A stretch of 64,000 nucleotides of DNA from contig NC_092677.1 in NCBI RefSeq assembly GCF_964355755.1, positions 27,622,101-27,686,100 of the forward strand, given 5' to 3'. The first letter of the stretch is position 1. Every line of letters begins with the position of its first letter. The notes beneath the pieces are model-generated. The model was not told the DNA's origin. It saw only the letters and a list, made by a program, of their open reading frames with translations, and searched no databases. This document shows positions 1 to 64,000 of this stretch, piece after piece. The position numbers and the translations under genes were made by a program. Origin of the DNA: Antedon mediterranea (lineage: Eukaryota > Echinodermata > Crinoidea > Comatulida > Antedonidae).

Positions 1-2058
1 AATGTAAAACCAAAGAAGATACCATACTCATCCCACCCCTGTGAATCTCTCCCGCCCCTGTGAATCTCTCCCGCCGTGAAACCGAACTTATAGGTGGGGA
101 ACTGGATTGAACTGGATCGAGTCGGTGGTTGCAGCTTGCAGACGACAGGGCGATGACTTTTGACCAATCAAATCACTTTATTGTTTGAGGAAACTACCGC
201 TGTCGATTTTTGAATTACCTACAGAAAGCAAGCCAAAAGGTGAGTTAAACAACTGTTTTAAGACGATCTATATGTGTACACATAATAACTATCTATTACT
301 TAAATATCTAGTTACAGAATAATGGATGTATTGGTAGATTTAGTTGATTAAAAATAAAAATATGCCTAGGCTAATCGCTAGTAGGCCTCCACTTTCTTTG
401 TCGCTAAGATGCTCACGTCTCGGCTCATCTCGGATTGGGTGTGGTGGACTTAAATTCTTTCTGGTATTAGCCTGGCCTAGACTAACCCTTGTGCTTGGTA
501 TTTTAATTATTTAATTAGTTGATTTATTAGTCTCTTTTCCAAAGACAACAAAGAACAAAGATAACATGAAACAAACAAAATAAAAGACGGGTTTAGTGGT
601 CGATAAGCTTTGAAAAAGTTAAGTGTGGAATTCGTCACGTGTCCGCGATCGCGAATTTTGCTCGTACCGGTAAACAGCGGCAAGCGATTTTTTCGGCGAG
701 AGAACACGATAGATTCGGCCCAAATGTTCGAATTTGGGTAGGCCTAGAAAGAGCTTGAAGAACAAGTCATCATTCATTATGCATCTAGCAGATGACGGAC
801 TTTTGACAAATCAGATTTTTTCATGAACCAGAGAGTGAGTACTGTAATTTTAATAATAAGTTATGAATTAAATACTTGGTTATAAACAAATACAAGGTAT
901 GTTACTATAGTTAATTATAAATAGGTCTAGGAAAATCACTAGTGTAGGCCTTTTTGCTGACGCCGCCCATTCTTATGATCTCTGATTATTAAATTGGGTA
1001 TGGACTAGTTCATCATGGCCTAGAACAAGCCTAATTAACAACTCCCTGCCTAGAACAAGCATTCTTCTGTCTGTTAGTTAGTTCTGTTGTTTATTACATG
1101 AATTTGGTTCTTGGTTGTACTTCTTGATGACTGAAAATATGAATGGATTGAGAGACACTGACACTGTGTTTTTTGTTCACTCAAACTTTAGGAATTATTC
1201 AAGGTGGAGGACATTTTTTATTCTTATCTATATGACAAATGTCAACACACAAATTTATTGTCAACAAATATTATTTAATTTAATTTATTATTCCTTAACA
1301 ATAATTATTTATGACTTTGAGTTTGAATAAATACATATTTACTATAGTATTTTACACTCATTCAGGCTAAGTTCAGTACATAAAAACTTTAGTTTATTAT
1401 AGAGGGCGCTCTTTTACAATTACACAAAACCTGTTTGGACAAATTAACTATGGTATGGTCAGACAAATGTCTATATAAATATTACCTAATATCCACCCAA
1501 TTATAGTATTAGAAAAGAAGTACACATCATCATGATTTTGATATATTTCATAATACTGTACATGTATTTCATAATCTGACTTAACATGTTAATAACATTC
1601 CACAATAAATCATATATTTACCGTCAAATGTATAAAAAAAAAATTATACCAATAATTGTTTGTTGGGGTAAGTATGGCTTAGATTTAGTTTTTGGTTAAG
1701 TCAATGCTTATCATGCAGCATACAATGTAATTTATATCTGACCAATCTGATCAAGGAATACATGTGTGTATAAAATGACCAAGATATTAACTAAAAAAAG
1801 CAATTTACTTTTACACAGGTAGTGTTAAACAGTACATAATGTATTGGAATAAATTGGAGAGGTTTTGATTTCATGATTTAAATTCAAATGAATATTTTTA
1901 TTGTGTCAACAACAGTAAATCTATCATGATCAGACTCATCATTAAAATACTAAAATAATTTGTAATTTAAAAACAATTGTAACAATTATGACATCTTATT
2001 TATGTTACATGTTAAAACATTCTACCAATTAACACCAGAATGTTAACTAGACCTTTGT

Positions 2059-2381
2059 TAAGCTCTTTCTACACTATCAAACTAGTTTGACAAAAAAAAG
2101 TGTGATGTGCCCAAATATGGTGGTGATATGCTCAAATATGGTGGTGATATGCTCAAATATGGTGGTGATATGCTCAAATATGGTGGTGATATGCTCAAAT
2201 ATGGTAGTGATATGCCCAAATATGGTGGTGATATGCTCAAATATGGTAGTGATATGCCCAAATATGGTAGTGATATGCTCAAATATGGTAGTGATATTCC
2301 CAAATATGGTAGTGATCATCATGTCCATGTATGGGCACATCACATTTTTTGTCACATAAAGTTTGATAGTGTAGACCTTTA
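2059..2381. mobile_element. MITE-1 copy a, with internal 21-bp minisatellite
   Basis: Begins with AGCTCTTTCTACACTATCAA after a TTA and ends with the inverse, TTTGATAGTGTAGACC. The inner arms are GTGATGTGCCCA on the left and TGGGCACATCAC on the right, so the element folds back on itself. It is non-coding. Between the arms, about 2110-2320 holds ten copies of a 21-bp unit (AAATATGGTGGTGATATGCTC and close variants). The other copies in this window hold none to three such units. Long open frames through here exist only because 21 is a multiple of three. Confidence 0.85.
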
Positions 2382-2844
2382 TTAGGATGCATAAGTATTG
2401 ATAAATTCCGACAATAAATGTTTTCCCCCACCCACTTCTTGACCTTTCCTTTGACCTTTCCTCTGACCCGGACAAGTGCAGTATAATTATCAGCATTACA
2501 TGATACTCAATGTTTTTAATGTAAATTTTAATGTCATTTAAACAATACATACTAGATGTATGTGGCTTAACTACATCAACTAAATCATTAATTTTGAATT
2601 ATTTGTGGTAATTATCATAATTTACAATGCCATTTACAAACCGATGATTTTAATTCATGGATCAGGCTTTTAAAGTATTTCTAACATGAATGTTTGTCAC
2701 ATTTATAGTCCCAAAAAAAAAATTAATAAAAAAAAAACAACAAATCCAGAAAATTACAACCTGATAAATACTAATACTTTTGTAATGCAGTCTTTAAACG
2801 AATCTGTTACTCCTGATTTTAAGACATTTTTCAACTCAACATGA

Positions 2845-2968
2845 AGATGTGCCCAAATATGGTTGGTAGCGATATGGCCAAATATGGTAGTGATATGACA
2901 TTATGTCCATATATGGACACATCACATTTTTTTTGTCACATAAAGTTTGATAGTGTAGACAGAGTTTA
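2845..2968. mobile_element. MITE-1 copy b, partial
   Basis: Retains GATGTGCCCAAATATGG, two of the 21-bp internal units, and the right arm TGTCACATAAAGTTTGATAG followed by TGTAGACAGAG. The left terminus is missing, so this is a truncated copy of the same family as at 2059. Confidence 0.8.
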
Positions 2969-3075
2969 AGACATCCCAACTCAGCATGATGAGGTTCATA
3001 TGAGAACTTGCAGTTGCTGTTAGGACGGCAAATTTAAATAGTATACACTAAAAATGTTCTTATTTGCATTCTTGT

Positions 3076-6000
3076 TCAGGTGTCAATTGAAAAGAGATCA
3101 CCAGCAGATGGTAGCGGTGGCAGGCCACCCGTCACATCTGGTAGAAGGGTTAGGTCCGGTAACTTCTGAATATGACTTTTTAATTCTTTACGCACTGTCG
3201 TTACCTTGTTTAATTTTTGTTTGTATTCCTAAGAAAAATTAAAAAAAACTGTTTAAAATTAAATATTCAAAAGGAGATAAACAATGAAAATGTATGCAGT
3301 ATGAGTTTTATGATGAGCTATAAAACAACAATATATAGTTACTGTATTTTATTATTTAATTTACTGAATGATAATAATAATACAAACACAATAATAAAAG
3401 AAACAATGGTATAAAACGGATATACTATCAAGGGGACACCTTCCTGACCCAACAGTGTCCCTTAAATAGGGATGTCTCTTGCATAGGGGTTGGCCATAAA
3501 ACGTATTTCGTTTGCTTCTCGGGAAAATATCATCAAAGGAGGGCTTCCATAAAAATTTAAAAATCATTTAAAATTAAATATTCAAAAGGAGAAAAACAAT
3601 GAAAATGTATGCAGTATGAGTTTTATGATGAGCTATAAAACAACAATATATAGTTACTGTATTTTATTATTTAATTTACTGAATGGTGTTATAATACAGG
3701 TAATAATAATAATAAAAACACAATAAATGCAACAATGGTATACTATCAAGGGGATACCTTCCTGACCCAACAGTGTCCCTTAAATAGGGATGTCTCTTGC
3801 ATAGGGGTTGGCCATAAAACGTATTTCGTTTGCTTCTCGGGAAAATGTCATCAAAGGAGGGCTTCCATAAAAATTTAAAAATCATTTAAAATTAAATATT
3901 CAAAAGGAGAAAAACAATGAAAATGTATGCAGTATGAGTTTTATGATGAGCTATAAAACAACAATATATAGTTACTGTATTTTATTATTTAATTTACTGA
4001 ATGGTGTTATAATACAGGTAATAATAATAATAAAAACACAATAAATGCAACAATGGTATACTATCAAGGGGATACCTTCGTGACCCAACAGTGTCCCTTA
4101 ATAGGTATGTCTCTTGCATAGGAGTTGGATATAAAACATATTTTGTTTGCTTCTCGGGAAAGTGTCGTCTTAATAGAGGTGACACAAAGGAGGGGTTACA
4201 CAGCTTCTTACCTCTAATTTTTTCTCAGCCGCTGCAAGTTGGTCTTTTTGTCCCAATCTGTAATCTCTCAGCATTTTAAGAACCCTTTTTCTTTCATCCA
4301 TCTCTAAGTCTAATCTTCCGTTATAGTCTGTTAACATTGAAACAGCGTCATTCACAAGTGCTGATAACTTGTCTGCTGCATCTTTGTCTAAAAACAAAAA
4401 TCAAATCAGAAAATTAAAAAACATTATTTTTTTTTTAAATTACAAGCAGTTACATAACAGTCATTTTATACTCTGTATTATTTGTATGGCATTTTATGAA
4501 ATAAATTTTTGTTGAATTTAAATTGCTAGGGTGAATTTTGAACCTTGTTTGAGGAGGGCAGGAAATTTAACTTGAGTATTTGATAATAGCACTTTCTTTC
4601 TCTAAGCACACGCCAGCTTAAACAGTTGTTGACCATTATAAAGACACATTTCTTACTATAAATATTTAAATATGCACATTTAGATGTGACGGTTACCTTT
4701 AATTCTTTCTAACAGGCTGACATCCTGTACTTCTGGGGGTAGCTTGGCTATTTTTTCTCGGACAGCTGCATCACTAGAAGCAGAGTGTTCCAAATCTCTT
4801 AAGCATTGCACCAAAACCTCAGTCTAAGAAGTCAATCAAAACGATTATAAATGTATTTTGGGAATAAATTAAAATGCAGGTATCTCAATATTTCTAGATA
4901 TAAACATAACAAATTGGTTACAAAAAGTAAACAAAAATATTATTATAATTTTAAGTAAAACTATCACTGTTTAGTCTGCTTATGATTCAAAATTTTCTCT
5001 GAATAAATTTATCACTATGCAAAGAGAAAAGACCATATGGCATAGGTTGTATTGTGTTAAATATTTAATTTATTCTGTCTTTATACCGAATGACACTACA
5101 GCATTGATTTCCAAAGTGGTTCAGTAGTAGTAATTTCCAGGCATAGAAGAAATTATATTTCAGTGATCAAATTTACATTTATATACAATTCCTTATATCA
5201 CAATACAAACTATGGCAATATATTTAGTAAAGCTCAGTCTACACTATCAAATATGGTATTGATATGACATATCAATCATGTTCATATATTTAGTAAAGCT
5301 CTGTCTACACTATCAAATATTGTATTGATATGACATATTATGTTCATATATGGGCACATCACATTTTTGTTGCATAAGGTTTGATAGTGTATTAGTAAGG
5401 GGCCGTTAAAACATATTCGCCATCGGGTGTCCCAAATGACGGGCTCTACTGTATTTGATAATGGATTATTATTGATACCAACCTCTGGCATCTCCCCTGG
5501 TATATGTGGCTCTTCTTCATTTAATGGATTATTATTGATACCAACCTCTGGCATCTCCCCTGGTATATGTGGCTCTTCTTCATTTAATGGATTATTATTG
5601 ATACCAACCTCTGGCATCTCCCCTGGTATATGTGGCTCTTCTTCATTTAATGGATTATTATTGATACCAACCTCTGGCATCTCCCCTGGTATATGTGGCT
5701 CTTCTTCATTTAATGGATTATTATTGATACCAACCTCTGGCATCTCCCCTGGTATATGTGGCTCTTCTTCATTTAATGGATTATTATTGATACCAACCTC
5801 TGGCATCTCCCCTGGTATATGTGGCTCTTCTTCATTTAATGGATTATTATTGATACCAACCTCTGGCATCTCCCCTGGTATATGTGGCTCTTCTTCATTT
5901 AATGGATTATTATTGATACCAACCTCTGGCATCTCCCCTGGTATATGTGGCTCTTCTTCATTTAATGGATTATTATTGATACCAACCTCTGGCATCTCCC

Positions 6001-9000
6001 CTGGTATATGTGGCTCTTCTTCATTTAATGGATTATTATTGATACCAACCTCTGGCATCTCCCCTGGTATATGTGGCTCTTCTTCATTTAATGGATTATT
6101 ATTGATACCAACCTCTGGCATCTCCCCTGGTATATGTGGCTCTTCTTCATTTAATGGATTATTATTGATACCAACCTCTGGCATCTCCCCTGGTATATGT
6201 GGCTCTTCTTCATTTAATGGATTATTATTGATACCAACCTCTGGCATCTCCCCTGGTATATGTGGCTCTTCTTCATTTAATGGATTATTATTGATACCAA
6301 CCTCTGGCATCTCCCCTGGTATATGTGGCTCTTCTTCATTTAATGGATTATTATTGATACCAACCTCTGGCATCTCCCCTGGTATATGTGGCTCTTCTTC
6401 ATTTAATGGATTATTATTGATACCAACCTCTGGCATCTCCCCTGGTATATGTGGCTCTTCTTCATTTAATGGATTATTATTGATACCAACCTCTGGCATC
6501 TCCCCTGGTATATGTGGCTCTTCTTCATTTAATGGATTATTATTGATACCAACCTCTGGCATCTCCCCTGGTATATGTGGCTCTTCTTCATTTAATGGAT
6601 TATTATTGATACCAACCTCTGGCATCTCCCCTGGTATATGTGGCTCTTCTTCATTTAATGGATTATTATTGATACCAACCTCTGGCATCTCCCCTGGTAT
6701 ATGTGGCTCTTCTTCATTTAATGGATTATTATTGATACCAACCTCTGGCATCTCCCCTGGTATATGTGGCTCTTCTTCATTTAATGGATTATTATTGATA
6801 CCAACCTCTGGCATCTCCCCTGGTATATGTGGCTCTTCTTCATTTAATGGATTATTATTGATACCAACCTCTGGCATCTCCCCTGGTATATGTGGCTCTT
6901 CTTCATTTAATGGATTATTATTGATACCAACCTCTGGCATCTCCCCTGGTATATGTGGCTCTTCTTCATTTAATGGATTATTATTGATACCAACCTCTGG
7001 CATCTCCCCTGGTATATGTGGCTCTTCTTCATTTAATGGATTATTATTGATACCAACCTCTGGCATCTCCCCTGGTATATGTGGCTCTTCTTCATTTAAT
7101 GGATTATTATTGATACCAACCTCTGGCATCTCCCCTGGTATATGTGGCTCTTCTTCATTTAATGGATTATTATTGATACCAACCTCTGGCATCTCCCCTG
7201 GTATATGTGGCTCTTCTTCATTTAATGGATTATTATTGATACAAACCTCTGGCATCTCCCCTGGTATATGTGGCTCTTCTTCATTTAATGGATTATTATT
7301 GATACCAACCTCTGGCATCTCCCCTGGTATATGTGGCTCTTCTTCATTTAATGGATTATTATTGATACCAACCTCTGGCATCTCCCCTGGTATATGTGGC
7401 TCTTCTTCATTTAATGGATTATTATTGATACCAACCTCTGGCATCTCCCCTGGTATATGTGGCTCTTCTTCATTTAATGGATTATTATTGATACAAACCT
7501 CTGGCATCTCCCCTGGTATATGTGGCTCTTCTTCATTTAATGGATTATTATTGATACCAACCTCTGGCATCTCCCCTGGTATATGTGGCTCTTCTTCATT
7601 TAATGGATTATTATTGATACAAACCTCTGGCATCTCCCCTGGTATATGTGGCTCTTCTTCATTTAATGGATTATTATTGATACCAACCTCTGGCATCTCC
7701 CCTGGTATATGTGGCTCTTCTTCATTTAATGGATTATTATTGATACCAACCTCTGGCATCTCCCCTGGTATATGTGGCTCTTCTTCATTTAATGGATTAT
7801 TATTGATACCAACCTCTGGCATCTCCCCTGGTATATGTGGCTCTTCTTCATTTAATGGATTATTATTGATACCAACCTCTGGCATCTCCCCTGGTATATG
7901 TGGCTCTTCTTCATTTAATGGATTATTATTGATACCAACCTCTGGCATCTCCCCTGGTATATGTGGCTCTTCTTCATTTAATGGATTATTATTGATACCA
8001 ACCTCTGGCATCTCCCCTGGTATATGTGGCTCTTCTTCATTTAATGGATTATTATTGATACCAACCTCTGGCATCTCCCCTGGTATATGTGGCTCTTCTT
8101 CATTTAATGGATTATTATTGATACCAACCTCTGGCATCTCCCCTGGTATATGTGGCTCTTCTTCATTTAATGGATTATTATTGATACCAACCTCTGGCAT
8201 CTCCCCTGGTATATGTGGCTCTTCTTCATTTAATGGATTATTATTGATACCAACCTCTGGCATCTCCCCTGGTATATGTGGCTCTTCTTCATTTAATGGA
8301 TTATTATTGATACCAACCTCTGGCATCTCCCCTGGTATATGTGGCTCTTCTTCATTTAATGGATTATTAATGATACCAACCTCTGGCATCTCCCCTGGTA
8401 TATGTGGCTCTTCTTCATTTAATGGATTATTATTGATACCAACCTCTGGCATCTCCCCTGGTATATGTGGCTCTTCTTCATTTAATGGATTATTATTGAT
8501 ACCAACCTCTGGCATCTCCCCTGGTATATGTGGCTCTTCTTCATTTAATGGATTATTAATGATACCAACCTCTGGCATCTCCCCTGGTATATGTGGCTCT
8601 TCTTCATTTAATGGATTATTATTGATACCAACCTCTGGCATCTCCCCTGGTATATGTGGCTCTTCTTCATTTAATGGATTATTATTGATACCAACCTCTG
8701 GCATCTCCCCTGGTATATGTGGCTCTTCTTCATTTAATGGATTATTATTGATACCAACCTCTGGCATCTCCCCTGGTATATGTGGCTCTTCTTCATTTAA
8801 TGGATTATTATTGATACCAACCTCTGGCATCTCCCCTGGTATATGTGGCTCTTCTTCATTTAATGGATTATTATTGATACCAACCTCTGGCATCTCCCCT
8901 GGTATATGTGGCTCTTCTTCATTTAATGGATTATTAATGATACCAACCTCTGGCATCTCCCCTGGTATATGTGGCTCTTCTTCATTTAATGGATTATTAT

Positions 9001-11061
9001 TGATACCAACCTCTGGCATCTCCCCTGGTATATGTGGCTCTTCTTCATTTAATGGATTATTATTGATACCAACCTCTGGCATCTCCCCTGGTATATGTGG
9101 CTCTTCTTCATTTAATGGATTATTATTGATACCAACCTCTGGCATCTCCCCTGGTATATGTGGCTCTTCTTCATTTAATGGATTATTATTGATACCAACC
9201 TCTGGCATCTCCCCTGGTATATGTGGCTCTTCTTCATTTAATGGATTATTATTGATACCAACCTCTGGCATCTCCCCTGGTATATGTGGCTCTTCTTCAT
9301 TTAATGGATTATTATTGATACCAACCTCTGGCATCTCCCCTGGTATATGTGGCTCTTCTTCATTTAATGGATTATTATTGATACCAACCTCTGGCATCTC
9401 CCCTGGTATATGTGGCTCTTCTTCATTTAATTCTTTTAGCAGTTCTTGCATTGTTTTCTGCATTTGTTCTGCCGGATCAGTCTTGGATTTCTTTGGTGAT
9501 GAGGGTTCAAATTCATTTGGTGGAGAGTCTAAAGGAGTGTTGCCTGGTGTAACTAAACATCAATAAAACAAAGCAAGAGATTTACGAACACAACATATTA
9601 ATGAAGCTGATAAGGCACTAGAGAGGAGTGTTTGTTTGGGATGTGTGTCAGGCATGAGAGGAGTGTAAATAATGATGTCAAATTACTGCTGTAATAAAAA
9701 TAATGTTGTACAAATTATGATAATGAGGTTAAATAAAGTTAAGTTTGTGATCAATTGTTAAGTATTTTCATCAAACCAAGGCAATTTAACAACAGGACAC
9801 TGAGCTCGCCTGTCAAGATAGGAACTCATAACAGTCCTTTGATTTTATGTCTGGCTGCGACAAATACCAACAGTACTGTACTTTGGACATATTCCCTGTG
9901 GCGCGGTGTCTGTTGATCGTGTCACAGCCTCTGATAAACCCTTCTCCGGAGCTTAGCGTCCTGTTGCCTTGATCAAACTCCTTAGGTTCTTACCAAATGT
10001 TGCCTGCAATTGCTTAATGAGAGTAGCCTCAAACACACCTCTCTCAGCCCAAATTGTACATACTCGTTCCATTGACTTTTTGGTTTTCTCGTCTGTAACA
10101 CTACAAAAGTATCAAACCCATTTATTGAGTAAGCAACATACAGTACTTGGGGAAGTGAAACAATAATATAAATAGTGAATATTGTATTAATGATTCAAAA
10201 ATGTACCGAATTGGCTTCTTTTACTTACCTCACTACATGCATAAATGCACTTTCCATAACATTTTGAAACTCCTTGGTGAATTCCTGGCCTTTCTTCTTA
10301 CTGTTCTGAACAATATCATTAGCCAAGTAAACAAACAGAAGCTTTCTGCTTATTTTTGCTATAAAAAAAACCAATATCAATGTATTTTATTGATGAAGAA
10401 ACTGGGTACTTTAAAGTGCACACGGGCCAACTGTGTACACTGGACCTACAGTTTATAGTCCTTATTCGAGAAGACTTGTTGCACCTCCAGAACTAGGAAC
10501 GAACCCGGACGCCAATATTGTTTTGTTTGTTGGCTCTTTTAGATACGGTAAACAGAGCCCCCTTGTATGTATGATGCAACATGGATGCAGTATGCACATT
10601 TTTTCTCCCTTTTTGAGTTAAACACCACCTGTTTTATTTTTTGTATAGTTTATTATTTTTTTTTAAAGATGGATCTAGCTAGGCCTAAAACAACTTTTGC
10701 TTTCTAGACATATAGCCTAACTAACATAATACATCATTAAAATCTTCGTATACAAAAGGCTTAGGCTAGCTAGCCTAGTTGTTGAGATTAAGGGTTCGCT
10801 TCTTTTTGTTTATCCTCTCTCTGAACTGAAACCAAGCGAAGAAGGAGGTCAACAACATGTTTGATATGACTTTTTAGGCTGGCTGCTAAAACTAAAACGA
10901 TAGTACTCACTTTTCTGAAGCTCTGCATGCCAAACATTGACAATAGATTTAGCATGTTTTCTGTGATGAATAAGCCACAAAGAAAGTGTTTGGATGCTTT
11001 GTTGTGAATTGCTTAGGCTACCTAATTTCTCTTTTAATACACTTTCTGAAAACGTAGACAT
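3076..11061 (-). CDS. RPRD1: RPRD1A/B orthologue, Pol II CTD-interacting protein (7 exons)
   Basis: Regulation of nuclear pre-mRNA domain-containing protein 1. The family binds the phosphorylated C-terminal repeat of RNA polymerase II and recruits CTD phosphatase in the nucleus. Exons on the minus strand: 10911-11061, 10229-10358, 9994-10100, exon 4 from 9552 down into the 63-bp array, 4697-4823, 4212-4387, 3076-3228. The phases fit at every junction. Exons 1-3 encode the CTD-interaction domain (MSTFSESVLKEKL, then QTLSLWLIHHRKHAKSIV, then YLANDIVQNSKKKGQEF). Exons 5-7 encode the coiled-coil tail (LPPEVQDVSLLERI, DYNGRLDLEMDERKR, VRKELKSHIQKLPDLTLLP, PLPSAGDLFS). Exon 4 is a charged linker ending in the repeat. 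If exon 4 ends in the first repeat unit (CCAGAG then GTTGGT, at 9389) the protein is 335 residues, against 326 for human RPRD1B. The exact end of exon 4 is uncertain. Confidence 0.94.
3245..4195. repeat. ~315-bp tandem repeat, 3 copies, in RPRD1 intron 6
   Basis: Three head-to-tail copies start near 3258, 3571 and 3889, each with AAATTAAATATTCAAAAGGA. A shared block in each reads CCTGACCCAACAGTGTCCCT then GGGATGTCTCTTGCATAGG (one base differs in copy 3). The first two copies are nearly identical and the third diverges towards its end. The array fills most of the intron between exons 6 and 7 of RPRD1. The short minus-strand open frames in each copy have no recognisable domain. Confidence 0.85.
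4824..5458. other. RPRD1 intron 4 proper, with MITE-1 at its 5' end
   Basis: AT-rich intron sequence between the repeat array and exon 5. It carries a nested pair of MITE-1 copies close to the array and otherwise nothing I recognise. The acceptor for exon 5 is TTCTTAG at 4824-4830 on the minus strand. Confidence 0.7.
5228..5392. mobile_element. MITE-1 copies c (one partial, one complete)
   Basis: A partial copy starts at AGCTCAGTCTACACTATC (about 5231). A second, complete one starts at AGCTCTGTCTACACTATC (about 5298) and ends with TTTGATAGTGT at about 5390, with GGGCACATCAC as its inner arm. The left copy appears interrupted by the right one. The minus-strand frame leaving the 63-bp array reads straight into this element, which argues that the frame beyond 5459 is not real coding sequence. 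Confidence 0.8.
5459..9427 (-). repeat. 63-bp tandem repeat, 63 copies, at exon 4/intron 4 of RPRD1
   Basis: Exactly 63 units of exactly 63 bp (3969 bp), read from 12 residues of unique coding sequence before it and 58 residues of frame after it. The minus strand keeps RPRD1's frame and would encode a 21-residue unit that begins NEEEPHIPGEMPEVG and ends NNNPL. The only variants I found are three units with a C for the G after EV (near 7242, 7494, 7620) and three units with I for the first N (near 8369, 8558, 8936). That is about six changes in 3969 bp, so expansion or homogenisation is very recent. Each unit contains CCAGAG|GTTGGT, a moderate 5' splice consensus in phase 0, the phase exon 5 needs. 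The plus strand is also open throughout. Confidence 0.97.
9585..9700 (+). pseudogene. fragment of POLR2C last exon and 3' UTR inside RPRD1 intron 3
   Basis: The stretch AGAGATTTACGAACACAACA then TTAATGAAGCT matches the end of the POLR2C coding sequence at 14625 (AGTGATTTACAAACACAACA then TAGTCATGAAGCT). It continues into 3' UTR sequence: GAGTGTTTGTTTGGGATGTG then TCAGGCATGAGAGG. It is a short, decayed copy with no promoter or splice sites. It lies about 4.9 kb from its parent, on the same strand. Confidence 0.8.
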
Positions 11062-11410
11062 CTTGAATGCACTTCAGCTGCAGCCAGATGCTTGCAAAAC
11101 TCGTTTTTAATGTTCGAGGGACCCTGGCCTAAGAATAAATCCAGACGTCTTGGTAAATGTAAACAATGTAATAAGATTATAAATCCATTTATCTATGACT
11201 AATTACTTTAAATAACATATGTATGTTTAAAATATAGACTTTATTAACAATGTAATGTGATTAAGCGTTTAAAATTAAATCTTTAAATTCAGAAATAAAT
11301 TACCAACAGTTGCAAAAAGACTAGAGTAACATTGTCATAATATTGACGGCGCTGTTTGTAAATGAAAAAATAAAGGGAAAAAAAGACAGTACACGAAATA
11401 TTTGAACAAA
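11062..11410. promoter_or_regulatory. shared promoter region of RPRD1 and POLR2C
   Basis: The two start codons face away from each other with 349 bp between them, so both 5' UTRs and both promoters must lie here or overlap. I see no TATA box placed convincingly for either gene. The region is AT-rich and contains no other feature. The assignment rests on the divergent layout alone. Confidence 0.6.
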
Positions 11411-14400
11411 ATGCCATACGCTAATCAACCTACAATTCGAATAACCGATTTAACAGAAGATAATGTTAAATTTGAAATAGAAAATACGGATCTTAGGTAA
11501 AACTTTCAAATGTTTTTGTGTAAAATTCGGAAAACCAATGCATGAAATAAATGCAAGTAACCTAGGCCTGTGCCTGTCACCTTATTCGTTGTACATGTGT
11601 GGTGTGGAGGAGTGAAAACAAGACTGTTTATCCCGGGAGAAAATGATGTGTAGCTTAGGGTATTGTTAGACATAGGCCTAGCCTACAAAACTTTGAAAAA
11701 AAAGATAGATTGTTTTTAATTGTTATGTGCAGATATGATTATATAATTTGTGACATACAGCAACTTTAAAAAAAATATCAGTCAGCCTGTCTGTGTTTTT
11801 GTGTATAAATTATTATATAATGAATGATAGTACTATTATTGAGGGGAAGGGGCACCCAAATTAAAGCTTGCTTGCTGTGGCGTCCCTTTTCCACTTACCA
11901 ACTTCTTTTCTTGCATTAAATTATTTATGTTCATTATCAGTTGTATATTTACAGTATTATGCTACTCTGTATTTTGCTTTATTATTTGTGGAAATAAATA
12001 TTAATATATTATTATTACTAGGCCTAGCTAGTTAGTTGTAGTATACTTTAGTTATTGTATTTTGTTATAGTTAGTGTAGTAAGCCTAGGCTAGAAAATAA
12101 AACACGATAATATATAGGTCTACCTAGAGGACAGGTTTATGGCAAAGGCAGTTGTCCTAAATAAACAAAACTACGTTTTGTGTGTTCAGTTTTAATTTTA
12201 TTGTTTTTTTTAAATGTTTGTTAATTGGTTTTTAATTTCTATTTTTAGCGTTGCAAATTCAATAAGAAGAGTCTTCATAGCTGAAACACCTACATTAGCC
12301 ATTGACTGGATTCAGGTAGAGGCTAATTCTACAGTCCTCCATGATGAATTCATTGCACATAGAGTTGGTAAATAATCATAATTCATTCACAACATTGACT
12401 TGATTCAGATAGAGGCTAATTCTACAGTTCTCCATGATGAATTCATTGCACCTAGAGTTCTTGGTAAATAATTCATTCACAACATTGGATGTTAACATCT
12501 CATAATTGTGAGATAAATTAGTTTTGACATGGGTATACAGTACATCATGGGCCTGGATTGTTGGTACCTACTTTCTACCTCAACTCAATTTATAGTTCAA
12601 CAAAATTAGTTTGATTAAACAATCATTACACCAAGATGTAACAATGTTCTAAAAAAACTTCTTTGTTTTTTGTGTCTAATTTGCAGGGCTTATTCCACTG
12701 ACAAGTGATGACATAGTTGATCGAATGGCCTATCACAGAGTAAGTATTCACACAACAGCTTAATCTACTTGAGATTTAGCAGGATATACCTGTTATATTT
12801 ACTCTTCTTGCTCAATTCTAACAATGATAACCATTTTAAAAATCATTCTATAATCATTCTAACTGTTGTCATTTTTCTAATTTGTATTTTAAATTGTAGG
12901 ACTGTACATGTGAAGAGTTCTGTCAGGATTGCTCAGTTGAGTTTAATCTTCATGTAAAAAATGACGAGGAGGGACCGCGTCATGTGACCTCCAGAGATCT
13001 TAAGTCATCTGACCCACGAGTAGTTCCGGTAAGTGTGTTTTTAATACAAAAGTGTAAAGCCAAGTTTTACTGTACCCAGTACTAGTTTAGTTTATATTCA
13101 AAAGTGTAGCTTATATAACTAATTTTACCGTAATTGTTTTAATTGATTTCCCTTTTGATTCTAAGTATTTTTTTTTTCATTATTTAATTTTTAAAATATT
13201 AATATTTATAAATTATATTTAATTTAATTTTTAGTTTGTATCTTCTCTTATATATTATGTTATTGTCTTATCATATTTCATTCTTGTGACGGACGTAAAT
13301 TATCAGCTTCAGGTTGATGGACCACCCTCTTTAAATGTTGTTGAAATAAAATAAGTAATTTCGCTTCTTTCACTTTCAAATGAGTAAAAAAGCATAATGA
13401 AAACAGGAATATCAGACAACCTGAAGACTATTTTAAAATTTACAATGTTATTTTTTTTATAATATCTTAGACTCCATCAAGTACAAGAGAAGATGAATCC
13501 AGTGAATATGGAGAGACAGATGGTAAGGTGATAGAGGGCAGCAGACAGCTTTGTGTAAATTCTGTCTACAATCTGCTTTGAATAGATCAGATCATTGAAT
13601 TCAATTTGATCATTGAATTCAATGAATGAATCAAATCGAAACATTTTTAATATAAAGACTATTTAAATTATTTATGTATTAGGATTTTATTGGAATTTGA
13701 TTTTATTGGAATTAAATTTTATGGAAATTTACCAAGAAAAATTCTAGGTTTAGAAAGATAAAGACAACCGTAGTTTGAATATTTTGTTGTTTTAATTTCA
13801 ACAAACTTCCTACTTTTGCTTTCAGATATAATGATTGTGAAATTAAGGAAAGGGCAAGACTTAAAATTGAAAGCTATCGCCAGAAAAGGTTTTGGAAAAG
13901 AACATGCTAAGTGGATCCCAACTGCAGCGGTGGCGTTTGAGTATGATCCTGACAACGCCTTCAGACATACTGTATACCCTAAGCCGGAGGAATGGCCAAA
14001 GAGTGAATTCTCAGAGCTTGAAGATGACGAATGTAAGTTTAAGTGTTCCTCAACTTCCCCATTTTTTGTTCCAATATTCAGTCTTTTAACTATAAGGTTG
14101 TTATTCCAGATTCTGTACACTTTATAAGATATATATATGTTTCTAAATAAATCCTTTAAGCTTAGCCAAACTGGTAGACTGATCACTCTGAATCTAAACA
14201 CTAAATGTTGTCAACAATCTTCGTTTATAATTCAATTCACATATTTAATAGCAAGTTCCTAAGATCTTTTTAATTTATTGGTTAAACCCTTTTTTTTATT
14301 CATTGTATATTGTATGTAAATCAAAAACAAACCAAATTTCATTTATACCTCGTTAAAAATGACAATAAATAATATCGTATCGTGTTTGTGATGAACTTTA

Positions 14401-14666
14401 GTTTACAGATGGTTGTAAAATAAAAATATTACAATTGCATAATAATAATAATAAAAGTAAATAAGATACAATGTATTAATATCTCTATTTGATCAATTTC
14501 AGTACAAGCACCGTTTGATCCATCAGATAAGCCCAACAAGTTTTACCTTAATGTTGAATCGTGCGGCTCACTCAGACCAGAGAACATTGTACTTTCAGGC
14601 TTATCTGTGTTAAAGAAGAAACTAAGTGATTTACAAACACAACATAGTCATGAAGCTCTAGAATAG
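11411..14666 (+). CDS. POLR2C: RNA polymerase II subunit RPB3 (7 exons)
   Basis: RPB3, the alpha-like subunit that pairs with RPB11 to start assembly of RNA polymerase II in the nucleus. Exons: 11411-11496, 12249-12367, 12687-12739, 12900-13028, 13471-13522, 13826-14032, 14503-14666; phases fit and give 269 residues (human 275). The start [20 protein letters not shown] is near-identical to the vertebrate protein. Exon 2 has [20 protein letters not shown]. Exon 4 has the zinc site [10 protein letters not shown] with all four cysteines. Exon 6 has [20 protein letters not shown] then EHAKW and [20 protein letters not shown]. The last exon has [17 protein letters not shown] and [10 protein letters not shown]. 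It is divergent from RPRD1, whose product binds the same polymerase. Confidence 0.97.
12391..12480 (+). pseudogene. duplicated, decayed piece of POLR2C exon 2 in intron 2
   Basis: Sequence following exon 2 repeats its 3' half: ATTGACTTGATTCAGATAGA, then GGCTAATTCTACAGTTCTCC, ATGATGAATTCATTGCACCT and AGAGTTCTTGGTAAAT. The real exon ends GGAGGCTAATTCTACAGTCC...AGAGTTG|GTAAAT at 12367. The copy has a one-base shift in the IDWIQ part and a three-base insertion (TCT) before the donor, and lacks the exon's first half and its acceptor. It is unlikely to be spliced in. Confidence 0.85.
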
Positions 14667-14960
14667 GTTAGTCAGGTGTTAAAGGGGTGTTTGGTTTGGG
14701 ATCTGTGTCAGACATGAGGGGGATAAACATACACTTTTGTGTCAAATTGCATTTTCTTTAAGTAAAATCTGTTAATTTAATCCATTAAATGACTATTTTC
14801 ATATTTTATTGAATAATTTACTGACTTATCGCTAGAGGAGTGTTTGTTTAGGATGTGTCGGGCATGAGAGGGGAGAAACGCATGCTTTTGTGTTAAATTG
14901 CATTGTCTTTAAATAAAATGTTCAGTTTATCTATTAAATGACCATTTTGGTATTTTGATA
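14667..14960 (+). repeat. tandemly duplicated 3' UTR segment of POLR2C
   Basis: Two related copies sit directly behind the stop codon. The first, about 14680-14770, reads GGGGTGTTTGGTTTGGGATC then TGTGTCAGACATGAGG. The second, about 14830-14920, reads GAGGAGTGTTTGTTTAGGAT then GTGTCGGGCATGAGAG. Both continue with TTGTGTYAAATTGCATT and a TTTAARTAAAAT stretch. The same block also occurs in RPRD1 intron 3. Confidence 0.75.
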
Positions 14961-14998
14961 ATCAATCTACTGACTTTTTATCTTGGTTTGCCTACATT

Positions 14999-15531
14999 AC
15001 TGATACATTCATATATAATACACTGGCAAAGATACCCCACCTTAGAGAGGGTACCCTAAGCCTCTCTGTTGCGGTCCGATACATTCATTTATAATACACT
15101 GGCAAAGATACCCACCTTAGAGAGGGTACCCTAAGCCTCTCTGTTGCGGTCTGATACATTCATTTATAATACACTGGCAAAGATACCCACCTTAGAGAGG
15201 GTACCCTAAGCCTCTCTGTTGCGGTCTGATACATTCATATATAATACACTGGCAAAGATACCCACCTTAGAGAGGGTACCCTAAGCCTCTCTGTTGCGGT
15301 CTGATACATTCATATATAATACACTGGCAAAGATACCCACCTTAGAGAGGGTACCCTAAGCCTCTCTGTTGCGGTCTGATACATTCATATATAATACACT
15401 GGCAAAGATACCCACCTTAGAGAGGGTACCCTAAGCTTCTCTGTTGCGGTCTGATACATTCATATATAATAAATACACTGGCAAAGATATCCACCTTAGA
15501 GAGGGTACCCTAAGCCTCTCTCTGTTGCGGT
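14999..15531. repeat. ~75-bp tandem repeat, 7 copies
   Basis: Seven units, each running GATACATTCATATATAATAC, ACTGGCAAAGATACCCACCT, TAGAGAGGGTACCCTAAGCC, TCTCTGTTGCGGTCT. The units are nearly identical; the last has small insertions (AAAT; CTCTCT). Each unit contains the inverted pair AGAGAGG and CCTCTCT around GTACCCTAAG, so single strands could form a small hairpin per unit. Non-coding, downstream of POLR2C. Confidence 0.93.
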
Positions 15532-16083
15532 TTTCAAATGTATTTGAAAACCTTTCCAGTACACGTGGGGAAAAGTTCATAATTAAAACAGCATTTTGGC
15601 TGCCGTATTTGATCCAAAATGGCGGTTAAATTTTAAATGTAATGCTGTACAAATACACTTCCTAAATATAACAAAACAGTAATTTCTATTGTAATTTAAT
15701 ATCCAGAAGTTATTTTGATGTACAAAGAATCTGTGTTAAAAGCTTTATAAGTAATAAAAATAGTGTAGGTGTATTAAAGCACATGTGAATTCATCTTTGT
15801 ACAGTTGACTAAGTTGTTGTGTTGTTTAAAGTTTATTCTTCCGTCTCTGTGTTTCTGTCCGTAGTCGTCCTTTGTGTAGTTTTTTTTCAATTTAAATTTA
15901 GAAGGAGTTTCAATTTTTTACCATTAAATTTTGTATGATAGAAGTTTTATGTGTATGCTTTTTCTATTAATCCTGCCTTTACCTTTTTTATTGTGAACTC
16001 TAGCAAAGGTTAACACCATAAAAAAATATCAACATTGTTAATGATAATATAGAGCTATAATTTGAATATGACATTTTGAATTA

Positions 16084-16170
16084 AACTTTGGGAAAAGTGG
16101 AAGGAAGTAGCTAGTGACCTTTGAACTTTGGGAAAGGAGGAAAGGAAGTAGCTAGTGACCTTTGAACTTC
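16084..16170. repeat. 45-bp direct duplication
   Basis: The block AACTTTGGGAAAAGTGGAAG then GAAGTAGCTAGTGACCTTTG is followed at once by a second copy, AACTTTGGGAAAGGAGGAAA then GGAAGTAGCTAGTGACCTTT. Two copies only, no coding sense. Confidence 0.85.
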
Positions 16171-18739
16171 CGGTTTCTTGTCCTTCCACCACTTGTTTTT
16201 GTGTTCTATGGCTAATACACCCTTTCTGCTTTTAACAAGTGTGTGAAAAGCTATACATACCAATTCAACACTCTTCCTCCTCATCAAATGCTTATTTTCT
16301 CTGTATAAAAAAACCTTTAGTTGTAAAACAAACAAAACAGAAAAAAATCGACTAATAACACATGTGTGATGTTATTGCTATTTCGTAATTTGATTTTGAA
16401 ATTATAATTTATTTATTTTACATATTTTGGAAATTGGTCAAACAAAATGTTAAAGTTACTGATAAACAAGTTTATAAATAAACTATTCCAGCTAATACTA
16501 TTATCATATGGACCACAAAATTGGCATATATACTCATTTAAACATTTTTTTGGACATTTTATACTGTAAATAATCATATTCAAAGTTAAAATTGCGTTGT
16601 ATTTTCTATGTGCACAGCCCCCCATGAGTTTATCTGGACTTCTGTGGTTAATAAAGTTAAACTGAACACAACTTAAAGCTATTTTATTTTTCACATCATG
16701 GGTGTGGACAGAATTGTTATAAAGAGGAGTTGAAATTGGTCTGGTCGTCCAGTTTAACTTTAAATTAAGTTGGGTGAGATTTGTTTTACAATAATGTATC
16801 TACATTGTGTTTTTTTTTTTATTGAAAACACAATCTACAATTTTTACATCACAAGAAATCTACATCACAAGCAGTGGTGGCTCTATTCCTATCATTTTAT
16901 CTATACACATTCAATAAAATGAAAACCATACATTTATCAAATTGTTAGAAACAGCTGCACACTGTTCTCTCAATTTAAAAATCAATTCTAGAAAATTATG
17001 CGAGGTACCAAATACTAAATAATTATTTTTATAAATTTATCTAAAAATACAAAATACAAATATCAAGTCAAATATATTGTACTTAAATAATACGTCAATT
17101 ATATAAATAAAATATAGCCTCTAATTTCTCTTGTGTAATAAATAAGCATAGCCAGCTACTTCTGTTACTGTATTTTCTTCCACCATTCTTAATAAGAAAT
17201 CTATTATGAAATTGTTGCTGGTAAACCGGCTTAGGGTGAGCATTGAGTAGCATAGAACAGTAGTAGCGATATCAAGGCCATCGTTCACAACAATGATAAG
17301 CTTTAGTATACCAATGTGTTTCTGGCCATTTTATAGAGATTTTTTTTTCAATATGAAATCATTGTTGGAAGAAGGACTTGTTTTTTATAATAGATTTTCC
17401 TAAGCAGCTTAGCGGAACATATGTATGGCGTAAACACTTCGTAATATGTAATATTAAATGTTCGATTTATTTTGAATGTTATCATGTTGTAATAATGTTA
17501 ACCCAATATTTACCTCAGCATTCCAGGAAGAGGCCTGTTACAAAAAACTAAGTCTAGACAAAAGGTTATGTGAGTTCATGCTATGTGTATGTAATAATAT
17601 CGCCTCTATTGTCTCTCGTTTATGCAATAAGCACTCCATGCGTGCGAACGAATTGGCATAGCGCCATCTACCACCCACGTTCGCTAGAATGTTTTTTTCC
17701 CAGGCGCCAAATTTAAACGGAGTAAGTACGGTCTGTGATTTAGAAAAGTACCAAATTTGAGGTTTATTCATGCTTTTTTGGTATATTAGTATTTTTTACA
17801 TACATCATTTGACATTTTGCTTCATAATAGACAATCTAAACCACAATTTTTTTTTAATAAAAAAAAAAATTATCTAACTTATAATTTATATACATGTATT
17901 TTTTGTGTTTTTTTAAAGGAAATGTGTTTTTGATTCATAAAGTCCCTGGATAATCACTCACATGATTCATGTATCACTCACATGATTCATGTATCATTAA
18001 ATCTGCTGACATAAAGCAAATCACCAAGGTCAAAGGTTATGACCATATGTTGGTTTTGAAATGATTGTTGTGCTTCTCAGTTATCTATTGTTATCAAATT
18101 GATATATTATAATTCCAATAAATTCTTAGAACTTGTCAACTAATGTAGCAAGAATGTGATTACACCTGAGGGAGGCACAGAAGACAAAGAACCTCAGTAA
18201 ATCACCTGATAAATCACTCACTTCATACCAATAAATAATAATGCCATTACCCACAGTAACATTTTTATTAATTTCAACAGATTTTATGATTTTTTATAAT
18301 TTTAATAATAAAAATGTAAATTTTCCAATGTATCCACAAAAAATGTAAATTGTGTAAACGTAAATCATGTAAAGCTTGAAAATTAAGTTTGCGACAGGAA
18401 AGAGCTGGTTATGTGGCGAGGCCCGTAAAGGGTGATACTGAAGGCTGCCCAGGGATTAGTTGGGATGCTGATGGGTGGAAAACCAATGCAATAAATTGCT
18501 GATGTCAACAACAACAAAATATGAAAATTGACAACAAACAATGTCATTAGTTTTGGATTTGTTTTAAACATATTCCAGGTTGTAGTTTAAAATATTATTT
18601 TTTCATGAATATGATTAGAAAAATGAAGATTTACTCATTTACAGAATGTTTCTTAATGTTATTAAATAATGATTGAGTAGATATAGTAAATTATATTTCA
18701 ATGTCTTTGTGTAAATGATTTAAATATTATAATATATTT

Positions 18740-18892
18740 AAGCTCTGTCTACACTATCAAACAATGTGATGTGCCCAGCCCATATACTGTATGAACATGA
18801 TGTCATATTACTACCATATAGGGGTTCATCACTACCATATTTGAGCACATCACAGTTTTTTGTCAAACTAGTTTGATAGTGTAGACACAGAT
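18740..18892. mobile_element. MITE-1 copy d
   Basis: Starts AGCTCTGTCTACACTATCAA after TTTA and ends AGTTTGATAGTGTAGACAC. The inner part has GATGTGCCC and GAGCACATCAC arms. It holds three degenerate ACTACCATAT motifs, corresponding to the internal 21-bp unit read on the other strand. Confidence 0.88.
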
Positions 18893-19276
18893 GTAGGTCC
18901 CAATCCAATACTGATGGTATACATCCTAATATCCAAGCTCAACAACTGCAATAGTTCTGCCGAATGCGATAACAATTCCTGGATGTCCCTCATCCACCAC
19001 CTTATTTAAAACTATTACAATAATATTAGTTCTGGTGCAGTTTTGTTTACCAAGCAACACACAAAATATTGATTGTAAGACTTGTAATATTGGGTTTGGT
19101 TTTTCAGAAATTATATACCAATTACTCTGTATTATTAACTCAACTAAAATTGGCAAAACAAAACAAACCCGCTGTAGAAGATATGTTCAAGCAAAAACAA
19201 AGACCTGTGTGTGTGATTAATATAAAATTCTTATTTATTTTTCTATTGATATTCATATATACAACGTACACATTAC

Positions 19277-19600
19277 ATGTTATACAAATAATGAATGTTT
19301 ATGAGTGCAATGGTACAAATAATGGCACGAGGTGAATGATGAAAGGTTATATCAACGAGGCAAAGCCGAGTTGATATAACCTTTCATCATTCACCAAGTG
19401 CCATTATTTGTACCATTGCACGAATACAAAACATTCATTATTTGTTTTATATAACATCTAAATAACAAACAAAAATGTTTCAAAAAGTACTATTTAACGA
19501 TCGTTGAATAGTGCGTACTATTGCACGCCATGTGACCCACATTCGTCCAATCAAATGACAGGAATTTATATAGGTGTTATATAAAATTGTTTGTTTTATC
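19277..19600. repeat. long palindrome (foldback element)
   Basis: GTGCAATGGTACAAATAATG at 19306 is matched by its reverse complement CATTATTTGTACCATTGCAC near 19400. The inner arms are GGTGAATGATGAAAGGTTAT then ATCAAC, against GTTGATATAACCTTTCATCA then TTCACC, around a loop of about 12 bp (GAGGCAAAGCCG). Weaker pairing extends the stem outwards to about 19277 and 19462 (ATGTTATACAAATAATGAAT against ATTCATTATTTGTTTTATAT). A second inverted pair links 19445-19465 with 19575-19600 (TATAACATCTAAAT / ATAGGTGTTATA). It is probably a non-autonomous DNA element, possibly two nested. A structured RNA is less likely but cannot be excluded. Confidence 0.85.
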
Positions 19601-20337
19601 CCCATTACAGTTCGAGTCATTGATTATGCATGGTACAATGTAAATTAAAATGCCTTTATATAATATATGAAATCACATGATCCATGTGGCAGAGATAAGT
19701 ACAGTTTCTTTCAGTAATTTTAATAACATTTGCACTGCAAGAGGGATGTCAGAGGTCGGAACACTATTTTTATGCATAAAACCTAATTATATGCATATTT
19801 TTGTCGAATCCAAGAACACACAATCAGTAGAATACCAGTATAATATCATTACTTTTAATAGATTATTATTATTCTACGATTCCTTGCAGCTCAGGCAATT
19901 ATATGTTGTAGTTTATTCAACCTCCAAATATTTATTCAGTATATTACTTTACATTTCAGCCTTATACATTATTTTAATGATCATGTGAATGTATCTCTAG
20001 TATTTGTATTATAGTATTTCTCGTACTCATTATTATCTTATTACTATATATTATTTATTAAAATTCATTGTTTATTTTTATTATATTTATTTTTATGTTC
20101 CTGGGTTAAAAAATAATTAGATATTTTTTGTTTGTATGGTTTTGATGAATGCAATGTTTACGAGCATTTTCTGCTGATGTAAATGTGTAGTTTCAATAAA
20201 TTATAATAGCATCATAAAGATATACTTTTAACCCGTGTATTGGAGGTTTAGTCTCATCTATAGATTTCTATGGTACAGTAGTGTTATATTCTTGATATGG
20301 CAATTGGTGTATTCAATTGTTGAACGGTTGTTAACAG

Positions 20338-20605
20338 TATTAACTTAAATATGTATTGTCCCCCAAAAACATGAAAAACACTTTGAATAAGCCATTTTGC
20401 AGTTTTAATAAAGTTAATAACTTCTGTAGAAAAAAGAACCAACAAAAATAATTATTTCACTTATAAAAAGTCAAAAGAAATGGTTAAGTTTTTCAGGAAA
20501 ATCATTTTTTTTTCCATCCAGTTTTTGGTCAAAGTGAATAACTGTTATGTGACATTAAAATGGCATATTAAAAAAAAATGTTTAAAAACAATATATCTTT
20601 AACGT
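20338..20605. mobile_element. MITE-4 copy, degraded
   Basis: Shares TATGTATTGTCCCCCAAAAA, then TTTTAATAAAGTTAATAACT and TTTTGGTCAAAGTGAATAAC with the better-preserved copy in VPS4 intron 3 at 48273. The right terminus (ATATATCTTTAA) has lost the GGGGGACA part of the inverted repeat. Confidence 0.75.
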
Positions 20606-23600
20606 TTGTTAAATGTATGAAATACAAAATACTGAATGGAAAGAATCAAATACGGTAAATGCTATTTCACCATCAAAGGCAATAAAATTGCATTTCTTGG
20701 TGTAAAAAACACAGATCAATATATTTTTCATTCTATTTTTTTTAGAAATATTTCATTAATTAATATTTGAAGCATAATCACACGCTACTACTTGCACAGA
20801 TCTTGGAAAACACAGCGCTTTGAAACCTTTGTCTCTTGCGCTTTATAAATGTTATTTATTATTATTATTATTATTATTAAACATCATTACAAATTTTTGA
20901 ATGAATGATAAAACATAAATTAAAGATAGTGTGGGCATTTCAGTTTTTTTTCATAATTTTAAACAATTATAATATTTCATTTCTTATTTTAAAGGACCTT
21001 ATTACGCCAGAAGAAGTTCAAGTCAAATTTAATTTACAAGTGAATCTAGGTTTTTCAACATCAAATTGTGTAAGTTTTTTTTTTCACTTTTGTTTGTATC
21101 TGGTATTAAGAGAGTACAAACTGGAAACAATAGGTGAAGAGGTCAGAAAGTGAAAATTCTCAACAAGGTCACTTTTTATCCATTGAAAAATAACCCTTTG
21201 TAATATTCACTCCATCCAGATAAACCAGCTCAAAGCCAAATATGTACTGGGTCATAAAGATATCAATATTAGGGTGCGTTACAGGCAGTTTGTGATAATT
21301 TACAGCGATATGTTTGCTGATTAGTTTAAGGAAGGTGTGGCTTAATTGTTGAGGTTTGAGATGATGGTGGGAACTTGCTTTAATTCAACAAGTTTGTAGA
21401 ACTACAACATAAAAACACTTGTTATTAAAGTAGTGGGCTTGTAAATTGATTTAAAAGAACAAAACCAAAGAGAAATCAAGTAAAATAAACATACAGACAA
21501 AGCTTTATTACATGATTTTCATCGTCAATATTATACAACAAACATTAATTTTTAATTCCATTTACAAATACAAGTTGCTAACAGAAAACTGCACTACACT
21601 ACAACATTTTATAACCTATAGCAGAATATGACATAATTATCTTGATACCATAGATACTATACTATTGATAAAACATAAATCACCACTAAACCTTCACTAC
21701 AACAATCTACTACATTCCATTTTCAACAGAGAAAATAAAATATATGTTTCAAAAACATTATCTTTTACCAACATATATCAATATTTTTATATTAAAATTT
21801 ATACTTATTAACTTTCAATTTTATTATACAAGTAAATTGTCAATTATTATTATCATAATCTTCCTGCTTCAGTTTATTTAATCATAGTTTTAATAAAATA
21901 CAATAGATTCTAAAATATTATATAAACTACAAAATAAAGAGGAGCTAAGGCCATACAATTTGGACCAAATCTACCTTACACCATTATGCTATGGCTAATA
22001 TATGTACCCCAAACTTAAGCAATAAGCATACAATCTTTAGTAGTAAGCGTACAAACTTGATACGTTATACAGCAAAGAATCTATAAATGGTGCACTTTTG
22101 CATGGAATAATTTGCAACACAGTAATTGTTTACATAGGGTTCTGGCTTGTTGCATTGTTAGTAGACACGGCTGGTATAATACAAAATGGATGCTGATCAT
22201 TGTGTGCAATAAATTATTCTTCAATGAATGTATCACCATCAGTTTGCAGTGATACATGATTTACTGACAAAAATGGAAGATTATACACTCTGTTACATTA
22301 TATGCTGTTCTACAACACAACAATAATACTATTGTAAAATAGCAGTTTTCCCTGAATTTGACAAATGCATAATATAACAGACAACATCCATTGATAAATT
22401 ATCTTTGATAAGTTTATAAGAAACAACAAGATGTTTTAGTTAAGATATATAAGTGGTCCAGGACCATTTAAAAGCAACAATGATGATTGAACAAAGCGTT
22501 AACACACCTTAAAGGTAGTGACATGCAGACAGCAACAACATTTTATCCATAAAACCATTTTTATAAAAATGATAACACCAATGTTTTACAGTTTTAATCT
22601 GTGTGGGAGAGCATGAGGTATAGATGGTTCTTTTACTGATTTTATCACATGTTTATGATCATGTGTATTGCTACAAAACATTGCATAAAGCTATTACATG
22701 GCATGAATAATCACAAAAATTACATCTAAGTATGGACCTAAAATTTAAGTCCTATACACTAAGTAAAAATAGCTTAACATTAATTTGTGAATAATTAGCA
22801 GTGTTCTTAATTCAAGACAAGCAAATCTAGAAGCTTGGAGTATATAATAAATATTATTTAAATTAAAACATTTTATATGCAGCTGGTGCAATGATGGTGC
22901 AAACTTATCTGTTCTAAGTACCTGTACTTAAGCACCACATGATTTTGTACAAATGACTGATTTTAGAAAACATTGTTAGCGTTTTCCATTTTTACCTTTC
23001 AACAATTTTGTTTCTTATGAAAAATACAAATGTAGCCCAGATTTTACCTTTAAGATCATATTCTACATATAATGTCAACAATATATATAACTATTATAGA
23101 AGATATTTACAGTAAAGTTGAATTCAATCTTTAGGTCAAGATTGTGAGTGGCTTCACAAATGCAGTTGGTAGCCTACTGGCAGCCAAATGTAGGTCAGAT
23201 TCTTTTTTTGTCACTATTCAACAACAAAAAATCTAGAAGAATGTGCTGTTGATCAAATTACTAGAATTATGACCAAGGGCACGTATTTATTAAGACAAAT
23301 ATCAAGAAAGAATATAATCCTAGGCCAAAGATCTGAGTCATAAAGCAAGACTGCTTTGAATTCTAGCCCAAGAAAGGAAATTCACTAGCCTGATAAAAGG
23401 AAATTGTAAAACAGAAAACAGGCCTACAACAAACCATCTCATGGCATTCAAAGAAACAAATCTACTACCTACTGTAAATGAATACACAAAACATATTTTA
23501 CAACAGCTTTTAAGCCTGATTTTGATTCCTATATATAGCATATTATAAACATTTTTTTTTAAATAAAAAAGGCAATTTCTTAGTTTCCATAGTCATTGAA

Positions 23601-25343
23601 TAACCGTTCTCAAACTGAAAGATCTACCATCTTTTGTACATTACTGGCCTTTTGCATTTGTGCCTATAACTCTAATTCTAATATTAATTTGTCCTGTACT
23701 ATCATTCTAATCAGTAAAACAATTACTGGCCAACACAAACCATAAATTCTACATTAGCACTTAATTACAAAAATCTCATTCTTTTGGAAATCAATTATCA
23801 TTTGAAACGATAAAAATTTGGAAATCATTGGGAAGAAAATGGGAGTAATGTTAATATGGTTCACAGTTTAAAATGTATTCATTTTCAATGTCCTAAATCA
23901 ATTTACTAATGCACTACACCTATAAAAAGAAGATGATGCAATGTTTAACCTAATATTTGAAATGATTTTAACTTTCAAATCTAGCCTATATTTTAGTTAA
24001 ATTGTACATAAAATAAACACCAAATAGCAATATAAAGTATATTAATATAATATTTTACTGATAATATTAATAGTTTTGAATGATTATAGCTTGTAACCTG
24101 TTTGCCTACAATGTCTTGCTAGAGAAGCTGCCAAAATTGTAGCTAAATTGTACATAAAATAAACAGCAAAAAGCAGTAGATATGATATTATTTGTACAGT
24201 ACTAACATTAAGATAGTACACTTGTCAAGCGAAGCCTTTTGCCAGCAATGACCTAACAATGTTTGCAATCTTATTCAGCCTCCACCGACCTTGATGCAAT
24301 GAAATTGTTGCAACATAGGCATGGTCAGTGTGTACAATTGACCTTGCCTGATCTCCTGGGTCAATGTCCATTCTGTTTACAATCGTAAAGCTGGTCATTG
24401 TAAGCTTTTTGCAAATAATTATGAAAGGAGTTGTTGGTTGAACTATTCACTAAACAGAACTACAGTCGTTTTGTTTACAAATATATCCATAGCCTCGCTT
24501 TTGTAATTATCTTTGAAACCTCTGAAGTACATTTTACTTACTACTTGCATTATCATAAATTTTATAAAATATACATAAACATTTATAAGCTGTGTACAAG
24601 TACATTCATAACAAAATTGTGCGCTTGTCTTGTGTCAAACACAAACATTATTGAGAGTACAGTATATATATGAATGATTTACACATGTGACTGTTATATA
24701 AGAAATGAATTATTGGGCATAAAAATTAAGTTCATCCAAGGAGAAACTAATTCCGCATTGGTTTAAACGAGATAAAAACAGAATATAATGAATACATTAA
24801 CTGGTGAAAAGCATCATTCTTAAATCTTAGTGGTGGAGGACTACTTTGGTTCAATTATAGATTTCTCATTTCTTTGTAGAAATCAAGGTAAGAATAGCTA
24901 ATGTTACAGTAATCTTTTTCTAGAAAAATAGGCCATTTACATACAGTATATAGTATATTCATTTAAATTCATTATTAAGATTAAAAGTTCAGCTAACAAA
25001 AAGGCAACTTACTAATATAAAAAGGCACTTTACTGTAAACAAAAAAAAGAAGAAACTATGCATGTATTTACCAAGTTATTACTAATATAAAGATCCATAG
25101 TAGTACACTAAGTATGTATACAAACTACACTAAGAAATTAACAATTTCATTAAAAAAAGAAATACTGTAGTTTGTTCAACCATATATTAAGAAATTGTGA
25201 CATTTACCATGGTAAGGTTACCAAGAAATGAATCTAGACATTTATATAATATATTAATTGTATTTTTCTTTAAAATTCTCTAGGCTTGGATTTACTTTTG
25301 TCAACTTTGTTAGTTAAAATACAAAATATTTATGGACAAATTT

Positions 25344-25351
25344 TCCCTGAG
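25344..25351 (-). promoter_or_regulatory. miR-125/lin-4 seed match, 8-mer
   Basis: The plus strand reads TCCCTGAG, identical to bases 1-8 of miR-125/lin-4. A minus-strand transcript would therefore carry the full 8-mer complement. It lies about 1.7 kb beyond the TRIM71 stop, so it matters only if the 3' UTR reaches this far. Confidence 0.45.
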
Positions 25352-26016
25352 TACACAAGTTAGAGACGTGTTTGGTTCGAGTTACAACAAAAACGGTTTA
25401 GTACAACTTCAGAAGCGAATTTTAAGCAAAATAACAACAGATTTAACAATTGAATGAGAATAAAAATAAACTTCTGTGAAAAAGTTAACAGAAAGGTTGG
25501 GTAAAAAGCAGTTTATACAAGGAATCCTAAAAATAACTTGGAATTATTTTGTGTCACCTCCATTTATCTTGCTGAAATACGGTAATGAAAAAAAACCAAA
25601 ACAGTGCTGTAAATTGAGGTGGACATTTTTGGATAAGTTTTCTTTAAGCTGATTTTATCTGTGAATACTTGGCACAGTAATAAATAATATTTAAAATATT
25701 GTCATTACTTTTGACAAGGATAACTGGAAAATAGCATGGAATGACTTGGCGAGATTTGAACTATACTTGAACTCTGGCCAATTACCAGTCACTTATCATA
25801 TGAATATTATTTTCCTGAAAATCAGAATCACACATACAGTAGTATGTGAATCATAAATTGACCTTTGACCTGAATATTATTGTTGGGATTACATTTACAC
25901 ATAAGTTTATTCATAGATATATTTAAAATGGTTTCAGAAAAAACAAAAAAATGATATGAATTTGATAAAAAAGACCTGAGAATGCTAGACTTATTAAGCA
26001 CATTTGTTTAAGTGTT

Positions 26017-26053
26017 TGAGGTAAAATGAACACTAACATTTATAGATGAGGTA
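26017..26053 (-). promoter_or_regulatory. two let-7 seed matches 30 bp apart
   Basis: The plus strand reads TGAGGTA at 26017-26023 and again at 26047-26053, equal to bases 1-7 of let-7. A minus-strand RNA would carry two TACCTCA sites. They lie about 1 kb past the TRIM71 stop codon. Confidence 0.45.
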
Positions 26054-26682
26054 CAATAATTGATTAAAACCTGAATTAGTATTACTATATTTTATGGAAG
26101 AATAATATAATCTGTAAAAAAAAGGCCTATTATGCATAATTTCCACTATTTTGAATGAGGCATTGTGGGATATACATTTTTCTATACTACTGTATTTAAT
26201 TAAATAATAAATTTAGTTGCATAAAACAGAACACAATTACTATATCATCTTATTTGATTACTGTACGAATTTGGATAAATCATTTGTCGGAGTAAAGTCT
26301 TCCACTTTATTACAGAATTTTACTGGTCTTCTGATATTAAAGATATTAAAAAATGAAGGTGTGTCACTTAGCACCTAAATATAGGAAATGGTTATTTTTT
26401 ATAGAGGTAATGTAGTTAATATCAAAACACTAAAAACAAAAACATGGGACACTTAAATACCTCTGTAAAACAGAGGCTCTTAGTCTAATTTACTACTTTT
26501 AAAATAAAAAATATTAATATTAAGCTATTATTTTATTTTACAAGATTTATTATATTCTTGATTAAATCACTAATTTACAAGAAAACAGCCAAAATTCACA
26601 TCACATAAAATCTGCAGCAATTAGAAAAAAAAAATTGTTTGATATAATAATCATTCGAGTGACGTTTGTACACAACAACAGA

Positions 26683-26746
26683 CCCTGAGATACGACATGC
26701 GATCAGCCTATGCATTTCACTACAAATCACGAAATACCTGAGGTAG
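26683..26746 (-). promoter_or_regulatory. adjacent miR-125 and let-7 seed matches in TRIM71 3' UTR
   Basis: The plus strand reads CCCTGAGA at 26683-26690 (bases 2-9 of miR-125) and TGAGGTAG at 26739-26746 (bases 1-8 of let-7). The TRIM71 mRNA, read on the minus strand, would carry the complementary target sites about 300 and 355 nt after the stop codon. Regulation of lin-41/TRIM71 by let-7 and by miR-125 is well established in nematodes and vertebrates. The sites are seen in the sequence; their use is inferred. Confidence 0.65.
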
Positions 26747-27044
26747 ATTTTTTTTTAGAATAAAATACGCAATAATCAATTTTAGTAACTCTGTTGCATT
26801 TTTTTTTAACATTTTAACTTGGCAACATTTTATTTGTATTTGGCATTAACATGAATTCTACACACCATCAACAGAAGCTGACAACGCCAATTTAAATGCT
26901 TGTAGCATCGACATATACAACAACAACATTAATAATTAACATACACAAATTTTAGCGTGTTGTAGAGAAATGCATATTAAGTTAGACGCATGTTTTCATT
27001 ATTTACACATACTGCCTAAATCTACTAAGATTTTTTTACCCGTA

Positions 27045-29495
27045 TTAAAAAATTTGCACACGATTATTTCCAAAGTCCACAACAATAATATAGCCATCTG
27101 GAGAGACACATATCCCTGAGGGTCGATCGAGTTCACCGAGACCGGAACCTGGAGATCCAAATCTGCACAAGAACGTACCGTTGGGTTGAAACACTTGAAT
27201 ACGATGATTACGAGAATCTGCCACGATGATGTTGCCCTCTTGATCCACACAAACACCTTGAGGACGGAGGAACTGGCCGATGTTGCTTCCTTCCGAGCCG
27301 AGAAAACGAGCAGACTGAAAATCTGGAAAATCAGGATTTATCACGAGCAAACGATGATTATTGAAGTCGGTTACAATAATTTGACCTTCAGGGTTAAACG
27401 CCACACCACGAGGAGAATCAAAATGTTTCCATAGAGCACCATCGAATCCGTACTTATTAATAAATGTCCCGTCGTTATTGAAAATTTGAATACGGTGGTT
27501 GCGGGTGTCGGACACCAGGATTTTTCCGTCACGGTTACAAGCAGTGTCCCATGGGTAGTTAAACTGTCCATTTTTGCTTCCTTTCTCTCCAAATTTAAAC
27601 AAAAACTGTCCTTCGAAAGTGAATACTTGAATTCGATGGTTATCTTTATCGGCAACAATAATCTTCTCTTCAGGATCAATGGCTACTCCAGCTGGTCTAT
27701 CAAATTGACCGTTTCTTGATCCAGCCGTACCGAATTTTCGCAAAAACGTACCATCTGGATTGAAAATCTGAATACGGTTGTTGCTACGATCAGCAATAAT
27801 CAGATATCCATCTTTGTTTGTTGTGATTCCCCACGGCCGGCAGAGTTCACCATCCCCTTCACCTTCACAGCCAAATTCTTTTTGGACCACGCCAATATTT
27901 TGATAACTGCGACCCATTCTCACATTAACGGTGAAAGGACTCTCACGAATATGTCTCCCTCTTATTGTAACAGACACACTATGTGGCCCTTCTGTTTGCA
28001 GCCGGTAACTTATTAGATAAGTTCCATTTTCACGATCTAGAACATCTGTGGGGTATATTCCTCCGTCGGGGCCTTGTAGAACCACAACAACCGGTTCACC
28101 GCCTGTGAACGAGGCTTCGCTGTTATGATCTCTGGCGTGAACGAGAAATGTGCTGAGTTTACCAAGTAACGCTCGTTTTAAGCCATCACCGGTAGCAATG
28201 CAATTTGGAGCGTAAGCACTGCTGCTGACAAACCCTAGGGAGGATATAGCAGTCTGCAAGGCTCCATCTGGTGGTGTAAACAAGATTGTATCATCCTCGT
28301 GAGGCTCAAGTAGATTTCGTAGACCTCTCATCGTTTGCATTTGCTTCACCATTCGATCTTTAGCTTTCAGGATTGCAATGTCATTTCCACTTTGCATAGC
28401 GCCCTCAACTGATTTGATAGAATCCAATATTTTATCCAACCCTTGGCGTAATTCTTCACCTTGAAAATTCAATGCTTTTTCTTTAACTTTTCGAATTTTA
28501 TCAACTTTTAGTAACAAATCTCGTTGCCGTTCTTCCAATGCTGTCATGTGTCTCTTAATAGTGGTTTTTACTTCGTTAACGATCATTTGCGAATGCATCT
28601 CAACTCTGTCCGCCATACTTTGTGCCGAGTTAATACTGTCCTCCAAAGTCCTGATGCTGTTGTTTGCTTCCATTAGTAACCGTTGCGTTATCACTTTGCT
28701 GTTTTGCACCGCGTCTTGAAGATACACACAATTGTGACCTCTGTGTTCTTGCATAGTGCATTCCCGGCATATTGCCATCGAGCAGGTATCACAATAAAGA
28801 CGGACAACTTCATTTGTGTGGACGTCGCAATAACTAACAGTTTTGTCAAAATTCGGCTGATGGATGATGGAATTATAATTTGGCGAGTGTACGGGGCTTT
28901 GGTTTTGTTGGCCGTGATCGTTAAAATAATCATCTAAACGACAAATATTGTGATCTTTTGTCATTCGTACCCGTCGGTGAGCGTGCACGCATCGATCGCA
29001 AAGCTGTTCTTGGCATTGCCGACAAATGCAAGTTGCGAGCTGTTTATCCTCGCAGGATTTACAAAGATGGAAATCATTTATATCCTTATCATCTTCTTGT
29101 CCAACAACACCTAGAATATTATTGAGTATGAGATTTGATGTTAAAGAATTAAGTCCCAGTTCACCCAAAGGTGTTTCATGAGAACACAGTGGACATTGGA
29201 TTCTATCTGGTTCCCCTAGCCTTTGTGTTAAACAATGTTTGCAAAACGTATGCATACACGGCAAAACCCTCACATCATACACGTTGTGGAACTGTTCTAG
29301 GCAAATACAACACATCTGCTCTCCTCCCAGCATACGATCCTTCGACGACCCACCAAAAGCGGCCATTATTTGGCGATTGGGATTTAAACATGAGTGTGTC
29401 TTTCCTACATCAAAAGTATCTTTCTGTATAAATGCTGGTATCCACTCACTTTCGACTTGCTTGCTTGTTTCAGAGCCTGTTGAGGTGCAAAACAT
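27045..29495 (-). CDS. TRIM71: TRIM71/LIN-41 orthologue, RING-B-box-filamin-NHL protein
   Basis: A TRIM-NHL E3 ubiquitin ligase and RNA-binding repressor of developmental timing, acting in the cytoplasm. The coding part is one exon of 816 residues (human 868). RING finger at about 62-104 (CCICLEQF, CMHTFCKHC, CPLC), first B-box at 142-185 (CKSCED, CDRCVHAHRRVRMTKDH), second at 221-258 (CDVHTNEVVRLYCDTC), coiled coil to about 400, filamin/Ig repeat at about 440-535 (GPDGGIYPTDV, NGTYLISYR, ESPFTVNV), then six NHL repeats to the end (LCRPWGI, DRPAGVA, FNYPWDT, DSPRGVA, LRPQGV, DRPSGI). The last residues NNRVQIF parallel the vertebrate NNRILVF end. An in-frame TAA lies just upstream of the first ATG. 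A second ATG at 29366 (MAAFGG) has the better start context and lies only 18 codons before the RING, so the first 43 residues may be untranslated. Confidence 0.96.
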   Translation of the reverse strand: MFCTSTGSETSKQVESEWIPAFIQKDTFDVGKTHSCLNPNRQIMAAFGGSSKDRMLGGEQMCCICLEQFHNVYDVRVLPCMHTFCKHCLTQRLGEPDRIQCPLCSHETPLGELGLNSLTSNLILNNILGVVGQEDDKDINDFHLCKSCEDKQLATCICRQCQEQLCDRCVHAHRRVRMTKDHNICRLDDYFNDHGQQNQSPVHSPNYNSIIHQPNFDKTVSYCDVHTNEVVRLYCDTCSMAICRECTMQEHRGHNCVYLQDAVQNSKVITQRLLMEANNSIRTLEDSINSAQSMADRVEMHSQMIVNEVKTTIKRHMTALEERQRDLLLKVDKIRKVKEKALNFQGEELRQGLDKILDSIKSVEGAMQSGNDIAILKAKDRMVKQMQTMRGLRNLLEPHEDDTILFTPPDGALQTAISSLGFVSSSAYAPNCIATGDGLKRALLGKLSTFLVHARDHNSEASFTGGEPVVVVLQGPDGGIYPTDVLDRENGTYLISYRLQTEGPHSVSVTIRGRHIRESPFTVNVRMGRSYQNIGVVQKEFGCEGEGDGELCRPWGITTNKDGYLIIADRSNNRIQIFNPDGTFLRKFGTAGSRNGQFDRPAGVAIDPEEKIIVADKDNHRIQVFTFEGQFLFKFGEKGSKNGQFNYPWDTACNRDGKILVSDTRNHRIQIFNNDGTFINKYGFDGALWKHFDSPRGVAFNPEGQIIVTDFNNHRLLVINPDFPDFQSARFLGSEGSNIGQFLRPQGVCVDQEGNIIVADSRNHRIQVFQPNGTFLCRFGSPGSGLGELDRPSGICVSPDGYIIVVDFGNNRVQIF

Positions 29496-32151
29496 GTCTT
29501 AAACCAGGCCACCGTACTCACCCCTTTTCTTGCATTGAAAGCACTTCTGCCAGTAAAAAATTCGTACAAATGAAAGTGAAGATTGGCGCAGTCGTAGTTT
29601 GCGTTTTGGTAGACTCTTATCCAGTTAGTCCCATAGAAACAACTAAATCAAAAACAGCATTCAGTCACTCGAAAATAAAGCGATGTGCCAATTTACATTT
29701 AATTTACATGTGCAATGTTCATTTCATTGAAATTATATAGATTCGTTATTGCAAATTGATAAGACGCTGATGTTTTAATAATGTAATCACCTAAAACGGC
29801 TGACACGCGTCCAAAGCCTTACGTAACCAGGTCACAGCCGTCTCTGGTTTTAGGCGGTCAATGACCTTTGAAAAGTCCTATTAGAATATTTTAACTATAA
29901 CAAAGATTGGTAGGATTCTTTAAAACAGAAAAAAAATAAGGTAAAATGGTGAATTAGCAATACGTTGGTTGCTATATAATTTAATACACGCCTTTCCGGT
30001 ACAGCACCTACCGACACGCGCGCGAGGGATACGGTTACGCATACGCGGTACGCGCTTCCGATTACAGAAAAAGGTAAAGTTTCATCAAATCATGATGGCG
30101 CCCTACACAATTTTATTTATAAATACATCCATCAATTTTACTTTGTTTTGCTTTTTTTCGCGTGCATGTTTGTTTTCTGGGTCATTGACTTTTAAATGTC
30201 ACTTAATGAACTTGGCTACGCAACATAAACTGTTAGGGGCGCGCCCAGAGAGTCAACTTTAAACGTGCGAGTACGCAGGAGACACCATTTATTGTTGTTT
30301 GTCACACTGCCAAATTAAGCAAGTGTGTGGCGACGAAAATGTGTTACATTTTTTTTTTGTAGCTGACATTATCGCTGCTGTTGAACCGTTGAAAAGTTTA
30401 GAAGGGTGAGATATCTTTCCCAAAGATAACGTTTTTCTTTTAGAGGGAACGTCGTCCTAAGTAACGCCTACGCACTTACAGATAATTGATACGGCATTTT
30501 TTATATGCGTTGTTCAAGGGGATTAGAACAAAGTCCGTTAGGCACATAATCAATTTATTTACAGGAGAAAAAAACCCCTCAAATCCTTATTTTGTTTACA
30601 TCAATGTTTCAAAGGCGAACGTAAAAAAAACTTTATTTATTTGATATTTATTATTTGGGTTTCATGATATTTTGGATTTGTTTGCTTAATTTTTACTACA
30701 CATTATTATTCTGTCCGATCGTATTGAGACAATATACAATTGTTTCAGGTATTGAAGGTGTGATAAATACTTTTTTAATTAAAAGTTTGCACAAAAATAG
30801 AGGGCGGCAAACAGAAAATTTGAGCGCCCAGTTTTTAGCACGTTATAAATCTGTCTGAAAAAACTGTGTATTATTATTGGGATTCTAGGCCTTTGTAGAA
30901 TATTCAACTGATATATAACATTTTATGTAAACATGAAAATAAAAAAACACATACTACACAAAACCGATTATTAATATGTTCTATTTAATTATCAAACCCA
31001 ATATTTAACAAAATATAATCATGTTTTAAAACTATATATCAATCACAACAATGAATTCTTTGATTAGTCAACAATTAAAAAATAAATCGGATTAAAAACA
31101 GTTGTTTTCAATGTGAACACAATTTGGTAAAATTGAATGCAAAACTGAAGATTAATAACTTAACTACCTCTTCATAGTCCTGATATCTCTTACTGAGGCA
31201 TGATGGGAAACTGAAAGCCATACTAATTTATTATCTTACCCTATTGTATATAATATATTTGAATATAAAATCATATAATATTTCTGTACAATTATATAAA
31301 ATGTTCTTGAGTATTGAAAGACTGTAATGAAAGGTCGATGTGATGTGACTGTAATACACTACACTGTCATTTGGTACATTTCATTTTCCTAAAAAGAAAT
31401 TTATTATCTAGCGCATTTATATTTGTAATGCAAGTTTAGCTACCAAGTTTGTTACAAAATTAAAGTTGGTCTTTAAAATAAATCAAAGTTTACGTCTTAC
31501 TGTTGCTTAAAATATGTAAAAAATGTCTTTCAAAAAGATATAGTTATCTTGATTTTTAAAATTATTATATTTGCAATATTGAGGTAGCTTAAAGATCTTA
31601 AACCATTGCTGTGAAATTAGCATATTGGCACATCACTGAATTATAGTCACAATTACAATGTTATTACAAAAATTAGACATTGAAGGTTTAAAATTAGACA
31701 AACTACACACTAATGAATAAGCAGCTTATATAGATAGGTAGCTGGACTTAGCTTAACACAGAATCAAGGTGTCTCCATTATATGCTGCACACTGTAAGAC
31801 AGTACTGTTATTCCATAATTGGCATTGAACATCCACAGTAAATGGGATTTGTATACAGGCCAATGTTAATGACAGAGCACAATAAAATTAGTAATTTTTT
31901 CAAAGAAAAATGTAACGGTACCAGCTAAAAAATGTAAATTAACAAATCAACATACAGAATTGATACCTAAGAAATTATATAAAATAAGAGATACTAAAAA
32001 AACATTCATAAAATTGTTATAATTTAGACATTTGGTGGGTTTTTGGAATCTGCTTTGAGACATGTTTGAACATTTATTCCAAATTAGTACTGAATGCATA
32101 AAATAGCTTTCCTTAAAATTTCATTTCAACAATTGGTTGGTAAATTTAAGA
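29496..32151. other. TRIM71 5' flank and intergenic region
   Basis: No coding exon seen. A strong 5' splice consensus (GGGTGAGTACG on the minus strand, about 29515-29525) lies just upstream of the TRIM71 ATG and may mark an intron in the 5' UTR. The stretch 30000-30060 is unusually rich in CG dinucleotides (ACACGCGCGCGAGG, TACGCGGTACGCGC), as expected near a promoter. The right part, up to 32151, must contain the 3' UTR of the first GDAP1 copy. Confidence 0.45.
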
Positions 32152-35100
32152 TTAAAATTTTATCATTTTTAATTTGTCGCTGTATTTAAATGCAGCGAAT
32201 ATGGCTAGTCCTACCACACCCATACCCACAATACTTGGGAAAGACCGTTTCAATCTGTATACCATATTAGGATATACCCACATCCAGAATAGAGAGCCAG
32301 AGTAACTGCACGCCCTGTGGAATGAACGCCTTTTCTGAACCCTCTCGTAGTATGCCTCTAAATTTGGTCGTTTGCCCCCGGTGAAGAATCTTTGACCTAA
32401 ACCAAGGAAAGCAATACGGTGAAGAAGAGTAGCCAAGTATATATCAGCGATAGTAAAATTCTCAGAACACAACCAAGGACCTTCTTCTGGTGACCCTGTA
32501 TGGAAAGAAATTTTCAAATAAAGTTTTATTAATATATTTATTGGCATAAAGAAACTATGAACCACCAAGTGATATACTGAAAATTAAATAAGTTATAAAT
32601 CTAATGAGAGTGTGAAGACAAGGAATAAGCCACCCAAGAATATATCCGAGATGACACATTTGCTAGTGTGGACACACTTCAGGACAACCAGTGCAAGTTT
32701 GACTATACTATGTCTTTACTGTAGTCAGCATTTAAGTTATATAAACTACTGTTTACATTGAAATGTTAATTGCCATTGCATAAATAGGTACTCTGAAAGA
32801 GTATACAAATAATTGTACCCTTAAATAAATAGCTACTTGTACTGGTAGGGTATAGGGTCATCATAAAGTATCAGGAAAAGTCTATTTCTTTCTATTATGT
32901 AACATTAGATATTATAAATATATAAAACAGTTTAAAATAATTAATAAATTCTTTTCTTTGAGGTTTAAGTTACCTTCCTTATTATAATTAAGTATAATAC
33001 TTCAATTCAGTATTATTCCAATACATACCTTGGCCTTTGACCTTACTAAGTTCCTCTTCAATTTCTGTTAAGACCTCATCACAGCGTTGTAGACAATTCA
33101 TACAATATTTAAGGTCAAGTATTTTGTTTACCAAGGCTTGAGTTCTGGCAATCTTTCCCTCGTACATCCCACGTAGATCAGGTAATTTAGCAGCATAATT
33201 CTGCATTACTTTTTGTGGTTTATCAAACTTGGCTGTAAATAGCAAAAACATATTTTCAATAATTACATTATTATAGTGTTGTCAAATAAACTAACAATGG
33301 TTCAAATGCTTACTATTACAGGGATTTTGGTTCAAATCTTAGTCATACACTGTACAACAGGATTTCTTCTTGTCCAATACAGTGGCCTCACCTAAGATTT
33401 AGTTTATTTTAATTTTTACAATTTTATTTCACCTTTATCCTAGAGAAAAACCACATTAAGCCACCAGTAAGTAACATGCTTGAATACATACAAATACATA
33501 ATTTAAACAAGCATAACATCTACAAAAAAAATCAGTAATTTTGTCACAATTTGACCTTTGACATTTAAACCTTCTGACGGAAACATACTTGAGTGAATCT
33601 TTAGGAAGGATGCTTTGGTTTCCATCCTGTAACCCAAGTCATGTGATTACTGTTGTATATGTTGAAATACTAATAACATTAATTAACTTAAAGAATGGAA
33701 ATCACTCACAAGTAATCCAGAGTATATATATATTCAATAATTAATTTAAAACCATCTAAAAACTTAATAATAATAATTTATTTTATTTACCACGAACTTG
33801 AGCTGGATTAAAAAACCTTTTCTTGGTAGATTCAATTTCTGGATGTAACATTGTTCCAAATGTAATATATTCAATTTCCACAGACTTCAATAAAGATTTA
33901 AAATGTTTCACTTTGGCACCATCATCGGTTGATGGGTCAGGGGTCAAACTAGGTGCTAAATGAATGAGAAAGAAAGAAAATGTTATAAATGTCATTGTGC
34001 TGATGATATATCAATCATCATTACTGCAGGGGAACATGTTCAGCCAAAAACAATTATTCTACACAAAACTAACATATTGCTACGCATTCATAAAATGTGT
34101 CAAATTCACAAAAAACAAAACTGCAAAAAAACAAAATGACCTCAGTTTTTGCTAATCAAACTTTTTAAATGAAAATATTGATTGCATAATATCTTTATTT
34201 TGAAATTACAAATAAATAAAAATAGTGAATTAAAAATATCAAGTATGAACTACTAATGAATGATAACAGAACAATACTATGGCCGTTTTCCAAAAACAAG
34301 AAAATAGGTGTTGTGTTTTAAACAGTTATTTACAGGTGTTGTGTTTAAAACAGGTTTAAGTGTGCTTGTTGTGTATTTAAAATATGAAATGAAAATAAAA
34401 TATCTTTATGTATTGTGAGTTTGATAAGTTAGAAAGGATCTTATTGTTTAAATTTAATATGGATTTTTTTCCAGCAACAAACTAAGGTGTTGTGTTTAAA
34501 ACAGTTTTAAGTGTTCTGCTTTTGTATTTATAATATGAAACACCAATCAAATTTCTTCATTCATGTACAGTATTGTGTAAGTTTGATAATAGAGTTGGAT
34601 AAGATCATATATTGTTTAAATTTACATTGCGAAGTACAAATACCTTGTGGGGTTATTTGATCCAAGTAATTTAATATGGCTTCAGAGTCTATGATGAGAC
34701 GCTTATTGTGCTGGACGATTGGGACCTCTCCATGTGGGTTTAGCCTGATGAACCATGGTTCAACTTGCTCTCCTAGTTGAATATTCACCAGTTTTTTTCG
34801 ATATGGTACTCTCTTCTCCTCAAATCCAAGTCTGGCCTATACAAAAAGTATAGAAAAAATGGTTTATTTTTTAAACAAATAATTGATTCTGTTTGTGAAA
34901 TGTTACATAAGTCCAGGCCTACTACACCGGGTCCAAGGAAGATAAATAGTATGAAGAAAGAACTGTAATTAATAGGGTCAAGCTAGGGAGTTGTTTTTTA
35001 AACTCCCTCTGGACCACTTCCCAACCACTGCATAATGCCATAATACGGCTCACGGACGTGGTGGAGTCGACGGAAATCAACTTGTTGTGTTGGCCTTATT

Positions 35101-35223
35101 AGGCCTAGATAAATTGAACTTAGTTAGTCTTCGAAATTTGTAGTTTAAAATAATAAATTATGCACTTACTCGTTGTGAATAAAATGAGGATTCTGCATGG
35201 TATAATAAAGGTGAAGAATACAT
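32152..35223 (-). CDS. GDAP1: GDAP1-like protein, copy A (5 exons)
   Basis: Ganglioside-induced differentiation-associated protein 1, a GST-like protein anchored in the outer mitochondrial membrane and linked to mitochondrial fission. Exons: 35170-35223, 34644-34836, 33791-33955, 33029-33232, 32152-32495; phases fit, 319 residues (human 358). The N-terminal thioredoxin-like part has LLYHAESSFYSQR, VEPWFIRLNPHGEVPIV and DSEAILNYLDQ. The middle has the long helix with LPDLRGMYEGKIARTQALV. The C-terminal GST part has PWLCSENFTIADIYLATLLH and KRPNLEAYYERVQKRRSF. The end IVGMGVVGLAIFAAFKY is the expected tail-anchor membrane segment. It lies head-to-tail with copy B. Confidence 0.95.
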
Positions 35224-36126
35224 ATTAATTAAAAGGGAAAGAACTTTTATTAGCAGAAAAATTTGGTAAAATTCGCCGCTCTCTCGCCCTGCTAGTAGAA
35301 ATTCAACATCGAAAAGACACGCCTACTTTTCTAACATCGTCACGCTGTAATTTTTGCTAATGAATATTCAACAATATTTCACTAAGCCAAAGTTTACTGT
35401 TTTAGCGCGCTTTTGTTTCTTTTTTTTTATTTCCACCTCCCAAAATATATACCTCTCCACCATTATTATAAATAATATAAACATAATGTCCAAATAACAT
35501 AATCGCTCTGACTGCACGAGATGACTAGGTATAGGACCTACAGGTTGATTTGACATCAACAATAATTGCACGCGTGCGTGTCAATATTGTGCGTGTGTGT
35601 AAACAGCAATTCAACCTTTACAAAGATGACAGATGTGCGTCAGAGCGTCCCTAATGCAATTCTAACATAACGTCAAGTATTAGGCTTAATATATCCCGCA
35701 AAATTTGACCAAATCATGTTATTAAAAAAATTGGACAGTCATAGCCCAAGGTGATTTTAATAAAAACTGTATGACCGTGCCAAATGCTAGATAGGTCACT
35801 AGCCAAAAAGGCCTAATAAGCGTTTCAGATTAAAAAAGACAATGTGTTCGTGCCTTCGTTTTTATTACTATATATATTAGACACCATGCATTGTGCGTTT
35901 GTCTGGATTGGATCGGATACGCGCAAAAACGAAACAGTGGGAATTGTCGTTAGTCCGATTTTAAAGCTACGTTCACACTAAGCCAGGATTCGAATCAAAT
36001 CAAAATTAATTTCTTTTCAAATCCAAGAAAGTCGAAGCTTGTGTGTGAAGCTCAAATATTATAATGCACGACTTACGTTTTGACTATCGTTTTGTGGGAT
36101 AGTAAAAATAATGATAATTTTGCTTC

Positions 36127-36284
36127 AAATGCTTGGTTCCCACAGAGACGTAACACAAACGACGTAAGGCAACGTAAGGGATTTGGCCAATCACAAGCGA
36201 TGGATTTATTCGACTGTCCCTTGTCATTGGTCAACTCGTTTGCGTTGCGTCTCTTACGTCCTTGCGTTAGTGGGAACTAAGCTC
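36127..36284. mobile_element. MITE-2 copy 1
   Basis: Begins GCTTGGTTCCCACAGAGACG and ends CTTGCGTTAGTGGGAACTAA then GC. Inside are GGCCAATCACAAGCGATGG and TTGTCATTGGTCAACTCG, the family's inner inverted arms. The whole element folds back on itself and is non-coding. Confidence 0.85.
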
Positions 36285-37333
36285 CAGTAGAATATTATAA
36301 TTATATTTTTAAAAATCGCATAAATATAGGTCTGTGAAATTGGTTCAAATGCAACACTAGCTGTCTGTTGTCAATCAACACTACACAATAATGATATATC
36401 GTTGAATGATTTCATTTACATTTTGACGTTTAGCTCAAGGCTATTATTTTGGAAGATATTGCAAATTTAGGTTTTTTTATTGTGTTTTATGGGATTTTAA
36501 AAACCAGAATGAGTAAACGATTTCAATCAACGTCACCCACAAACTAATACGGGTTATTCGAATCTTCAACAACATGGTAGGACCATTGGACGTTACAGGA
36601 CGCGCCGGCAATATTTTGGAATTAATAACTTCTACTTATTTTTTTCTCCACAAGATTTCTAAAGACAAAAAACACAAAACACTTAAATAATAATTGTTAT
36701 AAGCAAGCAAAAAAACGATGCAAATAATACAAAAAACCCCAAATGGACACGCATCATTAGATTGCAATGGAATTAATAACTAACAATTTGGTGTCAATCA
36801 AGGAATTACGAAAATCGGAAAAACTTTCGAAAAAATCCGTCAAAGCAGTAGCAGCTGATAGATATAAACTACGTAAAAAGTTTATTAAATGTTGTCATTA
36901 CTTTAAATTTGCACTTATTATTTGGAACTATAATTGAAGAAAATGAAGAAATTGGCTAAAATAAAATACACGAGATTGTAAGAAAAATGGAAATGATTTT
37001 GACAAGATAAAATGACATAATTCTAAAGGGAAATAACTCATTATAAAGAACACGAAAATAGGTTGCCTTCGCTAGGGAAAATATTAAAAAACATGTCGTC
37101 TGTCAAATTCAACTAATGTTTACAACATTTGAGGGCACATTTTAAAATATCCTGGACGTCCTATTTGTATATATTCGGCATCATTAATGAATTAACATAG
37201 ATATCTGAAAATTAATCTTTTTTTTACCAGTTAGTTTGGTTTCCAATCTAGAATGACGTACGCGCAACGCATGTATTAACGTGACCAATAACAAGCGACC
37301 GTTCAGCAGGACGATGATCGGCGTCGCTTGTTA

Positions 37334-37754
37334 AGCCCGGCGCACACTAGAGCTTCCGCCGGCTGAGCCAACTGGCACGAGTAACACTTTGCTCACAGTG
37401 TGCGCCGGGCCGGGGAATTCGTGAGGAATCGGCTACGCATGCCGCTGAGGAAAATATCTATCATGTTTAATATTTTTTGGCACGCGTGCCATTTTCCGCA
37501 AGTCTGCGCCGAACGTAAGCAGATAGCTCACTAAAAAATTCCACTGCGAATGACATGTTCTAATTTATTATATGTCAGGTCAGCGCGTGCCGTATAGCGT
37601 ATTAAGTAACTATCCAATCAGCAAATCGCGTACTGAAGGCGTTTAGTGTGCGTCCGATAGAACGCGATCACAATTTGCGGCAAATTTTTTAGTGAGCCAA
37701 GTGTTACTCGTGCCAGTTGGTGGCTCAGCCGAAAGCTCTAGTGTGCGCCGGGCT
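37334..37754. mobile_element. MITE-3, 421-bp foldback with ~60-bp inverted ends
   Basis: The left end AGCCCGGCGCACACTAGAGC then TTCCGCCGGCTGAGCCAACT and GGCACGAGTAACACTT is matched inverted at the right end: AAGTGTTACTCGTGCCAGTT, GGTGGCTCAGCCGAAAGCTC, TAGTGTGCGCCGGGCT. Both sides are flanked by TTA (37331-37333 and 37755-37757), a three-base target duplication of the PIF/Harbinger kind. There is no coding capacity inside. Confidence 0.92.
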
Positions 37755-37777
37755 TTACGTGTAGTAGTAGTTACGTC

Positions 37778-38150
37778 CTTAAGCGTGGTTCCCACTAGCA
37801 ACGCAACAAGTAGACGCAACGCAAGCGAGTTGACCAATCACAAGCGACTGTTCGAATAATCCATCGCTTGTTGGTAAACTCGCTTACGTTGCGTCGCTAG
37901 TGGGAACCAAGCTTTACCTACAGAGGTTCCCCTAGCGACGTAGACGCAACGCAAGCGAGTTGACCAATCACAAGCGACTGTTCGAATAATCCATCGCTTG
38001 TTGATTGGTGGTAAACTCGCTTACGTTGCGTCGCTAGTGGGAACCAAGCTTTACCTACAGAGGTTCCCCTAGCGGCGTAGACGCAACGCAAGCGAGTTGA
38101 CCAATAAGAAATCACTAACGTTGCGTCTCTGGTGGGAACCTAGCATTATA
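37778..38150. mobile_element. MITE-2 copies 2-4 in tandem
   Basis: Three copies in a row: about 37782-37913, 37925-38050 and 38063-38150. Each has GTTCCC(A/C)CTAGC near the left end, TTGACCAATCACAAGCGACT inside, and AGTGGGAACC at the right end. The third has lost most of its middle. The spacer ACCTACAGAGGTTCCCCTAG recurs between them, so the cluster grew by tandem duplication rather than by three insertions. Confidence 0.85.
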
Positions 38151-38317
38151 TTTTATAGAATGGCACCTTCATATTGTATTATATAAAGTTCTTTTAACAG
38201 TCATTGGTATTACTTTATTACGATTACTTTGGGTCAAAATCCCAAATTTTCCAGCCGAATTTAGGAGGCCTACAGTCTTGTTATTTATCATAAACAAAAT
38301 CTTTCGTAATATTACTT

Positions 38318-38432
38318 GGACGAAACGAGTAATTTGACCAATCACAAGCAACAGTTTGGATGACCCATCATGATTGGTGAGATTACTTGCATGCGGCGCG
38401 CTTACATTGCGTCGTGTCTAATGGGAAGCTTA
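38318..38432. mobile_element. MITE-2 copy 5, degraded
   Basis: Keeps the inner arms (TTTGACCAATCACAAGCAAC, CATGATTGGTGAGATTACTT) and a worn right end (TTGCGTCGTGTCTAATGGGA). The left terminus is barely recognisable. Confidence 0.65.
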
Positions 38433-38869
38433 GTAATTAATAATGGATACATCAGAATCCATATTAATTTCAGTTTTAATTAAAATAAATATATTAATGT
38501 TATCTTTATTTAATATAATAATACCTAATATAATAATGACTAAAAATTACCATTACAAAGTAACAGTTCCTTAAAGAAAAAAAAATTAACAAACTCAAAT
38601 AAATAATAGGTTTATCTAATAGTCTTTAGCTGGATTTCATGATTAACTACAATTATTGTACAAGCCCTGCTATTGCTATTATACAATACCATACCCATGC
38701 TTAAAATATATACTTTAAAATATTATGAATCAATAATATATATGCTAATAATCATATTTTATTTAATTAATTTTATTTTATTTTTGCACACATCTATTTT
38801 GGTTAAAGTTTGTCTTCCGATCCAGAATTTATTCAGGGAAATAAGCAAAGAAATTGCATTAGTTTATGA

Positions 38870-41451
38870 TTACCTACGATGTTTATAATACATAAAGAAG
38901 GCGGCCCCTAAAACACCTATAATTGAAACATATGGAGCTGTTCTCTTGATTTTATACTTAAGAATCGGGATAGCCAACGCCCACAGTGCTCTGTTGGAAT
39001 ACAAACAAGTTTTACGAAAAGAAGGTCGTTGTAAAACTCGCTGATAATACGCTTCTATATGCGGCCGCGTTCCCCTTCTGAAGAATTTCTCGTCAAGTCC
39101 AATTGAAACTAAACGATGAAGAATTGTCGATAAAAATATATCAGCAATTGTGAATGTTTGTGAGCATAGCCATGGTAACTCCTCTGATGACGGTGCTGAT
39201 TCTATAAAAAGTTGAAATGAGAAAATATCAATCATTATTGTGACACATTTGAACTTTATGTGAAAGTTAGTGAGCTTCAATCAGCCACACTTCTAAAAGG
39301 AACTTTAAAACCAAAGTGTTTACCAATTTCATTTCACACAATATTCTGTAGTTCTATTACATTACTCTAGTTGTTAACAATTATTTTCTGTTTACAGTTA
39401 GTAATTATGGGAACAAGGGTTAAACAGTTCCTTTCCCAAGTATACTAAGCAGCCTAATATCTTCTTGTAATAGAGGCTAACTTAAACCACACATTTGTAC
39501 ATCCTTCCTAAAGACCTTACTTACTCTCCTGGGTAAGTAAGCCAAATGTAGGACATTAAATATCTGAGCTAGCTTAATAGAAACGACATGACGCTAATTA
39601 ATTACACTTTTTTGTAATAGAAAACCGGAAAAAATTAAAAAGTGTTGAATTAAATGTCCTAGCTTTTGCATTAAAATATTTAGAACTTAGGGTTTGGTGG
39701 GGGAGGGAGGGTGGTTGTGTTTAGAGGAGGGGGAGGGGTGGATTATAATCTGACTATGACTTACCGTTAAACTCTTGAATAACCTGAACAAGTTGCGCTT
39801 CAATTTCATCAAAAACTTCTTGGCAATGTTTAATTTCAGCTAGCAGAACATCAAGTTGAATACCACCTTTCTTGTCATATGTCAGAATCTTAGCATCGTA
39901 TGCAAACTTTAAGTCTGGATATATTCTGGAGTACCACTTCATAATACGGATACCTTTCGACAGTTTTACTATAATTTATAAACAAAAGAAAATGAATGAA
40001 ACCTGAAAATGAATGAAAGGTTGGTACATATTATTAACATTTTGTGAGTACATAATTACAGCCTTGATAAAAAAAATGGTAAAATAAATGGTAAAAAAAA
40101 AATTAAAATTTTTTTTTTCAAAAATGGTGAATGGTCAAGTTTTGTGTACATTTTTAAATTAATAACAAATAAATTTAAATTAATAAAAAATAAATTCAAA
40201 TTAATAAAAAATAAATGTCATTGGTAGACTGTCCAGTTGGGTGACTAGGCTTCACATCCTGGGATTAAACAAAAATTAGAAGAGATCTTTAGATATGCAA
40301 CAATCTAGGATTGACTTAATATAATGAGTCACCCAGTAGAATAGGACTCTTTGGATTTAACAGGATTTGAACCAAATGCCTTGGGATTGGTAAGCAATCA
40401 CTCAACTACAACGTCACTTACATTTTACAAAATGTCCTAACCATGCATTAAAATCATTCACTTTCACTGCTCCTATTTCTTGCGCATGATGTTTACTTCC
40501 AAGCATCAAGATACCAATATTGACAGACTTAAGTAGGTTCTTAAATCGGTGAACTTTGGCACCTTCTTTGCTTGACATGTCAGGGGTTAATCTTGCTCCT
40601 AATATAAGCAAAAAAACGAATTTCTATAAATTAAAATAAATATCTAAAATAATTTTTCTTCTAAATTGCTTTTAAAAATTAATTAGAGCTTTTTTTTTTT
40701 TCCAAATATAAAAATATTTTTTTATGACAAGTTTTTAAAATGTGTAATACATTGCTAAAGTAGGATGATGTCAATTTAAATTTATACTGCAAAGGGGACA
40801 GAGGAATTACATTACTTTACTTTTTTTAACATAAAAAAGGGGTTGTAATGCAACGCGGACAATTAGGAAATAAACAATCTTGTGACGGTGTTGATACTGA
40901 GAGTCAACTAACCCTCTGGTGCAATCTGGTCCAGATAATCTAAGATAGCCTCCGAATCTATTATAATTCGTTTGTCGTGCTCGACAACCGGTACCTCTCC
41001 TTTTGGGTTGATGCGCATGAACCATGGCAACAGGTTTTCACCAGCTTTGTGAGTCACATGATATCGACGGTGTTTTACACCTTTTTCTGCAAAACCAAGC
41101 CTTGCCTGAAAAGAGAAAGAGATTCAACTATGTAATTAATGTAATCAGTTATTAAATGCACCATGTGACCTTGTGATTGAACTTCAGCTGAATAAATGAA
41201 AAATGGAGCAGTTCTATGGTAAAGTTCTATAGGCCACAGAGTTGATAAGATTTAGATTAATCAATTTTGAATCCTTACATCACTCTCATAAATAACTAAT
41301 GTCTATAGCTTGCGAGTAGCTGGCAGGCTGTATAATGATTTTAGATCTAACTATCTACTGTAAAGACATAGGCTGGCTACTACAACACAGTACTACTTAC
41401 CCTCTGTGAATAAAATGAGCTTTCGGCATGGTATAACAAAGGTAGCGACAT
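38870..41451 (-). CDS. GDAP1: GDAP1-like protein, copy B (5 exons)
   Basis: Second GDAP1 paralogue with the same five-exon plan as copy A. Exons: 41401-41451, 40913-41105, 40422-40598, 39765-39968, 38870-39201; phases fit, 318 residues. Exons 2 and 4 have the same lengths as in copy A (193 and 204 nt). Seen are LLYHAESSFYSQR in exon 1, LLPWFMRINPKGEVPVV and DSEAILDYLDQ in exon 2, IYPDLKFAYDAKI in exon 4, and LPWLCSQTFTIADIFLSTIL then RPHIEAYYQRVLQRPSF in exon 5. The tail APYVSIIGVLGAAFFMYYKH is the membrane anchor. The middle exons differ most from copy A, so the duplication is not recent. Function is expected to be as for copy A. Confidence 0.95.
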
Positions 41452-42644
41452 TTTACTTGAAAATTCTTCCAACATCAAAGTAACATAATTTTATAATGTC
41501 CAACTCAATATACAACAAAACAAACTCTGGTTTTGTGGACCACCGTGTATCACAGTGGACAGTGTTGTGTGTATCACACTGGACACTGTTGTGTGTATGC
41601 AGCAGCAGCAGTAATGACCGGTTTGTTGTTGAGAACTGGTGTAGGTCAAAGTTCATGAGCCCTGGGGATTTAGCTTGCACAGCGTGTTGAGAGATAGAAA
41701 TTTACAAAAACACGACAAACTGAATGGAATGTCATGTTTTATAGACGCCATGTTCAGTATGCATTGACCAGTGCACGAATGATATTACTTGATAAGTTAC
41801 TTTCTTTTAAGCCACGTATTCGGGCACGTATTACTCATACAGCAGCCCCACCAGACTAAGCCTATTTTCCTTTTACAAATTACATAGTCAGTTTCCGAAC
41901 CATGTTCGTGTGACCACTGCATAACATTTATCTGGAACGCGACAGGAGCTATAAATAAAAGTTATGGAATATTAAATGATGGTGACCCTGGGTGCACTTT
42001 TAAATTGGTTTGACCATGCACGTTTTCAGGAAATTGAAATAGATAAAAAGTTCACTGTGTGCTCAATAAAAATTTGCTAAATTATATAACTGATCAGCTT
42101 CGCCAGGTGGAAGAGAATTTTTTTTAAATATAGACCATGGGAGACCATGTTAACAAAAACCAACAAATATTGTGCTCACTCTTTGAAATTCACCACAGCG
42201 TGTGGATATCATCATTATCATCACTATATCATCATCACTATTATTATCATCAACGTTATCATCATCAAACTGGAAGAAAAGTGAAAACATTTTCCTCTTG
42301 GTTTCGATTGGTATTATTGAGACATAGTTCATGAAATGTAAAACCTTCGTGTTTCAAGAAAGTTCTGTCAGGCGTCAAGCTGTTTTTTATTTTACTGGTT
42401 TACATTTTGGATTAGAAAAGGATGTTACTTTGATAAAAAAAATATACACAAATCAAAATTCTATTTGATTTATTACTACAACTACATTTTGTCATTAAAA
42501 TGTACAATTACAACATCTACATTTATTATTAGTTAAAGTATTACAAAACATTTCTAAAATATAACAATATATCAATTGTTATTAACAATATTTGTTTTGT
42601 CCTTTCAAAATCATACCATCAAGTAAATATTTGTTTATTAGTAA

Positions 42645-42823
42645 AGCTTGGTTCCCACTAGAACGTAACGCAAGGACGTAAACGCAACACAAGCGTTTTA
42701 ACCAATGACAAGCGAAGTTATAGACAGTTAGCAATCACAAGCGAATAAGCCATCGCTTGTGACTGGTCAATTCACTTGCGTTGCGTTACGTCCTTGTGTT
42801 GCGTCGCTAGTGGAAACCACGCT
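42645..42823. mobile_element. MITE-2 copy 6
   Basis: Left end AGCTTGGTTCCCACTAGAAC and right end GCTAGTGGAAACCACGCT are inverted copies. The inner arms are AACCAATGACAAGCGAAG and ATCGCTTGTGACTGGTCA. Flanks are TAA on the left and TTA on the right. Confidence 0.88.
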
Positions 42824-43007
42824 TTATGCTAAAAATGTAAAATTACAAAGAAAAAAGTATTTTAAATAAATAACATTTCCACACTTTGTATAATCTTTCA
42901 TAGTTTGAGTAATCTCCAGGGACGGGACAGGCGACACATTTTTCTAGCACCAACATTGTTTTCTCGTCCTAATAGTACTGTACTAGGTTCAATGTGTTCC
43001 ATTCTTA

Positions 43008-43205
43008 AGCTTGGTTCCCACTAGCGACGCAACGTAACGCAACGTAAGCAAATACCCTTACAATAATTGTGTTTGCCCCCGCCGGCGTGAAATCAAACCT
43101 GCGATTTTTGCATCATTGTTGCGTCGTCGGTTCCTATTTGTGATTACGCAATACAGCATTTTGCGTCAATACGTTGCTGCGTTGCGTTCTAGTGGGAACC
43201 ACGCT
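43008..43205. mobile_element. MITE-2 copy 7 with TTA flanks
   Basis: Left end AGCTTGGTTCCCACTAGCGA, right end TCTAGTGGGAACCACGCT. It is flanked on both sides by TTA (43005-43007 and 43206-43208), a three-base target duplication. The middle differs from the other copies (CGCCGGCGTGAAATC). Confidence 0.88.
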
Positions 43206-43404
43206 TTATTAAAAATATTTAAAAGTATTTAAAAGTACTATTATAACATTTTGGTGAACGTAATTTAGGTATGTGTTCAATTTTAATTAATGTTTTATAT
43301 TTTAAGTTCAATATCTATCTAAAATATTCAATTTAACATTTTTCAAGACACCTAATTTTATATGGAATGTACATTAGCAGGAACCAGTATTAATCTGTAT
43401 TAAG

Positions 43405-43615
43405 GGTCTTTACACCTGGACGTTACGGCACGGCTTCGGTCCGGCGCCGGAAAATCAAATCAAACGTAAAATGTTTCGTTTTCATGCGGTTACTACGTGC
43501 ATATATCGATTTCCGCATAGCCGCGCCGCGTAAAGCGTCGTGAAAACGAAACATTTTACGTTCGATTTGATTTGCCGGTACCGGACCGGAACAGGTGTGT
43601 TCATCCTTGATCTGG
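43405..43615. mobile_element. foldback element behind FITM
   Basis: The arm TCCGGCGCCGGAAAATCAAA then TCAAACGTAAAATGTTTCGT and TTTCA is matched inverted by TGAAAACGAAACATTTTACG, TTCGATTTGATTTGCCGGTA, CCGGA. Outer ends are ACACCTGGACGTTACG and GAACAGGTGT. It lies 15 bp beyond the FITM stop codon, so the FITM transcript may contain a long hairpin. Confidence 0.85.
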
Positions 43616-43629
43616 GAATAGTTTAATCC

Positions 43630-44484
43630 TCATTCAACTGTTCTAACTGGTGATCCAGGCGAGAACGTTTTTTTATACCAGAACTGGTATGTTAATAACC
43701 ATATGACAATAGCAATCACGGCAGCTATGATCTTTTCCAAAAAGGTATGAAAATAAACAGCAGTACACAACAACATCCAAACCCACAAACAACACAATAG
43801 TAACAACAGAATAGCAAATATATAAATTAGTGGTGGTAGTATTTTTGACAACCATTTCTTGTTGCGATCTGTAGAATATTTATATTTACAAATTGCATTC
43901 ATTGATCGCAGTTCTTCTAATATTGTCAGCATACTGTGCATTAGTATAAAAGTATGCCCTGAGATGTCGAAGCCTTTCCAGTTGGATTCAGCGTGTACAC
44001 AGGATTTCTTTGTAGCAAAACCTTCTGCATCACAAGCTCCGGTCGCCTGTTCAATAGCTAAAAATAGATTCACAGTAATATACCAAAAGAATGTTGCAAT
44101 CGCTAAGCGCAAACCATCTTTAAGTACTAAATACCATTGTTTATCACATGTAAGAAGACCAGATAAAACCATGTAGGGGGTCAAAAAGCATAAAGTCCAA
44201 CCCCATCCCCACTTGACAAATACTTGATTGAAGAGGTTTTGAGGGTTCGAGAAGATAGAGTCTGGTGCTACATTTAGTTCGTAAACTATAGAACCTATAA
44301 ACACAATGAAGAAAAGAAAGAATACAGTCTTTTCTGGGCGAAGCATTCCCAATGTCATGTCATCAAATGAGCAAGTTGTTTCGTCGTTGTTTGGCGGTGA
44401 AACTTCATCATTCGCTCGTCGTGTCTTCATTTTTGGTTTCCGATGTCTTGTCATCCTAGAAGGCATTATAATATATCCTGTCAA
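43630..44484 (-). CDS. FITM2: fat storage-inducing transmembrane protein (FITM2-like)
   Basis: FIT-family enzyme of the endoplasmic reticulum membrane that cleaves acyl-CoA and is needed for normal lipid droplet budding. One exon, 284 residues (human FITM2 is 262). After a basic N-terminus (RMTRHRKPKMKTRR) come several membrane segments, among them VFFLFFIVFIGSIVYEL, WTLCFLTPYMVLSGLL and PPLIYIFAILLLLLCCLWVW. The family signature GFDISGHTFIL holds the first catalytic histidine (residue 177). The second is in YFHTFLEKI (residue 246). The end FWYKK agrees with the family. A second ATG at codon 7 (MPSRMTRH) is an alternative start. The vertebrate gene has two exons; the coding part here is uninterrupted. 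Confidence 0.95.
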   Translation of the reverse strand: MTGYIIMPSRMTRHRKPKMKTRRANDEVSPPNNDETTCSFDDMTLGMLRPEKTVFFLFFIVFIGSIVYELNVAPDSIFSNPQNLFNQVFVKWGWGWTLCFLTPYMVLSGLLTCDKQWYLVLKDGLRLAIATFFWYITVNLFLAIEQATGACDAEGFATKKSCVHAESNWKGFDISGHTFILMHSMLTILEELRSMNAICKYKYSTDRNKKWLSKILPPLIYIFAILLLLLCCLWVWMLLCTAVYFHTFLEKIIAAVIAIVIWLLTYQFWYKKTFSPGSPVRTVE

Positions 44485-45899
44485 TTTTAGTAAATATAAG
44501 TCACAATTTAACGGTAGAAAACAAGAAATATCACGTTGTATTCTTGATACGTGTTGTTGTGTTGATTCCTATGGAAAGGTCATGTGAGGGATATTATTCA
44601 TACCATTTTGGTAGGTTGAAATATGCCCGGCTAATGCCCACAACTTTCTAATATACAAGCATTTTTTATTGAATTAAATAATTATTATTTTATGTTTATC
44701 ACATGGAACCAAATTAAACTCAAATAAGATAATTTTAAGTCTATATAAACAATTCAATAATGTTTAAAATTAATTTATACAGAGCTATATTGTTATAATT
44801 TTCTTATGTTTGGAATGAACTAATATTTAGGTTTATGACGTGCAACAAATGTTAAATTATTTGATTTGATTTGATTTGATTTATTTCGGCATCAGTACAT
44901 AAAATATCACAGACATACAATTAAAATTGGCAAATATAAAAATACCAATATAAAACAAGGATGCCAAGGATAACTCATAAAAGTCCTCTACGGACTTGTT
45001 TCCAATGAGGTCCTTTGAAAGAACAGCAAAAAAGACAAACAAAGCAACATAAAAAAATTACAAAAAACAGCAAAAAGGACAATCGAAAAAAGAAGAAGCG
45101 CTAATTAAATAGTTTCTAGAGCTAGTGAACGTTCCTGTTAGATTTGATGATGATTAAATTAGATTTAGATGATGCAAAGAATATCCATGTGCATTTTAAA
45201 AACACTTTTTTATGCGGGTATGCTGGTAGCCTTATCTTTAAAAAACAATTTAATTAAGTTGGTAGGACTGACCCAATTACGGTATTTTTACAACAGACTA
45301 ACTATTTGTTTATCATAATTAATTTTTTATGGTAATTGAATAAAACTTTAAATCACACCACAAAAAACGTAATTTATCAAAGTATAAATGTGAAAGAATA
45401 GTATACACTTGTTTGTAATAATACCGCAAGTTCAGACTTAACTGGTACTTTACGGAAAAGTATAGAGGGCGGCAATCAGGAAAAAGTAATACTCTTTCGT
45501 GAAAGGCTGAACACACCGGAACTACCAATTTGGTACATTTTATAAATCCGAAATCATGATTCACGGTCACGACGAATTATGAGCAGACGACGTATGAAAA
45601 CTGTTTGTAAAACGCATCATATTTTAAATATAAATAAAATTGTAATGCTAATATGTTTAACTTAAAAATTAATATTAAAATAATTAACATTTATTAAATT
45701 TCAAAAACTTTTTAAAAATATAATAATTAAGGAAATATAATATCATCTATCACGATTCATTGTGTGGTGGTGGGAAACTAAAGGTCATGTGTTTACATTT
45801 CTCATGACGTCATCATCCGAAGTAATTTTCGGAAGTTAAAACAATCCAGTATATTTTGCATTAGTAAGGCGTAAAATCTATGCCTAGCTATAAAACAAG
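44485..45899. other. intergenic region between FITM and VPS4
   Basis: The divergent genes FITM (-) and VPS4 (+) both start from this stretch. It holds a retroelement tail at 44850, listed separately. No coding exon or clear promoter motif seen. Confidence 0.5.
44850..45075 (-). mobile_element. 3' end of a non-LTR retroelement or SINE
   Basis: On the minus strand the sequence ends in repeated CAAAT units (plus strand ATTTGATTTGATTTGATTTG then ATTTATTTCGGCATC). Before it comes an A-rich body with TCCTCTACGGACTTG on the plus strand. A short terminal tandem repeat of this type is usual at 3' ends of CR1/L2-like elements and SINEs. No reverse transcriptase is present. Confidence 0.55.
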
Positions 45900-51903
<6,004 letters not shown>

Positions 51904-51982
51904 TGAAGAACTGGTAAGGTATAATCACCATCCTAAATTAGAATGTTGTTTTACAATCCATGTTTGTCCAGTTGTTTTAGTT

Positions 51983-52110
51983 AAGCTCTGTCTACACTAT
52001 CAAACTTTATGTGACAAAAAAATGTGATGTGCCCATACAAATAAACATGATGATGTCATATCACTACCGTATTTGGGCATGTCACACCTTTTTTTCTAAC
52101 AAGTTTGGAC
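51983..52110. mobile_element. MITE-1 copy g
   Basis: Starts AGCTCTGTCTACACTATCAA after TTA, with AATGTGATGTGCCCATAC and GGGCATGTCACACC as arms. The right terminus is worn (ACAAGTTTGGACAG). Confidence 0.82.
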
Positions 52111-53352
52111 AGTTTTTTGTTTGTGAAGAAATGGACAGTATCACTGCATATTGATCCTATTGCAAGGGTAGATCCAGTGCATTGCATTGTGATCATCTTA
52201 TGTTCCTTGAGAAAACAATGATCTCTGAAAAAATGTTCCCAACCTCAATGCGGAGTGTTTCTCTTTTTGTGTTTGTCTATGAATGTGAAAAAGGTACGGA
52301 TCATGACATACTTAGATAAAAGAAGTATATTTGATGTTTATAGTAAAAAAATATGAAAGTAATTAATAAATCTGGTAAGTTGCCCTTCATACATGCATGT
52401 TATATGGAGGTCTTAATCTGCGTCTGCCATTTTCTAGTAGTGTTACTTATTTTGTGCATGTGTGTATTTACAATAATGTCCAATCAGAATGAATCTGAAA
52501 CAAGATGCCACTGGCATGTCTCAGTTTCCCCGAAACCTGACGCTTTCGCTGCAACCATATCTCATCTTTTTCTGCTTGCCAACTGGAATAATCAACACTG
52601 TGGCTTTGATTTAATTTCAGTAGTTTGTAAACGTTGTAAGAGTCAAAAGTGAAGACTGATGATTGGTCAGAAGGTCGGTACTAAATACCAACACTCCTGT
52701 GAATTTATTAGAGAGTCTATATGTCTCAAACATGTTATAGATATGTACAGTATATTATGTATCTATTTGTACTTGTGTTTTAACACATAGTTTATACGCA
52801 GGAGGGAGGGAGTTTACATATTATAAATTCAATTGAATTTATAATGAATTCATAAGTTCAATAATAGGCTTATATCCAAAGCCTATTATTTTTTAAAGAA
52901 AAAAAAGTTCCACTATCGCATTGCAATGATGTTTAAGTGGTTTATAGATAATTAGATTAAGTAATTGAAACGATCTATTTAAGATTAAGAATCGTAAAGA
53001 CATATGCATGACCAGTGATGTTGACAATCATCTCTTGCAGATTACAGACTACATCTTCATACCCTACTGGTAAAATGCGTAGTTGCTCACACACTGTTGT
53101 TACCAAATACTTTACTTGAAAATATAGCTTAGTCTACACTTAGCAAGCTTTACCTAATTTTTGTTTGCAAACTCCTAGTTTTGCTCGAGTTTTCAAACAA
53201 AAATTGTTTAGTGTAGATTTCTACAAACTCATTTTCTGATTTTTGTCAACTGTTCTACACTATAGCAGAGGTTATAGAAAAACTTGACAAACTCCGTTTT
53301 TGCTGAAATTTGTGGGTTTATTACATGACCCTTATGTGTTTTGATGTTCTTA

Positions 53353-53473
53353 AGCTCTGTTTACACTATCAAATATAACGTGACAAAAAAAATGTGCCCA
53401 TATATGGACATTGATGATGTCATATCGCCACCATTTTTGGCCGCTTTTTTGTAAAACTAGTGTGGACAGAGCT
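53353..53473. mobile_element. MITE-1 copy h, TTA flanks
   Basis: Left end AGCTCTGTTTACACTATCAA, right end ACTAGTGTGGACAGAGCT. TTA lies on both sides (53350-53352 and 53474-53476). This gives the clearest target duplication of the family. Confidence 0.88.
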
Positions 53474-53559
53474 TTAATTCATGTCATTCAACATGTTGAA
53501 TATATATTTTTAGAACATTGCAAATATGCCAAGCGTACCTTATTATTATATTTAATAAA

Positions 53560-53890
53560 CAATTTTATGAATCAAACATGCATTTGTGCCCGATATTGGA
53601 AGTTTAAAAAAAACGTAAAAATTAGAAAAGAAAAACTTTTTTACTCAAGTGTAAATGAGATTGTAAATATTATATGTCAAAATGTTCCTCTCTTGGCTGC
53701 GGCATGTTGTATACTGCACAATTTCATTAAATTGGATAAAAAAAAAAAATTTAGAATAGATTTCCACAAAACAAATTATGCTCGGTATACCAGAGCTGAG
53801 TTCAGGGAGTTTGTGGGAGCGGGGTTAGTAGTTTTAAAGTATTCAAGTTCTGAAACTTTTTTTTGTGTAGAAAATGGCGCGCTTAATTGA
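53560..53890 (+). pseudogene. remnant of a PIF/Harbinger-type transposase
   Basis: An open frame of 159 codons from 53411 begins inside MITE-1 copy h, but only its second half looks like protein. About 53680-53740 reads NVPLLAAACCILHNFI. The pattern of an Ala/Cys-rich helix ending in LHNF is the C-terminal signature of HARBI1-like DDE transposases (family knowledge, not a search). The catalytic DDE core upstream is missing and the A-rich codons suggest decay. It could be the donor of the local MITEs. Confidence 0.6.
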
Positions 53891-54084
53891 CCTCAACCCT
53901 TTTGCAATATGTCAAAAAATAATGCTTATTATCAGGAAATTGAACTATTAAAATGTGCATATTTGACCTATGACCGAACGTATGGACTGATATATAACTC
54001 TATTGGCAGTGTGTACTTTTCCTACCATCCTTAAAATTGTATAGTGTAAAACTTGCCCTCGTGGATTGGCATCGTTATAATAAT

Positions 54085-54187
54085 AATTGCGCGTGGTGAC
54101 TAGAACGCGTAAAGCAAATGGCGCACGCAATTTGACCAATCAACGTTGCGTGTACAGCTGTGCGTCCTCCCAGTGGGAACTACCTTT
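54085..54187. mobile_element. MITE-2-like right terminus
   Basis: Reads TTTGACCAATCAACGTTGCG, then CCTCCCAGTGGGAACTACCT then TTTAA. These match the inner arm and the right end of MITE-2. No left end was found, so it may be the right terminus of the larger element that holds the transposase remnant about 200 bp upstream. Confidence 0.65.
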
Positions 54188-55404
54188 TAAAAGAAATAAA
54201 CTTCTTGAAACATTATGTTTATTTATATGTAGATAATACAGTTATTTAGTTTTCATAATTATGTTGCGTTCCGACGTTCTGGTACGCCCAATTCTTGTAA
54301 ACCGTTATTGTTCGCAAGATAGTTGAAATAAAGTTGTCTGTACCGCCGGTGCAATTGAAGGCAACATTAGTTAAATAAACATTATTGATTGAGTTAAAAA
54401 AAAAAATATATATATTGTGTGAAGATTATGTAATAACCTAATGGTGACGAACGTACTGTACTAAGCCTATAGGTTTAATAACGTTTATTGTTATCGTCAG
54501 CCACGTGACACTGACGCATAATGTGACGTCATCACGTACGGAATCCTGACATGCTCTATGATGAGCGCTTAAAAATAATCGGATTCCGGCATAGACGACG
54601 GGAGTAGCATGGAGTAAATATTTTCTCCATGGTTCAGAAGGACATATTGTACCATTTATTAAATAAGAGGCATGCCACATTTTCTAAAGCACCTCTGTAA
54701 TTTATTGAAATAAAGGGTATACAATGTAATATTTACAGTGATGTTATTGCATGTTGTATGTAAGTCGTGATGACCTATTACACAGTGGCTCCAGAAAGTA
54801 ACTTTCTACCTTTTTACAAAGCGGAAACGTGGCTCTACGAATAGGAAATATCGGAGACTAATGTTGGTCACATTTTCCAATTAGTATGGTGGTACGTGAA
54901 CGTGGGTTTCTGTGGTTAACTCAACTGTTACCGTCAGATGAAAGTAAACCGTGGCAAGCCTGTAAAAATCGGAGTACAAGCCTATAAGCAACTGAAGACA
55001 AGATATGTTTAGGCCTACTTAGTAGATGAAAATAATTTGCTATAAGTTAGGCCAATTTACTATCACGTTTGCTGTTGGGCTCCAGTAGAAAAAAGGGGTT
55101 CTATCGAACCCTACGAACCCCCTGGCTACGGGCTTGCGTGGTGATCATATCAAATGTAGCCGGTTATTCCTTGTTTGTGTATGCAACATTGTGAAGATGA
55201 TAAAGAGAACATTCAAGCGCGCATAGAGAGTTCTTTGCTGCTTCAAGTAAATACATTTCAGTATCATTTACATACGTTACATATATACACTTTTATTCTT
55301 TTAATTACAAAATGTTGTTATGACATAATAAATAAAGTTAAAATATAATGTTAAGATTTTACAATTCGCAGCAAGATTGTTAGTGTTTAGTACATTTTTA
55401 CATT

Positions 55405-57179
55405 TTAGAAGCATTTTCTATGAACGACTTCCGGACCCGTTTCGTCGTATTCCGCTTTTGTGATCCACATCGAATCGAATGACGACAGCGACGACAAGAT
55501 CGATCCGCCGATCCAGACCGAGAACTTTCGCTCGGGTGGCGCAACGACTTTAACTTTCATTGTACTGGGCGCCAACTTTTGTAATTCTTTCTCCATACGT
55601 TCTGGCATTCCTTCAAACATAGAGCTTCCTCCTGATTGGCAGACGTTCGCGTAAAGATCTTTTCGGATATCGATGTCACACTTCATAATTGAGTTGTAAG
55701 ATGTCTGGTGTAAGCCGACCGCTTCCAGACCTAAAGAGTAATGTCAAATCACAAGTAACTTATTTTTATTTTAAAAATAATGTGCTTAACTTGAAAAAAA
55801 ATTGTATTTAAACGGTCAAGGCCTACTTACAAAGTCATGAGGTGTACTTACCGAGCATCGGCGGATCAAAAAATACTTCTGGACATCTGAATCGTTCGTT
55901 ACCAACCGTTATCACCTGTCCATCAGGTAGTTCGTACGTTTTCTCAATTTTGCTGACTTTACCGTTCATTTCCGTGTCGAAATTTTTTGCGACGTAACAC
56001 AATTTTTCTTTTATATCCTTTACGATTTCTCTTTCGGCTAAAAGTAAGAAAATAACAAATTCACGGATAAAGAAGTGATAGCGCCCCTTACGCCCATAGG
56101 AATAGACAACTTGTTTATTTGTAAAAGTTGGTGAAAATCCTGTTACCTGTTGTTGTAAATGAATATCCTCTTTCTGTCAAGATTTTCATCATATACTCCG
56201 TGAGATCTCTGCCTGCAAGATCTAGCCTCAAGATAGCATGAGGAAGAGCGTATCCCTCATAAATGGGTACGGTGTGGGAGACACCGTCACCGGAGTCGAG
56301 AACGATTCCGGTCGTTCTTCCTGACGCATATAAAGCTAACACGGCCTGGATACCTACGTACATGTTTGGTGTGTTAAATGTCTCAAACATTATCTATGTT
56401 ACGTGAAATCAAGAAAAGTATATATGATGTTTAATTCATTACATGTAATATGATGAAAAGAAAAATGGTTTAGCTTTTAAATGTAAGCTATTTATGTATA
56501 TTTTATTTCAATACCGGTACCGTCACAAATATTATTACAAACTTTTCAATACCTGCGTCATTTTTTCACGGTTTGCTTTCGGATTGAGTGGTGCCTCAGT
56601 TAATAAGACGTTATGCTCTTCAGGCGCAACTCTGAGTTCGTTGTTGAACACGTGCTTCCATACACGCTCCATATCATCCCAGTTTGTAACGATTCCATGT
56701 TCAATTGGATACTGTTGAGCAAATAAAAACCAAAATATGCAAACATGTGAAAACAGTTATGGGATTAAGAACAAGGCCAATAGCCATAAGTCGCGTGCTA
56801 AAACGCATAGTGATACCGGACCGACAGACAGACCGACCGACCGACATAGTGAACTATAGAGTCGCGTCCATGCGACTAAAAAGCATGGCAATCTTTTAAA
56901 GATTCTAAATTCTATCTAGGCCTAGCCTAGGCCTGGCTTAATTAATATTTATTACTACAAGATGTGTTGTACCTTCATTGTAAGCATGCCTCTTTTGCTT
57001 TGCGCTTCATCACCTACGTATGCATCCTTGGTACCAACACCGACCATAACACTGCGATGTCGTGGTCGACCTACGATTGCTGGGAAGATTGCTCTTGGAC
57101 TGTCATCTCCAGCAAACCCTGCCTTGATCATTCCACTTCCATTATCAATAACGATCGCTGCTGAATCACTATCACACAT
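55405..57179 (-). CDS. divergent actin (5 exons)
   Basis: An ATP-binding cytoskeletal actin of 374 residues, one short of cytoplasmic actin. Exons: 56973-57179, 56553-56711, 56147-56393, 55852-56037, 55405-55730; phases fit. The nucleotide loops are intact ([30 protein letters not shown]), as are [18 protein letters not shown] with the modifiable histidine, and the end VVHRKCF. It differs from standard actin at many sites: in the DNase I loop [16 protein letters not shown] replaces HQGVMVGMGQKDSYVG, in [20 protein letters not shown], and in [20 protein letters not shown]. Conserved actins are rarely this divergent, so it is probably a specialised paralogue rather than the main cytoplasmic or muscle gene. 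No frame breaks. Divergent from coactosin. Confidence 0.93.
56753..56882. repeat. dispersed repeat in actin intron 1 (copy 1 of 2)
   Basis: Contains AAGTCGCGTGCTAAAACGCA, TAGTGATACCGGACCGACAG, a GACC/GACA simple repeat, then CATAGTGAACTATAGAGTCG and CGTCCATGCGACT. An inverted copy lies at 62965. The outer ACGCGACT / AGTCGCGT motifs are themselves inverted. Confidence 0.88.
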
Positions 57180-58307
57180 TTTTGATTTTGAATTTTATCC
57201 CAATTTTTTTTATTGAATACTTAAGCCCATTTTAAGCCTACCTAAATGTGAAAGACGTTGTGCCCAAGAAGATTGAGTTTAGAACTTTTCACAACAAACT
57301 TTGGAATACACGCGCGATTGTTGCTAGGACGTTTGCGTGCAGAGCGGGCGCGCAAAAATTACGCGTACCTCAGTATTCTAATCATCTAACAAATTATTTC
57401 ACGTGATTTTCAAATTGTTTATTGCCATAACAACAGAACTATTCCTCTCATTAATTTATTTTACTTGCAAAACTACCGTCGTATTGTTCATCAATGATAC
57501 CTAATATCGAGAAGTTATATATAGCGCGCGTGTGCATATTTGTCACAATTAAATGATTTATTCTTTCTCTTTTGTGGAGAAAGCCAAATTTATTTCGAAT
57601 TTCAATGTCTTTAGGCTTACCAATCAAAATGTATTGTTGTCTTATCAATAATATGATTTTGTACTGTAATATCTATTACATTCTTTAAAATAAAAAGATA
57701 GGCCTAGATACATTGTTATTTTATAGTTTATTTGGAAAATGGGGTAATTTTGTGAAATGTCTTTGATACTAACAGTAATTCTTAATATTGTAACCACACC
57801 CTCTTTCGGAAACATACGACTCCTATAAAACAACATTACTAGCCAGTCTGGCAATTTTGTAATGTCTATACATGGATATCATTATCTTGAAGATAAATTT
57901 ACGTTTCTAAAAACGCACCGTGCTAATAAATACATGTATTGTCGGTCCTGTTTAAAATTGAATGTAAGAGAAGACATCATCTTTAAAACAGGTTTGTTCT
58001 CTGTTTCCTTGGTCGGCTCACTCCTCTTCCGCAACCGGAAACTGTCTTTGGGTCATTTACTTCTAAATATGGTTATCGCTTATAGACGTGTTGAATATTC
58101 ATACCTTGATAACGCGGAACATGAGTGACGTAACAGTTTTACAAGGTTTCGGTAGATGTTACAACGTTGTCAGGGCAAAGGTCATGGTTCGCTTCAATCG
58201 TTTCCATTCGACCGAACGAACAATCGTTATTGGTTTTACAAAAGCAACAGTTCAGTTCTGTGGACGTAGTAGAAATTCGCCGGTATTCGCTGAAATTACA
58301 TTCAAAC
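57180..58307. promoter_or_regulatory. shared upstream region of actin and coactosin
   Basis: The actin (-) and coactosin (+) start codons face away from each other across 1128 bp. Both promoters must lie here unless there are distant first exons. No CArG box was recognised with confidence. Several short open frames have no family resemblance. Confidence 0.45.
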
Positions 58308-61300
58308 ATGAGTACTTTAAATAAAGAAGAGGTTTGTACCGCATACGAAGATGTTAGAGCGGATGATACAGAAACAACATGGTGAGTAACGCTCTTTTAA
58401 CGTTTTAAATTCCGGGTTTTAATTCACTATCTGTAGATAGAATTAGATACTAGATACCGTTGGATTGGTGTGTACTTAAGTTGACATATTGCACCTGCTT
58501 TCGTTATTTTAGTACCTGTACCGGTAGTAAGCAACCCCACCTCAAATACAATAAATAAAACTGTACTGTCATTTAATGTAATGTATTCGACTTAAACTGA
58601 CAAAATTATTCAATTTAATGATGATAATTTTGAAGATTGTGTTGTTTTATAATGTACCGCCGGTTGTTACGCCCTGTAATTAAACTGACGGATGTACTAT
58701 TGAACCCGGTACAACTGGCTTGTAAATACTATCTTATCACTATATAATTAAACTATTTATATAATATATACATTGTTTACATTAAAAAACGTACGAACAT
58801 ACAGTACTTATAGTTTCTTTTTATTCCAGGCTTATATGTAGATATAATGAAAAGGAAATTGGTGTGTCCGGAACTGGTACTGACATTGAAGAGTGTTTCA
58901 ACCAATTAACAGGTATGTTGCATGTTTCCAACCATTTACCATTACAGTATTATGTTATAATAATATTGAAATAATATAGTTTTCAAATTGACTAGATTTC
59001 ATCCTTACTGATTCGAAATTACACCCTCTGTATAAATATGATCTTATTAATTAAATTGATAACATATCACCATGGAGTAATTTACTCCATCCATGCTATC
59101 ACAAGTTCCTAGAATTCAACACATTTACAGACATAAAGTAATCATTCGGCCTATTGTCCAGTGCTCTTTTTTATCTTTTACAATTGAAATGTGTGAATGT
59201 TGTTTACTTATTTCTTTAAGTATATAAATTCAAAGTCCTTCAATCAGCCTCTTGCAATTGCTAACCCCCTCGCAACCAGGGTTACGTACCCTCTGAATAG
59301 GTAGCAATTATCTCCTCGTTGTCATGTCGACGATCAATCTCTCTTTCTACCCTTTTCGTCTTGTTACACCTGTAGTGAAGATTTCATATTATAATTGTTA
59401 ATAAAATACATTATTATTATCGTATTACAAATTGTAAAAGTCAATATTAAGTCAAATTCGATGATATAATGTACTATATATATAGGCCTATAAAGCATCA
59501 ATTTAAATAGTAGGCCTATAGTGTGATTGTGAAATGAATGAATGATATAATGAAAGAGACCATCAACGCAGCAAACCTTGAATCATTGTTCACACCCGTT
59601 TGTTAGGCGCAGCAGCATTGTTTAAAGGCACGGTTCATTCAATAGTTTCTAATTGTGAAACAGCCGTTTTTTGTTAGGTAATGTAGATCCCATTTTAATG
59701 GTATTTATTGTGATTGTATTGTATGAATAAGCCTCTATGCATTGATGACGTGAGTTTCCTTTTGTGAATGACGTCACCAGACGCCCGACAAACAACAAGT
59801 TCACGCGCGCGTATTAAATCTGATGAATCTTGATTATGGGCTTCATTTTAATTGTCAAACAACAGAAAGAAAATAATTCAAATTTAACTCATGAACAACA
59901 ATAGTTTGTGGTCTAAATATTACATAAAATTTAACAACCTGACTGTATAAAATCTTTTATGTGTTTTACGAGTGAGTAGTGATAAACTGTGTAGAGGATT
60001 ATACAGCCTAGGCCTATACTTTGTCATCGCCTGATCGCTGTTACATGATAAAAGCGAAAGATATTGATTACCAAATTGCCAAAATAGCTTTTACTTTTAA
60101 TATAATGAGCTTTTTAATGATACATTTTAGCATAATAAATTGTGAAAGTATTTAATTAATTGACCATACTGTCGTGGCACAAAAATGGTCTACAGATTTT
60201 GGCTTTTGTTCAGATTGATCATGTTTCAGACATTTTTCCTTGAGCTGTTGAAAGAATAAAATCATAAAATATTAAGTGGTAATAGATGTTGATTGGTTAG
60301 CAACACGCCTTGTCATATTCCATATTAGGGTATGGTATGCAAGTCGTTATACGAGCTACGGTTTACTTTAGTTCCGGTATCTTTACTTCCGGGGTTTGTA
60401 GCAATAGAGGTGGTTACGGCTGACAGAAACCAACAATGTCTTGATTAATTAATGTGGTTTTTATTATTTTATTATGTGGTGATTTGTTCTTGTTGGAAAA
60501 CAACTGTACATTTCGATAATTATTGTTCAAATATGCTGTTCTAAATTCCATATTTGGTACTCAACGTGATTTATTACATTCATAGGCCTACTGGATTAGA
60601 ATCTGCTCTACTACTACTACATATAGGCCTACAGACAATAAGTTTCAGGAATATTTTCAGTGGCGCTTTAAATGTAATTCAAAGTATATCTGTGTACTCG
60701 ATTAAACCAAATGTCACGTATACATGCTGTGTGTGCTGGGTATTTTTACATGGTAATCATGTTAGCCACTACTAAAATACAAGGAACTGTTCTTTCCATT
60801 ATATATCCACCCAAGTCCTAATTCCTAAATTCTTATTTGAAATTCTTATTTGAAATTGAACCCAAAACCCCTATTGGGAGAGTAATCGTAGGTCATGGCT
60901 TGTCAGGACCATACAAATAATAAAGATAATAATTATATTGCAACGCGTTCCATGTTACCAAGCAGTTGTGCGTAATTTGACGCGCGCGTTAAAAGCAAAT
61001 GCGCGTGAATAACATGATAAAACGCTACGCGCGCGTGTTTTCTATGAGACGCTAGTTGTTTTTGCATTTTAATACTAATTTCTAATGCTAATACTATACC
61101 GTAATAGAGAGAGAGACTGTGTCTACTCTAGTTTTAAACAATTTAATAATTTTGTTTTTTCAGATGACGAGAGGGCATTTATATATATTAGACTAGAAAC
61201 TGGAGACGAGATGAGCAAGCGAGCAAAGTTTGCATTTATCACGTGGATAGGACCCGATGTTGGGGCATTGAAGAAGGCTAAGACCAGTACAGATAAAGCC

Positions 61301-61559
61301 ACTGTAAAGAAAGTAGTATCGGTAAGTTGCCCCGGCAGATTCAGGCCTACCTATGATATTTGAATTGTTTAGTGCGTTATAATCTTTTAATCCAATTATA
61401 AATTAGAAGGGTATTTGTTAATAATTTGTTTTAAATTATTTGTTTTAGATTTTTGCTAAAGAGTTCCTAGTTGATACTAAACATGATTTGAACTTAGGAA
61501 GAATTGAGGAAGAAGTAAGAAAGGCAGGAGGTGCTAATTATGGCACTGGCAGTCGATAA
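58308..61559 (+). CDS. COTL1: coactosin-like F-actin-binding protein (4 exons)
   Basis: Coactosin, a small ADF-homology protein that binds actin filaments and counteracts capping. Exons: 58308-58381, 58830-58912, 61164-61321, 61449-61559; phases fit, 141 residues (human COTL1 142). Seen are VCTAYEDVRADDTETTW in exon 1, the strand RYNEKEIGVSGTGTDI in exon 2, then DDERAFIYIRLETGDEMSKR, AKFAFITWIG and KTSTDKATVKKVV in exon 3. Exon 4 has FAKEFLVDTKHDL and the family-typical KAGGANYGTGSR end. The lysine in the AKFAFITW strand corresponds to the actin-contact lysine of human coactosin. Intron 2 is long (2.25 kb), AT-rich and shows no other gene. Its neighbour on the other strand is an actin. Confidence 0.95.
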
Positions 61560-63205
61560 AATAAACAACGTTACGTCATCATTACGTATTTTAATCATTT
61601 TTCTTCAGTTTCTCAAACATTATTATTGATTTTTCGATTGCGTGACGCCGGGTAATACTAGTGATTACAATGGCGTCACGGACATTTTGCGCATGCGCCC
61701 CATGATTGGAATTTCAGAATTGTTATAGATGCACAAGCTATCATGACATCGATATGTTTGTGGGCATGCACCAGTGTTCGCTACGTCATAAGTGTTTTCG
61801 GCAATCGGCGGAAAGTACACCAAGTCGAATTGATTATGGCTTAGTCGTTCTATTTTCCATGAATGTGTCTCGTGTATTAACTGTGCGCGTTATGCGTTTG
61901 GTGTTTCAATGCGTATATATCTTGTACGCGTTGAATCCAGAACACAGATACGATACATGGACGCAGAAACATTCAACAACACATCATTTACAATTACATT
62001 CGAAATGTTTTTCTTTACATCTTTTTCTCGTAGTAGATAGATGATGATGATGAACACAGACAGAATTCGGACCTTTGCGAAGCCTTATGATGAGTGAAAA
62101 TTAATAGTCTTTGTGTAGCTTTAAAGACGACCATTGTATTTTATTTTTTAACAGAATAGTGTCATGTAGAGATAATGAGGCCTAAAATGTAAATTCATGT
62201 TATTGTTTGAGACCAAACAAATGACCAATACTCAATGTAATCAATGTGTTTTCAATAAAAGGTATACTTATTTTATAAATTGAACACAAGTGATCATTTT
62301 GTATTAGGTGACAAATAGTGATAATGTTTAGTTTTGTTTTGTGTCCATTGATTTTATATAATTTTAAGCAAATTGTAGGCGCGCGTAAAATGCATGTTTT
62401 GCACGCGCACATCGCTGCAACAAACATTTTTGTTTACAGATCAATTTCAAACATCATTCAAAACTAATGGCCAAAATGTGCTCAAATTAACAATTAATTA
62501 TATTAATATAAAAACTATCCGTATTTATTGTAATTATAAACGGTGCGATTTAAAATTAGCAATAAACTTTATATACATTTATCATTTGTGTGTTGTATGT
62601 GTTTTGTGGATATATACATTGTAAGGAGACACGGTGTGAGTTTTATTTCAGATTTAGCGTTCATGCTGTTTTGGATAATTTGAACTTTTGCACCGCGAGT
62701 CTCTTTTCCATACGGTTATTTCAAGATGATTTTTGCATATTTCAATAGCGAGCTATTCGCAGCCTCGGTAAAAGAACTGTGAATCGACCAAATGCAATCC
62801 CGGAATTAACAGAAGGGTGTATATTGTATTTGTTTTAATTCACATTTATTCAGCAATATAACAAATTACATTACAGGGATTTTACAGAGACAAGTAATTG
62901 TCTGTAGTCGTAAGACCCTTTAGAAAAAAAAATATTATCACAAAGGAAAAAAAACATGAAAACAGTTTTTAGTCGCGTGGACGCGACTCTATAGTTCACT
63001 ATGTCGGTCTGTCGGTCTGTCTGTCGGTCCGGTATCACTATGCGTTTTTGCACGTGACTTATGGCTGTTGGCCTTGTTAAATGTATTGTTGATATGATAA
63101 TACTGACACATCTTACAAAAATAAACAGAAAAATCTACGCAAACTGTGTATTAAGCGAGACGTTTATTGTTACGTTTTGTATAGGCCTTAAAATGATGTA
63201 ACCCA
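61560..63205. other. intergenic region between coactosin and the speriolin-like gene
   Basis: The two genes converge here. The left part holds the coactosin 3' UTR. It contains the second copy of the dispersed repeat at 62965 and no coding exon that I recognise. Confidence 0.5.
62965..63085. repeat. dispersed repeat (copy 2 of 2), inverted relative to copy 1
   Basis: Reads AGTCGCGTGGACGCGACTCT, ATAGTTCACTATGTCGGTCT, a GTCT/GTCG simple repeat, then GGTCCGGTATCACTATGCGT and ACGTGACTTATGGCTGTTGG. This is the reverse complement of the repeat at 56753. It also opens with its own short palindrome AGTCGCGTGGACGCGACT. Confidence 0.88.
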
Positions 63206-64000
63206 TTAAAATAGAAATAACTGAAAACCATCGATCCTCGACATTGCTTTTAGGCTGGTCAGCAATATCAACATATCAAAACGTTCGGTTTGCTCGAGTT
63301 GGAGATCATCTAATAACGCATTAAAGCACGCCTCCTCTAGGTAAGGCTCTGTCGTCTCCGCAGTTCTGTTCATAATATTGAGTCGTCCAAATTTGTTAAC
63401 AATTGCAACTAAGCGAGAAGGATGATATTCGATGTCGAAACCTAGCGGACTTAAAAATGTAACCACTTTTCGAAGTTTGTCTATGAAATGTTGACGCATT
63501 GATAAATCACCAGCACTTTCAACATCTATCATCGTTGTCATAGTAAGTAATGTGTAACCGTAGAAACGTCTTTTACTGTTTTTTTGGTCAGTCATTCTGA
63601 AAATGTAGGAGACTATTCGACGATCGAGTTGGAAAGCTATCTCACCAATTATTCTCAACTTTAATTCTCTTTCTTCTTGAGTACCTTGACTTAAAGACGC
63701 CGCGGAAGCGCCTAAACTAAAATCAGTTCTCGTCAGAGGGCGCTTGTCTATATACTCCATTTCAGTTAATGCAGATGCATCTGATAGTCTACTTCTTGAG
63801 GAGGTCTCATTCATTATATTTTTCTTAGGAGTAGAATGTATTTTGGGCTGAAATGTCTCTGTGTAAGATCTGTCAGTTTGATCACGTGATTTGTGATTTG
63901 TTTCTCTGATTGGTTGAGTGTTTTTAAATATAGGTATACTACAATCACATGTTATTCCTTCAACTGCATGCGCGCATTGTTTAGATTTATTTTCATAAAC
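63206..64000 (-). CDS. SPATC1L: speriolin-like (SPATC1/SPATC1L) protein, C-terminal part, cut by window edge
   Basis: Resembles the conserved C-terminal domain of speriolin, a centrosome protein of male germ cells, and its relative SPATC1L. Seen are GEIAFQLDRRIVSYIF, followed by RRFYGYTLLTMTTMIDV, LSPLGFDIEYHPSRLVAIV NKFGRL, and the family-like end SRIDGFQLFLF (vertebrate: DDGKPMFIW). From the first ATG at 63814 there are 202 residues, but the same frame stays open upstream to the window edge (about 62 more codons, ending KIHSTPKKNIMNE just before it). The start is therefore probably outside the window and the gene is 5'-incomplete here. A role in sperm is inferred from the family only. Confidence 0.82.
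   Translation of the reverse strand, partial: VYENKSKQCAHAVEGITCDCSIPIFKNTQPIRETNHKSRDQTDRSYTETFQPKIHSTPKKNIMNETSSRSRLSDASALTEMEYIDKRPLTRTDFSLGASAASLSQGTQEERELKLRIIGEIAFQLDRRIVSYIFRMTDQKNSKRRFYGYTLLTMTTMIDVESAGDLSMRQHFIDKLRKVVTFLSPLGFDIEYHPSRLVAIVNKFGRLNIMNRTAETTEPYLEEACFNALLDDLQLEQTERFDMLILLTSLKAMSRIDGFQLFLF

Follow-up and report, generated by a model that had tools for sequence, protein, structure and literature searches.

The RPRD1 gene of the crinoid Antedon mediterranea contains a tandem array of 63 nearly identical 63-bp units, which we consider, on balance, to be a minisatellite repeating the exon-4/intron-4 boundary and carrying 63 nearly identical, frame-neutral candidate 5' splice sites. 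This preference follows from weighing the evidence on splice donors above that on reading frame and base composition, which is mixed; on the same grounds, a fully exonic array was judged possible but rather unlikely. All coordinates are positions in the window, i.e., the whole stretch of 64,000 nt that was analyzed, and array units are numbered along its plus strand.

The RPRD1 gene

Seven exons of RPRD1 can be read on the minus strand, all of them intact and consistent in phase:

10911..11061, minus strand, RPRD1 exon 1 (start codon to donor)
10229..10358, minus strand, RPRD1 exon 2 (CID)
9994..10100, minus strand, RPRD1 exon 3 (CID)
9389..9552, minus strand, RPRD1 exon 4 (linker), to the first in-unit donor
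4697..4823, minus strand, RPRD1 exon 5 (start of the CREPT domain; enters in phase 0)
4212..4387, minus strand, RPRD1 exon 6 (CREPT coiled coil)
3076..3228, minus strand, RPRD1 exon 7, with the stop codon

The product has an N-terminal CTD-interacting domain (Pfam CID, 6.4e-37; PDB 4fu3, 3.9e-47) and a C-terminal CREPT coiled coil (Pfam CREPT, 1.8e-59; PDB 4nad, 3.8e-56), its best PDB matches being RPRD1B and RPRD1A. These matches support the identification of the host gene as RPRD1 in the original prediction, whose claim of an in-frame array start inside exon 4 also holds, as the exon-4 frame continues into the array without a stop. The CID, the linker, and the CREPT coiled coil are present and intact, as in RPRD1A/RPRD1B (p15RS/CREPT). 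A search of the genome for a second RPRD1 (CREPT) gene found none, the host gene being single-copy, and no RPRD1 relatives were found among viral contigs. A further tandem array, with 2.9 copies of a 318-bp unit, occupies positions 3252-4161 in intron 6; hence, RPRD1 holds two tandem arrays.

Structure of the array

In the TRF analysis of the window, the outstanding array was located at 5459-9431 (period 63, 63.1 copies, 99% match, 0% indels). Cutting it unit by unit yielded exactly 63 head-to-tail copies of 63 bp, without indels:

5459..9427, minus strand, 63 x 63-bp tandem array (TRF and unit-by-unit comparison)

On the minus strand, the unit reads AATGAAGAAGAGCCACATATACCAGGGGAGATGCCAGAG / GTTGGTATCAATAATAATCCATTA and is translated as NEEEPHIPGEMPE / VGINNNPL, the slash here and below marking a candidate donor. 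The units are identical in 57 cases out of 63, and each of the remaining six has one substitution: C>A at unit position 21 in units 29, 33, and 35, and T>A at unit position 14 in units 47, 50, and 56. In the gene direction, these are of two kinds only, Gly to Cys and Asn to Ile, and they cluster locally, in units 29-35 and 47-56. The occurrence of two mutations, each in three nearby units, points to copying of units after the mutations had arisen, and the six substitutions are two mutations times three, not six independent events. On average, two units differ at 0.0029 per site. This is less than the heterozygosity of many marine invertebrates; therefore, the units are either young or well homogenized.

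Chance origin of the array is impossible as an explanation. In its highly similar head-to-tail units, with a length in the range of 10-100 bp, it resembles a minisatellite or VNTR. The earlier claims of 63 near-identical copies at these positions, of about six substitutions, and of a homogeneity implying recent expansion or exchange are thus borne out by the exact count, the two kinds of substitutions found three times each, and the sharing of both mutations among nearby units. That the copy number also varies between individuals, as proposed there, is a reasonable expectation, the analysis covering a single assembly. At the sensitivity of the search, the 63-bp unit is found at one locus only in the assembly (354.4 Mb, 18 contigs), and no copies of the unit or of the 3' flank of the array were found elsewhere in it. 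In RNA and DNA folding, the stability of the repeat was not above that of shuffled sequences; a small hairpin of 8 pairs around the in-unit GT is equalled by 2.6% of shuffles and was given no weight.

Candidate splice donors of exon 4

Exon 5 opens with ACT GAG (TEVL...), with TAG directly before it. As it starts in phase 0 directly after this TAG, a phase-0 donor is needed for exon 4, and the candidates considered are the following:

9387..9388, minus strand, GT of the candidate donor GAG/GTTGGT in the first unit, at the 5' end of the array in the gene direction (donor scoring)
5481..5482, minus strand, the corresponding candidate GT of the last unit (phase)
5448..5449, minus strand, GT of ACA/GTAGAG, the only phase-0 candidate directly after the array (donor scoring)

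Donors were scored against a set of 24 from the same genome, comprising those of CCT and myosin genes and the five other RPRD1 donors; neighboring CCT and myosin exons were joined only if GT/AG and the exact reading length left a single solution, the donor context being unused. The model is small, and its result is the ranking of sites, not the absolute score. GAG/GTTGGT, which recurs every 63 bp through the array, scores 0.25; two of the 24 true donors are lower, and 10% of random GTs reach this value. The form GAG/GTTTGT, found in three units, scores 1.0. The post-array site ACA/GTAGAG scores -5.9, below all 24 donors, a value reached by 61% of random GTs, and the next phase-0 candidate past the array, at 5362, scores -1.2 and lies inside MITE-like sequence. 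Neither GTT at positions +1 to +3 nor G at +4 occurs in the 18 CCT donors or in the other RPRD1 donors. The in-unit donor is weak by any standard, yet within the range of the 24 genome donors.

Base composition changes at the in-unit site, from 49% GC before it to 25% after it, the averages for RPRD1 being 39% in exons and 31% in introns; a GC content as low as 25% was found in 8% of coding vs. 32% of non-coding comparison 24-mers. The 39 bases preceding the in-unit site clearly resemble coding sequence (7.8 bits). For the 24 bases after it, the codon score is non-discriminating, and the density ratio of 1.5 is toward coding.

From the exon-4 body, the minus-strand frame continues open across all 63 units and repeats the peptide NEEEPHIPGEMPEVGINNNPL, which is acidic (pI about 4) and contains no Ser, Thr, or Tyr. 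Openness is weak evidence of coding, as a second of the six unit frames is also open: on the plus strand it runs for 1,392 codons (5388-9566), opposite RPRD1. A plus-strand gene on the array was rejected, this frame being a mere by-product of a unit length divisible by three; a mimic of the Pol II CTD was also rejected, as the unit lacks Ser, Thr, and Tyr. Single-sequence AlphaFold2 gave the repeats without order (pLDDT about 40), although such a model is poor evidence of disorder, and predicted a confident helix within the exon-4 body, at residues 26-43 of the stretch that was modelled. The original prediction regarded the array as coding sequence of exon 4 and the unit as encoding an acidic 21-residue peptide. 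The in-frame start, the open frame, and the acidity stand; coding and translation up to the end of the array are rather unlikely, since no good donor follows the array and a better one is present in its first unit.

Origin of the array

Under the boundary model that we favor, the founding 63-bp segment would have comprised the final 39 bases of exon 4 with its 5' splice site, together with 24 bases from the start of intron 4. ATTA closes the unit and is also found immediately ahead of the first unit; thus, the founding segment is bordered by a 4-bp direct repeat:

9428..9431, minus strand, ATTA in the 5' flank of the array, matching the final four bases of the unit (microhomology bordering the founding segment)

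This microhomology probably drove the first doubling, after which the array probably grew by unequal exchange or slippage. Microhomology-driven doubling followed by unequal exchange would be an ordinary minisatellite route. Splicing at the first donor would yield an ordinary RPRD1 of 335 aa, the remaining array being removed as an intron, while splicing at later donors would add 21 residues per unit, with the frame kept, to the acidic, probably disordered linker that joins the CTD-binding domain to the coiled coil. Both the founding event and the donor in use are what we infer from the sequence. Since the 63 nearly equal donors share one phase, the frame is kept whichever of them is used, and, as 63 is divisible by three and all units are free of stops, a change in the copy number is harmless to the frame either way.

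The linker of the 335-aa form has 47 residues, close to the 40 residues of human CREPT (26 in p15RS; PMC13297466), which supports the boundary model. What counts against it is the peptide VGINNNPL after the in-unit site, open in frame in a unit divisible by three. The chance of such a combination is about 0.2 (0.60 for an open frame x 1/3), or roughly one in five, so that coding is favored about five to one.

It could instead be that the whole array is exonic, so that an exon 4 of 4.1 kb ends at ACA/GTAGAG or at some other unrecognized donor and RPRD1 has 1,648 aa, a reading that we hold as tentative and the less probable of the two. With similar reservations, the message could continue from the array through TCAAATACA into exon 5, and, in the protein, 63 x 21 residues of acidic, disordered linker could separate the coiled coil from the CTD-binding domain. 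In that case, the repeats would contribute 1,323 residues, and the distance between the domains would be about 1,360 residues. The frame open in all 63 units and the unit length are as expected from an exonic array, and its ancestral exon with one unit (...NNNPLSNT/TEVL) would have encoded a linker of 58 residues, not far from that of human CREPT (PMC13297466). The last 24 bases of the unit lean slightly toward coding, as noted above, and the AlphaFold2 model without order in the repeats suggests that a long linker need not misfold. The donors argue against it: ACA/GTAGAG is typical of random GTs, and the alternative at 5362 belongs to MITE-like sequence. Moreover, a 4.1-kb internal exon or a 1,300-residue insertion would be unusual in the RPRD1 family.

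Creation of a new intron by the array, with the AGGT of one unit spliced to the AG of a later unit, most of the array removed, and the final unit kept as an exon, is extremely unlikely. Every unit does hold AGGT, the proto-splice site of the tandem-duplication model (PMC4974935), and an exonic 24-nt tandem repeat has turned intronic in fission yeasts (PMC3629103). However, intron gain of this kind requires that the repeats supply both a usable GT and a usable AG, and here a donor is present without an acceptor-like AG: all AGs of the unit lack a pyrimidine tract, six out of seven score below a typical random AG, the best is matched by a third of random AGs, and the one adjoining the GT scores worst. 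The absence of an acceptor-like AG makes a new intron within the array improbable, and a donor past the last unit would still be required. An error of the assembly in the array length, the true array being much shorter or longer and collapsed or inflated, is also quite improbable. Such errors are known to arise in tandem repeats (PMC6868369), and here the units are almost all alike; but the array, at about 4 kb, is below the length of ordinary long reads, the 354 Mb are assembled into only 18 contigs of chromosome size, and the two variants serve as markers of different places along the array.

Comparison with known systems

The closest parallels to the boundary model come from fission yeasts, in which exonic 24-nt tandem repeats have become intronic (SPOG_01682, SOCG_00815; PMC3629103). 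There, too, a short repeat of a length divisible by three lies in a coding gene with a possible splice signal in each unit, and the exon/intron limit falls within the array. In the yeast genes, however, both splice sites are held to be in the repeats, and the units are few and non-identical (PMC3629103), whereas the RPRD1 array is followed by an ordinary exon-5 acceptor and its 63 nearly identical units carry the donor only. Intron gain by tandem duplication (PMC4974935) likewise duplicates a segment with a splice signal; there, a single duplication adds an intron, while RPRD1 presumably has an old intron of which the 5' splice site was multiplied. Neither case (PMC3629103; PMC4974935) multiplies the donor of an existing intron to such an extent. 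In human RPRD1 proteins the linker has 26-40 residues (PMC13297466), while here the exon encoding the linker leads into an array of 4 kb. A literature search of partial coverage found nothing relevant on repeats in RPRD1.

Coding VNTRs such as those of MUC1 or CEL have homogenized units of a length divisible by three, lie wholly within an exon, and belong to genes for secreted proteins. The RPRD1 array shares with them the unit length divisible by three, the homogenization, and the expected variation in number, but it probably straddles a splice site, and its gene encodes a nuclear Pol II regulator.

Genomic neighborhood

A MITE-like element with the ends ...ACACTATCAAA / TTTGATAGTGT... recurs in the window, including RPRD1 intron 4 (about 5233-5381), and downstream of RPRD1 such an element contains ten copies of a 21-bp unit (2102-2316). 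A second 63-bp array, of 3.1 copies (48996-49188), has an open plus-strand frame of 21 residues per unit with a stop shortly after, and is possibly the last exon of another gene. A long uninterrupted frame at 27045-29498 encodes a TRIM-NHL-like protein (RING, B-box, filamin, and NHL repeats). Elsewhere in the genome, about twenty matches to one myosin-head exon are spread over 5.5 Mb of a single chromosome (G000:C3, 19.6-25.1 Mb; L058-L064, L066, L067, L069-L072). Among 13 copies compared, the exon is 96-100% identical and the longer matching stretch about 94%; one copy has a stop. This pattern suggests that a myosin gene has recently expanded in a dispersed manner.

Significance

Under either reading, exonic or boundary, the near-perfect agreement of the units indicates that the expansion within this coding gene was very recent or is still under way. 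With splicing at the first donor, the array would amount to a harmless minisatellite in an intron. We consider it doubtful, although conceivable, that, in this regulator of Pol II and transcription termination, splice-site choice and copy number jointly set the length of the linker, giving proteins of 335 to about 1,650 residues that bridge the CTD in a graded manner within one population. If the array is exonic, a conserved Pol II regulator tolerates an acidic insertion of 1,300 residues between two working domains, which would show how little the RPRD1 linker is constrained. If the donor lies in the unit, the gene would offer a natural system for examining spliceosome choice when numerous identical 5' splice sites compete and each of them keeps the frame.
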